NCBI GenBank assembly: GCA_021737975.1
Contig: JAIPCZ010000018.1
Location: 1 to 49,801 of the forward strand
Direction of reading: 5' to 3'
Length of the DNA: 49,801 bases
Origin: Polaromonas sp.
GTDB taxonomy: Bacteria; Pseudomonadota; Gammaproteobacteria; Burkholderiales; Burkholderiaceae_C
Position 1 is the stretch's first letter. Each line of letters begins with the position of its first letter. Position numbers and translations under genes: made by a program. Positions 1 through 49,801 of the stretch are shown here, piece after piece. Below the pieces are notes generated by a model. The model was given only the letters and a program-made list of their open reading frames with translations, was not told where the DNA came from and ran no database searches.

Positions 1-1
1 G

Positions 2-100
2 CAGGCCGGTGATGCCGGCCAGGCGGGTGCTCAGGGTGGTTCGGCACAGGCCGACGACAATGTGGTGGACGCGGAAGTGAAAGAAGTCAAGAAGCCCTAA
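2..100 (+). CDS. dnaK: DnaK C-terminal tail (partial)
   Basis: The open frame from base 2 encodes a Gly/Ala/Gln-rich linker and then an acidic tail ending VVDAEVKEVKKP before TAA. DnaK (Hsp70) typically ends in a flexible tail with a VxDAEFEEV-type motif, and dnaJ follows about 100 bases downstream in the same direction, the classic dnaK-dnaJ order. Only the last 32 residues are inside the window, so the ATPase and substrate-binding domains cannot be checked. Identification rests on the tail motif plus synteny. The chaperone binds unfolded cytosolic proteins in an ATP cycle driven by DnaJ and GrpE. Confidence 0.88.
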   Translation, partial: QAGDAGQAGAQGGSAQADDNVVDAEVKEVKKP

Positions 101-203
101 GCACTTGTCTTCACGCTGTTTTAAAACCGTCTGCGCGCGCCGCGATGAACCTTTGAAAAGTTCACCGCGGCGTTTGCATTGACATCAGGCAAGACCAGAG
201 ACC

Positions 204-1337
204 ATGTCCAAAAGAGATTACTACGAAGTGCTGGGTGTTCCCAAGAACGCCTCGGACGAAGAGATCAAGAAAGCCTATCGCAAACACGCGATGAAGCACC
301 ACCCTGACCGCAACCAGGGTGATGCAGCCAAGGCAGCCGAGGAAAAGTTCAAGGAATCCAAGGAGGCCTACGAAATGCTGTCGGACCCGCAAAAGCGCGC
401 GGCCTACGACCAGCACGGCTTTGCCGGGGTCGACCCGAACATGCGCGGCGGCCAGGGCGGCGAGGCCTATGGCGGTTTTGCCGAGGCGTTCGGCGACATC
501 TTCGGCGACATGTTCGGCCAGCAACGCGGCGGCCGCGCCGGGGGGCGGCAGGTGTACCGCGGCGGCGACCTGAGCTACGCCATGGAAGTCACACTGGAAG
601 AGGCTGCCAAGGGCAAGGACGCGCAAATCCGCATCCCGAGCTGGGACAACTGCGACACCTGCCATGGCAGCGGCGCCAAGCCCGGCACCCAGGTCAAGGC
701 CTGCGGCACCTGCGGCGGCTCGGGCGCGGTGCAAATGCGCCAGGGTTTTTTCAGCGTGCAGCAGACCTGCCCGACCTGCCGCGGCACCGGCAAGGTCATT
801 CCCGAGCCCTGCACGGCCTGCCATGGCCAGGGCAAGATCAAGAAGCAGAAAACCCTCGAGGTCAAGATCCCCGTGGGTATCGACGGCGGCATGCGCATCC
901 GCAGCGCGGGCAACGGCGAGCCGGGCACCAACGGCGGGCCACCGGGTGACCTGTACATTGAGATCCGCCTCAAAAAGCACGACATCTTCGAGCGTGACGG
1001 CGACGACCTGCACTGCTCGGTGCCGATCAGCATGATCACCGCTACGTTGGGCGGCGAGATCGACGTGCCCACACTCGAGGGCAAGGCGGCCATCGACATC
1101 CCCGAGGGCACCCAGGCCGGCAAGCAGTTCCGCCTGCGCGGCAAGGGCATCAAGGGCGTGCGCTCCAACTACCCCGGCGACCTGTACTGCCACATCCTGG
1201 TGGAAACACCGGTCAAGCTGACCGAGCACCAGCGCAAGCTGATGCGCGAGCTCGACGAGTCCTTCAAAAAGGGCGGCAGCAAGCACTCGCCCACCGGCGA
1301 CAGCTGGACCGATCGGCTGAAAAACTTTTTTAGTTGA
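204..1337 (+). CDS. dnaJ: Chaperone protein DnaJ
   Basis: Full-length 377-residue type I Hsp40. Residues 1-70 are the J domain, with the HPD tripeptide at 33-35 that stimulates DnaK ATPase. A Gly/Phe-rich linker covers about 73-120. Four CxxCxGxG-type zinc motifs begin at C150, C167, C189 and C203 and form the two zinc centres. The rest is the C-terminal substrate-binding and dimerisation region. It delivers unfolded clients to DnaK in the cytosol. The ATG at 204 begins the expected [12 protein letters not shown] sequence. It lies 103 bases after dnaK, probably co-transcribed, and is followed by a strong hairpin terminator. Nothing is missing compared with the family. Confidence 0.98.
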
Positions 1338-1375
1338 TATTTGTCGCCTGCCTGGGCTATAAAAAGTCCAGAATC

Positions 1376-1411
1376 AAGCCACGCTGTTGCTTCACAACGG
1401 CGTGGCTTTTT
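1376..1411 (+). terminator. Rho-independent terminator of dnaK-dnaJ
   Basis: Inverted repeat GCCACGC (1378-1384) / GCGTGGC (1400-1406), extended inward by TGTTG/CAACG with one G-U pair, leaves a 5-base loop and is followed by a run of five T. It sits 38 bases after the dnaJ stop, so it ends the chaperone operon. Confidence 0.9.
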
Positions 1412-1498
1412 CATTGGGCCAAGGGAGGCTTTGTCTTTATTGGAGCGGCGCCCTCGCCGCGAATGACTTCGGATGGTTAAACCTGAGGAGACCTTCAA

Positions 1499-2863
1499 AT
1501 GAGTGTCACCATCACTTTCCTGGGCGGAGCCGGCACCGTCACCGGTTCCAAGTTCCTGGTGCAGCACGATGGCAAGCGCCTGCTGGTCGACTGCGGCTTG
1601 TTCCAGGGCTACAAACAATTGCGACTGCGCAACTGGGCGCCGCTGCCGGTGCCGCCCGACCAAATCCAGGCGGTGTTGCTGACCCACGCCCACCTCGACC
1701 ACAGCGGCTACATGCCCCTGCTGGCCAAGGAAGGATTTAGCGGCCATGTGTACGCCAGCCGGGGCACGCGCGACCTGTGCCGCATCCTTTGGCCCGACAG
1801 CGGTCACATCCAGGAAGAAGACGCGGCCTTTGCCAACCGGCACGGATTTTCCAAACACGCCCCTGCCCTGCCCCTGTACACGCGGCAGGACGCGCTGGAC
1901 GCCCTGCCCCTGCTCAAGGCGGTCGAGTTCGACAAAACCTTCACGCCGATTCCGGGCTGGAAGGCCACCTTCAGTCCGGCCGGGCACATTTTGGGGGCGT
2001 CGAGCATCCTGCTTGAAGTGGCGGGCAGGCGCATCTTGTTCTCGGGCGACCTGGGCCGCCCCGACGACCTCATCATGAGCCCGCCCGACGCCGCGCCACA
2101 AGCCGACACCGTGCTGATCGAATCCACCTATGGCGACAGCATCCACCCCAAGGAAGACATTCCGGCCGAACTGGTGCCTGCCTTGCAGCGCGTGGCCAAG
2201 CGCGGCGGCGTGGCCGTGGTGCCGGTGTTTGCCGTGGGCCGCGCCCAGGCTTTGTTGCACGCCATTCACCTGCTCAAGATGAAGGGCGAACTGCCGACCT
2301 CGCTGCCGGTTTTTCTGGACAGCCCGATGGCGGTGCACACCACCCATTTGTTTGAAGACCACCCCGGCGAGCACCGCCTGAGCCGCCAGGACACCCGCGC
2401 CCTGACGCGTAATGCCACCATGATCAACAGCACCGACGAGTCCAAGGCCCTGGCCAGCCGCCACGGGCCGATGGTGATCCTGTCAGCCAGCGGCATGGCC
2501 ACGGGCGGGCGTGTGCTGCACCACCTGGCGCACTATGCGGGCAACCACCGGAACATGATCATCCTGACCGGTTACCAGGCCCCCGGCACACGCGGTGCCA
2601 CGCTGGCCAGTGGCGCCAAGTCGGTGCGTATTCACGGGCGCGACGTCGACGTGAATGCCGAAGTCGTGCAACTAGAATCCGCCTCGGCCCATGCCGACGC
2701 GAACCAGTTGCTGGCCTGGCTGTGCACCATGCCGCAAGCGCCCGACCAGGTCTATGTGGTGCATGGTGACGCCGGCCCTGCCGACATGATGCGCAGCCGC
2801 ATCAAGCACGAACTGGGCTGGCGTGCCGTGGTCCCCGAGCACGGCTCCACCTGGCCTACATAA
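1499..2863 (+). CDS. MBL-fold/beta-CASP metallo-hydrolase (predicted RNA-processing nuclease)
   Basis: 454 residues. The metallo-beta-lactamase signature HAHLDH is at residues 63-68, followed by further metal ligands in a PAGHILGA motif and an FSGDLGR motif. The C-terminal half has the beta-CASP layout, including a SASAHAD histidine near the end. Such proteins, related to CPSF73 and the Thermus enzyme TTHA0252, are zinc-dependent RNases, but bacterial members of this clade are mostly uncharacterised. The ATG at 1499 is preceded by a clear GAGGAG ribosome site. It stands alone between the dnaJ terminator and a REP-like repeat. Fold and metal site are certain; the RNA substrate is inferred from the family. 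Confidence 0.88.
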   Translation: MSVTITFLGGAGTVTGSKFLVQHDGKRLLVDCGLFQGYKQLRLRNWAPLPVPPDQIQAVLLTHAHLDHSGYMPLLAKEGFSGHVYASRGTRDLCRILWPDSGHIQEEDAAFANRHGFSKHAPALPLYTRQDALDALPLLKAVEFDKTFTPIPGWKATFSPAGHILGASSILLEVAGRRILFSGDLGRPDDLIMSPPDAAPQADTVLIESTYGDSIHPKEDIPAELVPALQRVAKRGGVAVVPVFAVGRAQALLHAIHLLKMKGELPTSLPVFLDSPMAVHTTHLFEDHPGEHRLSRQDTRALTRNATMINSTDESKALASRHGPMVILSASGMATGGRVLHHLAHYAGNHRNMIILTGYQAPGTRGATLASGAKSVRIHGRDVDVNAEVVQLESASAHADANQLLAWLCTMPQAPDQVYVVHGDAGPADMMRSRIKHELGWRAVVPEHGSTWPT

Positions 2864-2865
2864 TG

Positions 2866-2907
2866 TTGGGGTCAGAGCACATCGCCACGCGAGTGGTCTG
2901 ACCCGCA
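2866..2907. repeat. REP-like palindromic intergenic repeat
   Basis: GGGTCAGA (2869-2876) and TCTGACCC (2897-2904) form an inverted repeat between the metallo-hydrolase gene and trhO. From memory, short palindromes starting TTGGGGTCAGAGCAC are common dispersed repeats in betaproteobacterial genomes, often linked to REP-associated tyrosine transposases. It has no T-run, so it is a poor intrinsic terminator. Confidence 0.6.
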
Positions 2908-2929
2908 ATCTTCCAAGAATATAGCCCGG

Positions 2930-3853
2930 ATGAACTACCTGACCGCCGCCTTTTACAAATTTGTCGACCTGCCGGATTACGCCTCGCTGAAAGAACCCCT
3001 GCTGGCGTTCTGCCAGCAGCAGGGCGTCAAGGGCATGGTCCTGCTGGCCGCCGAGGGCATCAACAGCACGATCGCCGGCCCGCCCGAGGGTGTGCAGGCG
3101 GTGCTGGCCCACTTGCGCCAGGACCCGCGACTGGCCGACCTGCAACACAAGGAGGCCTGGTCGGACAAGGCGCCGTTTTACCGCATGAAGGTGCGCCTCA
3201 AGCGCGAAATCGTCACACTCGGCGTGCCCGAGGCCAATCCGGCCAAACTGGCCGGGACCTATGTCAAGCCGGCCGACTGGAACCAGCTGATCTCGGAGCC
3301 GGATGTGGTGGTGGTCGACACCCGCAACCACTACGAGGTGGACATCGGCAGCTTCACCGGCGCGCTCAACCCGCACATCGACAGCTTTTCCCAACTGCCG
3401 CAATGGGTCGAGCAGGCCGCCGCGCTGAATCCGGCCAGCGGCAGGAAACCCAGGGTGGCGATGTTCTGCACCGGCGGCATTCGCTGCGAAAAATCCACGG
3501 CGCTGCTGCGCGCCCAGGGCTTCGATGAGGTTTACCACCTCGAGGGCGGCATTTTGAAATACCTTGAAACCGTGCCGCCTGAGCAAAGCCTGTGGCAGGG
3601 GGCGTGTTTTGTCTTTGACGAGCGGGTGTCGGTCGGTCACGGCCTCGAAGTCGGCGAATACGGCCTGTGCCGGGCTTGCCGCATGCCCATCAGCGAGGCC
3701 GACAAGTTGTCGCCGCTGTTCGAGGACGGCGTGAGCTGCGCGCGCTGCCACGCCATCACCAGCGAGACGCAAAAATCAGGCGCCCGTGAACGCAAGCGCC
3801 AGTGGGACCTGGCCAAGGCGCGCGGGCTGGACTGGGTTGGGGCATCCAAATAA
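2930..3853 (+). CDS. trhO: tRNA uridine(34) hydroxylase, rhodanese family
   Basis: 307 residues matching the TrhO/YceA family, which makes 5-hydroxyuridine at tRNA position 34 from prephenate-independent oxygen chemistry, a precursor step of wobble cmo5U. The N-terminal part carries the GxxLLAxEGINSTIAG stretch. The rhodanese domain (about 115-215) has the loop FCTGGIRCEKS with the catalytic-type cysteine C180 and a second C186. The C-terminus holds two CxxC pairs (CRACR, CARCH) typical of long family members. The start at 2930 begins MNYLTAAFYKF, as in homologues. The following glutathione S-transferase frame overlaps its 3' end. Annotation is firm. Confidence 0.93.
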   Translation: MNYLTAAFYKFVDLPDYASLKEPLLAFCQQQGVKGMVLLAAEGINSTIAGPPEGVQAVLAHLRQDPRLADLQHKEAWSDKAPFYRMKVRLKREIVTLGVPEANPAKLAGTYVKPADWNQLISEPDVVVVDTRNHYEVDIGSFTGALNPHIDSFSQLPQWVEQAAALNPASGRKPRVAMFCTGGIRCEKSTALLRAQGFDEVYHLEGGILKYLETVPPEQSLWQGACFVFDERVSVGHGLEVGEYGLCRACRMPISEADKLSPLFEDGVSCARCHAITSETQKSGARERKRQWDLAKARGLDWVGASK

Positions 3854-4494
3854 GCTATCCGATCCTGTACTCGTTTCGCCGCTGCCCCTACGCCATGCGC
3901 GCCCGCCTGGCGCTGGCGGTCGGCGGGCAAGTGTGCGAATTGCGCGAGGTGGTGCTGAGCCGCAAACCGGAGGAACTGCGGCTGGCGTCTGCCAAGGCCA
4001 CGGTGCCGGTGCTGGTCGACACGGATGGCCGCGTGCGGGACGAAAGCCTCGACATCATGCTCTGGGCGCTGCAGCGCCATGACCCGCTGAATTGGCTGCC
4101 TGGCGAAGACAGGCGGGCTGACACCCTGCAGTTAATCAAGCGCTGCGACGACGAGTTCAAGCCGCAATTGGACCGCTATAAATACCCCGACCGGTTTGAC
4201 CTTGCTGACCCGTGTGCGCCGCGCGATGCGGGCGCCGGTTTTATCGTTGAGCTGGCGCGGCGCCTGAACCGTGAGCCGTATCTGTCAGGCGCCCATTGGG
4301 GCCTGGCAGATGGCGCCATTGCGCCCTTTGTGCGCCAATTCGCCCACACCGACACCGCCTGGTTCGCCAGTCAGCCCTGGCCCTGCTTGCAGACCTGGCT
4401 GACCCACTTCGAGGTCTCGCCGCTGTTTCAAAGTGTCATGACCAAACACCCGCCATGGCAGCCGGGGCAGGCGCAGACGCTGGTGTTTGGCTGA
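3802..4494 (+). CDS. Glutathione S-transferase family protein
   Basis: About 215-230 residues with a thioredoxin-like N-terminal half (PILYSFRRCPYAMRARLAL, redox-type Cys in the first helix) and an all-helical C-terminal half ending FEVSPLFQSVM. It probably conjugates or reduces with glutathione in the cytosol; the substrate is unknown. The start is uncertain: the only conventional in-frame start is GTG at 3802, which overlaps trhO by 52 bases, while conserved sequence begins near 3850, so ATA or CTG, or translational coupling to trhO, are possible. A degraded copy of its last codons lies at 6717-6776. Confidence 0.85.
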   Translation: MGPGQGARAGLGWGIQISYPILYSFRRCPYAMRARLALAVGGQVCELREVVLSRKPEELRLASAKATVPVLVDTDGRVRDESLDIMLWALQRHDPLNWLPGEDRRADTLQLIKRCDDEFKPQLDRYKYPDRFDLADPCAPRDAGAGFIVELARRLNREPYLSGAHWGLADGAIAPFVRQFAHTDTAWFASQPWPCLQTWLTHFEVSPLFQSVMTKHPPWQPGQAQTLVFG

Positions 4495-4642
4495 CCGCCA
4501 GAGCGTGGCGTCTGTGGCCGGATGAATCGCAGCGCGATCCGGGGGACATTCGCGGCGTCAGATCCCCAATGCGCGCTGCGGGTAATACGCTGCAATTTTG
4601 AAGTCCGCCCCGGTTGCGAGTCGGCGCCCGCAATGCCAGCCT

Positions 4643-5509
4643 TTAGTCCGTGCTCGCCAGCGCGTTGGCGTGGTGCGCCAGGTGGTCACCCATGAAGCTG
4701 GCAATGAAGTAGTAACCGTGGTCGTAACGCGCCTGGCGGCGCAGCGTCAACGGCTGGCCCACGGCGCTGCACGCGGCTTCAAATTGCGCCGGATTCAACT
4801 GATCGGCCAGAAACTTGTCGCCCAGGCCCTGGTCGATGAGAATGCCGCCCGGATAAGGCACGCCGGTGCTTTGGCGCATCAGCGCGCTGGCGTCATGACC
4901 CTGCCAGCTTGACTCGTCGGGACCGAGGTATGCAGCAAACGCCTTGCGGCCCCAGGCACACTGCGTTGGCGCGCAAATCGGGGCGAATGCGGACAAGGAC
5001 TTGAACAGCCCGGGGTGGCGCAGTGCCAGCGTGAGCGCGCCGTGCCCGCCCATCGAATGGCCAAAAATGCCGATACGCGCGCCGTCCAGCGGCAAGGCCT
5101 CGATGAGCAGCGGCAACAACTCGGCCACCACATAACTCTCCATCCGGTAACACGTGGCCCAGGGTGCTTGGGTCGCGTCCAGGTAAAACCCGGCGCCCAC
5201 GCCGAAGTCCCAGCTCTCGGCCTCGCCCGGCACACCGGCGCCGCGCGGGCTGGTGTCGGGCGCAATCAGGGCCAGACCCAATTCGGCGGCCCGGGCCTGG
5301 GCGCCGGCCTTGACCATGAAGGTTTCCTCGTTGCAGGTCAGCCCCGCCAGGTAGAGCACGGCCGGCACCGGGCCCTGTGCCGCTTGCGGCGGCAGGTAAA
5401 CCGCAAAGCGCATGGGCAGGCCGATCTCGCGGGAGTCGTGCTGGTAGAAGCGCTGCGCACCGTCAAAGCAGGCGTGCTCGCTCAGCAGGCTCAGGTTGCC
5501 GGAGCTCAT
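4643..5509 (-). CDS. fghA: S-formylglutathione hydrolase
   Basis: 288 residues, an alpha/beta-hydrolase of the esterase D/FrmB family. The nucleophile elbow GHSMGGHG places Ser152; Asp231 in GLGDKF and His264 in YDHGYYF complete the triad. It hydrolyses S-formylglutathione to formate and glutathione, the last step of glutathione-dependent formaldehyde detoxification. The ATG at 5509 shares one base with the TGA of frmA upstream (TGATG), so the two genes are translationally coupled. A TTG one codon earlier is possible but less likely. Length and motifs are normal for the family. Confidence 0.95.
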   Translation of the reverse strand: MSSGNLSLLSEHACFDGAQRFYQHDSREIGLPMRFAVYLPPQAAQGPVPAVLYLAGLTCNEETFMVKAGAQARAAELGLALIAPDTSPRGAGVPGEAESWDFGVGAGFYLDATQAPWATCYRMESYVVAELLPLLIEALPLDGARIGIFGHSMGGHGALTLALRHPGLFKSLSAFAPICAPTQCAWGRKAFAAYLGPDESSWQGHDASALMRQSTGVPYPGGILIDQGLGDKFLADQLNPAQFEAACSAVGQPLTLRRQARYDHGYYFIASFMGDHLAHHANALASTD

Positions 5510-6615
5510 CAAAAGATCACCACGCCACGGATGGATTCGCCGCTTTTCATCAGCTCAAAGCCTTTGTTGATGTCTTCCAGCGGCATGGTGTGGGTGATGA
5601 GATCGTCAATGTTGATCTTGCCCTCCATGTACCAGTCCACAATTTTCGGCACGTCGGTGCGACCCCGGGCGCCGCCAAAGGCCGAGCCTTCCCACTTGCG
5701 GCCGGTGACCAGCTGGAATGGGCGTGTGCTGATCTCGGCACCCGCCTCGGCCACGCCGATGATGATGCTGCGGCCCCAGCCCTTGTGCGTGCATTCCAGT
5801 GCCTGGCGCATGACCTGGGTGTTGCCGATGCACTCGAAGCTGTAGTCGGCGCCGCCGTCGGTGAGCTGCACGATGGCATCGACCACGCTCTCGACTTCCT
5901 TCGGGTTGATGAAGTGCGTCATGCCGAATTTTCGGGCAATGGCCTGGCGCGCCGGGTTGATGTCCACGCCGATGATCTTGTCGGCGCCGACCATCTTGGC
6001 GCCCTGAATCACGTTCAGGCCAATGCCGCCCAGGCCGAACACCACCACGTTGGCGCCCGCCTCCACCTTGGCCGTGAAGATCACGGCGCCGATGCCGGTG
6101 GTGACGCCGCAGCCGATGTAGCAGACCTTGTCAAACGGCGCGTCCTTGCGGATTTTGGCCAGCGAAATCTCGGGCGCCACCGTGAAGTTGCTGAAGGTGC
6201 TGGTGCCCATGTAATGAAAGATCGGCTCGCCGTTCAGGCTGAAGCGGCTGGTGCTGTCGGGCATCAGACCCTTGCCCTGCGTGCCGCGAATCAGCTGGCA
6301 CAGGTTGGTCTTGCGGCTCAGGCAGAACTTGCACTGGCGGCACTCGGGTGTGTACAGCGGGATGACATGGTCGCCCTTTTTCAGCGTGGTCACGCCGGGG
6401 CCGACATCGACCACGATGCCCGCGCCTTCATGGCCCAAAATGGCCGGAAAGATGCCTTCGGCGTCGGCACCACTGAGGGTGTAGTAGTCGGTATGGCAAA
6501 TGCCGGTGGCCTTGATCTCAACCAGCACTTCGCCAAATTTCGGGCCTTGCAGGTCCACAGTCTCGATCGTCAGGGACTGGCCTGCTTTCCAGGCGACGGC
6601 TGCTTTGGTTTTCAT
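5509..6615 (-). CDS. frmA: S-(hydroxymethyl)glutathione dehydrogenase / class III alcohol dehydrogenase
   Basis: 368 residues starting MKTKAAVAWKAG at 6615; the longer open frame upstream has no family similarity. Catalytic zinc ligands are C40, H62-E63 and a later Cys in YIGCGVTTG. The structural zinc site is C92, C95, C98 and C106. The Rossmann motif GLGGIG binds NAD. It oxidises the spontaneous formaldehyde-glutathione adduct to S-formylglutathione, which FghA next door hydrolyses. First gene of a two-gene operon. No FrmR-type repressor gene is adjacent, so regulation is not visible. The upstream region carries a GST remnant and a REP-like repeat. Confidence 0.97.
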   Translation of the reverse strand: MKTKAAVAWKAGQSLTIETVDLQGPKFGEVLVEIKATGICHTDYYTLSGADAEGIFPAILGHEGAGIVVDVGPGVTTLKKGDHVIPLYTPECRQCKFCLSRKTNLCQLIRGTQGKGLMPDSTSRFSLNGEPIFHYMGTSTFSNFTVAPEISLAKIRKDAPFDKVCYIGCGVTTGIGAVIFTAKVEAGANVVVFGLGGIGLNVIQGAKMVGADKIIGVDINPARQAIARKFGMTHFINPKEVESVVDAIVQLTDGGADYSFECIGNTQVMRQALECTHKGWGRSIIIGVAEAGAEISTRPFQLVTGRKWEGSAFGGARGRTDVPKIVDWYMEGKINIDDLITHTMPLEDINKGFELMKSGESIRGVVIF

Positions 6616-6716
6616 GATGTGGGGATTTCTTTGAAAATTTGCTGAATGGGACAGGCCACTGTCGAGCCGGTTGCCATTGTCACCTACCCACCGGACATTG
6701 CCAGCCACCCCGAGGG

Positions 6717-6776
6717 CACGACTGGCTGAGCAACTTCGAGGCCTCGCCGCTGTTTCAGCATGACCTGGCGCGTTGA
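6717..6776 (+). pseudogene. Remnant of a glutathione S-transferase 3' end
   Basis: Read from 6717 the plus strand gives HDWLSNFEASPLFQHDLAR then TGA. This closely matches the end of the intact GST at 3802-4494 (TWLTHFEVSPLFQSV), and the DNA is also strongly similar (CTGGCTGA..CTTCGAGG.CTCGCCGCTGTTTCA). No matching N-terminal part precedes it. It is best read as the surviving end of a second GST gene, left in the 316-base gap upstream of frmA. Confidence 0.7.
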
Positions 6777-6844
6777 CTGAATTGAGATGCCCTTGGATGT
6801 GATTGCGGGCCTGACCCGCAATCCGTAAACCCCGCACTTCCTGG

Positions 6845-6865
6845 ATCCCGGATCAGGTCCGGGAT
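6845..6865. repeat. Short intergenic palindrome (REP-like)
   Basis: ATCCCGGA (6845-6852) and TCCGGGAT (6858-6865) form a perfect inverted repeat with a 5-base loop, followed by GACAAGGTCAGGTC. From memory, such CCGGATCAGGTCCGGGATGAC units are widespread dispersed repeats in proteobacterial intergenic regions. It lies between the start of frmA and the end of the acyl-CoA dehydrogenase gene and has no T-run. Confidence 0.5.
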
Positions 6866-6931
6866 GACAAGGTCAGGTCTGGAGTCCACTAGCGTGGTTC
6901 GATCCAGCGCGGCGGCCTTGCACGGACCCGG

Positions 6932-8722
6932 TCAAAACGCCTCCAGCGCCAGCCCCGTCACACAAACCGCCCCCTCCACGATGCTGTCGCGCAGGCCCAT
7001 GGCCTTGGTCAGCAGGTGGTCGGCGTAGAAGCGTGCGGTGGTGATCTTGGCCTGCATGAACGCGGTGTCCTGCCCTTTGGCCAACAAGTCCTGCGCCACC
7101 AGCAGGGCGCGCGCCAGTTGCCAGCCCGCCATCAGGTTGCCCGCCAGCATCAGGTAAGGCACGCTGCCGGCAAACACATCGTTGGGTTTTGTCCGGGTGT
7201 TGCCAGCGACAAAGTCCACCACGTCGAGGAAAGCCAGCCGCGCCGATTTCAGGCGTTTGGCCACGGCATGGGCATCATCGCTGCCGCTTTGCAGCAGCTC
7301 GGCCTCGGTGGCCTCGATCTGCGCGGCAATGCCCTTGGCCGTCTGACCGCCGTCACGCGCGGTCTTGCGCCCCACCAGGTCGTTGGCCTGGATGGCGGTG
7401 GTGCCCTCATAAATGGTCAGGATCTTGGCGTCGCGGTAATACTGCGCGCAGCCGGTTTCCTCGATGAATCCCATGCCGCCGTGGACCTGCACACCAAGCG
7501 ACGTGACTTCCAGGCTCATCTCGGTGCTGTAACCCTTGATCAGCGGCACCATGAACTCGTAAAACGCCTGATTTTGCTTGCGTGTGTCGGCCTCCGCGTG
7601 GTGGTGCGCCGCGTCATAGGCGGCAGCCGCCACGCTGGACAGCGCGCGGCAGCCCTCGGTGGTGGCGCGCATGGTCATGAGCATGCGCTTGACATCCGGG
7701 TGGTGGATGATGGGGCCGGCGCCGGGCAGCGAGCCGTCCACCGGGCGACTCTGAACGCGATCCCTGGCGAATTCCACCGCCTTCTGGTAAGCGCGGTCGG
7801 CAATGGCGATGCCCTGCACACCGACGCCGTAGCGCGCGGCGTTCATCATGATGAACATGTACTCGAGACCGCGGTTTTCCTGGCCAACCAGGTAACCGAC
7901 CGCGCCACCATGGTCGCCAAACTGCAGCACACAGGTGGGGCTGGCCTTGATGCCCATCTTGTGCTCGATGCTGACGCAGTGCACGTCGTTACGCGCGCCC
8001 GGGTTGCCATCCGGGTCGACCATGAATTTGGGCACGACGAACAGGCTGATGCCCTTGACACCCTCGGGTGCGCCGGTGACGCGGGCCAGCACCAGATGGA
8101 TGATGTTGTCGGCCATGTCATGCTCACCCCAGGTGATGAAGATCTTGGTGCCAAACACCTTGTAGCTGCCGCCCGCCTGCGGCTCGGCGCGGGTGCGCAC
8201 GGCGGCCAGGTCGGAACCGGCCTGCGGCTCGGTCAGGTTCATGGTGCCGGTCCACTCGCCGCTGACGAGTTTTTCGAGGTAGATGGCGTTGAGCTCGGGG
8301 GAGCCGGCCGTCAGCAGCGCCTCGATGGCGCCGTCGGTGAGCAAGGGGCACAGGGCAAAGCTCAGGTTGGCCGCATTCTGCATTTCACCCACCGCCGAGC
8401 CGATGGTCTTGGGCAGGCCCTGGCCACCGAACTCGGCGGGGTGTTGCAGGCCTTGCCAGCCGGCCTCAACGTACTGCTTGAAGGCTTCCTTGAACCCCGG
8501 GGTGGCGGTGACCGTGCCGTCCTTCCAGGTGGACGGGTTCTTGTCGCCCTCCCAGTTCAGGGGGCTGAGCACACCCTCGCAAAACTTGGCCGCTTCCTCG
8601 AGCACCGCCTGGGCGGTCTCCAGACCGGCGTCTTCCATGCCGGGGAGTCGGGCAATCTGGTCAATGCCGGCCAGATGCTCGATGTTGAACAGCATGTCTT
8701 TGACGGGGGCGATGTAGCTCAT
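6932..8722 (-). CDS. Acyl-CoA dehydrogenase, long form with extra C-terminal domain
   Basis: 596 residues, longer than the usual 380-400 because of an added C-terminal helical domain, as in the FadE/DmdC-type subgroup. The FAD-site motif MNLTEPQAGSD lies at 161-171, and near the end of the catalytic part the ETGCAQYYRDAKILTIYEGTT stretch is present. It removes two hydrogens from acyl-CoA to give the 2-enoyl-CoA and passes electrons to ETF. The ETF subunits are encoded just upstream in the same operon, with a 10-base gap and an AAGGAGA ribosome site overlapping the etfA stop region. Chain length and true substrate cannot be told from sequence. Confidence 0.93.
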   Translation of the reverse strand: MSYIAPVKDMLFNIEHLAGIDQIARLPGMEDAGLETAQAVLEEAAKFCEGVLSPLNWEGDKNPSTWKDGTVTATPGFKEAFKQYVEAGWQGLQHPAEFGGQGLPKTIGSAVGEMQNAANLSFALCPLLTDGAIEALLTAGSPELNAIYLEKLVSGEWTGTMNLTEPQAGSDLAAVRTRAEPQAGGSYKVFGTKIFITWGEHDMADNIIHLVLARVTGAPEGVKGISLFVVPKFMVDPDGNPGARNDVHCVSIEHKMGIKASPTCVLQFGDHGGAVGYLVGQENRGLEYMFIMMNAARYGVGVQGIAIADRAYQKAVEFARDRVQSRPVDGSLPGAGPIIHHPDVKRMLMTMRATTEGCRALSSVAAAAYDAAHHHAEADTRKQNQAFYEFMVPLIKGYSTEMSLEVTSLGVQVHGGMGFIEETGCAQYYRDAKILTIYEGTTAIQANDLVGRKTARDGGQTAKGIAAQIEATEAELLQSGSDDAHAVAKRLKSARLAFLDVVDFVAGNTRTKPNDVFAGSVPYLMLAGNLMAGWQLARALLVAQDLLAKGQDTAFMQAKITTARFYADHLLTKAMGLRDSIVEGAVCVTGLALEAF

Positions 8723-8732
8723 GAATGTCTCC

Positions 8733-9662
8733 TTAAAGCGCGGCCGTCAATTCGGGCACGGCCACGAACAGGTCGGCCTCCAGGCCGTAGTCGGCCACGC
8801 TAAAGATCGGCGCCTCGGCGTCCTTGTTGATGGCCACGATGACCTTGCTGTCCTTCATGCCCGCGAGGTGCTGGATGGCGCCGCTGATGCCCGCGGCAAT
8901 GTAGAGCTGGGGCGCCACGATCTTGCCGGTCTGGCCCACCTGCAGGTCGTTGGCGGCATAGCCCGCGTCCACGGCGGCCCGGCTCGCACCGATGGCCGCG
9001 CCGAGCTTGTCGGCCAGCGGGGTCATGAGCTCGTTGAACTTTTCCTGCGAGCCCAGGGCGCGGCCACCGCTGACAATGATCTTGGCGGAGGTCAGCTCGG
9101 GCCGGTCGTTCTTGGCGATCGCCGCGCCAAGATAGCTGGTGTTGCCCGGCACGGCCTGCGCGGCCACGGACTCGATGGCGGCCGAGCCACCCGCGGGGGC
9201 GGGGTCAAAACCGGTGGTGCGCACCGTCAGCACCTTGATCGCGTCCAGGCTTTGCACCGTGGCGATGGCGTTGCCGGCGTAAATGGGGCGCTCGAAGGTG
9301 TCGGGGCTGATGATTTTGGTGACGTCCGAGAGCTGGCCCATGTCGAGCTTGGCGGCCACGCGTGGTGCCACGTTCTTGCCCGAGGCGGTGGCGGGAAACA
9401 GCAGGTGGCTGTAAGCCGGGGCCAGGGCGACGATTTGCGCCGTGAGGTTTTCCGCGATGCCGTGCGCCAGCGATTCGGCGTCGATGTGCAGCACTTTGGC
9501 GACACCGGCAATCTGGGCCGCGCCAGCGGCAGCAGGGCCCGCGTTGTGGCCCGCGATGAGCACATGCACGTCGCCGCCGCACTGAACAGCGGCGGTGATG
9601 GTGTTGAGGGTGGACGGCTTGAGGGAGGCGTTGTCGTGTTCGGCAATAACGAGTGTGGTCAT
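8733..9662 (-). CDS. etfA: Electron transfer flavoprotein subunit alpha
   Basis: 309 residues of the EtfA/FixB family. The C-terminal domain carries the FAD-binding signatures [21 protein letters not shown] and NKDAEAPIF. With EtfB it forms the soluble heterodimer that takes electrons from acyl-CoA dehydrogenases to ETF-ubiquinone oxidoreductase in the membrane. It sits 9 bases after etfB and 10 bases before the acyl-CoA dehydrogenase, a tight operon. The N-terminus [11 protein letters not shown] is standard. Confidence 0.96.
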
Positions 9663-9671
9663 TTTTTTTCC

Positions 9672-10421
9672 TTAGATGACTTTGGCTTCATTCTTGAGTT
9701 TGGCCACCAGCGTGGCCACGTCGGGCACTTTGACACCGGCGCTGCGCTTGGGCGGCTCGTTGACCGTCAGGGTCTTGATGCGCGGGCTCACGTCGACACC
9801 GAGGTCTTCGGGCTTGACGACCTCGAGCGGCTTTTTCTTGGCCTTCATGATGTTGGGCAGGGTGACGTAGCGCGGCTCGTTGAGGCGCAGGTCGGCGGTG
9901 ATGACGGCGGGCAGGGTGACGCTCAGGGTCTCACTGCCGCCGTCGATTTCGCGTGACACGGTGGCTTTGCCGTCAGCCACTTCGAGCTTGCTGGCAAAGG
10001 CGACCTGGGGCAGGTCGGCCAGGGCGGCGAGCATCTGGCCGGTCTGGTTGCAGTCGTCGTCGATGGCCTGCTTGCCCAGGATGATCAGGCCGGGTTGCTC
10101 CTTGTCGATCAGCGCCTTGAGCAGTTTGGCCACGGCCAGGGGTTGCAGTTCCTGGTCCGTCTCGACCAGGATGGCGCGGTCGGCGCCGATGGCCATGGCG
10201 GTGCGCAGGGTCTCCGTGCACTGGGTCACGCCGCAGGAGACCGCGATGATCTCGGTGGCAATGCCCTTTTCACGCAAACGCACGGCTTCCTCGATGGCGA
10301 TTTCGTCAAACGGGTTCATGCTCATTTTGACGTTGGCGGTGTCCACACCCGTGTTGTCCGACTTGACCCGGATCTTCACGTTGTAGTCCACCACACGCTT
10401 GACTGCGACCAGGACTTTCAT
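9672..10421 (-). CDS. etfB: Electron transfer flavoprotein subunit beta
   Basis: 249 residues beginning [20 protein letters not shown]. The start at 10421 is chosen from this conserved N-terminus and a GGAGAGAG ribosome site; the open frame runs 24 codons further without similarity. The family signature VxRExDGGxE-like stretch ([12 protein letters not shown]) and the basic motif [10 protein letters not shown] are present. It binds AMP and pairs with EtfA. It is the first gene of etfB-etfA-acyl-CoA dehydrogenase. Two overlapping inverted repeats 50-77 bases upstream of its start are a likely operator for the operon. Confidence 0.96.
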
Positions 10422-10471
10422 AGCTGTCTCTCTCCAGAGGGTTAAAAATAGGCAAAAGCGCATCGCATCAG

Positions 10472-10498
10472 CGTCAATCTGATTGACGTGCACGTCAA
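10472..10498. promoter_or_regulatory. Candidate operator: two overlapping perfect inverted repeats upstream of etfB
   Basis: CGTCAATC-T-GATTGACG (10472-10488) and TTGACGTGCACGTCAA (10483-10498) are both perfect palindromes and share the half-site TTGACG. They lie 51-77 bases upstream of the etfB start, where an operator would be expected. Such symmetric sites suit a TetR- or MerR-family dimer; fatty-acid and branched-chain catabolism genes of betaproteobacteria are known to be controlled by such regulators (LiuR, FadP, PsrA types). Which protein binds is not shown. Confidence 0.6.
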
Positions 10499-10606
10499 CT
10501 CGGGCATTCTATGCGGCCGCAACGGCCGGCAGGGTCGCCGCAACGACATTCTTCACAAATTCCACCAAAAAGAACGACCGTGCTTTTTATTATACGCAGG
10601 GCGCCC

Positions 10607-11881
10607 TCACCCGCCTCCCACCGCGCGCTGGTGGATGACACGCTGCGGGAACGGGATTTCAACCCGGTGCTCGCGCAGCAAGCGCAGGATGTCCAGATTG
10701 ACCAGGGAGCGCAGGTTGTCGCTGCCGTTTTCGGGGTCGCCGATCCAGTAACCGAGCCGGAACTCCAGGCCGTCGGCGCCAAAAGCCAGCAAAACCACTG
10801 CCGGGGCCGGATCAACCAGCACCCGCTCCTGCGCGGCTGCCGCCTGCAGCAGCAAACGCGACACCAGTTCCACATCGCTGTCGTACGCCACCGACACGTT
10901 GGTGAACTGCCAGACCTTGGGGTCGGCCAGCGACAGGTTTTCAACCCGACTGGTGATCAGCATCTCGTTGGGCACGATGGATTCGCGGCCGCTGAGCGAG
11001 CGGATCACGGTGTAGCGCGCGTTGATTTCGGTGATGACGCCGCTGAAGTTGTCGACCTGCACGCTGTCGCCGATGCGCATGCTGCGCTCGGCCAGGATGA
11101 CAAAGCCCGAGACGTAATTGGCGGCCAGCTTTTGCAGGCCAAAACCAATGCCCACGCCAATGGCGCCGCCCAGCACCGACAGGGCCGTGAGGTCGATGCC
11201 CACCGCCGACAGGGCCAGCAAGAGGCCGACAAACATCAGCAGCGCCCGGGCCGCGTTGCTGAACGCCTTGCGCAGGCTCAGTTCGCCCCCGGTCGCCTTG
11301 CGCAGCAGCCTGGCCTCGATGGCCGACGATATCCACAAGCTGATGATCAGCACCAGGCCGGCTGTCAGCGTGCCCTCGATGATCTTGCGCACCGACAGGG
11401 TGGCACCGCCCACGGTCCAGCTGATCTGGTCCAGTTCCTCCATCACCAGCGGCAGCAAGCCGCTGACCCACAGCACCATGGCAACCCAGGCGATCCAGGA
11501 AATGCTGCGCTCGAGCAAACGAATCAGCGGTGTGTCACTGAACGCCGCCTGCAGCACCTTGACACCCATGCGGATCACCAGCAGGGAGATCAGCACGGGA
11601 ATGGCCAACTTGAACAGCGCCAGCGGCATACTCATGGCCAGCAGCTTGCGCGCGGCATAGGCCAGACACAACAGCAGGGCGGGAAACAGCACGCCATCGA
11701 CAATGCGGCGCCCGAACATGATGGAATTGAGCTCGCGCTCGACAAAGGCCCTGGACACCAGGCGCGCCAGCAGCCAGGCCAGCACGCCGCAAGCCAGCAG
11801 TGCGCCCAACTCGATCAGCACGCTGGTCTGGCTCAGGGCCGCCAGCCAGTCCTCCAGGTCGGCAATCGCCGGATTAGACAT
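10607..11881 (-). CDS. Mechanosensitive ion channel, MscS family
   Basis: 424 residues with several hydrophobic membrane segments in the first 260 residues, then the conserved MscS core. The pore-lining helix is in LSVLGGAIGVGIGFGLQKLAANYVSG, followed by the beta domain entry (RSMRIGDSVQVDN) and the REXIVPNEM-type motif GRESIVPNEML. It opens on membrane tension to release solutes during hypo-osmotic shock; the inner membrane is its location. The extra N-terminal segments make it larger than E. coli MscS (286 residues), as in YbdG/YjeP-like relatives. ATG 11881 overlaps the end of the amidohydrolase gene by 8 bases, so the two are coupled. Confidence 0.92.
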   Translation of the reverse strand: MSNPAIADLEDWLAALSQTSVLIELGALLACGVLAWLLARLVSRAFVERELNSIMFGRRIVDGVLFPALLLCLAYAARKLLAMSMPLALFKLAIPVLISLLVIRMGVKVLQAAFSDTPLIRLLERSISWIAWVAMVLWVSGLLPLVMEELDQISWTVGGATLSVRKIIEGTLTAGLVLIISLWISSAIEARLLRKATGGELSLRKAFSNAARALLMFVGLLLALSAVGIDLTALSVLGGAIGVGIGFGLQKLAANYVSGFVILAERSMRIGDSVQVDNFSGVITEINARYTVIRSLSGRESIVPNEMLITSRVENLSLADPKVWQFTNVSVAYDSDVELVSRLLLQAAAAQERVLVDPAPAVVLLAFGADGLEFRLGYWIGDPENGSDNLRSLVNLDILRLLREHRVEIPFPQRVIHQRAVGGG

Positions 11882-12827
11882 CCGCAAGAACCCGGATATG
11901 CGCCTCGGCGCTGCGAGACAGCGCGCTCATCACATAACCGCCTTCGAGGCAACTCACAATGCGGCCCTTGGCATGGCGCCGCGCCACATCCATGATGCGG
12001 CTGGTGATCCAGGCGTAGTCCTGCTCAACGAGCCCGAGCTGGCCCATGTCGTCCTCCCGATGCGCATCGAAGCCGGCGCTGATAAAAATCATCTCAGGCT
12101 GGAATTCCTCCAGCCGGGGGATCCAGGCGGCCTCGATCATGTCGCGAATCTCCGCGCCCTTGGTATAGGCCGGCACCGGCAGGTTGACCAGGTTTTTGGC
12201 GCTCGAGTGCACCCAGTCCATGGGGTAGAACGGATGCTGGTAGAAGCTCACCATCAGGATGCGGTCGTCGCCGGCCACGATGTCCTCGGTGCCGTTGCCG
12301 TGGTGCACGTCAAAGTCGACAATGGCCACGCGCTGCAGATTGTGGCGCTCCAGCGCGTATTTGGCGGCAATCGCCACGTTGTTGAAAAAGCAGAAGCCCC
12401 CGGCCTTGCTGCGGCAGGCATGGTGGCCGGGCGGGCGCACCGCGCAAAAGGCGGTCTTCATTTCGCCGGCCAGCACCGCGTCGGTGGCGTCAATGGCGGC
12501 GCCGGCGGCATTGAGCGCGGCCTCCCAGGTGTGAACATTGATACTGGTGTCGGGGTCGATCTGCAATTGATCATGGCCACCGGCGGCAATTTGCTCCTTG
12601 AGCTCGGCATTCAAGCCGCGAATGGCGGCCACGTACATGCGGTCGTGCGCCAGCTCGATGTCGGACACCGCCGCCGCGGTGGCCTCGCGCCGGTCCAGCG
12701 CGACGTCAAGGCCGGAGATCAGCAGGCGGTCGTCGATGGCATCAAGGCGCTCAGGGCACTCGGGGTGGCCCGGCATCATTTCATGTTTGCGGCAACTTGG
12801 GTGAGTAAAGTATCCGGTCATCGTCAT
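11874..12827 (-). CDS. Histone deacetylase family protein (acetylpolyamine/acetoin-type amidohydrolase)
   Basis: 317 residues. The family core is complete: CPERLDAI near the N-terminus, the charge-relay PPGHHA, the zinc ligands in IVDFDVHHGNGTEDI, a third ligand in SAGFDAHREDD, and an EGGYV motif near the end. Bacterial members deacetylate polyamines, acetoin-related or other acetylated small molecules in the cytosol; the substrate is unknown here. ATG at 12827 has GAGGAGA 10 bases upstream; ATG 12821 is an alternative. The longer frame to 13028 runs inside moxR on the other strand and is rejected. It overlaps mscS downstream. Confidence 0.9.
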   Translation of the reverse strand: MTMTGYFTHPSCRKHEMMPGHPECPERLDAIDDRLLISGLDVALDRREATAAAVSDIELAHDRMYVAAIRGLNAELKEQIAAGGHDQLQIDPDTSINVHTWEAALNAAGAAIDATDAVLAGEMKTAFCAVRPPGHHACRSKAGGFCFFNNVAIAAKYALERHNLQRVAIVDFDVHHGNGTEDIVAGDDRILMVSFYQHPFYPMDWVHSSAKNLVNLPVPAYTKGAEIRDMIEAAWIPRLEEFQPEMIFISAGFDAHREDDMGQLGLVEQDYAWITSRIMDVARRHAKGRIVSCLEGGYVMSALSRSAEAHIRVLADV

Positions 12828-12857
12828 AAGAAACAGTCTCCTCGCTAATTTTTTGAT

Positions 12858-13790
12858 ATGGTGCTGCCCATGGACACACAACTCAAACTCAAATCTCTGG
12901 TCGATCAGCTTAACACGGTCATTGTTGGCAAATTTGATCAAACTCAAGATTGTGTGGCTTGCCTGCTGGCCGGTGGACACCTGCTGATCGAGGACGTGCC
13001 GGGGGTCGGCAAGACCACCCTCGCCCATGCCCTGGCGCGCACCTTCGGCCTGCAGTTTTCACGGGTGCAATTTACCTCGGACCTGATGCCCAGCGATTTG
13101 TCGGGTGTTTCGGTCTATGACCGCGGCCTGGAGCAATTCATCTTTCACCCGGGTCCCCTGTTTGCCCAGGTGCTGCTGGCCGACGAGATCAACCGGGCCA
13201 GCCCCAAGACCCAAAGCGCGCTGCTGGAGGCGATGGAAGAAAAGCAGGTCACGATCGAGGGCGAAACGCGGCCCCTGCCCGAGCCCTTCTTTGTCATCGC
13301 CACCCAGAACCCGCACGACCAGCTCGGCACCTACCTGCTGCCCGAGTCCCAGCTGGACCGCTTTCTGATGCGCATCTCGCTGGGCTACCCCGACCGCGGC
13401 GCCGAGCGCGAACTGCTGATGGGGCAAGACCGGCGCGAGCTGGTCGAGGCGCTTCCGAGCCTGCTCAGCCCGGAAGAATTACACGCCCTGCAAACCCAGG
13501 TGCTGGCGGTGCACGCCTCCGGGCCGCTGCTCGACTATGTGCAGGACCTGATCCAGGCAACGCGCTCGGGGCAGTGGTTCATGCAGGGCCTGAGCCCGCG
13601 CGCCGGCATCGCGGTGCTGCGCGCGGCCAAGGCCCGCGCCCTGCTGAGCGGGCGCGGCTATGTGGCGCCTGACGACGTGCGGGCCATCCTGCCGCAGACC
13701 ATCGCCCATCGGCTGCTGCCGCTGAGCCAGGCCGGCCGAGGCGCCAGCGAACAGGTGCGCGCCATGCTCGAAGCTGTGCCCCTGCCCTGA
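12858..13790 (+). CDS. MoxR-type AAA+ ATPase
   Basis: 310 residues. Walker A is GVGKTT, Walker B LLADEINRA, sensor 1 VIATQNP, and the LLPESQLDRFLMRISLGYPD stretch holds the arginine-finger region, all typical of the MRP subgroup of MoxR ATPases. These act as chaperone-like ATPases for partner proteins with vWA-like domains. The order moxR, DUF58, transglutaminase-like gene downstream is a well-known conserved operon whose exact role is unsettled. The true start may be ATG 12870 (MDTQLKLK). Only 30 bases separate it from the divergent amidohydrolase start, so its promoter must lie in or near coding sequence. Confidence 0.93.
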   Translation: MVLPMDTQLKLKSLVDQLNTVIVGKFDQTQDCVACLLAGGHLLIEDVPGVGKTTLAHALARTFGLQFSRVQFTSDLMPSDLSGVSVYDRGLEQFIFHPGPLFAQVLLADEINRASPKTQSALLEAMEEKQVTIEGETRPLPEPFFVIATQNPHDQLGTYLLPESQLDRFLMRISLGYPDRGAERELLMGQDRRELVEALPSLLSPEELHALQTQVLAVHASGPLLDYVQDLIQATRSGQWFMQGLSPRAGIAVLRAAKARALLSGRGYVAPDDVRAILPQTIAHRLLPLSQAGRGASEQVRAMLEAVPLP

Positions 13791-13813
13791 CCCGCCCTGT
13801 CGCCGCCCATCCT

Positions 13814-14791
13814 GTGAAACCCCTGCCGCCTGCGCTGCGCCACCCCCTCGCCCATGTGCGGGCCCGCCTGGCGCGCTGGTGGCAAGACCGCCTGCCCCTG
13901 ACCGACAGCGTCACGCTGACGCAGCGCAGTGTGTACATCCTGCCCACCCGCGCCGGCTTCATGCTGGCGGTCACGCTGCTGGTGCTGCTGGTGGCCTCCA
14001 TCAACTACCAGCTCAACCTGGGCTACCTGCTGACTTTTTTGCTCGCCGGCAGCGCGCTGGTGGGCATGCACGTGGGGCACGGCACCCTGCGCGGGCTGAC
14101 CCTGAACCTGACCGCGCCCGACCCCATCCACCTCGGCGCCAAAGCCATCTTCGATGTGCATTTGCACAACACCCGCAAGCGCGCCCGCTATGGCATCGGT
14201 CTGGCGGTGCAGGGCGCCGGGCAGTGGGCCTGGACCGATGTGGCGGGCCAGGCCAGCAGCACGGTGCAACTGGCCTGGCTGCCCGAGCGGCGCGGGCTGC
14301 ACCGGCTGCCGCCCCTGACCGCCGAGACCCGCTTTCCGCTGGGAACCTTTCGGGTCTGGACGGTGTGGCGCCCGGCCGCCGAGGTGCTGGTCTACCCGGC
14401 GCCCGAAATGCCCGCAGCGTCGCTGCCCGCGGGCCAGGCCCATGAGGGCAGCGCCCACGCCAGCGTCACCAGCGCGCAGGGCGAGCCCGATGGCCTGCGC
14501 GCCTACCGCCGCGGCGATGCCCTCAAAACTATCGTCTGGAAGAAGGCAGCCAAAACCGGCGAGCTGGTCAGCCGCGACAGCCAGACCCTGCAACAGCAAA
14601 CCTTGTGGCTGGACCAGCAGCAGACCGGCCTGAGCCAGCCCGAGGCGCAGCTCAGCCGCCTGTGCGCCTGGGTCCTGCAGGCCGACCAGATGGGGCTGAT
14701 CTACGGCCTGCGCCTGAAGCACCAGGACATCGCGCCCGCCAGCGGCCTGGCCCACCAGCAGCGCTGCCTGCGCGCACTGGCCCTGGCCTGA
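13814..14791 (+). CDS. DUF58 domain-containing membrane protein
   Basis: 325 residues starting GTG at 13814. Two hydrophobic segments near residues 40-90 anchor it in the membrane. A beta-rich region follows, and then the DUF58 signature GEPDGLRAYRRGDALKTIVWKKAAKTGELVSRD, in which the RxGD and W-K-A positions are the conserved ones. DUF58 proteins have a vWA-like fold and are the usual partners of MoxR ATPases. It lies 23 bases after moxR and 7 bases before the transglutaminase gene, so it is co-transcribed with both. Function beyond complex assembly is unknown. Confidence 0.9.
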   Translation: MKPLPPALRHPLAHVRARLARWWQDRLPLTDSVTLTQRSVYILPTRAGFMLAVTLLVLLVASINYQLNLGYLLTFLLAGSALVGMHVGHGTLRGLTLNLTAPDPIHLGAKAIFDVHLHNTRKRARYGIGLAVQGAGQWAWTDVAGQASSTVQLAWLPERRGLHRLPPLTAETRFPLGTFRVWTVWRPAAEVLVYPAPEMPAASLPAGQAHEGSAHASVTSAQGEPDGLRAYRRGDALKTIVWKKAAKTGELVSRDSQTLQQQTLWLDQQQTGLSQPEAQLSRLCAWVLQADQMGLIYGLRLKHQDIAPASGLAHQQRCLRALALA

Positions 14792-14798
14792 CCACCGC

Positions 14799-16841
14799 AT
14801 GAAGCTGCCCACCCTCAGCCACCTGCCGCGCGACACGCGCGACACCTTGTTTGTGCTCGCGGTCATCGCCTGGGTGGTCGCGCCGCTGATCCCGGAACTA
14901 CCCCTGTGGTGCAGCCTGGTGAGTGCCGCCGTCATGGTGTGGCGCGGGGTGCTGGCCTGGCGCGGCCAGCCCCTGCCGTCCAGATGGTGGCTGCTGGGCC
15001 TGCTGGCGCTGTGTCTGGGCGCCACGCTGATCAGCTTCAGGACACTGCTGGGGCGCGACGCGGGCGTGACCATGGTGGTGGTCTTGCTGGCGCTCAAGAC
15101 GCTGGAATTACGCGCCCGCCGCGACGCCTTCGTGGTGTTTTTTCTCAGCTTTTTCCTGCTGTTGACCAATTTTTTCTACTCGCAGTCGCTGCTCACCGCC
15201 GCCGCCATGCTGGTGGCGCTGCTGGGCTTGCTGACCGCGCTGGTCAACGCCCACATGCCGGTGGGCAGGCCGCCGCTGTGGCAGGCCGGGCGGATGGCCG
15301 GCAGCATGGCGCTGCTCGGCGCGCCCATCATGGTGCTGCTGTTTGTGCTGTTTCCGCGCGTGGCGCCGCTGTGGGGCCTGCCCAGCGACGCCATGACCGG
15401 TCGCAGCGGCCTGTCTGCCAGCATGACGGTGGGCAACATCGCCAGCCTGGCGCTCGATGGCAGTGTGGCCATGCGGGTGCGTTTTGACGGCACCCCCCCG
15501 CCGCAGTCCGCGCTCTACTTTCGCGGCCCGGTGCTGTCGCACTTTGACGGTCGCGCCTGGCAGGCGCGGCCGTCCGCCCTGCCCAACCGGCTGCGGCTGC
15601 CCGCCGACCTGCAGGTGACAGGGGAACCCATTCGTTACCAGATCACGCTGGAACCCAACCGGCTGCCCTGGCTGCTGGTGCTCGATGCCACGCCGCAAGC
15701 CCCGGTGCTGGCGGGCAGGACGGCGCGCATGACACGCGAGCTGCAATGGATTCTTGACCAGCCCGTCACCGACCTGCTGCGCTACGAGGTGCAGAGCTAC
15801 CCCGACTTCCAGCATGGCCCGCGCCAGCGCGTGCCGGGGCTGCAGGAGTACCTGGCGCTGCCCGACGGCTTCAACCCGCGCACCCTGCAACTGGCCGCCG
15901 AGCTGCAGCGCGACCCGCGCAACGCCCGCGCCAGCAATGCCCAATGGGTCGAGGTCGCGATGCAACGCCTGCGCAGCGAGGGCTACAGCTACACGCTGGA
16001 GCCCGGGGTCTATGGCCAGCACAGCGCCGACGAATTCTGGTTCGACCGCAAGGCCGGTTTCTGCGAGCACATTGCGTCCAGCTTTGTCATCCTGATGCGG
16101 GCCCTGAACGTGCCCGCCCGCGTGGTCACCGGTTACCAGGGTGGCGAGAGAAATGCCGTCGACAATTTCTGGACCGTGCGCCAAAGCGACGCCCACGCCT
16201 GGACCGAGGTCTGGCTCGAGGGCCAGGGCTGGCAGCGGGTGGACCCGACCTCGGCCGTGGCCCCGGGCCGCACCGGCACGCTGCAGCGCCTGACGCCGCC
16301 GCGCGGCGCGATTGCCAACGCCCTGCTTGGAACCGTCAACCCGGCGCTGGCGCTCAATCTGCGCGCTGCCTGGGACGCCGTCAACAACCGCTGGAACCAG
16401 TGGGTGCTGAACTACACCCAGAACACGCAGCTCGACCTGCTGAAAAACATCGGCTTCAAGGAACCCAACTGGCAGGACCTCATTTATGTGCTGTGCGCCA
16501 TCGTGGTGGCGGCCAGCCTCGGCGGCGCCGCCTGGAGCGCCTGGGAAAGGCACCAGCAGGACCCCTGGCTGCGCCTGCTGCACCAAGCGCTTGCCAGGCT
16601 GCGCGCGGCGGGCATCGGGTTCAGCGCCAACAGCACACCGCGTCAAATGGCACGGCAACTGCTGGCCAGCGCCCCGGATGCCCCGCCGGGGGCCAGCCCG
16701 CAAAAGCAGGCCTGGCACGACTGGCTCATCAGGCTGGAGGCCCTGCGTTATGCCGCGCCGGACCCTGGCCAGGCCGGTCATTTCAAACACCGACTCGCTA
16801 CACTGCGCGGTGAACTCAAGCACCTGCAATGGCCCAAGTAA
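14799..16841 (+). CDS. tgpA: TgpA-type membrane transglutaminase-like protein (DUF3488)
   Basis: 680 residues. About five to six membrane helices fill residues 10-200, followed by a periplasmic region with the transglutaminase-like core: Cys in GFCEHIASSF, His in SDAHAWTEVWLEGQGW and Asp in RVDPTSA form the papain-like triad. Another membrane helix follows (LIYVLCAIVVAASLGG) and then a cytoplasmic tail. Pseudomonas TgpA is essential and has transglutaminase activity, but its substrates are unknown; peptidoglycan or periplasmic proteins are plausible. Third gene of the moxR operon. Its last codons overlap the mltB start by 13 bases. Confidence 0.9.
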   Translation: MKLPTLSHLPRDTRDTLFVLAVIAWVVAPLIPELPLWCSLVSAAVMVWRGVLAWRGQPLPSRWWLLGLLALCLGATLISFRTLLGRDAGVTMVVVLLALKTLELRARRDAFVVFFLSFFLLLTNFFYSQSLLTAAAMLVALLGLLTALVNAHMPVGRPPLWQAGRMAGSMALLGAPIMVLLFVLFPRVAPLWGLPSDAMTGRSGLSASMTVGNIASLALDGSVAMRVRFDGTPPPQSALYFRGPVLSHFDGRAWQARPSALPNRLRLPADLQVTGEPIRYQITLEPNRLPWLLVLDATPQAPVLAGRTARMTRELQWILDQPVTDLLRYEVQSYPDFQHGPRQRVPGLQEYLALPDGFNPRTLQLAAELQRDPRNARASNAQWVEVAMQRLRSEGYSYTLEPGVYGQHSADEFWFDRKAGFCEHIASSFVILMRALNVPARVVTGYQGGERNAVDNFWTVRQSDAHAWTEVWLEGQGWQRVDPTSAVAPGRTGTLQRLTPPRGAIANALLGTVNPALALNLRAAWDAVNNRWNQWVLNYTQNTQLDLLKNIGFKEPNWQDLIYVLCAIVVAASLGGAAWSAWERHQQDPWLRLLHQALARLRAAGIGFSANSTPRQMARQLLASAPDAPPGASPQKQAWHDWLIRLEALRYAAPDPGQAGHFKHRLATLRGELKHLQWPK

Positions 16842-17950
16842 ATCCACCCGCACCCGCCAAACCATGGCAGCAGCTCAGGCGCCTTGCGAGCCTGATGCTG
16901 GTGGCCGCCGTGATGCTGCCGGCCAGCGCCACGGCGGCGAAACACCGCAAGAAGCCGGCCAAGGTGGCACACCCAGCGGCCGCCGTGCCCGGTCCCGGCT
17001 ACGGCCAGCGGCTCGACGCCATGCAGGCCGCTGATGACATCGCCGAGCGCCAGAAACTGGACCGCGAATGGGTGCGCCAGATCCTGGGCCAGGCCCGTTA
17101 TGTGGCTGCCATTGCCAAGGCCGTGACACCACCCGCCGCGGGGGTCGCCAAAAACTGGCAGCTCTACCGCAGCCGCTTTGTGGAACCCTTGCGCATCCGC
17201 GCCGGCCTGGCCTTCTGGCAGGCGCACCGCGACACCCTGCAGCGCGCCGAGCAGCAGACCGGCGTGCCCGCCGAGATCATTGTGGGCGTGCTCGGTGTCG
17301 AAACCATTTACGGCCAGCAAACGGGCAACTACCGGGTTCTCGACGCACTGGCCACGCTGGCCTTCGATTTTCCGGCGAGCCACCCGCGCGCGGCCGAACG
17401 CGGCGCCTACTTCAAGACTGAACTCGAACAATTCCTGGGCTGGGCGCAGCGCAGCGGGCGCGACCCGCTGGCGCTCAAGGGCAGCTATGCCGGCGCCATG
17501 GGCCTGCCCCAGTTCATGCCCTCGAGCTGGGCCAAATACGCGGTCGACTTCGATGGCGACGGCCTGGTGGACTTGCAGAACAGCCCGGCCGACGCCATTG
17601 GCTCGATCGCCAACTACTTCAGGGTCTTCAACTGGCAGCCCGGCCTGGCCACCCACTTCCCGCTGAGCTTCGACGCAGGCACCCTCGACATGGCCACACT
17701 CATGGCCCCCGACATCCTGCCCACGTTCAGCGTGGCCAGTTTTCAGGCCAAGGGCGTGGTGCTTGACGGCGCGGCGCTCCAGCACGCCGGCAAGCTGGCC
17801 CTGATCGAATTGCAGAACGGCGACGCTCCACCCAGCTATGTGGCGGGCACCGACAATTTTTATGCCGTCACGCGCTACAACTGGAGCAGTTACTACGCGC
17901 TGGCGGTGATCGAACTCGGCCAAGCCGTGGCCCAGGCCATGCGGCCCTGA
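16829..17950 (+). CDS. mltB: Lytic murein transglycosylase B
   Basis: 373 residues with an N-terminal basic region and hydrophobic signal segment (about 15-37), so it is exported; no lipobox cysteine is seen, so it is probably soluble periplasmic. The catalytic Glu158 is in GVLGVETIYGQQTG. Later motifs are SYAGAMGLPQFMPSSW and the FDGDGxVDLxNSxADAIGSIANYF stretch that binds calcium in MltB. It cleaves the glycan strands of peptidoglycan to 1,6-anhydro products. The overlap with tgpA suggests a joint cell-wall role for this operon, which is not the usual annotated content of the moxR cluster and is inferred. Confidence 0.95.
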   Translation: MAQVNPPAPAKPWQQLRRLASLMLVAAVMLPASATAAKHRKKPAKVAHPAAAVPGPGYGQRLDAMQAADDIAERQKLDREWVRQILGQARYVAAIAKAVTPPAAGVAKNWQLYRSRFVEPLRIRAGLAFWQAHRDTLQRAEQQTGVPAEIIVGVLGVETIYGQQTGNYRVLDALATLAFDFPASHPRAAERGAYFKTELEQFLGWAQRSGRDPLALKGSYAGAMGLPQFMPSSWAKYAVDFDGDGLVDLQNSPADAIGSIANYFRVFNWQPGLATHFPLSFDAGTLDMATLMAPDILPTFSVASFQAKGVVLDGAALQHAGKLALIELQNGDAPPSYVAGTDNFYAVTRYNWSSYYALAVIELGQAVAQAMRP

Positions 17951-17966
17951 GCCCGGCAGGGCAAAC

Positions 17967-18926
17967 TCAAACCGGCATCGGCACCAGGAAGTCGCGGCTG
18001 ATATGGGCGCCCAGGTCGTTGATGCGGTCGAGGAACTGGGTCAGGTAGGCGTGCAGCCCGGTGGCCAGAATCTCGCCAATACGACCGTACTGCAGCTCGG
18101 CGCGCAACTTGCCGGCGCGGCGCTGGGTTTCATGCGACTGGTCGTTGGCCACCAGCGCCAGGTTGCTCACGACCTCGTTGAGGCTGGCATGTAAGGAGCG
18201 CGGCATGTCGGGGCGCAGGATCAGCAGCTCGGCCACCCGCTCGGGCCGGATCACGTCGCGGTAGACCTTGCGATACACCTCGAAGCCGCTGACGCTGCGC
18301 AGAATGGCGCTCCAGTGGTAAAAATCGTATTCCTGGTCCTTGCCATTGGCGGTGCCATAAAAGTCGGTCTCGACCGCGTGGAACTTCACATCGACCAGGC
18401 GAGCGGTGTTGTCGGCGCGCTCCAAAAAAGTGCCCAGGCGCATGAAGTGCAGCGCCTCGTCCATCAGCATGGTGCCGACCGTGACGCCGCGCGACAGGTG
18501 CGAGCGAAACTTGACCCACTCAAAAAACTGCGAGGGGTCGGTCTCGAAATCGCCTTGCTTGATCATGCGCTTGACCTCCAGCCAGGTCTGGTTTTGGGTT
18601 TCCCAGACCTCGGTGGTGAGGGTGCCGCGCACGGCACGGGCGTTTTCGCGCGCGGCGCTCAGGCATGACACGATCGAGGACGGGTTGCTCTCGTCCTTGA
18701 CCATGAAGTCCATCACCTCGCGGGCAATGATCGCACCGTGCTTTTCCTTGTAGGCGGGCAACAGCTCGCTGATCGACAGCAGGCCCTGCCAGCCGGCCTG
18801 CGCCACGGCCTCGGACTGGGGCAGCAAAGCGGTCTGGTAGTTCACATCGAGCAGGCGGGCGGTGTTCTCGGCGCGCTCGGTGTAGCGGTTCATCCAGAAC
18901 AAGTGATCGGCGGTTCGTGACAACAT
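17967..18926 (-). CDS. Alpha-E domain-containing protein
   Basis: 319 residues starting MLSRTADHLFWMNRYTERAENTARLLDV, the standard start of the alpha-E family; a TTG seven codons earlier is less likely. It is an all-helical protein with repeated ERADNTARL-type motifs. The family is almost always paired with a circularly permuted ATP-grasp protein, encoded just upstream here. By family analysis these are predicted peptide or amino-group ligase systems, often with a transglutaminase-like and a protease gene, but the product is not established. It converges with mltB with only 16 bases between the stops. Confidence 0.88.
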   Translation of the reverse strand: MLSRTADHLFWMNRYTERAENTARLLDVNYQTALLPQSEAVAQAGWQGLLSISELLPAYKEKHGAIIAREVMDFMVKDESNPSSIVSCLSAARENARAVRGTLTTEVWETQNQTWLEVKRMIKQGDFETDPSQFFEWVKFRSHLSRGVTVGTMLMDEALHFMRLGTFLERADNTARLVDVKFHAVETDFYGTANGKDQEYDFYHWSAILRSVSGFEVYRKVYRDVIRPERVAELLILRPDMPRSLHASLNEVVSNLALVANDQSHETQRRAGKLRAELQYGRIGEILATGLHAYLTQFLDRINDLGAHISRDFLVPMPV

Positions 18927-18980
18927 AAGAGCTTTCGGGTAGATCAATGAGTGAAGGCCATCAACACGTGCGAGCGGAAA

Positions 18981-20510
18981 TCAAAGCGCCCTTCCCTGGG
19001 CCTGGGCTTGTGCCATGACCTCGGTGACTGCCTCCTCGGCTGCGGGCAATTCATCCTCGAGGATCCAGGTGTCCTTTGTGCCGCCGCCCTGGGACGAGTT
19101 CACCACGAGCGAGCCTTCCTTGAGCGCGACGCGGGTCAGGCCGCCGGGCACCATTTGCACCGTTTTGCCCGACAGCACGTAGGGCCGCAGGTCGATGTGG
19201 CGCGGGGCAATGCCGCTTTCCACAAACGTCGGGCAGCTCGACAGGCTCAGGGTGGGCTGGGCGATGTAGCCGCCCGGGTTGGCCAGCACGGCCTTCTTGA
19301 AGTCCTCGACCTCGGCCTTGGTGGCGGCCGGGCCGACCAGCATGCCGTAACCGCCGGCACCGTGCACTTCCTTGACCACCAGGTCTTTCATGTTGGCAAT
19401 GACGTAGGACAACTCGTCCTTGTTGCGGCATTGGTAGGTTGGCACGTTGTTCAAAATGGGCTTTTCACCCAGGTAAAACTCGATCATCTTGGGCACGTAG
19501 GGGTAGATCGACTTGTCGTCGGCCACACCGGTGCCGACACCGTTGCAGATGTTGATGTGGCCCGCCTTGTAAACGTCGAGCAGGCCGGCGCAGCCCAGGG
19601 TGGACGTGGGGCGAAACACCTTGGGGTCGAGGAAGTCGTCGTCAACCCGGCGGTAGATCACGTCCACGCGCTGCGGCCCGCGCGTGGTGCGCATGTAGCA
19701 AAAGTTGTCCTTCACGAACAAGTCCTGGCCCTCGACCAGCTCGATGCCCATCTGTTGCGCCAGGAACGCATGCTCGAAGTAGGCGCTGTTGTACATGCCG
19801 GGCGTCAGCACCACCACGGTGGGCTCGGCCGTGGTCGGCGGGCTGCTCTCGCGCAGGGTTTCCAGCAACAGGTCGGGATAGTGGGCGATGGGTGCCACGC
19901 GGTGCGCGTTGAACAGGTTGGGGAACAGCCGCATCATCATCTTGCGGTCTTCCAGCATGTAGCTCACGCCGCTGGGCACACGCAGGTTGTCTTCGAGCAC
20001 GTAATACTCGCCGTTGCCCTTGGCATCCGGCGCGCGCACGATGTCGATGCCCGAGATTTGTGAATACACGCTATTGGGCAGGTCGATGCCCATCATTTGC
20101 GGGCGGAACTGGGCGTTTTGCTCAATCTGCTCGCGCGGAATCAGGCCCGCCTTGAGAATCTCCTGGTCATGGTAGATGTCATGGATAAAGCGGTTCAGCG
20201 CGGTCACGCGCTGGGTCAGGCCTTTCTCCATGCTGCGCCACTCGTGCGCCGGGATGATGCGGGGAATCAAGTCGAAAGGAATCAGGCGCTCGGTGCCCGA
20301 ACCGTCCTCGTCCTTTTCACCGTACACCGCAAACGTGATGCCGACGCGGCGAAAAATCATTTCGGCCTCTTCACGCCGTTTGGCCATCATGTCGCCAGGT
20401 TGACGCGCCAGCCACTCGTCGTAAATCTTGTAATGGTCCCGGATCTGCGCCCCATGCGTGAAAAATTCATAGGGCAACTCGGTGTACATCTCGTCGAATT
20501 TCTGCATCAT
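18981..20510 (-). CDS. Circularly permuted type 2 ATP-grasp protein
   Basis: 509 residues. Family blocks seen include ERLIPFDLIPRIIPAHEW, RVPSGVSYMLEDR, VVLTPGMYNSAYFEH, VDVIYRRVDDDFLDP and VKEVHGAGGYGMLVGP; the last contains the ATP-binding glycine loop of the permuted fold. Such enzymes are predicted to form amide or peptide bonds from ATP, working with the alpha-E protein encoded 54 bases downstream. ATG 20510 follows a GGAG site; a second ATG is next to it. The usual additional partners (transglutaminase-like protein, proteasome-like hydrolase) are not found on this side, so the pair is minimal. Confidence 0.9.
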   Translation of the reverse strand: MMQKFDEMYTELPYEFFTHGAQIRDHYKIYDEWLARQPGDMMAKRREEAEMIFRRVGITFAVYGEKDEDGSGTERLIPFDLIPRIIPAHEWRSMEKGLTQRVTALNRFIHDIYHDQEILKAGLIPREQIEQNAQFRPQMMGIDLPNSVYSQISGIDIVRAPDAKGNGEYYVLEDNLRVPSGVSYMLEDRKMMMRLFPNLFNAHRVAPIAHYPDLLLETLRESSPPTTAEPTVVVLTPGMYNSAYFEHAFLAQQMGIELVEGQDLFVKDNFCYMRTTRGPQRVDVIYRRVDDDFLDPKVFRPTSTLGCAGLLDVYKAGHINICNGVGTGVADDKSIYPYVPKMIEFYLGEKPILNNVPTYQCRNKDELSYVIANMKDLVVKEVHGAGGYGMLVGPAATKAEVEDFKKAVLANPGGYIAQPTLSLSSCPTFVESGIAPRHIDLRPYVLSGKTVQMVPGGLTRVALKEGSLVVNSSQGGGTKDTWILEDELPAAEEAVTEVMAQAQAQGRAL

Positions 20511-20565
20511 CTATTACTCCTGCAACTTACTTAGCAAACTTCGGGCCAGCGCGGTGATAGACACA

Positions 20566-23055
20566 TCAAGGCACCACATGATGCCAATACCGCTTTTGCA
20601 CCGTTCGCGCGCACTGCACCTCATCCGGTTCCCACGAAAGCCAACTGGCTGCACCACAACGGGGCGTGTCGATCAGCGTGATCTGATGCACATCGTAACG
20701 CACCAAAACAGCGCCCGCCGGGTGGCCAAAGCGATTTCTGTAACCCGCCTGCACGATCGCAAAGCGCGGGCGCACCGCCGCCAGAAAGGCCTCGCTGCTG
20801 GAGGTCTTGCTGCCATGGTGCGGCACCAGCAGCACATCGGCGCGCAAACCGTCTGGCAACTGGCCCGGCCCGGCAGCGCCCTCCTGCGCCCGCGCGACCA
20901 ATTTCGCCTCTTGCGCCTGCTCGATGTCGCCGGCCAGCAGCGCGGTTTGCGCCCCGCTGGAAATGCGCAGCGTGCAACTCAGGGCATTGGGTTTGCGCGC
21001 GCCGGCATAGTCCCCGGCCTGCGGGTGCAGCACCTCGAAGTCCACGCCGTCCCAGCGCCAGCGCTGCCCCGCCGTGCAGCGCGTGACGGGCCGCAGGGCC
21101 TGCAGCGCGTGATCTGGCTCGATCGAGCTCAGCAAGCCTGCCTGCGGCTGCATTTGCAGGATCGCCATGGCGCCCCCGGTGTGGTCGCTGTCGCGGTGGC
21201 TCAGCACCAGGGTGTCGAGCCGCACCCCGAGCGCGCGCAGCAGCGGCACCAGCACCCGGTGCCCGGCGTCGCTTTCGCGGCTGTACATGGGGCCGGCGTC
21301 GTAAAGCAAGGCGTGCCGCGCGGTGCGCACCAGCACCGCGTTGCCCTGGCCCACATCGGCCGCCAGCAGGGAAAACTCGCCCGCCGGGATCGGCGGCGGC
21401 TGCCAGAACAGCACCGGCAGCAGCAGCGGCACCCCGCCCAGGCGCAGCGACCAGGGCAGGCGCAGCGCCAGCACCAGGCCGCCCAGCACACCCGCCGCAC
21501 CGGCCCACCAGGGCGCCTGCGCCAGGCTCACGCTGGCCCACGGCCACTGCGCCAGGCCGCGCAACAACTGCGTCATCAGCCCGACGGCACCGGCCGCCAG
21601 GTCCCACAGCGCAGGCACCAGCACGCCCAGCATGGCCAGCGGTGTCACCACCAGCGTGACCCACGGAATCGCCAGCGCATTGGCCAGCAGCCCCACCAGC
21701 GACACTTGGCCGAAGAGCAGCAGGCTCAGCGGTGTGAGCGCCAGCGTGATGACCCACTGCTCGCGCAGCAAAACCAGCACCCTGGCCCGGAACCCCGGCC
21801 GGCTGGCCTGGGGAACACCGGCATCGGTCGCAAACAGCACGCCCACCGCCACAAAGCTCAGCCAGAAACCCGCCTGCAACAGCGCCCACGGGTCCACCGC
21901 CACCACCACCGCGCAGGCCAGCAGCCAGACTTGCGGCCAGGGCCAGCGCACGCCGAGCAGCCGCAAGGCGCCCACGGTGGCCAGCATCAGCACGGTGCGC
22001 TGCGCGGGCACACCCCAGCCGCTGAACAAGGCATAGGCGGTGGCCATCGCGATGCCGCCCATCAAGGCCGCGGTGGGTGCGGGCAGGCGCAGGCAGAGCC
22101 AAGCCGAGCGGCGCCACAACCAGCCCAAGAGCAGCGCCGCGGCCCAGGCGAACATGGTGATGTGCAGGCCGGAAATGCTCATCAGGTGGGCCACGCCGGT
22201 GGCCCGGAACACGTCCCAGTCGCTGCGCTCAATGGCCGCCTGGTCACCCACCACCAGCGCCGCAATGAGTCCGCCCGCGTCCGAGCCGGCCAGGCGCAGC
22301 CCGATCCGGTCACGCACCTGGCCGCGCGCCCATTGCACCGGGTGCCGCCAGGTTTGCGCCAGCAACACGGGCGCGGGGTCGCGCGGGCCGGCACGCACAT
22401 AACCCGTGGCCTGCACGCCCTGCTCCCACTGCCACAGCTCGTAATCGAAACCATGCGGGTTGAGGCCGCCGTGCGGTGCTTTCAGGCGGACCGTCATTTG
22501 CCAGCGCTCGCCGGCCCGCAGCGGTGCCGGCAGGCGCTGCAATTCACCCGGGGATTCGCCGGCGCCATCACCACGCGCATAAACCCCGGCGTACCAGCCC
22601 AGTTCCAGCCGGTCGGGCAAACGCAGCGGCCGGCCACCGAGGCTGGCGCTCTCCAGGTCGAGCCGGAAGCGCACCCCGCCCTCGAAGTGCTGGGGCATGG
22701 CGGCCACCACGCCGGTCACGGCCAGGTCGCGCCCCTCCAGTTCGGGGGCCAGGGCCCGGCCGCCAAACATCTGGGCGCGCCAGCCTGTGCTGGAAAACGC
22801 CAGCACGACAAACGCCGCCCCGATCAGACCCCGGCGCCAGGCCGGCCGGGGCACACGCAGGCTCAGGCCCAGCAGCAACAGGCCGGTCAGGAGCCCAAGC
22901 AAATAGTCGTCGGCTGGCAGCAGCGCGGCTTGCTGCAATTGCAGGGCATTGCCCAGCAAGCCGCCCAGCAGCGCCGGAACCAGGCCGCGGGACGGGGGGA
23001 ACCGGGTCTTTGTGGCGGGCAGATGCGGGCTGGCATCGGTTTCAGGTGCCCGCAT
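20566..23055 (-). CDS. comEC: DNA internalisation competence protein ComEC/Rec2
   Basis: 829 residues. Three parts can be seen: an N-terminal DUF4131-like region with membrane segments and a soluble domain, the central polytopic competence domain (DVFRATGVAHLMSISGLHITMFA near residue 280 is diagnostic), and a C-terminal metallo-beta-lactamase-like domain with LSHRDSDHTGGAMAIL and HHGSKTSSSEAFL. It forms the inner-membrane channel for single-stranded DNA uptake in natural transformation; the C-terminal domain may be the nuclease that degrades the non-transforming strand. It is the last gene of a tex-HDOD-comEC run, 9 bases after the HDOD gene. It appears complete. Confidence 0.94.
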   Translation of the reverse strand: MRAPETDASPHLPATKTRFPPSRGLVPALLGGLLGNALQLQQAALLPADDYLLGLLTGLLLLGLSLRVPRPAWRRGLIGAAFVVLAFSSTGWRAQMFGGRALAPELEGRDLAVTGVVAAMPQHFEGGVRFRLDLESASLGGRPLRLPDRLELGWYAGVYARGDGAGESPGELQRLPAPLRAGERWQMTVRLKAPHGGLNPHGFDYELWQWEQGVQATGYVRAGPRDPAPVLLAQTWRHPVQWARGQVRDRIGLRLAGSDAGGLIAALVVGDQAAIERSDWDVFRATGVAHLMSISGLHITMFAWAAALLLGWLWRRSAWLCLRLPAPTAALMGGIAMATAYALFSGWGVPAQRTVLMLATVGALRLLGVRWPWPQVWLLACAVVVAVDPWALLQAGFWLSFVAVGVLFATDAGVPQASRPGFRARVLVLLREQWVITLALTPLSLLLFGQVSLVGLLANALAIPWVTLVVTPLAMLGVLVPALWDLAAGAVGLMTQLLRGLAQWPWASVSLAQAPWWAGAAGVLGGLVLALRLPWSLRLGGVPLLLPVLFWQPPPIPAGEFSLLAADVGQGNAVLVRTARHALLYDAGPMYSRESDAGHRVLVPLLRALGVRLDTLVLSHRDSDHTGGAMAILQMQPQAGLLSSIEPDHALQALRPVTRCTAGQRWRWDGVDFEVLHPQAGDYAGARKPNALSCTLRISSGAQTALLAGDIEQAQEAKLVARAQEGAAGPGQLPDGLRADVLLVPHHGSKTSSSEAFLAAVRPRFAIVQAGYRNRFGHPAGAVLVRYDVHQITLIDTPRCGAASWLSWEPDEVQCARTVQKRYWHHVVP

Positions 23056-23064
23056 CCCGGTCGA

Positions 23065-23898
23065 TCAGGTTTGTGTGGCTGCGGTCATGCGCCCGCCCGC
23101 CTGGCGCGACCAGTCGATCGGGTCTTGCTGCAACACCATGTCGATGTCGAGCCCCAGCATTTCTGCCACCCTCGACGGGAAAGTGACCGTGAGCGCATTC
23201 TTCTGCAAACCCATCTGGTTGGCGCGGGCGCGCCACTCGGCCAGGTGCAACACCCCCGCGAGGGGCTCGCAGGCCTCGTTGTCAAACGGGGCATCCGCAT
23301 AGGCCAGCGCGTCGCACAGGATCTGGGGCAATTGCGCCTGCGCGGCCAGCGCCGAACTGACGTCCAGGTAACAAAAGCCAAAGACCTGGCGCTCGCTGAG
23401 CGCACGCCGGAGGTCGACCGCCGGGCAGCTGTCATCCAACTCGGAAACCGCCGGCGAGGCCGCGCGCATGACCAGTTCACCGAGCGCGTGCACCAGGCCG
23501 ACCACATAGGCCGCCTGCTGGTTGTACTGCAACAAGCCGGCCAGCGCGCGCGCCACACGCGCACAGTTCTGGCTGTAAATCCAGAACTGGGCCAAAGGCA
23601 AGCCGGGGCCCGCCTTGAACGAGGCCTGGCCGACGGCCTGGCTGACCATGTCCTGCACCTGGTCCAGGTGCAGCAGCGCCAGCGCCTCGGAGACACTGCT
23701 CACCTGGCGCGTCAGCGCAAAAGAAGGCAGATTGGCCGCCTGCAGCACACGCAGGGTCAGCGCCGGGTCGGCCTTGATGTGCTGGTCAATGCGGCGCAAG
23801 TCGGGCTGCGACTGCTTGAGCTCGGTCAACAGCAGCGCCAGCGTGCGCGGGCTGCTGGGCAGCGGCTGTGGATGGAGCAGCAGGTCAGCCAGTTGCAT
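23065..23898 (-). CDS. HDOD domain-containing protein
   Basis: 277 residues of the HDOD family, a catalytically inactive relative of HD phosphohydrolases used in signalling. The N-terminal segment LPSSPRTLALLLTEL and the ADPALTLRVLQAANLPSFA block are typical. The metal-binding HD pair is absent, as expected for HDOD. It lies 5 bases after tex and 9 before comEC. HDOD proteins in proteobacteria often affect motility, stress or competence regulation; linkage with comEC here is suggestive only. No output domain is fused. Confidence 0.85.
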   Translation of the reverse strand: MQLADLLLHPQPLPSSPRTLALLLTELKQSQPDLRRIDQHIKADPALTLRVLQAANLPSFALTRQVSSVSEALALLHLDQVQDMVSQAVGQASFKAGPGLPLAQFWIYSQNCARVARALAGLLQYNQQAAYVVGLVHALGELVMRAASPAVSELDDSCPAVDLRRALSERQVFGFCYLDVSSALAAQAQLPQILCDALAYADAPFDNEACEPLAGVLHLAEWRARANQMGLQKNALTVTFPSRVAEMLGLDIDMVLQQDPIDWSRQAGGRMTAATQT

Positions 23899-23903
23899 GG
23901 CGG

Positions 23904-26279
23904 CTAGTGCCCCAGGTTTTTGAGTTTGGCAAATGCGGAGGACATAGCCGTGGATTGTGGCGCATGCGCGCGCTGCTGCGGCTTGGCAGCCTGAAAGCGG
24001 TTATCACCCGGGCTGCCGCCGCGCGCCGGGGCGGCGCCGAGCTTCATGGTCAGCGCGATGCGCTTGCGCGCCACATCCACCTCGACCACCTGCACCCTGA
24101 CGATGTCGCCGGTCTTGACGACCTCGCGCGCGTCGGTGACAAACTTGTGGCTGAGCTGGCTTACGTGCACCAGGCCGTCCTGGTGCACACCCAGGTCGAC
24201 GAAGGCGCCAAAGGCGGCCACGTTGCTCACGGTGCCCTCGAGCACCATGCCCTCCTTCAGGTCGCGGATGTCCTCCACGCCGTCGTTGAAACGCGCCACC
24301 TTGAAATCCGGGCGCGGGTCGCGGCCCGGCTTTTCCAGCTCGCCCAGAATGTCACGCACCGTGATGACGCCGAATTGCGCATTGGCAAACAACTCGGGCC
24401 GCAGGGTCTTGAGCATGTCGGCGCGGCCCATGAGCTCGGTCACCGGCTTGCCGGTTTTTATGATGATCTGCTCCACCACCGGGTAGGTTTCGGGGTGCAC
24501 GCCGGTCATGTCGAGCGGGTTGGCACCGCCGCGAATCCGCAGGAAACCCGCGCTCTGCTCGAAGGTCTTGGCGCCCAGGCCGGTCACCTTGAGCAGGTCC
24601 TGGCGGCTGGCAAAAGCGCCGTTGGCGTCGCGCCAGCGCACCACCGCCTTGGCCACGCTGGCGCTCAGGCCCGAGACCCGGCTCAGCAGCGGCACACTGG
24701 CCATGTTGAGGTCGACACCGACCGAATTCACGCAGTCTTCCACCACCGCGTCGAGGGTTTTGGCCAGGTCGCCCTGGTTCACATCGTGCTGGTACTGGCC
24801 GACACCGATGCTTTTGGGGTCGATCTTGACAAGCTCGGCCAGCGGGTCCTGCAGGCGCCGCGCGATGCTGGCGGCGCCGCGCAAACTCACGTCGACATCG
24901 GGCATTTCCTGCGAGGCGAATTCGCTTGCGGAGTACACCGACGCCCCGGCCTCGCTGACCACCACTTTTTCCATGACTCGCCCGGACGACTTGACCATTT
25001 GCTTGATCAGGTCGGCGGCCAGCTTGTCGGTCTCGCGGCTGGCGGTGCCGTTGCCGATGGCGATCAGGTTGACCCCATGCTTTTCGCACAACTTTGCAAG
25101 CAGGTGAAGCGAGCCGTCCCAGTCCTTGCGCGGCTCATGCGGGTACACGGTGCTGGTGTCGACCAGTTTGCCGGTGGCATCGACCACCGCCACCTTGACC
25201 CCGGTGCGAATGCCGGGGTCCAGCCCCAGCACCACGCGCGGCCCGGCGGGGGCCGCCAGCAGCAGGTCGCGCAGGTTGTCGGCAAAGACCTTGATGGCGA
25301 CACGCTCGGCGTCTTCACGCAGGCGGGAAAACAGGTCGCGCTCGGTGGACAGGCTCAGCTTGACACGCCAGGTCCAGGCCACACATTTGCGGATCAGGTC
25401 GTCCGCCGCGCGCGCCTGGTGGCTCCAGCCCAGCTTGAGCGCCATACGCCCCTCGGCCAGCGAGACGGCGGGCGCTGCCCGGGTTTTGAGCGCCGTGGCG
25501 CTCATGGGCAGCTCGGGCTCTGGCAGCACGAGTTTGGCTTCCAGGATGTCGAGGCTGCGGCCGCGAAACACCGCGAGCGCCCGGTGCGAGGGCACGCGGC
25601 TGATGGGCTCGTCGTAATCAAAATAGTCGCGGAACTTGGCCACATCGGCATGGCTCTCGTCCTTGCCGGCCATCAGCTTGCTTTGCAGCAGGCCCTCATG
25701 CCACAGCCACTCGCGCAGGTCCTGCACCAGCGCCGGGGTCTCGGCCCAGCGCTCGCTCAGGAGGTCGCGCACCCCGTCGAGCACGGCTTGCAGGGTGGAA
25801 AAATCAGGCTGCTTGTCTTCGCCCTCGACCACCGGGCGCATCGGGATCACATAGGCCAGCGCCGCGTCGGCAGGCACAAGAACCGGGTTGGCAAACAGGG
25901 CGTCGGCCAGCGGCTCCAGCCCGGCTTCACGCGCAAGCTGACCCTTGGTGCGGCGCTTGAGCTTGAACGGCAGGTAAAGGTCTTCAAGCTCCTGCTTGGT
26001 GCCCGCGGCGTGCAGCGCGGCCAGCAGCGCGGGCGTCAGCTTGCCCTGCTCGTCAATGGCCTTGATGACGGTTTGCAGGCGGTCGCGCAGCTCGCGCAGG
26101 TAGCCCAGGCGCGCCTCGAGTTCACGCAGCTGGATGTCGTCGAGGCCGCCGGTCGCCTCCTTGCGGTAGCGGGCAATAAAGGGCACGGTGGCGCCCCCGT
26201 CGAGCAATTCCACGGCGGCCACCACCTGATGCGCCTGCACCCTGATTTCTTGCGCGATTTGCGCGATGATTTTTTGCAT
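23904..26279 (-). CDS. tex: Tex family RNA-binding transcriptional accessory protein
   Basis: 791 residues with the normal Tex order: an N-terminal helical domain (RYRKEATGGLDDIQLRELE), the YqgF/RNase H-like domain (VVLGLDPGIRTGVKVAVVD, and IAIGNGTASRETD), helix-hairpin-helix repeats (NMASVPLLSRVSGLS) and a C-terminal S1 domain (GMVLEGTVSNVAAFGAFVDL) followed by a short tail. Tex is the bacterial relative of Spt6 and binds nucleic acid and the transcription machinery. It heads the tex-HDOD-comEC run. An intrinsic terminator of the upstream operon lies in front of it, so its promoter must be between 26280 and about 26350 or within that terminator region. Confidence 0.96.
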   Translation of the reverse strand: MQKIIAQIAQEIRVQAHQVVAAVELLDGGATVPFIARYRKEATGGLDDIQLRELEARLGYLRELRDRLQTVIKAIDEQGKLTPALLAALHAAGTKQELEDLYLPFKLKRRTKGQLAREAGLEPLADALFANPVLVPADAALAYVIPMRPVVEGEDKQPDFSTLQAVLDGVRDLLSERWAETPALVQDLREWLWHEGLLQSKLMAGKDESHADVAKFRDYFDYDEPISRVPSHRALAVFRGRSLDILEAKLVLPEPELPMSATALKTRAAPAVSLAEGRMALKLGWSHQARAADDLIRKCVAWTWRVKLSLSTERDLFSRLREDAERVAIKVFADNLRDLLLAAPAGPRVVLGLDPGIRTGVKVAVVDATGKLVDTSTVYPHEPRKDWDGSLHLLAKLCEKHGVNLIAIGNGTASRETDKLAADLIKQMVKSSGRVMEKVVVSEAGASVYSASEFASQEMPDVDVSLRGAASIARRLQDPLAELVKIDPKSIGVGQYQHDVNQGDLAKTLDAVVEDCVNSVGVDLNMASVPLLSRVSGLSASVAKAVVRWRDANGAFASRQDLLKVTGLGAKTFEQSAGFLRIRGGANPLDMTGVHPETYPVVEQIIIKTGKPVTELMGRADMLKTLRPELFANAQFGVITVRDILGELEKPGRDPRPDFKVARFNDGVEDIRDLKEGMVLEGTVSNVAAFGAFVDLGVHQDGLVHVSQLSHKFVTDAREVVKTGDIVRVQVVEVDVARKRIALTMKLGAAPARGGSPGDNRFQAAKPQQRAHAPQSTAMSSAFAKLKNLGH

Positions 26280-26286
26280 GGGTCAA

Positions 26287-26310
26287 TAAAAAGCCAGCAC
26301 CCGGCTGGCT
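26287..26310 (-). terminator. Rho-independent terminator after the GNAT gene
   Basis: On the minus strand AGCCAGC-CGGGT-GCTGGCT forms a 7-base-pair perfect stem with a 5-base loop followed by TTTTTATT. It lies 44 bases after the GNAT stop (26354) and just before the tex start, so it closes the SDR-PaaI-MDR-GNAT operon. Confidence 0.85.
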
Positions 26311-26353
26311 CAAAAAAATACAAGCCTGTGAGTGTGCCACAGGGTTCCGGCCG

Positions 26354-26860
26354 TCAGGCCTCGCGCAGCATCTCCAGGTGCGGAATGCCGTCTTCCAGGT
26401 AGGTCTTGCCGACATCCTTGAAGCCGTGCCTGGCATAAAACGCCTGCAGTTGCGTCTGGGCGCCAATACGAATGGCCTGCGGCCCCCACACCTGGCTGAT
26501 GGCGGCCACCGCCTGCGCCATCAGCAAATGGCCGAGCCCCGTGCCGCGCGCGCTCTTGCGCACCGCCACCCGGCCAATGCTGGCCTCGGGAAACTTGGCG
26601 CCGGCCTCGAAACAGCGCGCGTAGGCCGTCAACTCGTCGCCCTGCACGCCCAGCAGATGCATGGCCTCGCGGTCAGCGCCGTCGATGTCCTGAAAAACGC
26701 ACTGCTGCTCGACCACAAACACCTCGCTGCGCAGGCGCAAGGCCTCGTACAACTCGCCCACGCGCAAATCCTCGAAGGACATCAGGCGCCACACCGGGGT
26801 GTGCGCCTCATGCTTTTCATGGGACCGTGATGATCCGACCGACCAGAGTTTGAACGTCAT
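26354..26860 (-). CDS. GNAT family N-acetyltransferase (ElaA-like)
   Basis: 168 residues. The stretch YEALRLRSEVFVVEQQCVFQDIDGAD matches the ElaA subgroup, and the acetyl-CoA-binding loop follows as SIGRVAVRKSARGTGLGHLL (R/QxxGxG/A type). It transfers an acetyl group from acetyl-CoA to an unknown amine. The ATG at 26860 overlaps the previous gene's TGA in an ATGA arrangement, which supports this start despite an N-terminal extension of about 20 residues compared with ElaA. Last gene of its operon, followed by a terminator. Confidence 0.88.
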   Translation of the reverse strand: MTFKLWSVGSSRSHEKHEAHTPVWRLMSFEDLRVGELYEALRLRSEVFVVEQQCVFQDIDGADREAMHLLGVQGDELTAYARCFEAGAKFPEASIGRVAVRKSARGTGLGHLLMAQAVAAISQVWGPQAIRIGAQTQLQAFYARHGFKDVGKTYLEDGIPHLEMLREA

Positions 26861-27891
26861 GATGCCAGCTCCTGTGGATACAGCTTGACCAACTGCTTGC
26901 CAAAATTCCTGCCCTTGAGCAGGCCCAAAAAGGCCTCGGGCGCGGCCTCCAGGCCCTGCGCAATCGACTCCCTGGCGCGCAGCTTGCCGCTGGCCACCAG
27001 GGTGCCCAGCTCCTGCAGCGCCTCGGGCCAGACCGCCATGTGCTCACTCACGATGAAGCCCTGCATTTTCAGGCGGCTCAGCAAAATCAGCGACGGGTCG
27101 CTCATGGGCAGCGCCGCGCCATCGTAGCGCGCAATCATGCCGCACACCGCAATGCGGCCAAAAGCGTTCATGCGCCCCAAGACCGCGTCCAGCACCATGC
27201 CGCCCACGTTCTCGAAATAGCCGTCGATGCCGTCGGGGCAAGCGAGCTTAAGCGCCCTGGAAAGCGACGCCGCATCGGTATGCAGTTTGTAGTCGATGCA
27301 GGCATCAAACCCAAGCTCGTCCACCGCATAGCGGCATTTGTCCGGCCCGCCGGCAATACCCACCGTGCGGCAGCCGCGCGCCTTGCTCAGGGCGGCAAAG
27401 GCACTGCCCACCGCGCCGGTGGCGGCGCTCACCACCATGGTTTCGCCCGCCTTGGGCTCGATGATCTTGACCAGCCCGTACCAGGCCGTCACACCCGGCA
27501 TGCCGACCGCGCCCAGGTAGGCGCTCAGGGGGATGCGGCTGGTGTCCACCTTGCGCAGCGCGCCGGGCACAGCGGCATCGACCACGCTGTAGTGCTGCCA
27601 GCCGCCCGTGCCCACCACCTTGTCACCCACGGCAAATTTATCGTTTCTGGACTCGATCACCTCGCCCGCCGTGCCGCCGACCATGACCTCGTGCAGCGGC
27701 TGCGGCGCGGTATAGCTTTTGGCGTCGTTCATGCGCCCGCGCATGTAGGGGTCCAGGCTCAGGTAGTGGTGCCGCACCAGCACCTGCCCCGGTGCCAGCG
27801 CGGGGGTCTCGGTGCTCACCAGCTTGAAGTTGCTGGCGGCCGCCTCGCCCGCCGGGCGGTTGTCGAGGTGGATTTGAAGGTTGATGGGCAT
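26857..27891 (-). CDS. NADP-dependent MDR-family oxidoreductase (CurA/prostaglandin reductase-like)
   Basis: 344 residues of the zinc-free medium-chain reductase group. The substrate loop SLDPYMRGRMND and the cofactor motif SAATGAVGSAFAALSKARGCRTVGIAGG are diagnostic, as is the GYFENVGGMVLDAVL stretch. Relatives reduce the C=C bond of alpha,beta-unsaturated ketones and aldehydes with NADPH (leukotriene B4 12-hydroxydehydrogenase, CurA). It lies in an operon with a thioesterase and an SDR, fitting a role in acyl or carbonyl metabolism or detoxification; the substrate is not known. Confidence 0.92.
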   Translation of the reverse strand: MPINLQIHLDNRPAGEAAASNFKLVSTETPALAPGQVLVRHHYLSLDPYMRGRMNDAKSYTAPQPLHEVMVGGTAGEVIESRNDKFAVGDKVVGTGGWQHYSVVDAAVPGALRKVDTSRIPLSAYLGAVGMPGVTAWYGLVKIIEPKAGETMVVSAATGAVGSAFAALSKARGCRTVGIAGGPDKCRYAVDELGFDACIDYKLHTDAASLSRALKLACPDGIDGYFENVGGMVLDAVLGRMNAFGRIAVCGMIARYDGAALPMSDPSLILLSRLKMQGFIVSEHMAVWPEALQELGTLVASGKLRARESIAQGLEAAPEAFLGLLKGRNFGKQLVKLYPQELAS

Positions 27892-27910
27892 GAAGTCTCC
27901 GGGTCAAGAG

Positions 27911-28339
27911 TCAGTCTGTGGCAATGGTTTGCAGCGCGTTCACGCTCTTGGGGCCGGTCACCAGCCTGCGCACGAACTTGAAGGTGCCGGTGGCGTGGGC
28001 GCAGGCCTTGCCCTGCGCGTCGAACACCGTGCCCTCGGTGAACGCCATGGTGGCGGTGCGGTGCATCAGGTGCCCGCGCGCCGTGAGCAGGCCGCGCGCG
28101 GGCTGCATGAAGCTGGTTTTCATCTCGATGGTGACCGCGCCCATGTCCTTTTGCACGCTGCGCGCCGCCACCGCCATGGTCACGTCGAGCAGCGTCATGA
28201 GGGCGCCGCCGTGGGTCACCGCAAAAGAGTTCAGGTGCTCGGCGCGCGGGTCATAGACAATTTCGGAGCGCCCGTCGGCAAACACCGTGAGCTCGAAGCC
28301 AAGATGCTCCACAAAGGGAATCGACACACCAAATTCCAT
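27911..28339 (-). CDS. PaaI-family hotdog-fold thioesterase
   Basis: 142 residues with the hotdog signature HGGALMTLLDVTMAVAARSV, in which the catalytic-region His-Gly and the central helix are conserved, and VTIEMKTSFMQPARG in the following strand. Members hydrolyse acyl- or aryl-CoA thioesters. It starts 3 bases after the SDR gene and ends 19 bases before the MDR gene. The substrate is unknown; the operon suggests CoA-ester turnover. Confidence 0.9.
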   Translation of the reverse strand: MEFGVSIPFVEHLGFELTVFADGRSEIVYDPRAEHLNSFAVTHGGALMTLLDVTMAVAARSVQKDMGAVTIEMKTSFMQPARGLLTARGHLMHRTATMAFTEGTVFDAQGKACAHATGTFKFVRRLVTGPKSVNALQTIATD

Positions 28340-28342
28340 GCT

Positions 28343-29131
28343 TCAGCCTCCAACAACCGCGCTGACACCACCGTCCACCGCCAGCCACTGGCCGGTGATG
28401 TGCTTGCCCGCCGCGCTGGCAAACAGCAGGGTGACACCCTTCAGGTCCTCGTCGTCGCCCAGGCGCCTCAGCGGCGCGGCGGCCGCCAGCTTGTCGGCCC
28501 CAAAAGCGGCAATCGTGCCAGCAGTCATCTTGCTGGGAAAAATGCCCGGGCAGATGGCGTTGACGTTGATGCCGTACTGGCCCCACTCGCAGGCCAGCGC
28601 CCGCGTGAAATTGATGACCGCGCCCTTGCTGGTGTTGTAGGCCAGGGTGTTCATGCCCGGCGGGCTGCCGCCCAGCCCGGCAATCGAGGCCAGGTTGATG
28701 ATGCGCCCGCCGCGCCCAATCATGCTGTGCCGGCCCACCAGTTGGCTCAGCAAAAAATAGCCGCGCACGTTCAAGTTCATCACCTTGTCCCAGGCCGCCA
28801 CCGGGTGGTCTTGCGCCGGGGCGCCCCAGGTGGCACCGGCGTTGTTGATCAGAATGTCGATATCACCCATGCGCTGCAGGGTTTCGGACACCAGCTTTTG
28901 CAGGTCGGCCTCCACCGCGCAGTCGGCCGCCACCCAGCGGGCGTCGATGCCGGCATCCTGCAGGTCGGCGCAGGCCACCTCGAGCTCGTCGGCCTTGCGC
29001 GCGCACAGCATGATGCGCGCCCCGGCCTCGCCCAGCGCATGCGCCATCTGCAGCCCCAGCCCGCGCGAGCCGCCCGTGATCAGGGCCGTTTGGCCGCTGA
29101 GGTCGAAAAGTTGCTGGGTGGTTCGGGTCAT
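28343..29131 (-). CDS. Short-chain dehydrogenase/reductase (SDR)
   Basis: 262 residues from MTRTTQQLFDLSGQTALITGG at 29131; the frame extends 22 codons upstream without family similarity. The cofactor motif is TGGSRGLG, NNAG follows near residue 95, and the active-site YNTSK provides Tyr and Lys; the preceding Ser is in LASIAGLGG. It reduces or oxidises a hydroxyl or keto group with NAD(P). First gene of a four-gene operon (SDR, PaaI thioesterase, MDR, GNAT). Substrate unknown. Confidence 0.93.
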   Translation of the reverse strand: MTRTTQQLFDLSGQTALITGGSRGLGLQMAHALGEAGARIMLCARKADELEVACADLQDAGIDARWVAADCAVEADLQKLVSETLQRMGDIDILINNAGATWGAPAQDHPVAAWDKVMNLNVRGYFLLSQLVGRHSMIGRGGRIINLASIAGLGGSPPGMNTLAYNTSKGAVINFTRALACEWGQYGINVNAICPGIFPSKMTAGTIAAFGADKLAAAAPLRRLGDDEDLKGVTLLFASAAGKHITGQWLAVDGGVSAVVGG

Positions 29132-29237
29132 GGCAGGCGACGCTGTTGCTAAGCGGCAAATTATGACCGAGTGCCCCGGCCGGCCGCAGTCCGGCAAATT
29201 TTGCCAGCGCCCAGCCAGAACGGCAAAAAAACTCCCC

Positions 29238-29243
29238 TATAAT
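29238..29243 (+). promoter_or_regulatory. Probable -10 element of the tRNA-Asn promoter
   Basis: TATAAT, a perfect sigma-70 -10 hexamer, lies 12 bases before the tRNA 5' end. No good -35 hexamer is at the right distance (CCAGAA at 29215-29220). A GGGG-C stretch lies just after it. Confidence 0.6.
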
Positions 29244-29254
29244 CTGGGGCTTGT

Positions 29255-29330
29255 TCCTCGATAGCTCAGTTGGTAGAGCGCCGGACTGTTAATCCGTAGG
29301 TCCCTGGTTCGAGCCCAGGTCGAGGAGCCA
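29255..29330 (+). tRNA. tRNA-Asn(GTT)
   Basis: 76 bases fold into a standard cloverleaf. The acceptor stem is TCCTCGA/TCGAGGA, the D-loop region is TAGCTCAGTTGGTAGAGC, the anticodon loop is CTGTTAA with anticodon GTT, and the T-arm is CCTGGTTCGAGCCCAGG. The discriminator base is G and the CCA end is encoded. It reads AAC/AAT codons. It marks the boundary between the G+C-rich core part and the accessory region to the right; tRNA genes are common integration sites. Confidence 0.98.
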
Positions 29331-29347
29331 ATATACGCCAGTGAATC

Positions 29348-29380
29348 AAGCCCTTACGAGAAATCGTAAGGGCTTTTTTT
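29348..29380 (+). terminator. Rho-independent terminator of tRNA-Asn
   Basis: AAGCCCTTACGA (29348-29359) and TCGTAAGGGCTT (29364-29375) are a perfect 12-base-pair stem with a GAAA tetraloop, followed by TTTTT. It is 18 bases after the tRNA CCA end. Confidence 0.95.
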
Positions 29381-29467
29381 ACGTCCAGGTCTGGTCAATG
29401 CGTGCCGTTTGGGTTCTGCATTGGTTCGGTTGGGGCATCGGGGGGTATGGTGGGAGGCAATTTGCAG

Positions 29468-29695
29468 CTACGGTGGCGCGATTGCGATCTTCCGATACAC
29501 CATTTCCATGGGCAGGCCCTTCCCATCCCGTGCAGGCGTACCGATCAACTGCCGCAGGCCATCAGTCGCCATTGCAATCCCAGTTAAGCAGCCGACCAAG
29601 GCATCCAGCACATCATCGCGTTGGACATCCTTTCGCATCGTCTCACCGATCACCCCCTGATACAAGCAGATCATGCTATCAAAGTCGACCTGGAT
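29468..29695 (-). pseudogene. Stump of a DUF429 gene (C-terminal part only)
   Basis: The minus-strand frame reads DDVLDALVGCLTGIAMAT and then TPARDGKGLPMEMVYR before the stop at 29468. This matches the end of DUF429 proteins (RDDVLDAL..A.T and PPRD..GLPMEIWY). Complete family members are about 230-250 residues; here only about 75 codons remain and a stop in frame precedes them. The frame runs into the 3' end of the rhodanese-domain gene (its stop is at 29679). It seems that arrival of the island cut this gene. Confidence 0.65.
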
Positions 29696-31679
29696 ACCAA
29701 ATCACACCTTTGAACCCCGCCCTATGGCACGCTAACGACGCCTTATAACTATTCCAATCGCCTTCAACGCCGGAACCAACGACTACAAGCTGAGACTTTC
29801 GATCGTCAGGGAGTTTCGACAAATCGAAGGTATCGTTGCCGCTGATCCGATAACGATTGGTATCAAGTCCTTTGTAAGGAATATTGACAGAACCGTCAAT
29901 ATTGTTTTTTGCAAATTCAGCAGCATCCCGGACATCGATGACGAAAGCACTGCCCTCAACAGCTTGAAGCATTTCGACTTTGGAGGCGGGGTAGATGTCG
30001 AAGTTGTATTCTTGGGGCGTGTCCACAATTTCAATCCATGGTGCATCAGCAAACTCCTTCCCCTTGATGGAGAGCATAGAAGTGGAAACCAGGTATCTAT
30101 GGAACTCTGTGCATTTCTTAGTTCGATTGCTGATCTTGCCGTCATCATATCCAACGATCCTCTTTTTGCGTTCAACAGGGTCTGTTGTACAAAAAAAACC
30201 ATCAGAAAAACTGCCTTTGACTGACGGATCGCCAGTCGCCTCATTCAAAGAAGGATCGATATTTTGCTGAACCAGCATGGTCGATGATCCGTCTGGGACC
30301 AAGGTCGGTACGAACATATTCATTGGCCTGCCGGAGTACTTCGCTGCTCGGTAACCGATCTGCAATCCGAGGAGCCTGGTGGCCCTGACTATGGCGATTC
30401 TAAGTTCGTCGGATTCCTCGGAACTTTGCCAACGTTTCCTTGTCTTAATATCTGCTTCAGCATTCTTTCTGGCCTCTTCGTAGCCGCCTCCTTCCTTATT
30501 CAATGTCATGGAGACATAAACACCCACAGCGCCATTCTTCTTCGTTCCAATCACCCCGCCACTAGGAATCGCCAGCATCTCAACAAGCTCAATCTCCGAA
30601 AAATTGAATCCAAGTGAAAGGTAGTTGTCTTTTGATTCCGGTGGAATCAAGGGAGATGGAGCATGGTCACATACGGCTGGCGTGAAGACTAGAGAAAAGT
30701 CAGCCACCGTCTCATCATCGAGAAACTCAAACGCCGCCTTGTGGAGTCCCTCAAGGGAAGCTCTTAGTTCAGCTGACGCTTTGGGACCTTTGTATACGTC
30801 CGGGCTGAAATGCACCTCGTACTGCTGATTGCGCGCAGTGATTCGATCTTGAATCCGTCCGATAACCTCAGCCCTCTTGGATGCCTCATCAAGCAGTTCC
30901 TTAACAATTTTCTTTGACAGTTTCTTCTTAGGTGTTTTCGTGAGCGTTTTTTGCGCAGTCACCTGCTTGATCAGGCTCTGGATGTTAGTCTTTTTAAGCT
31001 CTCCAAATTCACAAGTGTCAACTACCACATTGTTGCTCCCTCTTGGGTAGCCCTCGAATTCCTCTTTCGGGAGACTGACCGTGAATCGTTCGCCAAGTTG
31101 ACTTGCCTCAGCAGTAAAGCCAACGCCATCCAGAGACGGCTCCATTTTTTCGCCTTTTTCTCGCCATTCGACAAGCCACTGTAAAACAGATTGATGGTTC
31201 ACATCAAGTTTTGTGAATTCCGCCAATGCGGCTTTTGTTTTTTTGTTGTCACCGTAGAATTCACGACGGTACATGTCGAAGACGACTCGGCGCAGTTTTC
31301 GTTCGAGCACGGGGGAGGAAAACTTAAGATCGTCAGTCAAAACCTCGATTACACGGCCATCTTTGTGATCAAGGTGGGCCCAGGCATAAATACAAAGCTC
31401 TTCTTTTGGACGATGAACGACACAACCCCATTGAGTATCGTGCTCCGGGAATGTTCCGGACATGGAGTCCTTGTGAATGAATACGGCAAATGACAGCAAA
31501 TTTTTATTCTTCCCTGACTCATGGCTTTCGCTTTCACCGTAGCCGTCAAAAATTATTTTTATTCCACACGGCACATCGCCAGAATCTTCGCCTGGAGAGA
31601 TGTCATACTTATTCATCGTGGACTCAAAATCACCGACCCATCCCTCGATAATTTTGTCAAAGCTAATTGGTATATGCAT
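29679..31679 (-). CDS. Large protein of unknown function with C-terminal degenerate rhodanese domain
   Basis: 666 residues; ATG 31679 has a perfect AGGAGG 6 bases upstream. Residues 1-550 match no family I recognise. A lysine-rich helical stretch (TPKKKLSKKIVKEL) is near residue 255, and no signal peptide or membrane segment is visible. The last 100 residues form a rhodanese-like domain: AFVIDVRDAAEFAKNNIDGSVNIPY and then the active-site loop VVVGSGVEGDWNSYKA, where the usual Cys is Gly, so sulfur transfer by the normal route is not possible. The W-N-S-x-K and IWYPG pattern recalls the CXXCW-motif subgroup of rhodaneses. Third gene of a codirectional set with two nucleases, 59 bases after the PD-(D/E)XK gene. 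Confidence 0.8.
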   Translation of the reverse strand: MHIPISFDKIIEGWVGDFESTMNKYDISPGEDSGDVPCGIKIIFDGYGESESHESGKNKNLLSFAVFIHKDSMSGTFPEHDTQWGCVVHRPKEELCIYAWAHLDHKDGRVIEVLTDDLKFSSPVLERKLRRVVFDMYRREFYGDNKKTKAALAEFTKLDVNHQSVLQWLVEWREKGEKMEPSLDGVGFTAEASQLGERFTVSLPKEEFEGYPRGSNNVVVDTCEFGELKKTNIQSLIKQVTAQKTLTKTPKKKLSKKIVKELLDEASKRAEVIGRIQDRITARNQQYEVHFSPDVYKGPKASAELRASLEGLHKAAFEFLDDETVADFSLVFTPAVCDHAPSPLIPPESKDNYLSLGFNFSEIELVEMLAIPSGGVIGTKKNGAVGVYVSMTLNKEGGGYEEARKNAEADIKTRKRWQSSEESDELRIAIVRATRLLGLQIGYRAAKYSGRPMNMFVPTLVPDGSSTMLVQQNIDPSLNEATGDPSVKGSFSDGFFCTTDPVERKKRIVGYDDGKISNRTKKCTEFHRYLVSTSMLSIKGKEFADAPWIEIVDTPQEYNFDIYPASKVEMLQAVEGSAFVIDVRDAAEFAKNNIDGSVNIPYKGLDTNRYRISGNDTFDLSKLPDDRKSQLVVVGSGVEGDWNSYKASLACHRAGFKGVIWYPGRL

Positions 31680-31738
31680 GGATGCCTCCTGTGAACAGTC
31701 TGAGAAATATTTATTTTTTAGCAGGTTTATTGATTAAT

Positions 31739-33049
31739 CTATATTTCCTCAAATGCCGCATCAAAGGCAATTTTAGTAAGCGCGACTAATGCCTTCTCAA
31801 CCGGAATATTCAATTGATCCCTCACATTAAAAAGGGCAATTGTTTTAGATTGCTCAAATAAATCTATTAACTCAACGTCATGAGGATCAATAAATTCGCC
31901 ACGTCGGAACTCATCCATTGTCATCTTTTGTGGACGGCTAAAACTTATCTCAATGACTGTATTAGATGTTCTCCCATCGCAACGAAGGGTGAATATTCTA
32001 CCTTTCAAATTTCGGATTTCGAAACCAACTGTTTCAATCATATTTTGTGTTAAAAATCCAACGTATCTCAATTTTGACGATCGATAATTTATTACAACTG
32101 ATTCTTGAAGACTGAGTTGACAGTCACGCACAGTCTTGTTTATAAGACCAATTAGAAGCACAGCAAATGACCGCCCCTTCAGTATCCTCGCAGGCCACAT
32201 ATCCCAAAATACTTCTGCTGCTTCATTAACTAACATTCCACTGTCAGTTTTATCCTTAACGCTTCCAAAATTTTCCGGATGAAACCCGTTTCGAATGAAC
32301 CTCATCATTGATCGAATCAAGAGATTTGAATGGCTAGATGCTGGATCAATCAGACCCGATTGTTCTTTGTGCAGAATTTCTTCTGCTATCTCGGCGATAT
32401 ATCCAATCGTACTAGATAAGTCATCCACGGTTGCTTGATGGTTTGATACAGGACAATCGAGCCAAGCGTACGAAGCAATTAAATCATTGGGGTGTTTACT
32501 CTTTAATTGATTAAACTCTAAATTTAGTTCAGACCATAATGGTTCACTCCTGCCGCTGCGCAACAGCTTTGGAGTTAGATAGACAAAAATAATCGGTTCA
32601 TTTTTGTCGAAAGTTTCTCTTAGATATTTATATTCATCGACTAATTGATTTTTATCAGAAGCACTTTCTTTATAAATTTTATTTTCTATAGCAACCACTA
32701 ATCGTATATTGTTATTTGAGTCTATTATTCGAATAATTAGATCGATCGTACGAGCTTTTTCCATCTTTTCATCATTTAAACCTAAAAACGTCTCCTCTAA
32801 TTCAATTTCTATTGCACCTGCACGACCGATGAGTTCTTGAACTCCATCTCCCCTACTAGTCAGACCTGGGAAAACTCCATTACCTATCAATTCTTTCAAC
32901 TGTTTTTCCAATGGACGTAGGAATTCAACCATTGTTGACCGTCCATAACCGTGGGATGCCGTTGGATCAAGAATGAAGCCGAGAATTGAACTCATGTTCG
33001 TTTCAGTTATCCGGCCATTTCCATAACAGAAAATATCAAAAATATTCAT
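31739..33049 (-). CDS. PD-(D/E)XK nuclease superfamily protein (PDDEXK_4-like)
   Basis: 436 residues. The N-terminal ETNMSSILGFILDPTASHGYG is the typical opening of this group (E16 as the first acidic residue). The nuclease core has D103 in RTIDLIIRI and E122-x-K124 in VVAIENKIYK, followed by a QLxxYK helix (Q135). The C-terminal 250 residues are not recognised and may bind DNA or a partner. It is very A+T-rich: of bases 32641-32700 only 14 are G or C. It is the middle gene of the DUF2779/nuclease/rhodanese set, 41 bases after DUF2779. Relatives occur in phage-defence and restriction contexts; the exact target is unknown. Confidence 0.85.
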   Translation of the reverse strand: MNIFDIFCYGNGRITETNMSSILGFILDPTASHGYGRSTMVEFLRPLEKQLKELIGNGVFPGLTSRGDGVQELIGRAGAIEIELEETFLGLNDEKMEKARTIDLIIRIIDSNNNIRLVVAIENKIYKESASDKNQLVDEYKYLRETFDKNEPIIFVYLTPKLLRSGRSEPLWSELNLEFNQLKSKHPNDLIASYAWLDCPVSNHQATVDDLSSTIGYIAEIAEEILHKEQSGLIDPASSHSNLLIRSMMRFIRNGFHPENFGSVKDKTDSGMLVNEAAEVFWDMWPARILKGRSFAVLLIGLINKTVRDCQLSLQESVVINYRSSKLRYVGFLTQNMIETVGFEIRNLKGRIFTLRCDGRTSNTVIEISFSRPQKMTMDEFRRGEFIDPHDVELIDLFEQSKTIALFNVRDQLNIPVEKALVALTKIAFDAAFEEI

Positions 33050-33090
33050 ATGTTGCTCAATTTACGGCTCAACCAATCCGATCATAAAAA

Positions 33091-35070
33091 TTACGCATTT
33101 GTCGGACCAACAAATTCTCGCCATGCCTCATAAATCATTACCATGGCTAATGTATCCAGTTCACAATAGCGAAGCAATGCTGCCTCGGTACTCATACGAT
33201 CTTCTATTGAAATAGTATCAAACTGCAGCCGAGCAAATGCCGTTGTCGCGGCACCGCCTTCGGCAATTGCGAAATAACTTTCTGATTCCATATTTTCAAC
33301 TATCTCTTGCGGTATGTCACTGAAGACAGACGGTAATAGTTTGTACGGATTTTCTGCGCAGTTGCCAGACTGCTTCCACCAAACCTGATCTGTGAAATTT
33401 AGGCTAGGTATACCTGCTAGATTTCCATAAATCGGCTGCGAATAACGGTCTCGCAAGTAGGTAGATGACTGCAGGACGGCAGGTAGTACTTTTTTGATTG
33501 AGGAACTTCCCTTGGTTGACGGGTGGAAGAAGGCTGACTCTGCCAAGTTACATAAATCGACCATGGCGCGCTTCCCTTTGTGTAAAATTAATTTACCTTT
33601 GTTGAGGATGGTCAACTCAAGGACAGTTGCCCTTATTTGGTCAGCATCCTGAGGAGGAGATGGGTCATCTTCTAATTCTTCGAGGATTGCGTTCAATGTC
33701 GTGTTCTCGTGTGGTGACCACATGAATACTGTGCCGTGATTCCCAATAGCCTTTTGCAGTTCCCGCACGAATTGGTAATTTGGTCTGACACCGGGCGTGG
33801 TGCTCAAGAACTGACTTTTATGCGCCACACTACCGTCGGCTTGCACCTCGTGGTGTGAGAACTGAAATGCTATATTGGCGTAGGGTCGTTGTCCTGAAAA
33901 AAAAGGAATTGGTACACGGGCTGTCTCAAAGTCAATGAAGTGCAAGGGAAACTTCCACGTTGCCATTTCTCGGGCCATAAGTTCCCGGTCTAAATAGAAG
34001 TCTTTGCCTCCTGGCCACTTGCCCGACACTTGCATCCACTGTCGCTGGCTCGGGCTAAGGCCTTCATCATCCTCTGCGTACTTCAAATGTGCCTTCGTTA
34101 CAGCATCCAATCTGTACACCTGACTATCTATCAATGCCTGCTTGTGCTTAAAGTTCCATATGTCGAGGACGGTACCCTGCTCAATCTGCGCGTCAGTCCA
34201 ACCCAAGGCTTGACGCCAGCACTCGTGCATTCCACTCTGGAGTTCGGATGTTCCTGGAACCGCTCGAAATTCGCACTTTGCACAATGCGCGCCGATAGTC
34301 GGAATGATCTTTTTGTCGCTCTGATAATGATCAGCCCACGTCTGTGAGAGTTGCGCCACGGTGCCGGTAGTGCCAGGAGACTTGATCGGTTTCGTGAGAA
34401 TTACATCGACTAGATCGTCAACATTGACACAAGTCAGAATTGGCTCGCCGATGTTGCTCGAATTCGTGCCGTCCTCAACCCGAACACTGGAGCGACCATC
34501 CTTGTCCTGGCAGATCTTGAATTTCTGGTGCAGTCCATCCACGGTGCATGCCTTGGACTTGTCGGCCAACATCAGAAAGCTTTTGATTTTCAAGTCGGGA
34601 AATGCCAGACTCATGACGTGTCGCTGGAAGGCCACGTCCTGCAAGTATGGAAGCATACCCGAATTGATGCCGCCGCTCTTTTGTCGAAACGCAAGCGGAT
34701 CATTCGAGTCGAACGATTTAGCCTTGACCTCTATAAGTTCAATTTGGTCACCTGATTTGCGCAGTACATCAACACGTGCGAACAACCCCCCATGACGGAT
34801 CGCTGCCTCGAATAAGATGACTTCGTCCTGTTGCAGCAGTTTTTGGGTCTCCCTAACTGCTTCTTCATGAACGCTCGACTCAATTTCGTAACCACCCGGG
34901 TACATGAGTTTTGCGAGTTCACCGACCTGAAAGCCCCCCTGTGCTAACGCCATCAAGAAATCATTCTGCTGATTGGCGTCAGCATAGATTTTTGGTTTAC
35001 CCGTGTAATAAAGTTTTGTTGGGCATTCAATTGCCATCTTAAAACGGGTCTTCGTCAGATAGCGCGGCAT
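33091..35070 (-). CDS. DUF2779 protein: Cas4-like PD-(D/E)XK domain fused to a DEDD 3'-5' exonuclease
   Basis: 659 residues from MPRYLTKTRFKMAIECPTKL at 35070; a GTG at 35085 with AAGGAAG upstream is an alternative start. Domain 1 (about 1-290) is RecB/Cas4-like: C16 near the N-terminus, then E88, D101 and E114-x-K116 (LIEVKAK) as catalytic residues, and C263, C266, C284 at the end, which with C16 could hold an iron-sulfur cluster. Domain 2 (from about 375) is RNase H-like: IDFETA gives D379 and E381, and RYCELDTLAMV near residue 640 gives the Y-x3-D end of a DEDDy site. DUF2779 proteins are mostly uncharacterised predicted nucleases. First gene of the three-gene set. Confidence 0.88.
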   Translation of the reverse strand: MPRYLTKTRFKMAIECPTKLYYTGKPKIYADANQQNDFLMALAQGGFQVGELAKLMYPGGYEIESSVHEEAVRETQKLLQQDEVILFEAAIRHGGLFARVDVLRKSGDQIELIEVKAKSFDSNDPLAFRQKSGGINSGMLPYLQDVAFQRHVMSLAFPDLKIKSFLMLADKSKACTVDGLHQKFKICQDKDGRSSVRVEDGTNSSNIGEPILTCVNVDDLVDVILTKPIKSPGTTGTVAQLSQTWADHYQSDKKIIPTIGAHCAKCEFRAVPGTSELQSGMHECWRQALGWTDAQIEQGTVLDIWNFKHKQALIDSQVYRLDAVTKAHLKYAEDDEGLSPSQRQWMQVSGKWPGGKDFYLDRELMAREMATWKFPLHFIDFETARVPIPFFSGQRPYANIAFQFSHHEVQADGSVAHKSQFLSTTPGVRPNYQFVRELQKAIGNHGTVFMWSPHENTTLNAILEELEDDPSPPQDADQIRATVLELTILNKGKLILHKGKRAMVDLCNLAESAFFHPSTKGSSSIKKVLPAVLQSSTYLRDRYSQPIYGNLAGIPSLNFTDQVWWKQSGNCAENPYKLLPSVFSDIPQEIVENMESESYFAIAEGGAATTAFARLQFDTISIEDRMSTEAALLRYCELDTLAMVMIYEAWREFVGPTNA

Positions 35071-35205
35071 TGGTGCTAGGTTCACAACATCTTCCTTCAG
35101 TAAGAGAGCTTGGTTTGTTAAAAAAATGTAGCGCCTACTTACCAAAATCTTTGTTCAACACTCTGCGAGCGACTAGCCCCTTACTGCAGCGGATATTGAA
35201 TAGAT

Positions 35206-35679
35206 TTATTTCAGATGTACGGCCATTAATTCGGTTAACTCAAACATGGATACCTGCGATTTACCAAATACTGAAAAAAGTGCAGCGTCGGTGTTTACTA
35301 TATTTTTATCAACGGAGTCTTGCAGTTTATTCAGCTTGACATGGGCCCACAGCTTGCTAAGAGCCTCCGTGCGTAGTAGCGGACCGGTCCCGACAACTAC
35401 GGCAAGCTCAGCACTAGGTACGAGCAGCCGAGTTAAAGAGTCTTCGCTAATAGTCGGATCGACTTCTGCTTTATATATTTTGTACGACTCTTTGCGGTTA
35501 GCATGGACGACGTTGATAGCGAGCCAATCATCTGCACCCTTGCTGACGAAGCGGTCTATTAACCAAGTTAAGTCTTGATGGAAGTCACCTTCAAAGTCCA
35601 TCTGGTCCAGTGCATTTTCTTCGCTGCATTTTTTATCGCCGTAGAAGGTTGCCCAATGTTTAGAGCTTGGCATTTTCAT
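35206..35679 (-). CDS. Hypothetical protein
   Basis: 157 residues, soluble, no family recognised. The start ATG 35679 is chosen for the AAAAGGG site 9 bases upstream; the longer frame has no added support. The sequence is mixed alpha/beta by eye, with FHQDLTWLIDRFVSKGADDWLAINVV and a C-terminal helical SKLWAHVKLNKL region. It lies 135 bases upstream of the DUF2779 gene on the same strand and could be a further member of that set or an independent gene. The 135-base gap shows no convincing promoter. Confidence 0.6.
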   Translation of the reverse strand: MKMPSSKHWATFYGDKKCSEENALDQMDFEGDFHQDLTWLIDRFVSKGADDWLAINVVHANRKESYKIYKAEVDPTISEDSLTRLLVPSAELAVVVGTGPLLRTEALSKLWAHVKLNKLQDSVDKNIVNTDAALFSVFGKSQVSMFELTELMAVHLK

Positions 35680-35771
35680 TTCAGTTTCCCTTTTCAATAT
35701 TCGATTGCCATAGGGTGCATACATTGCACTTCTGGGCTCCACGGTCAGAGTTAAGGTTTACATGTGGCATT

Positions 35772-36380
35772 CTATGGTAGCTCGACTGGCGACTTGGGAG
35801 TTGCATCGAATTCTGCCTCAAGCCCAGCCTGCGGGTCGCGGTAGGCCGTAACGGAATAGCCACTCGCCTTGATACTGCCCTTGAGATCCACTTGGCGCTG
35901 CCGGTCCTGTGTGGATGCTGGCACAAAGTCACCGCCCTTGGCGCGGGCGTAGCCGGGGGAGCGGCAGTAAAAGAAGGCCCTGTCTTTCATGCGGCGGTTG
36001 TTGACTACGCCATGCAGGATTTCCAGTTCGGTGACGCTTTTTCCACCCAGGTGTTTCTTCAACCAAGGTTGGCGCTCTAATAAATCTGGAGCGAAACCCT
36101 CTGACGGCGGGATCCAGCCGTAGCGCTCACCCATCATGCCGATAAAGTAGGGCCGCGCTCGATCGATCTCGGCGAGGCAAATCGGCAGCACCTCGCCGCG
36201 CTCGGCCTGCTCCACCGTGATGCCCCAACGCAGATCCACGTCTATCAACTCGACGAAGCGATCTTTCAGGTGGTCACGTAAAGCGGGAAACACCCGCTCC
36301 ACCAGCAGGTCACGTTCTTCGCCGAAGTCCCGGAAGGAACTGGAGAGAAAGATTCGGACGGTGCGGGTGGTCAGTGACAT
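35772..36380 (-). pseudogene. DUF4062 protein, truncated (N-terminal domain of a NACHT/TPR-type STAND protein)
   Basis: 202 codons. The start MSLTTRTVRIFLSSSFRDFGEERDLL and the later VDLRWGITVEQAERGEVLPICLAEIDRARPYFIGMMGERYGWIP are strongly conserved DUF4062 motifs. In full-length relatives (nephrocystin-3-like), DUF4062 is followed by a NACHT/AAA ATPase and kinesin-light-chain-type TPRs, giving 800-1300 residues. Here the similarity stops after VTAYRDPQ near residue 185 and 17 unrelated codons lead to a stop, so the ATPase and repeats are lost. It could persist as a short DUF4062-only protein, but truncation is more likely. Such proteins occur in defence islands. Confidence 0.72.
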
Positions 36381-36454
36381 GGGTTTGGGCTTCTTAAGGC
36401 AATCAGGTCCAGTTTCAAAACAGTAGAGGAAGTCAGGCTAGGTGCCGCACAATC

Positions 36455-36829
36455 TCAATCCGACTGGCACCAAGGCGACGATTTGGCGTAGCCGCTGGGG
36501 CAAGAGCTGCTGACGAAGGCGTGACAGGCGTCGGGGTCGGCGATGCAGAACGACCCACTGCTCGCGTACTTATTCGGGCAACTGCTGGTGGACGATGGCC
36601 TGATAAGCACGGCGCGGGCCGATAACCCGCTGGGCGTGCACAGGCTACCGGACGTGGAATAGCCAAACGGGCAAGAGTCACGGATCGACCCCTTGTCGAA
36701 AGCTACTGCGACCGGGGCAGGCCTTCGGCAGGCGGCTGACGCATCCACGACCAAACACATGGCAATGGCAAGTGCAGAGGCGACTGTGGCAGTCATGCTG
36801 CGAATCGGTAAGGGGAAGTACTTTTTCAT
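36455..36829 (-). CDS. Small secreted cysteine-repeat protein
   Basis: 124 residues. Residues 1-31 form a signal peptide (KKYFPLPIRS, a hydrophobic core, cut near VDASA-A). The mature part holds three repeats of the form SCPxGYxxSGSxC (starting DSCPFGYS, SSCPNKYA, SSCPSGYA), each with two cysteines that could form a disulfide; a further pair lies outside the repeats. From memory, similar Cys-repeat exported proteins occur widely in proteobacteria with no known role. No ribosome site is obvious in front of the ATG. Codirectional with its neighbours but not obviously linked to them. Confidence 0.7.
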   Translation of the reverse strand: MKKYFPLPIRSMTATVASALAIAMCLVVDASAACRRPAPVAVAFDKGSIRDSCPFGYSTSGSLCTPSGLSARAVLIRPSSTSSCPNKYASSGSFCIADPDACHAFVSSSCPSGYAKSSPWCQSD

Positions 36830-36911
36830 AATGTTGACCGGTTAGTTCAAAATTGACCGCTACAGCTACATTTCTAACTGCTGAGTAATTGTGAATTTTG
36901 CGAGTTCAAAA

Positions 36912-37343
36912 TCAGCCAAGCCAGGTTCGGATTTCAGAAACTTGGCTCTGCTCCAGGCCCCTGCTTCCCTCGCACCAAATCAATTCAGGGCAGTGGTTGG
37001 GAAACTCGAATCGACTGTCATCAAGTGCGCGCCAGTTCGATATTTTTCTGGCAAAAACAAACGATTGAATTTCGTGCCATCTGGCGTGTCGTCCGATGAA
37101 AGCATCTCCAGTGATGCCATTAAGTTTGCCTCGGATATTTCGCGGGAAAAGGCATTCTATTTCTCCGTAAGTTGACTGGAATCGCCAACTTGAAGAGACG
37201 ACGATCATGACGTTGGCATTGCCGATTGCATCGAGAAGCAGGGGCATATTGCAGAAGTAGTTGGCAGGTTTGGCGTGGCTAGGGTGAAGGACCCCATCAA
37301 AGTCAAGGAATAAGGTCGGACAGGATGTCGATCGAATTGTCAT
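36912..37343 (-). CDS. HAD-superfamily protein, Swiss-Army-Knife RNA-repair type (HAD_SAK-like)
   Basis: 143 residues. The HAD motif I is LFLDFDGVLHP near residue 13, with both nucleophile and acid Asp; motif II is VVSSSWR. The layout (LLDAI..ANVMIVVSSSWR and a late short C-terminal part) fits the small HAD domain found in Swiss Army Knife RNA-repair proteins and in standalone form in accessory regions. Predicted to act on phosphate at nucleic-acid ends, but this is inferred from domain companies and not shown. It is one of several short genes in a row; the gap to the next gene is 33 bases. Confidence 0.78.
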   Translation of the reverse strand: MTIRSTSCPTLFLDFDGVLHPSHAKPANYFCNMPLLLDAIGNANVMIVVSSSWRFQSTYGEIECLFPRNIRGKLNGITGDAFIGRHARWHEIQSFVFARKISNWRALDDSRFEFPNHCPELIWCEGSRGLEQSQVSEIRTWLG

Positions 37344-37376
37344 TTAGGCAAATGTCATCTGGCGAGCAGCATCCAT

Positions 37377-37760
37377 TTAAGGCGCTGCCTCGCCTATTTC
37401 TGTTCTCGGTACAAATTCAATTGTGCTGTCTTTCGGGACGACATAGTAGGCTGTGTCTCGCAACGGACCGCAGGCCATGCCACAGCTGACTACCTCAATG
37501 GCTTTGTATGGACCCGGAAAATTGACGATCATTTCCTCCATATCCAAGGCGTCGCTGTTATCAGCATAGAACTGCATCCATTCATCGTTCAACTCGCCGC
37601 CGATGGCGCATTCTTCAGGTTGAATGCTTAGAAAAACACTAATCACAAACGTGTCATTTATGTAGTCAGTTAAGTCCTCGTCCTGAAAGTTAATCTCGAT
37701 CCCAGAGATCGGACATCGAATGCCTGAATGCGCGTCGATATCGAACTGAATTATTTCCAT
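37377..37760 (-). CDS. Hypothetical protein
   Basis: 127 residues from MEIIQFDIDAHSGIRCPISG at 37760; the frame runs 17 codons further upstream but overlaps the neighbour. Acidic and soluble, with a Cys-rich segment EVVSCGMACGPLRDT. No family recognised. Size, acidity and location in a row of small orphan genes resemble immunity proteins of toxin systems, but no toxin gene is seen, so this is only a hint. Confidence 0.6.
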   Translation of the reverse strand: MEIIQFDIDAHSGIRCPISGIEINFQDEDLTDYINDTFVISVFLSIQPEECAIGGELNDEWMQFYADNSDALDMEEMIVNFPGPYKAIEVVSCGMACGPLRDTAYYVVPKDSTIEFVPRTEIGEAAP

Positions 37761-37792
37761 GGCGTAATCTTTCAAATCAGGTTGCAAGTTGC

Positions 37793-38233
37793 CTAAAACG
37801 TCTCCGCCCAATGTTCCCAGAAACCTGGCGCATCATGGAAGGCATTTGCCATAGATTGCTCCTGTGAATAGTACAGAAACCAAACGCCCGGAATTCGCGG
37901 ATGTCCATCGTGAGTCTCAAAGACCACCTCCAAAAGTTGAAAGGCTGGCGAAGACTTGTCAAATTGTAGGTCGATATACAGTTGACCACGGTAAGCCTGC
38001 ATGCAACTCAAGTTAGCGGGTTCGGCACATGGTCTCCAGCCGATTCCGCTTGCATCGAGCCATTCAATAATCTTGCGCCGCGCAGGCAGATGCTCCCAAT
38101 CCAAGGCATCTTGAATAGCCATCGTCGCCATATCCCTTTGAACGTCTTTTGGACGGTCGTGAAATTCGACGTAAATCACATCGCGCTTCGTTTTGCGCGC
38201 GATCGCATCAATATGCTCGATCCTCATGATCAT
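37793..38233 (-). CDS. Conserved hypothetical protein
   Basis: 146 residues, start ATG 38233, with ATG 38227 as an alternative. A ribosome site TGAGGGTG is contained in the last codons of the gene upstream, whose stop is 3 bases away, so the pair is coupled. By memory the pattern (EHIDAIARKTKRDVIYVEF, RRKIIEWLDASGIGW, YRGQLYIDLQFD, PGFWEHWAETF) occurs in proteins of unknown function in Burkholderia and Pseudomonas. Soluble; no catalytic motif is evident. Confidence 0.68.
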   Translation of the reverse strand: MIMRIEHIDAIARKTKRDVIYVEFHDRPKDVQRDMATMAIQDALDWEHLPARRKIIEWLDASGIGWRPCAEPANLSCMQAYRGQLYIDLQFDKSSPAFQLLEVVFETHDGHPRIPGVWFLYYSQEQSMANAFHDAPGFWEHWAETF

Positions 38234-38236
38234 GAG

Positions 38237-38647
38237 CTATTCACCCTCAGCCTTTGTAACTGGTCGCTTAGCTTTGACTTTGAAATCTGACCGCATCACC
38301 GCACGAAATTCCTTCAAGAGGATGTTTATATCTGGCAAAGTTGCCGCAAATTTGACCAAATGCTTCACGTCGCCCGGTTCCGTGAACAGCAGAAAGTTGA
38401 CGTACGGGTGAGAAATATAATTTTTTCGAAAAGACATGAACTCAACATTGCCACTGACCTTAAACGGCGCCGGCAATTTCGGACTGAAACCTGGTGTGTA
38501 AATGGGTTCCAAGTTGAATTCAAGTTCGTCTTCACGTACCGTCACGCAAGTCAGTTTTACCAGCACAATGCGACTGCTGTCTTTGTAGATGAACTCCTTG
38601 CCCACTCTCGCCAAAAGTTTCTGTAGGTGATAGGTGAAATTGGCCAT
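38237..38647 (-). CDS. Hypothetical protein
   Basis: 136 residues, soluble and rich in Lys and Phe, beginning MANFTYHLQKLLARVGKEF. No family recognised and no membrane segment seen. The end of the frame contains the ribosome site of the next gene. Together with 37793-38233 it forms a translationally coupled pair inside the minus-strand block. Confidence 0.6.
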   Translation of the reverse strand: MANFTYHLQKLLARVGKEFIYKDSSRIVLVKLTCVTVREDELEFNLEPIYTPGFSPKLPAPFKVSGNVEFMSFRKNYISHPYVNFLLFTEPGDVKHLVKFAATLPDINILLKEFRAVMRSDFKVKAKRPVTKAEGE

Positions 38648-38668
38648 GGTCTTGTTCGGTTTTGGTTA

Positions 38669-39194
38669 TCAGGATTGAAATGAGACGTAGGGCTTACCGG
38701 CCAAACTCCTGGCCAGTTGACACAATGTCAAAGAGTCGACCGCGCCATATCGGCTGATGGAAGAAGCGACTCGCTGGCATTCAACTTCTGCTGATACTCC
38801 ACGTTTTGCGCGCAGCATCAGGACTTTTTGGTAGATAAAAAAGATATTCATCGCTGATGAAATTGGCTGACTGTGGGGTGCGCCGATACATTTCCCGGTG
38901 ACAACATTCATGAGAATTTTCCCTTGACTTCCCAAGAACCCGTGAAGTGCTTGTATCCCCGCAGCTGCATAGAGTGGGCAGGGCAGGTTGCGCAGGCGCC
39001 TTCAACGCCTGGATCACGGCTTTGAGCTCGCTGACATCAGGCATATCCAGGAACGAGTCTTGTTGTGATTTTCTGACCGCTGCATTTTTTGATGCAATCG
39101 GCAGGACTGCGATGACTGGTTGCTGCTTGCCTTTGACTGGACGTTGCGATAGCACGCGATTGATGACGGAATTTGCAGTGTTGATTGATTTCAT
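38669..39194 (-). pseudogene. Probable single gene of unknown function interrupted by a frameshift
   Basis: The first frame starts ATG 39194 (MKSINTANSVINRVLSQRPV) and looks natural to KAPAQPALPT near 38975, after which it becomes Cys-rich and shadow-like until its stop at 38781. The +1 frame is open from there and reads YAAAGIQALHGFLGSQGKI, then a natural-looking helical stretch, to a stop at 38669. Joining the two gives one protein of about 175 residues. An alternative is two overlapping genes, the second starting at ATG 38851 (MNIFFIYQKVLML). No family is recognised in either part. Confidence 0.5.
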
Positions 39195-39274
39195 GACGAG
39201 ACTCCTTTTATCATGATTAGTTTCGGAAGTATTTGCTGTAAGCGTGGGAAGATGAGAAAAGCCGCATTTGGCGA

Positions 39275-40606
39275 TCATGTGCTGCCTGTAAAGGAGTCGC
39301 TTTTTAACTTAAGAAGATCGGCCAAAATTTTGCGGCTGGTTCTCGTGGATGGATGCATAGGCCCCAGCATTTTTTCGGCAACCGCCAATGCACGGCGCGA
39401 CAGTGGCTCTGCGGCATCGTAGTTGCCTTTGACTTTAAGTATCAAGGCCAGATTGTTGAGCGCTCTGCCGGTACTGGGGTGCTCTGACCCCAGCGCCTTT
39501 TCTGCAATTTCCAGTGCACGGCGAGCCAGTGGTTCGGCCGCCTCGTAGTCTCCTTTGGCTCTAAGCAGCACGGCCAGATTATTGAGGCTAGTGCCGGTAT
39601 CTGGATGTGCCGCTCCCTGCGCATTTTCCGTAATCGCCAATGCACGGCGATACAGCGACTCCGCCGCGTCATGGTCACCTTTGGCTTTAAGCAGCAAGGC
39701 AAGCGTGTTGAGATGCCTGCCGGTACTCGGATGCTCTGACCCCTGCGTTTTTTCTACAATTGCCAACGCACGACGAGCCAGCGACTCTGCCTCTTCGTAG
39801 TTTCCTTTGACCCGAAGCAGTCCGGCCAGATTGTTGAGGCTCGTACCGGTATCGGAATGTTCTGATCCGTGAGCTTTTTCTGCAATCGCCAATGCACGTC
39901 GATACAGCGGCTCGGCCGATTCGTAGTCTCCTTGGGCCTTAAGCACCAAAGCCAGATTATTGAGATCCCGTCCGGTATCGGGATGCTCTGACCCAAGACA
40001 TTTCTCAGAAATAGCCAACGCACTACGATGCAGATACGCAGCCTCTTTGTAGTTGGCGATGGCTCTAAGAGATGTCCCGAGTGCATCCATGCTTTCAGCA
40101 GTATCAATATGGACTTCGCCAAAAGCCTGCATAGAGAGCGCCAGATGCCGCCGACGCAACGTCACTGCTTCTTGGTAGCGAAAGCGCTCGCTCAAGAACT
40201 CCGCACACTCCTCCAACGCATTCCAGTTATTCCACTTTTGTGTGCTCGGAAGCAAGATTGCCAGCCACGCAAGGACTTGCCGCTGCCACTTCGATTCATC
40301 AAATCTCTCGTATTCACACCACAGGAAACCACCTAGCTCTGATGCACCCGTGGCGTAGGCACAATGCGTTGCGCTGTGGGTGGCGTCCCTTGGCCAGTTT
40401 GAGACGACTAGGTGTAACGCTCCAAGCCCACTGTCCTGATCGAGCATCCCCTGAACCAGACTCGGTAGTAACGGTTCCGAGGCCAGCAAGTGCAAAAGTG
40501 GCTCCAGTTTTTCACACTGTTCACAGAAGTACTTGCTTCTATTCTTGCTAAACACGGCCGGCTCACCGCATCTTGGGCAGGGTGCGTTATGGTTCAAAGT
40601 ATCCAT
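39275..40606 (-). CDS. Zinc-ribbon plus tetratricopeptide (kinesin-light-chain-type) repeat protein
   Basis: 443 residues. The N-terminus has a zinc ribbon: C10, C13, C28 and C31 (CPRCG..CEQC). A middle helical part follows, and from about residue 130 to 435 there are seven TPR units of 42 residues, each marked by a GSEHPDTG-like turn and LNNLALLLKAKGDYEAAEPLYRRAL-type helices. The DNA repeats almost exactly at 126 bases. Such TPRs bind peptides or partner proteins. No enzymatic domain is present. Its start overlaps the stop of the 100-residue gene by 13 bases, and the tandem AAA+ gene precedes that. The repeats resemble those normally fused to DUF4062 proteins. Confidence 0.82.
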   Translation of the reverse strand: MDTLNHNAPCPRCGEPAVFSKNRSKYFCEQCEKLEPLLHLLASEPLLPSLVQGMLDQDSGLGALHLVVSNWPRDATHSATHCAYATGASELGGFLWCEYERFDESKWQRQVLAWLAILLPSTQKWNNWNALEECAEFLSERFRYQEAVTLRRRHLALSMQAFGEVHIDTAESMDALGTSLRAIANYKEAAYLHRSALAISEKCLGSEHPDTGRDLNNLALVLKAQGDYESAEPLYRRALAIAEKAHGSEHSDTGTSLNNLAGLLRVKGNYEEAESLARRALAIVEKTQGSEHPSTGRHLNTLALLLKAKGDHDAAESLYRRALAITENAQGAAHPDTGTSLNNLAVLLRAKGDYEAAEPLARRALEIAEKALGSEHPSTGRALNNLALILKVKGNYDAAEPLSRRALAVAEKMLGPMHPSTRTSRKILADLLKLKSDSFTGST

Positions 40607-40896
40607 CCTGGCAGGGGCTCCATCTCAACATCGCCTAACTCAATCTCTTTACCTTCGCAGCGTAGCGTTGCCCATTGGTCGCTCAGTGATACATGAATGA
40701 TGAGTTCAAAACCCGGGGGTAAACAATCCTCAGCAAAATGCGCAACATTGACTGGCCCCATCCATTCGTTAACTTGCTGTACCTGCTCTGGCGAAAGAGT
40801 TATACATACCTTGCGGTTGGTTGAAGCTTTCATGGTGCTCGAAGGTTTTGGTGATATGAATTTCAATGATTCTTGGTCGCTTTTACTTGTTGTCAT
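40594..40896 (-). CDS. Hypothetical protein between AAA+ and TPR genes
   Basis: 100 residues from ATG 40896 (a TTG precedes it). No family recognised; it reads as a small alpha/beta protein with KVCITLSPEQVQQVNEWMGP and then strands FELIIHVSLSDQWATLRCEGKEIEL. Its 3' end overlaps the TPR gene by 13 bases, which indicates translational coupling, and it lies 68 bases after the AAA+ gene. It could be an adaptor for that pair. Confidence 0.65.
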   Translation of the reverse strand: MTTSKSDQESLKFISPKPSSTMKASTNRKVCITLSPEQVQQVNEWMGPVNVAHFAEDCLPPGFELIIHVSLSDQWATLRCEGKEIELGDVEMEPLPGWIL

Positions 40897-40964
40897 CAAC
40901 GTCTCCCAGGTGGGTTATCGCACCATCTTGGCAAAGATCTTCTCCAGTCATCATAAGCACAAAT

Positions 40965-43100
40965 TTAGGCCGCCGCAAGAAAGCCAATGGGGCGGCTGGT
41001 GGCAAGATGCTTGTGCTTGATTTCTTGCGTCAGGCGGTCGATGAAGTCTTGTGCACTGCGCACCGGAAGCAATTGTGTCTGGCGCAACACATTGGCAAAA
41101 TCTCCAGGCGTGAGCTTGTCCAGCGACAACAGTGCTTGTTTCGCCAGCTCATCGCATTCAATGCCCAAAACTTGGCAGGCATCGGTCAAAAGCGGTGTGC
41201 ATTGTTTGGCCTTGAGATATCCAAAACAAATCTTTGCGTCGAAGCGGCGCATGCTGGCTGCATCGATCTGATTCATCAAATTGGTGGTTGCAAAAAAGAT
41301 GCCTTGAAATGCTTCAATTTGAGTTAGCATTTCGTTCACGGCAGTGATTTCCCAGCTCTGGCGGGCCTGTTCACGGGAACGCAAGAAGCTGTCAGCCTCA
41401 TCCAGAATCAGAACGGCCTTGTCATCTTGTGCGCGACGGAACATCTCGGCCATGCGTGCTTCAGTTTCACCACGGTAAGGGCTCAGAATATCCGAAGCGC
41501 GCTGGAGCATCGGTGGGAGTCCTAGTTGTTCAGCAACATGGACAGCAAAAGCAGATTTGCCGGTGCCAGATGGGCCATACAGACAAAGACGTCCTTCTCC
41601 GCCGGATCGAAGACCCTCCACGACTTGCGCCAGATCACAGTCGGCATTCGCAAAATTAAACTGGTACGCCATGCGACCAGCCAGGGAAGGTTTGTGGCGC
41701 AAGGTGCAAGATTGAGCGGTCATCGCACTCTCTATCACTTCGTCAAGCAAACCCTCAATCGGTGTGGCTACACCAGCAGTCTGCATATCGCCGGCAACCT
41801 TTGCCGCACGCGCCATCATGGCTGGAGCCAAAGATTCATTGGCGGCCATGCTTTCGCACCAGGAATTAGAAACGCCCAACACGGCCACGTGGTCAGCCAG
41901 CATGGTGGCACGAATGCGCGCTGGTGGAATGTCCAGGTGCAGGTGGTAATCGAATCGACGCAGGTGCGCCGGATCAAGAAAGTGGATGTTGTTTGAAATC
42001 CAAATAGCTGGCACCTGGTTCTGCTCTAACAGTTGGTTGATCCAGCCCTTTTTTCCAGAGGGGTTGCCGCGACATGAATGAAAAATGTCATCATCGTCGC
42101 TGCCATTCAAATTGATGTCTTCGATTTCATCAAACACGATCAGTGTGTTTTTGCGAACAGCGAGAATCTTTTGCGACAGGCAGTAAGAGCCCAGACGGCG
42201 CGGCCCGGCAATCCGGTCGCCATCAGCATCTTCAACTGCAACTTGGAAAAGCTCTGCACCCAAGGCCCGAGACAGTGTGCGAGTGAATTCTGTTTTTCCG
42301 GTACCGGGAGGACCGTAAACCAGAACGTTGACACCTTTCTTGCCGTACTCAAGCGCGTGGCGAAGATACATCTGCAAATGATGCATCTTGAGCTTGATGT
42401 GGTCGAAGCGTTCTGCCCCAAGACTGGCCTGAGGTGCAACGATGAAGTTGTCGGCAAAAAGGTCAAACTGATTTTCGTGCGCGACCATCATCCGATCAGA
42501 CAAGCCCTGAATCAACTCGACCTTGTTTGAAAATGGATAATTCTGGCTACCATCGATTCTTACCAAGCCCGCGCGAGATAGCCCGGAGTTTGTGGCGAAT
42601 GCCTTGCTTACCTCGTCAACAGACAATTCAAGCAGCACCGACAAGACGCTATAAACCCGTGTGTTGTTGAGCTCGCCGAGAGTGTCCATTGCCTGATGGA
42701 GATAAACGCTTTGACGCAAGAGTACGCAAAAAAGCAACACGTTCTGCTCGTTCGTGGTCAACCCGACTTGTTCAGCCAGCCAGTGCACGTTAGCAATCAA
42801 GGGACTGTCATGAGGCAGCGCAAGCTCTTGTCCCAATATGGCGCGATGTTTGGCTCTAAGAGCCGCCAGCACATCGTTCTGGCAATACTCGTCTTCAGCG
42901 TTGATGGACACTCCTAGATATGTGATTAACCCAGGCTCGGAGCAGTGCCCATCCATGACAACGGACTGGTAACCACCGAGATCGACCAAGGCGCGCAAGG
43001 CCCACTTCTGGCAGTGCAGAACCAGATCGGACTCAAGAACCTCACAGACAGGTTGAGTTTGAGAATTTGCAAAGGAAACAGGGATACGACGACGCGACAT
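40965..43100 (-). CDS. Tandem AAA+ ATPase
   Basis: 711 residues from ATG 43100, with TTGGAG about 9 bases upstream; a TTG five codons earlier is less likely. An N-terminal helical region (1-230) precedes two AAA+ modules. Module 1: Walker A GPPGTGKT (263-270), Walker B LIVFDEIED, sensor ISNN and arginine finger LRRFD. Module 2: Walker A GPSGTGKS (509-516), Walker B VLILDEADS, sensor ATTN, arginine finger MRRFD. Both sites look active. Two-module AAA+ proteins of this kind remodel or unfold proteins; no protease or DNA-binding domain is attached. It heads a run with a 100-residue protein and the zinc-ribbon/TPR protein. Confidence 0.88.
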   Translation of the reverse strand: MSRRRIPVSFANSQTQPVCEVLESDLVLHCQKWALRALVDLGGYQSVVMDGHCSEPGLITYLGVSINAEDEYCQNDVLAALRAKHRAILGQELALPHDSPLIANVHWLAEQVGLTTNEQNVLLFCVLLRQSVYLHQAMDTLGELNNTRVYSVLSVLLELSVDEVSKAFATNSGLSRAGLVRIDGSQNYPFSNKVELIQGLSDRMMVAHENQFDLFADNFIVAPQASLGAERFDHIKLKMHHLQMYLRHALEYGKKGVNVLVYGPPGTGKTEFTRTLSRALGAELFQVAVEDADGDRIAGPRRLGSYCLSQKILAVRKNTLIVFDEIEDINLNGSDDDDIFHSCRGNPSGKKGWINQLLEQNQVPAIWISNNIHFLDPAHLRRFDYHLHLDIPPARIRATMLADHVAVLGVSNSWCESMAANESLAPAMMARAAKVAGDMQTAGVATPIEGLLDEVIESAMTAQSCTLRHKPSLAGRMAYQFNFANADCDLAQVVEGLRSGGEGRLCLYGPSGTGKSAFAVHVAEQLGLPPMLQRASDILSPYRGETEARMAEMFRRAQDDKAVLILDEADSFLRSREQARQSWEITAVNEMLTQIEAFQGIFFATTNLMNQIDAASMRRFDAKICFGYLKAKQCTPLLTDACQVLGIECDELAKQALLSLDKLTPGDFANVLRQTQLLPVRSAQDFIDRLTQEIKHKHLATSRPIGFLAAA

Positions 43101-43321
43101 GGCGTGGATCTCCAAATTGACCCCTTCATGGAAGTCCGTAAAAGTTAAAAAAAGAACCCGGAAGGGGCCGGAGTCAGCTACTCAAGGTAGTGATGATTAA
43201 GGGGGCGTGATCGTGTTGAGGTCGAAAAACGAATGTGCAGTCCAAACATGGAATCAAAGCGAATTGCGAAATGGTTCTGCACAGCTGTTTTCCGGTTGAA
43301 ATATTCGTTTGATCAGGCTGC

Positions 43322-43351
43322 ATTGTAAAAAATAGCGGTATTTATTGTCAA
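43322..43351 (-). promoter_or_regulatory. Candidate sigma-70 promoter for the AAA+/TPR run
   Basis: On the minus strand TTGACA (43351-43346), 18 bases, then TACAAT (43327-43322). The perfect -35 and near-consensus -10 lie in an A+T-rich patch about 220 bases upstream of the AAA+ start. Spacing of 18 is acceptable. The long leader has no other gene. Confidence 0.5.
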
Positions 43352-44354
43352 ATTTCGAGCTTCATCGCGATCGAAGTCAGCCCCAATTGAAGTTAACGAT
43401 TGGCACGCTAGTCTCCCGAACCATTGGCATTTACATGCCTTCGATAGACAGGAATCGCCGGTCACGACAAACCGGAATGACCGTCACGATCGATCGGAGT
43501 GCCTAGAGCTTTTTGTTCTCATTGGCGTGGACATTTTTATCCGACTCGTGATGTTGACTCGATTGCATGAGATTCGACTAATTTGAATCGCTCCGGAATG
43601 ATCTGACTCCCAGAAGTTGGACAAACCGGCGCGTGTCAAGCTACTTGTCGCCTCATTCATGCGGCCAACCGCTGAATATCGTTGCAACCCAAATGCGCCT
43701 TGATGACGCAGTCACGTTCGAGGTTGAGAGTGACCGCACCAATCGGCGACCAGTTGCGTGTGTCTCTTGACCAGCACGCTGGGTTCTTCTGGCGCGCCTG
43801 CAAGTACAGCGCGTGGCTGACTTCATGCTGTCATGTCGGTGCGTCTCACTTTGCTGACCGCCTTGCTCGCGTGGTCATAACGGCCATTGCACTGTCCCGG
43901 CGGGGTCGACGCGGACGCATGGCTTGAGCCACGTTCATGCACCCCAAAGTAGCCAGCAAAGCTGTCACTCATTGAGGATGGCGGGGTGACTTGCCATGGG
44001 CATTGCATGTCCAAGGTTGCAGTCCCTTCCAGGCCGCTCGGTTCGGTTTTCATCAATAGTGGGCATGCCATTGCCGACACCCAATTTCTATCCATTAGCA
44101 GAACCCCGTAGCTTTATCGCTACCTGACCACCAGCAATCATCACTTTCATTGACGCCGCAGCCGCAAGGCCCAAACGTCACCACCCTTCGAGCGCCATCG
44201 GTTCACAGCCCTTGGCGCTTTTCCGTTTCCGCAATAACAACTGCTGGGAAGCAGTCAATAAGCCTGACGGCTACAACAAGCCTATTTGACGACATTACGT
44301 GGGCAAAAAACTGGAAACGTCGTAGGCCTGGGCATGCCTTATTTGGCCCCTCGC
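43352..44354. other. About 1 kb without a supported gene; contains a possible IS21-type end
   Basis: Open frames here are short, on both strands, overlap each other and show no family similarity. At about 43450-43500 CCGGAATGACCGTCACG and CGATCGGAGTG repeat the motif pattern CGGAAT..GTCACGA seen, from memory, at ends of IS21-family elements. No transposase is left. The stretch lies between the minus-strand block and the plus-strand module and is best seen as a degraded junction. Confidence 0.4.
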
Positions 44355-44393
44355 AGCACCCTTAGTCCTTGTGGCTTTGGGTGCTTTTTTTTT
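44355..44393 (+). terminator. Hairpin terminator before the plus-strand module
   Basis: AGCACCC (44355-44361) pairs with GGGTGCT (44379-44385), with partial inner pairing AGTCC/GGCTT, and is followed by nine T. It lies 25 bases before the small ORF at 44418, so it either ends upstream transcription or acts as an attenuator for the module. Confidence 0.65.
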
Positions 44394-44417
44394 CGTCTAT
44401 TCACCCTGGAGATCCAC

Positions 44418-44528
44418 ATGCCAGCCATTACCAACAACTTCCTGCCGCCCTGCCGAAACAGAAATCGTCACATGCGAGTCGTGTATCCGCGCCAGCAACC
44501 CACATTGGAGGCCAATAAATGCAAGTAA
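44418..44528 (+). CDS. Possible 36-residue leader ORF
   Basis: ATG 44418 has GGAG 6 bases upstream. It encodes MPAITNNFLPPCRNRNRHMR and 16 more residues, basic and with no known family. Its stop overlaps the start of the next gene by 10 bases and its last codons contain that gene's GGAGG ribosome site, so translation of the two could be coupled. It may also be only non-coding leader. Confidence 0.35.
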   Translation: MPAITNNFLPPCRNRNRHMRVVYPRQQPTLEANKCK

Positions 44529-44926
44529 TTCGTGACCCTCTTGAGGCCACCGATATTGCTGATCCAGAACTGCGAACACTGGTGCAGAAAACCATTGCCG
44601 CCCTGAGCGAGGACTATCCATACGACCCTGATGTGTTGGGTTATTTCGTCATCGTGCAACCCGGTGACAGCCTTGCCACCATCAATGCGCAGATCGGATT
44701 CGACATCCTGGCCAACAGGTGGACCGGCATCCGTTACGACCAACCTGGCTACACCCAATCATTCGAAGTGCTGGATGAACATGCCGGGTACTTTGAAATG
44801 GTGTTTGTGCTGGGTGACGATGGCTACGGCATTGAAGTGTTCATCCCGAAGACCGAGGGCATCGATCCTGATCTGCATGCCATGTGCCAACGGTATGCCG
44901 TCGCTGCCAATGCCAACGGTATCTGA
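44519..44926 (+). CDS. Conserved hypothetical protein of mobile-element type
   Basis: 135 residues with a GGAGG site 7 bases before ATG 44519. Acidic, soluble, mixed alpha/beta: MQVIRDPLEATDIADPELRT, VVLGYFVIVQPGD-like stretch and DDGYGIEVFIPKTEGIDPDLHA. It looks like a well-formed gene but I know no function. It is followed 2 bases later by a membrane-protein gene, and the series ends with an antirestriction gene, so it belongs to a plasmid or integrative-element cargo module. Confidence 0.72.
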   Translation: MQVIRDPLEATDIADPELRTLVQKTIAALSEDYPYDPDVLGYFVIVQPGDSLATINAQIGFDILANRWTGIRYDQPGYTQSFEVLDEHAGYFEMVFVLGDDGYGIEVFIPKTEGIDPDLHAMCQRYAVAANANGI

Positions 44927-44928
44927 CC

Positions 44929-45306
44929 ATGGCGCGTCGTAACTCAAACAGCAAAGTATCACTGTCTGATGTGTTGCCCATCTGGACCACGGAGCATTCC
45001 GATACGGTCAATCTGGTGGCAGCCTCGATCTTTTGGGGCCATGGCATCACAGATGTTTCGAGCTACTACCAGAAGCTGCGTATTCCGATCGGCATCTGCG
45101 TCATCTTGGGTGCCTTGTTCTATGCATCAAGTTATGGCCTCACGGGATTCATTCTTGGCGGCTTGGCTGGCTTTGCCGCACCGGCTGTGGTGCTCTGGCT
45201 GGGCGTGGTGCTTGTCGGAATCGTCATCTATCTGGCCGCCTATCTCGCCGCCTGGGCCGTGATTCTTTATGGCCTGTGGTGGTTGGTGTCGTTCGTGTTT
45301 AGCTGA
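44929..45306 (+). CDS. Small membrane protein, hypothetical
   Basis: 125 residues from ATG 44929. The first 50 residues are soluble; then three hydrophobic segments follow (IGICVILGALFYASSYGLTGFILGG, FAAPAVVLWLGVVLVGIVIYLAAYL, AWAVILYGLWWLVSFVF). It has no known domain. It begins 2 bases after the preceding stop, so the two are one transcript. Inner membrane location is certain from composition; its role is unknown. Confidence 0.72.
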   Translation: MARRNSNSKVSLSDVLPIWTTEHSDTVNLVAASIFWGHGITDVSSYYQKLRIPIGICVILGALFYASSYGLTGFILGGLAGFAAPAVVLWLGVVLVGIVIYLAAYLAAWAVILYGLWWLVSFVFS

Positions 45307-45375
45307 ACACTAATAACGGCTTGAAGACATTTATCCATAAGTATTTCGTGCTTCGCTATTCATAGCATCTTATAT

Positions 45376-45398
45376 AGATATAACCTATCAATATATCT
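45376..45398. promoter_or_regulatory. A+T-rich inverted repeat upstream of 45435
   Basis: AGATATA (45376-45382) and TATATCT (45392-45398) form a perfect inverted repeat with a 9-base spacer, followed by TTTTC, inside a very A+T-rich 120-base gap. It may be an operator or a weak terminator. The gap is the likely promoter region for the next gene. Confidence 0.35.
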
Positions 45399-45434
45399 TT
45401 TTCAATAGTATTTAAACAACCAAAGGAAATCACC

Positions 45435-45923
45435 ATGAATACCGAACTCAATACCGAACCAGTTGACACCGTTCGCGTCATCAAGACTGCCAATTGCCCT
45501 TCCCTGTCTGAGCGCTCAACGCTGACCTACAAGATCGGATGCGATCCGGATATCCAGTTCCGTGTCTGTGGCAACACAGGTGGCGGCTTCTTCAACGACG
45601 AATGGGTGCCGCTGAGTGCCATCCAGAAGGTGATCAACAAGATGCCTAAAGGGGTGGCGGTCACATCGTCCACGTTCGGTTCCATCTTCGCTGGCAAGAG
45701 CAACAACACCTCTGGCTTTCTGCTGGCGGTTATGAAGCACGTTGGCCTGGCGAAGCCTCTGGCGGACTCAGTGCGTGGCTATGAGTTTCTGGACACCACC
45801 GAGTTCATTGCCGAGATGGATGCATTGATTGCTGCACTGCCTGAGTTGGTGATGGCGGAGGCAGTCGATGCAGCGCCCGTCAGCAAGAAGTCGCCCATCA
45901 AGGGCAAGGCCATAAAGCCCTGA
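45435..45923 (+). CDS. Conserved hypothetical protein
   Basis: 162 residues, ATG 45435 with AAAGGAAA upstream. It begins MNTELNTEPVDTVRVIKTANCPSLSERSTLTYKIGCD-like sequence, continues with VCGNTGGGFFNDEWVPLSAI and ends in a lysine-rich tail. Soluble. The Gly-rich loop and the C-terminal basic tail could bind nucleic acid, but no domain is recognised. Gene organisation and location suggest mobile-element cargo. Confidence 0.7.
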   Translation: MNTELNTEPVDTVRVIKTANCPSLSERSTLTYKIGCDPDIQFRVCGNTGGGFFNDEWVPLSAIQKVINKMPKGVAVTSSTFGSIFAGKSNNTSGFLLAVMKHVGLAKPLADSVRGYEFLDTTEFIAEMDALIAALPELVMAEAVDAAPVSKKSPIKGKAIKP

Positions 45924-46066
45924 AATTCACCCAGCGAGTTGAAATCCGCAGGTCCCTCGTGTTTGTCACCTGTCATACAGGAAGGCAGACAGGCGTGTGA
46001 ATTTTCTGGCGGCGCAATACCGAGCCAATACCGACCCGGATTTCACTTCATCACCCTAGGAGGTCA

Positions 46067-46240
46067 ATGGTTCCCATCGTCTCGACCCTGATAGCCGTCA
46101 GCCTGCTTGGCCTGATGTTCAACAGCACCCGCTGGATGGGCATTGCCGCCATGGCCGTGCTGACGTTTTTGTATCCGTTCCCGTCATTGATCGCCCTGGC
46201 CATAGGGGCGGTCGTCTATTTTTACAACCGCAAACACTAA
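46067..46240 (+). CDS. Small membrane protein (57 residues)
   Basis: ATG 46067 is preceded by TAGGAGG 4 bases away. The product has two hydrophobic segments, VPIVSTLIAVSLLGLMF and WMGIAAMAVLTFLYPF continuing to IALAIGAVVYFY, and ends in NRKH. No family recognised. It lies in a closely spaced series; the next small gene starts 12 bases after its stop. Confidence 0.65.
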   Translation: MVPIVSTLIAVSLLGLMFNSTRWMGIAAMAVLTFLYPFPSLIALAIGAVVYFYNRKH

Positions 46241-46252
46241 AGGAAATTCATC

Positions 46253-46411
46253 ATGCAAGTTGCCAATTTTGTGCTCGATGCCGTCAACACTGTGCTGGAC
46301 TGGGATATGCCTGACGAGGCTTACCCTGAGGCCGTCAATGCACAGGTCAGTTTGTTGGCTGGACAGGATGGGGATCAGGGCGGCTATGACGTGGACGTAA
46401 CGTTTCACTGA
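46253..46411 (+). CDS. Small acidic protein (52 residues)
   Basis: ATG 46253 with AAAGGAAA 8-9 bases upstream. The product is acidic, MQVANFVLDAVNTVLDWDMP and then a Gln/Gly-rich end to VTFH. No family known. Its placement 12 bases after the membrane peptide and its good ribosome site support translation. Confidence 0.55.
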   Translation: MQVANFVLDAVNTVLDWDMPDEAYPEAVNAQVSLLAGQDGDQGGYDVDVTFH

Positions 46412-46566
46412 CACTGACACACAAGCTCACACCCATATCCTTCGTTCTCGTTTTCGTTCTTTTCCCCCTCCCCCCGGTACATGTTTAGCAGGCTGCACAT
46501 CGCAGTAGGCGTAAGCGTGTCCGGGTGGCGGGCAACTCCCTTATTTTTTTCGATTGGATTTTGACC

Positions 46567-46983
46567 ATGAACACAACAAACAATGTATCGAGCCACCTGG
46601 TGCCGGAAGCCGATCGACTGGCATTTGTGGATAAGCTGTTTGGCATCAACTTTCCGATGCGGCTGGAGCCTACCGTGTTCGATATGGCTGCTCGACTGGC
46701 AGTTGAGTACAACGGTGGCTACTGGGCGTTCTATGCCCTCAGCAATGGGGGCTTTTACATGGCTCCGAGGACGGATACCATCTTTGAAGTCAGTTGTGAG
46801 AATGGCTTCGAGGGCAAATTGTCTGCTGATGCATTGGGCATTGCGGCCTGTCTGTATGCGTACAGCCATTTGTCGTTCGGCGAGGGTGCCTTTGCCGAGA
46901 CAGTGTCACAGCACTATCACTTGCTGCGTGAATACATGATGGGGCACCCGGAGGTGCGGGGCATTTTGGGGGCGATTGACTGA
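46567..46983 (+). CDS. Antirestriction protein, KlcA/ArdB family
   Basis: 138 residues from MNTTNNVSSHLVPEADRLAF at 46567; the frame runs 14 codons further upstream without support. The family core YNGGYWAFYALSNGGFYMAP is clear, as are ENGFEGKLSADALGIAACLYAY and the end YHLLREYMMGHPEV-GIL-AID. KlcA/ArdB proteins on plasmids and integrative elements reduce type I restriction in vivo without DNA mimicry. The gene is the best marker that this module comes from a conjugative or integrative element. Its ribosome site is weak. Confidence 0.9.
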   Translation: MNTTNNVSSHLVPEADRLAFVDKLFGINFPMRLEPTVFDMAARLAVEYNGGYWAFYALSNGGFYMAPRTDTIFEVSCENGFEGKLSADALGIAACLYAYSHLSFGEGAFAETVSQHYHLLREYMMGHPEVRGILGAID

Positions 46984-47342
46984 GGCGGCAGGGGGATTGG
47001 CGGCAGGGCTGCCAGCATGCCCAACAGGGTCTGGTGATGAGTACCCGGATCAGACCCTTACCGGTCAGCCACGCGGTATCTTCGTGGGTCAAGTCCGCAG
47101 CGAAACCGGGCATAGACAATGGGCTGTTTTACAGTAGTCCAATTGCCGACTTGCCGGTTCAGTGCACTGCAAGCCTTTACCCAGTAACATTGATCCAAGA
47201 AAAAGCCGCCAGTATGGGACGCCTTACCGGGATTTTGACCGCACCGTCTATGACAAAGTAGCACCTGAATTGGCGCGCCACTCGTCAGACATTAGCGCAT
47301 TTTTTTCCACGGAATACTCACTCACACCTAAGAAGATTCACA
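46984..47342. other. 359-base stretch without a supported gene
   Basis: Short overlapping open frames on both strands (up to 75 codons here) have no family similarity. The sequence is of mixed composition and lies between the antirestriction gene and the class II aldolase stump. I see no repeat, tRNA fragment or terminator that would mark an element end. Confidence 0.5.
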
Positions 47343-47693
47343 ATGTCCCAATCAACGAAGTTGTCGGATGCCGCGAGCAAATTCAGTACGCGCAAGGTCC
47401 CGGTATTTGGTACTGTTGCGGAAGAAAGAAGATACCGTCTGGAACGATTGGCAGGGGTTTGCCGAATCTTTGGTCGATTCGGGTTTGCCGAAGGGCTGTT
47501 AGGGCACATTACTGTGCGAGATCCTGAGCACGCTGACCTCCTGTGGCAGATCACGCCGGAGCTACTCTACACCGGCTGGGAGAATGTGGAGTTGAGGGTG
47601 CGTGGGGCCCTGCTTCACGGAGGAAAATTCAGCGAGTTCGGCGAAAAAGCGACCGCTCGGCGGCTCGATCTGTCGGTGCGTCTGTGCTTCTGA
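47343..47693 (+). pseudogene. Class II aldolase/adducin-type gene, N-terminal stump
   Basis: 116 codons. Residues 25-66 (TVAEERRYRLERLAGVCRIF, then GRFGFAEGLLGHITVRDPEH) match the N-terminus of class II aldolase/adducin proteins, including the GHITVRDP block. After DLLWQ near 47545 the similarity ends and a foreign frame runs to the stop. Full proteins are about 220-270 residues, so the metal-binding and catalytic part is gone. Confidence 0.7.
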
Positions 47694-48073
47694 TGGATGA
47701 CTCCCCCCTCCCTGCCTCCCCCCGCAGCGCGCGGCGTTGGCCGGCGATGCTGGCCATGGCCGTTGGCGCGCTGCTGATCGCGTTCTTTGGTTTGCGCGCC
47801 TGGAATCAGTTGCAGTTCGAAGCGCGGGTGGATCGCGGCGAGGTGCAGGTCGAAACGCTTCGCGGATGGATGACATTGCCCTACATCGCGCGCACCTATG
47901 GCGTGCCCGAATCCGAGCTTCGACGGATATTGGGTGCCCCTGCCACCGGCGATGGACAAAGAAGCCTGCGCGACTGGATTGACGCCACAGGGCGGGACCC
48001 GGCAACCGTGCGACGTGCCATCGAGGCCCGGATCCTTGCACGCCGAGCCACGGCGAGTCAGCCCGTGCCATGA
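47693..48073 (+). CDS. Small single-pass membrane protein, hypothetical
   Basis: 126 residues from ATG 47693, which shares a base with the stop of the aldolase stump. Residues 18-37 (PAMLAMAVGALLIAFFGLRA) are a membrane segment with the rest probably outside the cytoplasm or in it, undetermined. The soluble part contains LRGWMTLPYIARTYGVPESELRRILG, which resembles a helix-turn-helix-like or LysM-free repeat, followed by WIDATGRDPATVRRAIEARIL. From memory similar genes lie next to DedA genes in Burkholderiales; function unknown. Coupled to the next frames by an ATGA overlap. Confidence 0.72.
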   Translation: MDDSPLPASPRSARRWPAMLAMAVGALLIAFFGLRAWNQLQFEARVDRGEVQVETLRGWMTLPYIARTYGVPESELRRILGAPATGDGQRSLRDWIDATGRDPATVRRAIEARILARRATASQPVP

Positions 48074-48135
48074 GCCTGTCCGACCGCTCCGAAGCGTTGA
48101 GCCCGCGGCGCGCAGCGAACAGGATGGGGCAGTGA
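48070..48135 (+). CDS. Possible 21-residue bridging ORF
   Basis: ATG 48070 overlaps the previous TGA (ATGA), and its own TGA overlaps the GTG start of the DedA gene (GTGA). It encodes MSLSDRSEALSPRRAANRMGQ. The exact 4-base overlap on both sides suggests that ribosomes passing from the first gene could reach the DedA start through it. It may be only a coupling device and not make a working peptide. Confidence 0.35.
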   Translation: MSLSDRSEALSPRRAANRMGQ

Positions 48136-48737
48136 GCGCCGTCAGCGACCTGTTGTTGACCGGGCTGCTGAACTACGGCAACTGGCTGCTGGGCTGTGTG
48201 CTATTCCTGGCCGCCTTGGGGCTGCCGCTGCCGGCCACGATGCTATTGGTGGCGACTGGGGCCTTTGCGCGTCAGGGGGTGATGACTCTGGAGAGCGCAG
48301 GCGCTGCGGCGCTCGTCGGCGCTGTGGCGGGTGACACTGGTAGCTATCTCTTGGGCCGGTTCGGCGCGGCGCTGCTGCCGGCGCGGCTGCAAGCTGCGAC
48401 CGCCGCTTCCAGCGCCGCGCGCTTGTTCACCCGCTGGGGCGCCTGGGCGGTGTTCGTCTCGCGATTTGCGCTCACGCCAGTTGCCCTGCCCGTCAACCTG
48501 CTGGCCGGATCCACGCGCCTAGCCTGGGGCCTATACATGACAGCCGTACTGACCGGTGAGGTGGTCTGGATTGCGTTGTTCGGCGGATTGGGTTACCTGT
48601 TCGCCGATCGCTGGGAGGCTATCAGTGAACTGGCGGGGGACATGGTCGGCATCCTCCTGGGTATCGCGTTCATCGTGGCGGGCGTGGTAGCGATCACGGT
48701 GCGCCATCAGCGGCGACAGTTGGGGGCGAGTCGCTGA
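48132..48737 (+). CDS. DedA/VTT-domain membrane protein
   Basis: 201 residues from GTG 48132. Family features are LPLPATMLLVATGAFARQG (the extended re-entrant loop region), VAGDTGSYLLGRFG and RWGAWAVFVSRFALTPVALPVNLLAGSTRLAWG, where the F/G-x3-R-F-x-P region of the VTT domain is recognisable. DedA proteins flip or recycle polyprenyl or phospholipid carriers and affect membrane potential. About five membrane helices can be seen. It follows a small membrane-protein gene through a 21-codon bridging frame. Confidence 0.85.
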   Translation: MSAVSDLLLTGLLNYGNWLLGCVLFLAALGLPLPATMLLVATGAFARQGVMTLESAGAAALVGAVAGDTGSYLLGRFGAALLPARLQAATAASSAARLFTRWGAWAVFVSRFALTPVALPVNLLAGSTRLAWGLYMTAVLTGEVVWIALFGGLGYLFADRWEAISELAGDMVGILLGIAFIVAGVVAITVRHQRRQLGASR

Positions 48738-48960
48738 GTCGAGCCGTAGCCGAATTTTTCAAGACCTTCACGATCTGGTCATCGACTTTCATTGCGAGGG
48801 TCAAACCGACGATGATTCAAGGCCCCTGCGTCAGATCGAGGTGCCTGACCTGGCAATACGGCAGAAGCGCAATCTCTATGAAAGCCGGGCAAGGTTCGTG
48901 GATGCCCTCCCGGGGTTCAAAGCCTGTTCCAGGGTGCGATACTGCGGCTCGTGCGGTTGA
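48691..48960 (+). pseudogene. N-terminally truncated fragment of unknown protein
   Basis: The frame is open from 48691 to the TGA at 48958-48960 without a usable start before GTG 48841. From 48760 it reads QDLHDLVIDFHCEGQTDDDS, then LAIRQKRNLYESRARFVDALPG and ends CSRVRYCGSCG. This looks like natural protein, but I cannot assign a family. It begins inside the DedA gene in another frame, so only the part after 48737 is likely to be a remnant. Confidence 0.4.
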
Positions 48961-48971
48961 ACGGCCTATCC

Positions 48972-49064
48972 GTGACTGCCCGCCAAACTGCCGCACAAAT
49001 TGCCTGGCTCGCGGTCGGCATTGGGCTGGTGGCGGTGGTGAGCAGCCTAGGGCATGCCCACTAG
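48972..49064 (+). CDS. Possible 30-residue membrane peptide
   Basis: GTG 48972 opens a frame for VTARQTAAQIAWLAVGIGLV then AVVSSLGHAH. It has one strongly hydrophobic segment, with a polar start. No convincing ribosome site or relative is known; it is reported because hydrophobicity is high and the 390-base gap has no other gene. Confidence 0.3.
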   Translation: MTARQTAAQIAWLAVGIGLVAVVSSLGHAH

Positions 49065-49126
49065 GGCACTTCTACAAAGTGCGATCCACAACTCGCCGCA
49101 CCACTTCAACAAACAGGCAAACCACC

Positions 49127-49801
49127 ATGTGTGAACTATTCGCAATGTCAACCCGCCTGCCTAGCACCATCACGCTGTCGCTACAGGAGTTTTCACGTCA
49201 CGGTGGGCAGACCGGCCCGCACAAAGACGGCTGGGGCATTGCCTGGTATGAGCAGGGCGATGTGCATCTGCTGAAAGAGGCCACCTCCGCAGCCGACAGC
49301 CGGACCATGCAGTTCATCAAGGACAATCCGTTTCAAAGCGCCCTGGTTCTGTGCCACATCCGCACGGCTACGCAGGGTGATGTGGCCAGCCGCAACTGTC
49401 AGCCTTTGCTGCGGGAACTGGGTGGCGTATGGCACAGTTTTGCCCACAACGGCAATCTGAAGGGTTTGCAGGATCAGCCGCACTTCAAGACCGACCGCTT
49501 CCTGCCAGTGGGCGAAACCGATTCCGAATATGCGTTCTGCGCCCTGCTGGAGCGAATGCAGTCGCTCTGGCGCGCAGGACAAAGACCAAGCTACGAGGCC
49601 CGCCTGTCAGTCGTCCAGGCGTTTGCGGCCGAGCTGCGCACGCTGGGACCGGCTAATTTCCTCTACAGCGATGGCGAGGTGCTGTTTGTCCATGCACACC
49701 AACGCCACCAGGCCGACGGCACGATCCGCGCACCGGGACTGTGGAGCCTATCGCGTCACTGCGCCGAGGGCGGCGTATTCGAAGGAGCCGGTTTACATGT
49801 T
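49127..49801 (+). CDS. Class II glutamine amidotransferase (GATase, YafJ-like), partial at window end
   Basis: The frame is open from ATG 49127 to the window end (225 codons). MCELFAMSTRLP gives Cys2, the N-terminal nucleophile after Met removal. GQTGPHKDGWGIAWYEQGD, LCHIRTATQGD and WHSFAHNGNL are the conserved blocks of the class II/EgtC-YafJ group. Such proteins release ammonia from glutamine or a gamma-glutamyl substrate. The true role of YafJ-type members is not known. The C-terminal end lies beyond the window, and no ribosome site of strength is seen. Composition is again G+C-rich, so this may be core chromosome. Confidence 0.9.
   Translation, partial: MCELFAMSTRLPSTITLSLQEFSRHGGQTGPHKDGWGIAWYEQGDVHLLKEATSAADSRTMQFIKDNPFQSALVLCHIRTATQGDVASRNCQPLLRELGGVWHSFAHNGNLKGLQDQPHFKTDRFLPVGETDSEYAFCALLERMQSLWRAGQRPSYEARLSVVQAFAAELRTLGPANFLYSDGEVLFVHAHQRHQADGTIRAPGLWSLSRHCAEGGVFEGAGLHV

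Follow-up and report, generated by a model that had tools for sequence, protein, structure and literature searches.

A DUF2779 nuclease gene that stands beside two other genes in a 49,801-nucleotide stretch of Polaromonas sp. DNA (contig JAIPCZ010000018.1; the whole stretch is referred to here as the window) may be the centre of a DNA-degradation module whose partners change from one genome to another. The reading that we prefer, at a probability of about 0.45, is that the locus represents the local form of a defence module which is centred on DUF2779, is often linked to WYL and swaps its partners, and which resides here in a defence and mobile island. The initial annotation had proposed a multi-nuclease antiphage or plasmid-control system made of all three genes. 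A defence role of DUF2779 is supported by its context, namely WYL regulators, neighbours richer in PADLOC matches and GIY-YIG nucleases beside it or fused to it in other genomes (L072, L067 and L055), whereas a fixed three-gene system is not.

The three genes lie on the reverse strand with spacers of 41 and 59 bases, a layout reported earlier and confirmed by the ORF coordinates, and no minus-strand terminator-like site was found in the intergenic spaces. They encode the DUF2779 protein (33091..35145; 659 amino acid residues from the ATG at 35070 or 684 from the in-frame TTG at 35145), a 436-residue PDDEXK_4 nuclease (31739..33049; assigned by Pfam) and a 666-residue protein with a C-terminal rhodanese-like domain (29679..31679; assigned by Pfam and alignment). 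Directly upstream, in the same orientation, lies the gene of a stand-alone SWIB/MDM2-domain protein of 178 residues (35206..35742, reverse strand; Pfam), without a relative among the ORFs called in other DUF2779 loci.

The proposed accessory block after tRNA-Asn corresponds to a region at about 29-48 kb of the window, where GC content drops from about 0.66 to 0.38-0.58 and whose left edge adjoins the tRNA gene (29255..29330, forward strand). The upstream flank, an SDR gene and the tRNA, has a near-complete match in seven of the 87 other genomes of the genus. Among six of these contigs examined, three stop just past the tRNA, two (G021 and G052) carry different genes after it, and one (G066, L101) has an integrase-like gene directly after the same tRNA and an 857-residue SIR2-like protein three genes further on (L101, 1348-7657), both recognized by eye. 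No integrase was recognized in the window's own block, and its right flank is absent from the other 87 genus genomes searched. An island at tRNA-Asn is likely.

The first protein matches DUF2779 (PF11074) with an E-value of 3.8e-23 and 82.6 bits against a gathering cut-off of 23.3. It combines a Cas4/RecB-like PD-(D/E)XK domain, a four-cysteine set of the Fe-S type and an RNase H-like DEDDy exonuclease domain. It belongs to the long clade, one branch of the family with proteins of about 640-750 residues, from whose 27 members we aligned 19, omitting partial, split, shorter and fused ones. Residues C16, D101, E114, K116, C263, C266 and C284 had been placed correctly in the initial annotation and are invariant in all 19 proteins; D380, E382, D505, Y635 and D639 are likewise invariant (19/19, window's protein included). 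The DEDDy motif consists of D-x-E, D and Y-x3-D, and the latter five residues can be read as this set, in agreement with the exonuclease suggested earlier, with D505 taken as the third acidic residue by position only. Against the PADLOC Cas4 model the protein reached an E-value of only 0.01, and it has no PADLOC match of its own here.

In the available portions of PMC3985635, DUF2779, the domain found in the window's protein, constitutes clade F.17 of the RNase H-like superfamily, with an attached PD-(D/E)XK-like DUF83 domain, and is predicted to be a 3'-5' exonuclease; no defence role and no partnership with WYL, AAA or endonuclease proteins was found in the accounts of this clade, as far as their text was available. 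More generally, no account of DUF2779 in defence was found in the literature searched, including the accessible parts of PMC3985635, PMC7373297 and PMC8442362. A Mycoplasma bovis DUF2779 gene is listed among transposon mutants in a cell-culture study (PMC7373297, excerpt), so other roles are possible for the family at large.

The second protein matches PDDEXK_4 (PF14281; E-value 5.8e-12, 46.4 bits against a gathering cut-off of 22.3). Its previously identified site, D103, E122 and K124, is invariant in all 23 aligned proteins (window's included), and so is E85. The predicted structure has a mean pLDDT of 79, and its first ~250 residues align with restriction endonucleases and other nucleases, the best match being the R.BspD6I small subunit with a middling Z-score of 7.2, which we regard as agreement rather than proof. 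Eight models of the PADLOC candidate PDC-S26, for which no curated cut-off is given, match this protein with a best E-value of 4e-13. The best stretch covers residues 100-176 and the best matches fall within residues 2-176, the catalytic part, with the C-terminal part of the protein outside. Nucleases of this type are rare: 198 genomes, the window's own among them, gave a single strong match, the window's protein itself, and three weak ones. The PDDEXK_4 model, which matched the window's gene elsewhere, had no matches in the 23 genomes with long-clade DUF2779, a search run without a positive control there.

The third protein had been described as rhodanese-tailed. The Pfam Rhodanese match is present (E-value 2.2e-7) and confined to residues 571-664, but the domain lacks the loop cysteine. 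At what we take to be the position of this active-site residue, visible in short relatives, the window's loop reads G-S-G-V-E-G-D (635-641). The cysteine is missing in all three family members (the window's protein, P0002 and P0003) and present in all seven short rhodanese proteins of related genomes that resemble the domain (L002-L008). With this residue absent from all three, the domain is probably not an active rhodanese (sulfurtransferase) or other enzyme; its loss would suit a function in binding more than one in catalysis. The family is nearly unique: a search of 5.8 billion proteins found two further members, P0002 (378 residues, 74% identity) and P0003 (793 residues, 29% identity across the full window protein), to which a profile search added none, although these searches score only about 8,000 candidates that share words with the query and are similar to it in length, so that more distant relatives may have escaped them. 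In 147 other related genomes, two contig collections and plasmids no full-length relative was found, and structure prediction gave no confident model for the other ~560 residues. The protein would most likely serve, without catalysis of its own, as a subunit for recognition, scaffolding or control.

The genomic context of DUF2779 was explored in the 23 genomes with long-clade members. Pfam WYL matches number 47 genome-wide in these genomes, and double-AAA ATPase relatives 16 (E-value 1e-40 or better). Against expectations that assume uniform placement, which islands violate, so that significance for island genes is overstated, a WYL gene lies within 10 kb of DUF2779 in 13 of the 23 genomes (0.24 expected) and within 5 kb in 11 (0.13 expected), and a double-AAA gene within 5 kb in five (0.04 expected, or 0.08 for a 10-kb span). 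In G429 the double-AAA and DUF2779 genes are on the same strand with a gap of 34 bases. The Pfam-based WYL count is independent of our locus-level WYL model, which was built from five proteins that it then found, whereas the partner classes of AAA proteins and nucleases were picked once the loci had been seen. The window's own genome (~70% complete) has no WYL match. It does have a double-AAA gene, missed in the initial annotation, which encodes 716 residues 5.8 kb from DUF2779 on the same strand (40965..43115, reverse; Pfam) and, given these neighbourhoods, may be an extra component.

An association with known defence genes, which the initial annotation had proposed to test, finds support in a comparison with PADLOC. 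At 1e-10, 134 neighbour ORFs matched 91 families and 112 control ORFs matched 28, a contrast to be trusted for its direction only, since some matches are generic in both sets; moreover, families were counted rather than proteins, they overlap (one helicase pair equals many ZorD families), and the control ORFs come from high-GC core regions with shadow ORFs included, which inflates the contrast. Among 25 listed neighbour families are WYL, oligonucleotide cyclase, ZorD, DpdE and PD-T4-3. The neighbour set was reduced from 135 ORFs by omitting one very long frame (L069:454-5751), and L031 has no ORF of at least 150 residues; the control set (15 stretches obtained of 20 sought) was reduced from 114 ORFs to the 112, in 14 stretches from nine genomes, by omitting L084:4676-9127 and the ORF of L090, which spans its whole stretch. 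Ordinary metabolic families are represented near DUF2779 as well, with thiolase, acyl-CoA dehydrogenase and molybdopterin oxidoreductase in the tally and further examples in the annotated genes of L062.

Two other gene families recur near long-clade DUF2779. One, of 172-665 residues, is found in L055, L059, L060, L067, L071 and L077, often with WYL or AAA genes; the match of the L067 protein to the L055 copy is confined to the N-terminal part of the latter, and three copies scanned alone had no Pfam match. The other, of 193-249 residues, is located upstream of DUF2779 in L057, L069 and L076, overlapping it by four bases in the latter two and separated from it by a WYL gene in L057.

A second nuclease of changing type accompanies DUF2779, within 4.5 kb or fused, in eight of the 26 other long-clade loci, a pattern that we noticed after the fact. 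In the window and in L010 this nuclease is PDDEXK_4. A family of 220-285 residues with a D...E-x-K motif, recognized by eye in an alignment, occurs in L069, L070, L074 and L076 and would be PD-(D/E)XK-like by this motif only; two of its members scanned alone gave nothing above the Pfam cut-off, and hhalign, run without a positive control, showed no similarity to PDDEXK_4. L067 and L072 carry LEM-3 GIY-YIG genes close to DUF2779, and in L055 a single frame of 1106 residues (8153-11473) joins a LEM-3-like GIY-YIG domain to DUF2779. The L072 and L067 proteins match PD-T4-3 in PADLOC with E-values of 5.6e-105 and 5.8e-16, respectively.

PD-T4-3, now CMoRE, is a GIY-YIG type IV restriction enzyme that degrades 5hmC or 5ghmC DNA and acts as a single-component, DNA-cutting defence (PMC12923530, available text). 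Its homologues adjoin DUF2779 in L072 and, more weakly, in L067, with the LEM-3 GIY-YIG fusion in L055, whereas the partner in the window is a PDDEXK_4 enzyme. An identity of the window locus with PD-T4-3/CMoRE was rejected, as no GIY-YIG domain was detected among the proteins scanned (ten with Pfam, eight with PADLOC). UvrD-Cas4 fusion nucleases (pfam12705) occur in defence contexts, several of their loci with WYL regulators (PMC5704561, available portions). On this account they resemble DUF2779 in joining a Cas4-like nuclease to a second DNA-processing domain, which is an SF1 helicase in the fusions and a DEDDy exonuclease in DUF2779. The window's double-AAA protein matches IetA models of PADLOC (best E-value 2.8e-34), and these matches cover the AAA domains, as do those of TRIP13 and other models. 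In IetAS, the IetA ATPase pairs with a protease partner, IetS; no such protease was seen among the ten window proteins scanned with Pfam. Judged by titles or the openings of abstracts, none of the papers found in the literature searched deals with the combination seen here.

The trio itself is not recurrent in what could be searched. Among the 26 other long-clade loci (23 genomes, two plasmids and L010), the 666-residue protein is found in none and PDDEXK_4 stands beside DUF2779 in one, L010, where a 198-residue protein and a WYL regulator sit between them, while the 16 PDDEXK_4 loci of the genome collection include one with DUF2779 and none with the 666-residue protein; absence is weak evidence on the short contigs (L031, L060, L068, L010, L072 and L067, and several of the 16). 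These counts retain partial long-clade genes (L010, L056, L060, L076, L079 and L080) and leave out DUF2779 fragments (G379:C92, 70 residues; G086:C351, 34 residues) and all short-clade matches. The fixed set implied by the initial annotation thus does not hold, because its genes are not neighbours elsewhere, except for DUF2779 and PDDEXK_4 in L010. As a separate observation, a shared pair of genes, encoding a large protein and a 131-residue protein and 57% identical, lies upstream of the PDDEXK_4 genes of L010 (2-2269) and L011 (4143-6942); the L010 copies have no Pfam match at 0.01.

These counts make it improbable that the three genes form one defence system with the rhodanese-tailed protein as its sensor or regulator, despite an operon-like layout, a cysteine loss that suits a binding role and a relative, P0003, that shows the 666-residue family to be real. 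They speak more for three unrelated genes of an island, in which DUF2779 and PDDEXK_4 would each be a single-gene defence element of its own and the 666-residue protein unrelated cargo. Systems with no connection to each other accumulate in defence islands, where being neighbours is in itself no sign of acting together, and the lack of the trio elsewhere, the 15 of 16 PDDEXK_4 loci without DUF2779 and the PDC-S26 match are all in keeping with such independence. We nevertheless consider it somewhat doubtful, because the genes are so closely spaced on one strand with no terminator-like site between them and because the neighbourhood of DUF2779 and PDDEXK_4 recurs in L010.

A role in DNA repair or recombination (end processing of the RecB/AddB type) or in plasmid maintenance, rather than in anti-phage defence, would agree with the Cas4/RecB-like and exonuclease architecture, and relatives of DUF2779 are indeed found on the conjugative plasmid pPAES01 of Prosthecochloris and on a large Comamonas plasmid. 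It is quite improbable, however, given the patchy distribution (16 of 399 family-sample genomes, own included, with matches below E 1e-77), the WYL partners and the PADLOC-rich neighbours; the Comamonas copy, too, has type I restriction genes nearby.

Under the partner-swapping defence module that we prefer, the partner endonuclease, here PDDEXK_4 and elsewhere a PD-T4-3/CMoRE-like GIY-YIG or another PD-(D/E)XK-like protein, would open invading DNA with an initial cut. DUF2779, which has two active sites of the exonuclease type (Cas4/RecB-like and DEDDy), would then degrade this DNA from its ends. An end-working enzyme needs a first cut, which the varying endonuclease partners could supply. 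In other genomes a WYL regulator may keep the module quiet until attack, the AAA ATPase may act in its remodelling or loading, and the 666-residue protein could serve as a recognition or control subunit. Nuclease activity, the order of cutting and degradation and an anti-phage function are likewise deduced from domains and context.

Extended beyond this locus, the proposal becomes more tentative: it is possible that a modular defence system not yet described has long-clade DUF2779 as its common core, a dual-exonuclease engine under WYL control, together with a double-AAA ATPase, a swappable first-cut endonuclease (PDDEXK_4, GIY-YIG or another PD-(D/E)XK) and extra specificity proteins, the 666-residue pseudo-rhodanese being one of them. 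If so, a scattered domain would gain a role as a general end-degrading engine for various endonucleases, with the prediction that the partner can be swapped or deleted while the engine stays, and defence-island annotation would gain a component without a PADLOC match of its own here. The 666-residue protein, for its part, represents a nearly unique family based on a rhodanese-like domain from which the loop cysteine has been lost.

The block contains several further genes. A TPR protein with a zinc-ribbon-like start, recognized by eye (39275-40606), is encoded by a gene with five diverged 252-nt copies at a spacing of 126 nt. DUF4062 is usually part of longer proteins; the window's DUF4062 protein (35772-36380; Pfam) is short by comparison, at 202 residues, and may be a remnant. 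Finally, a HAD_SAK_2 protein (36912-37343; Pfam) has relatives with ~40% identity in L074 and L075, at a distance of about 4.5 kb from DUF2779.
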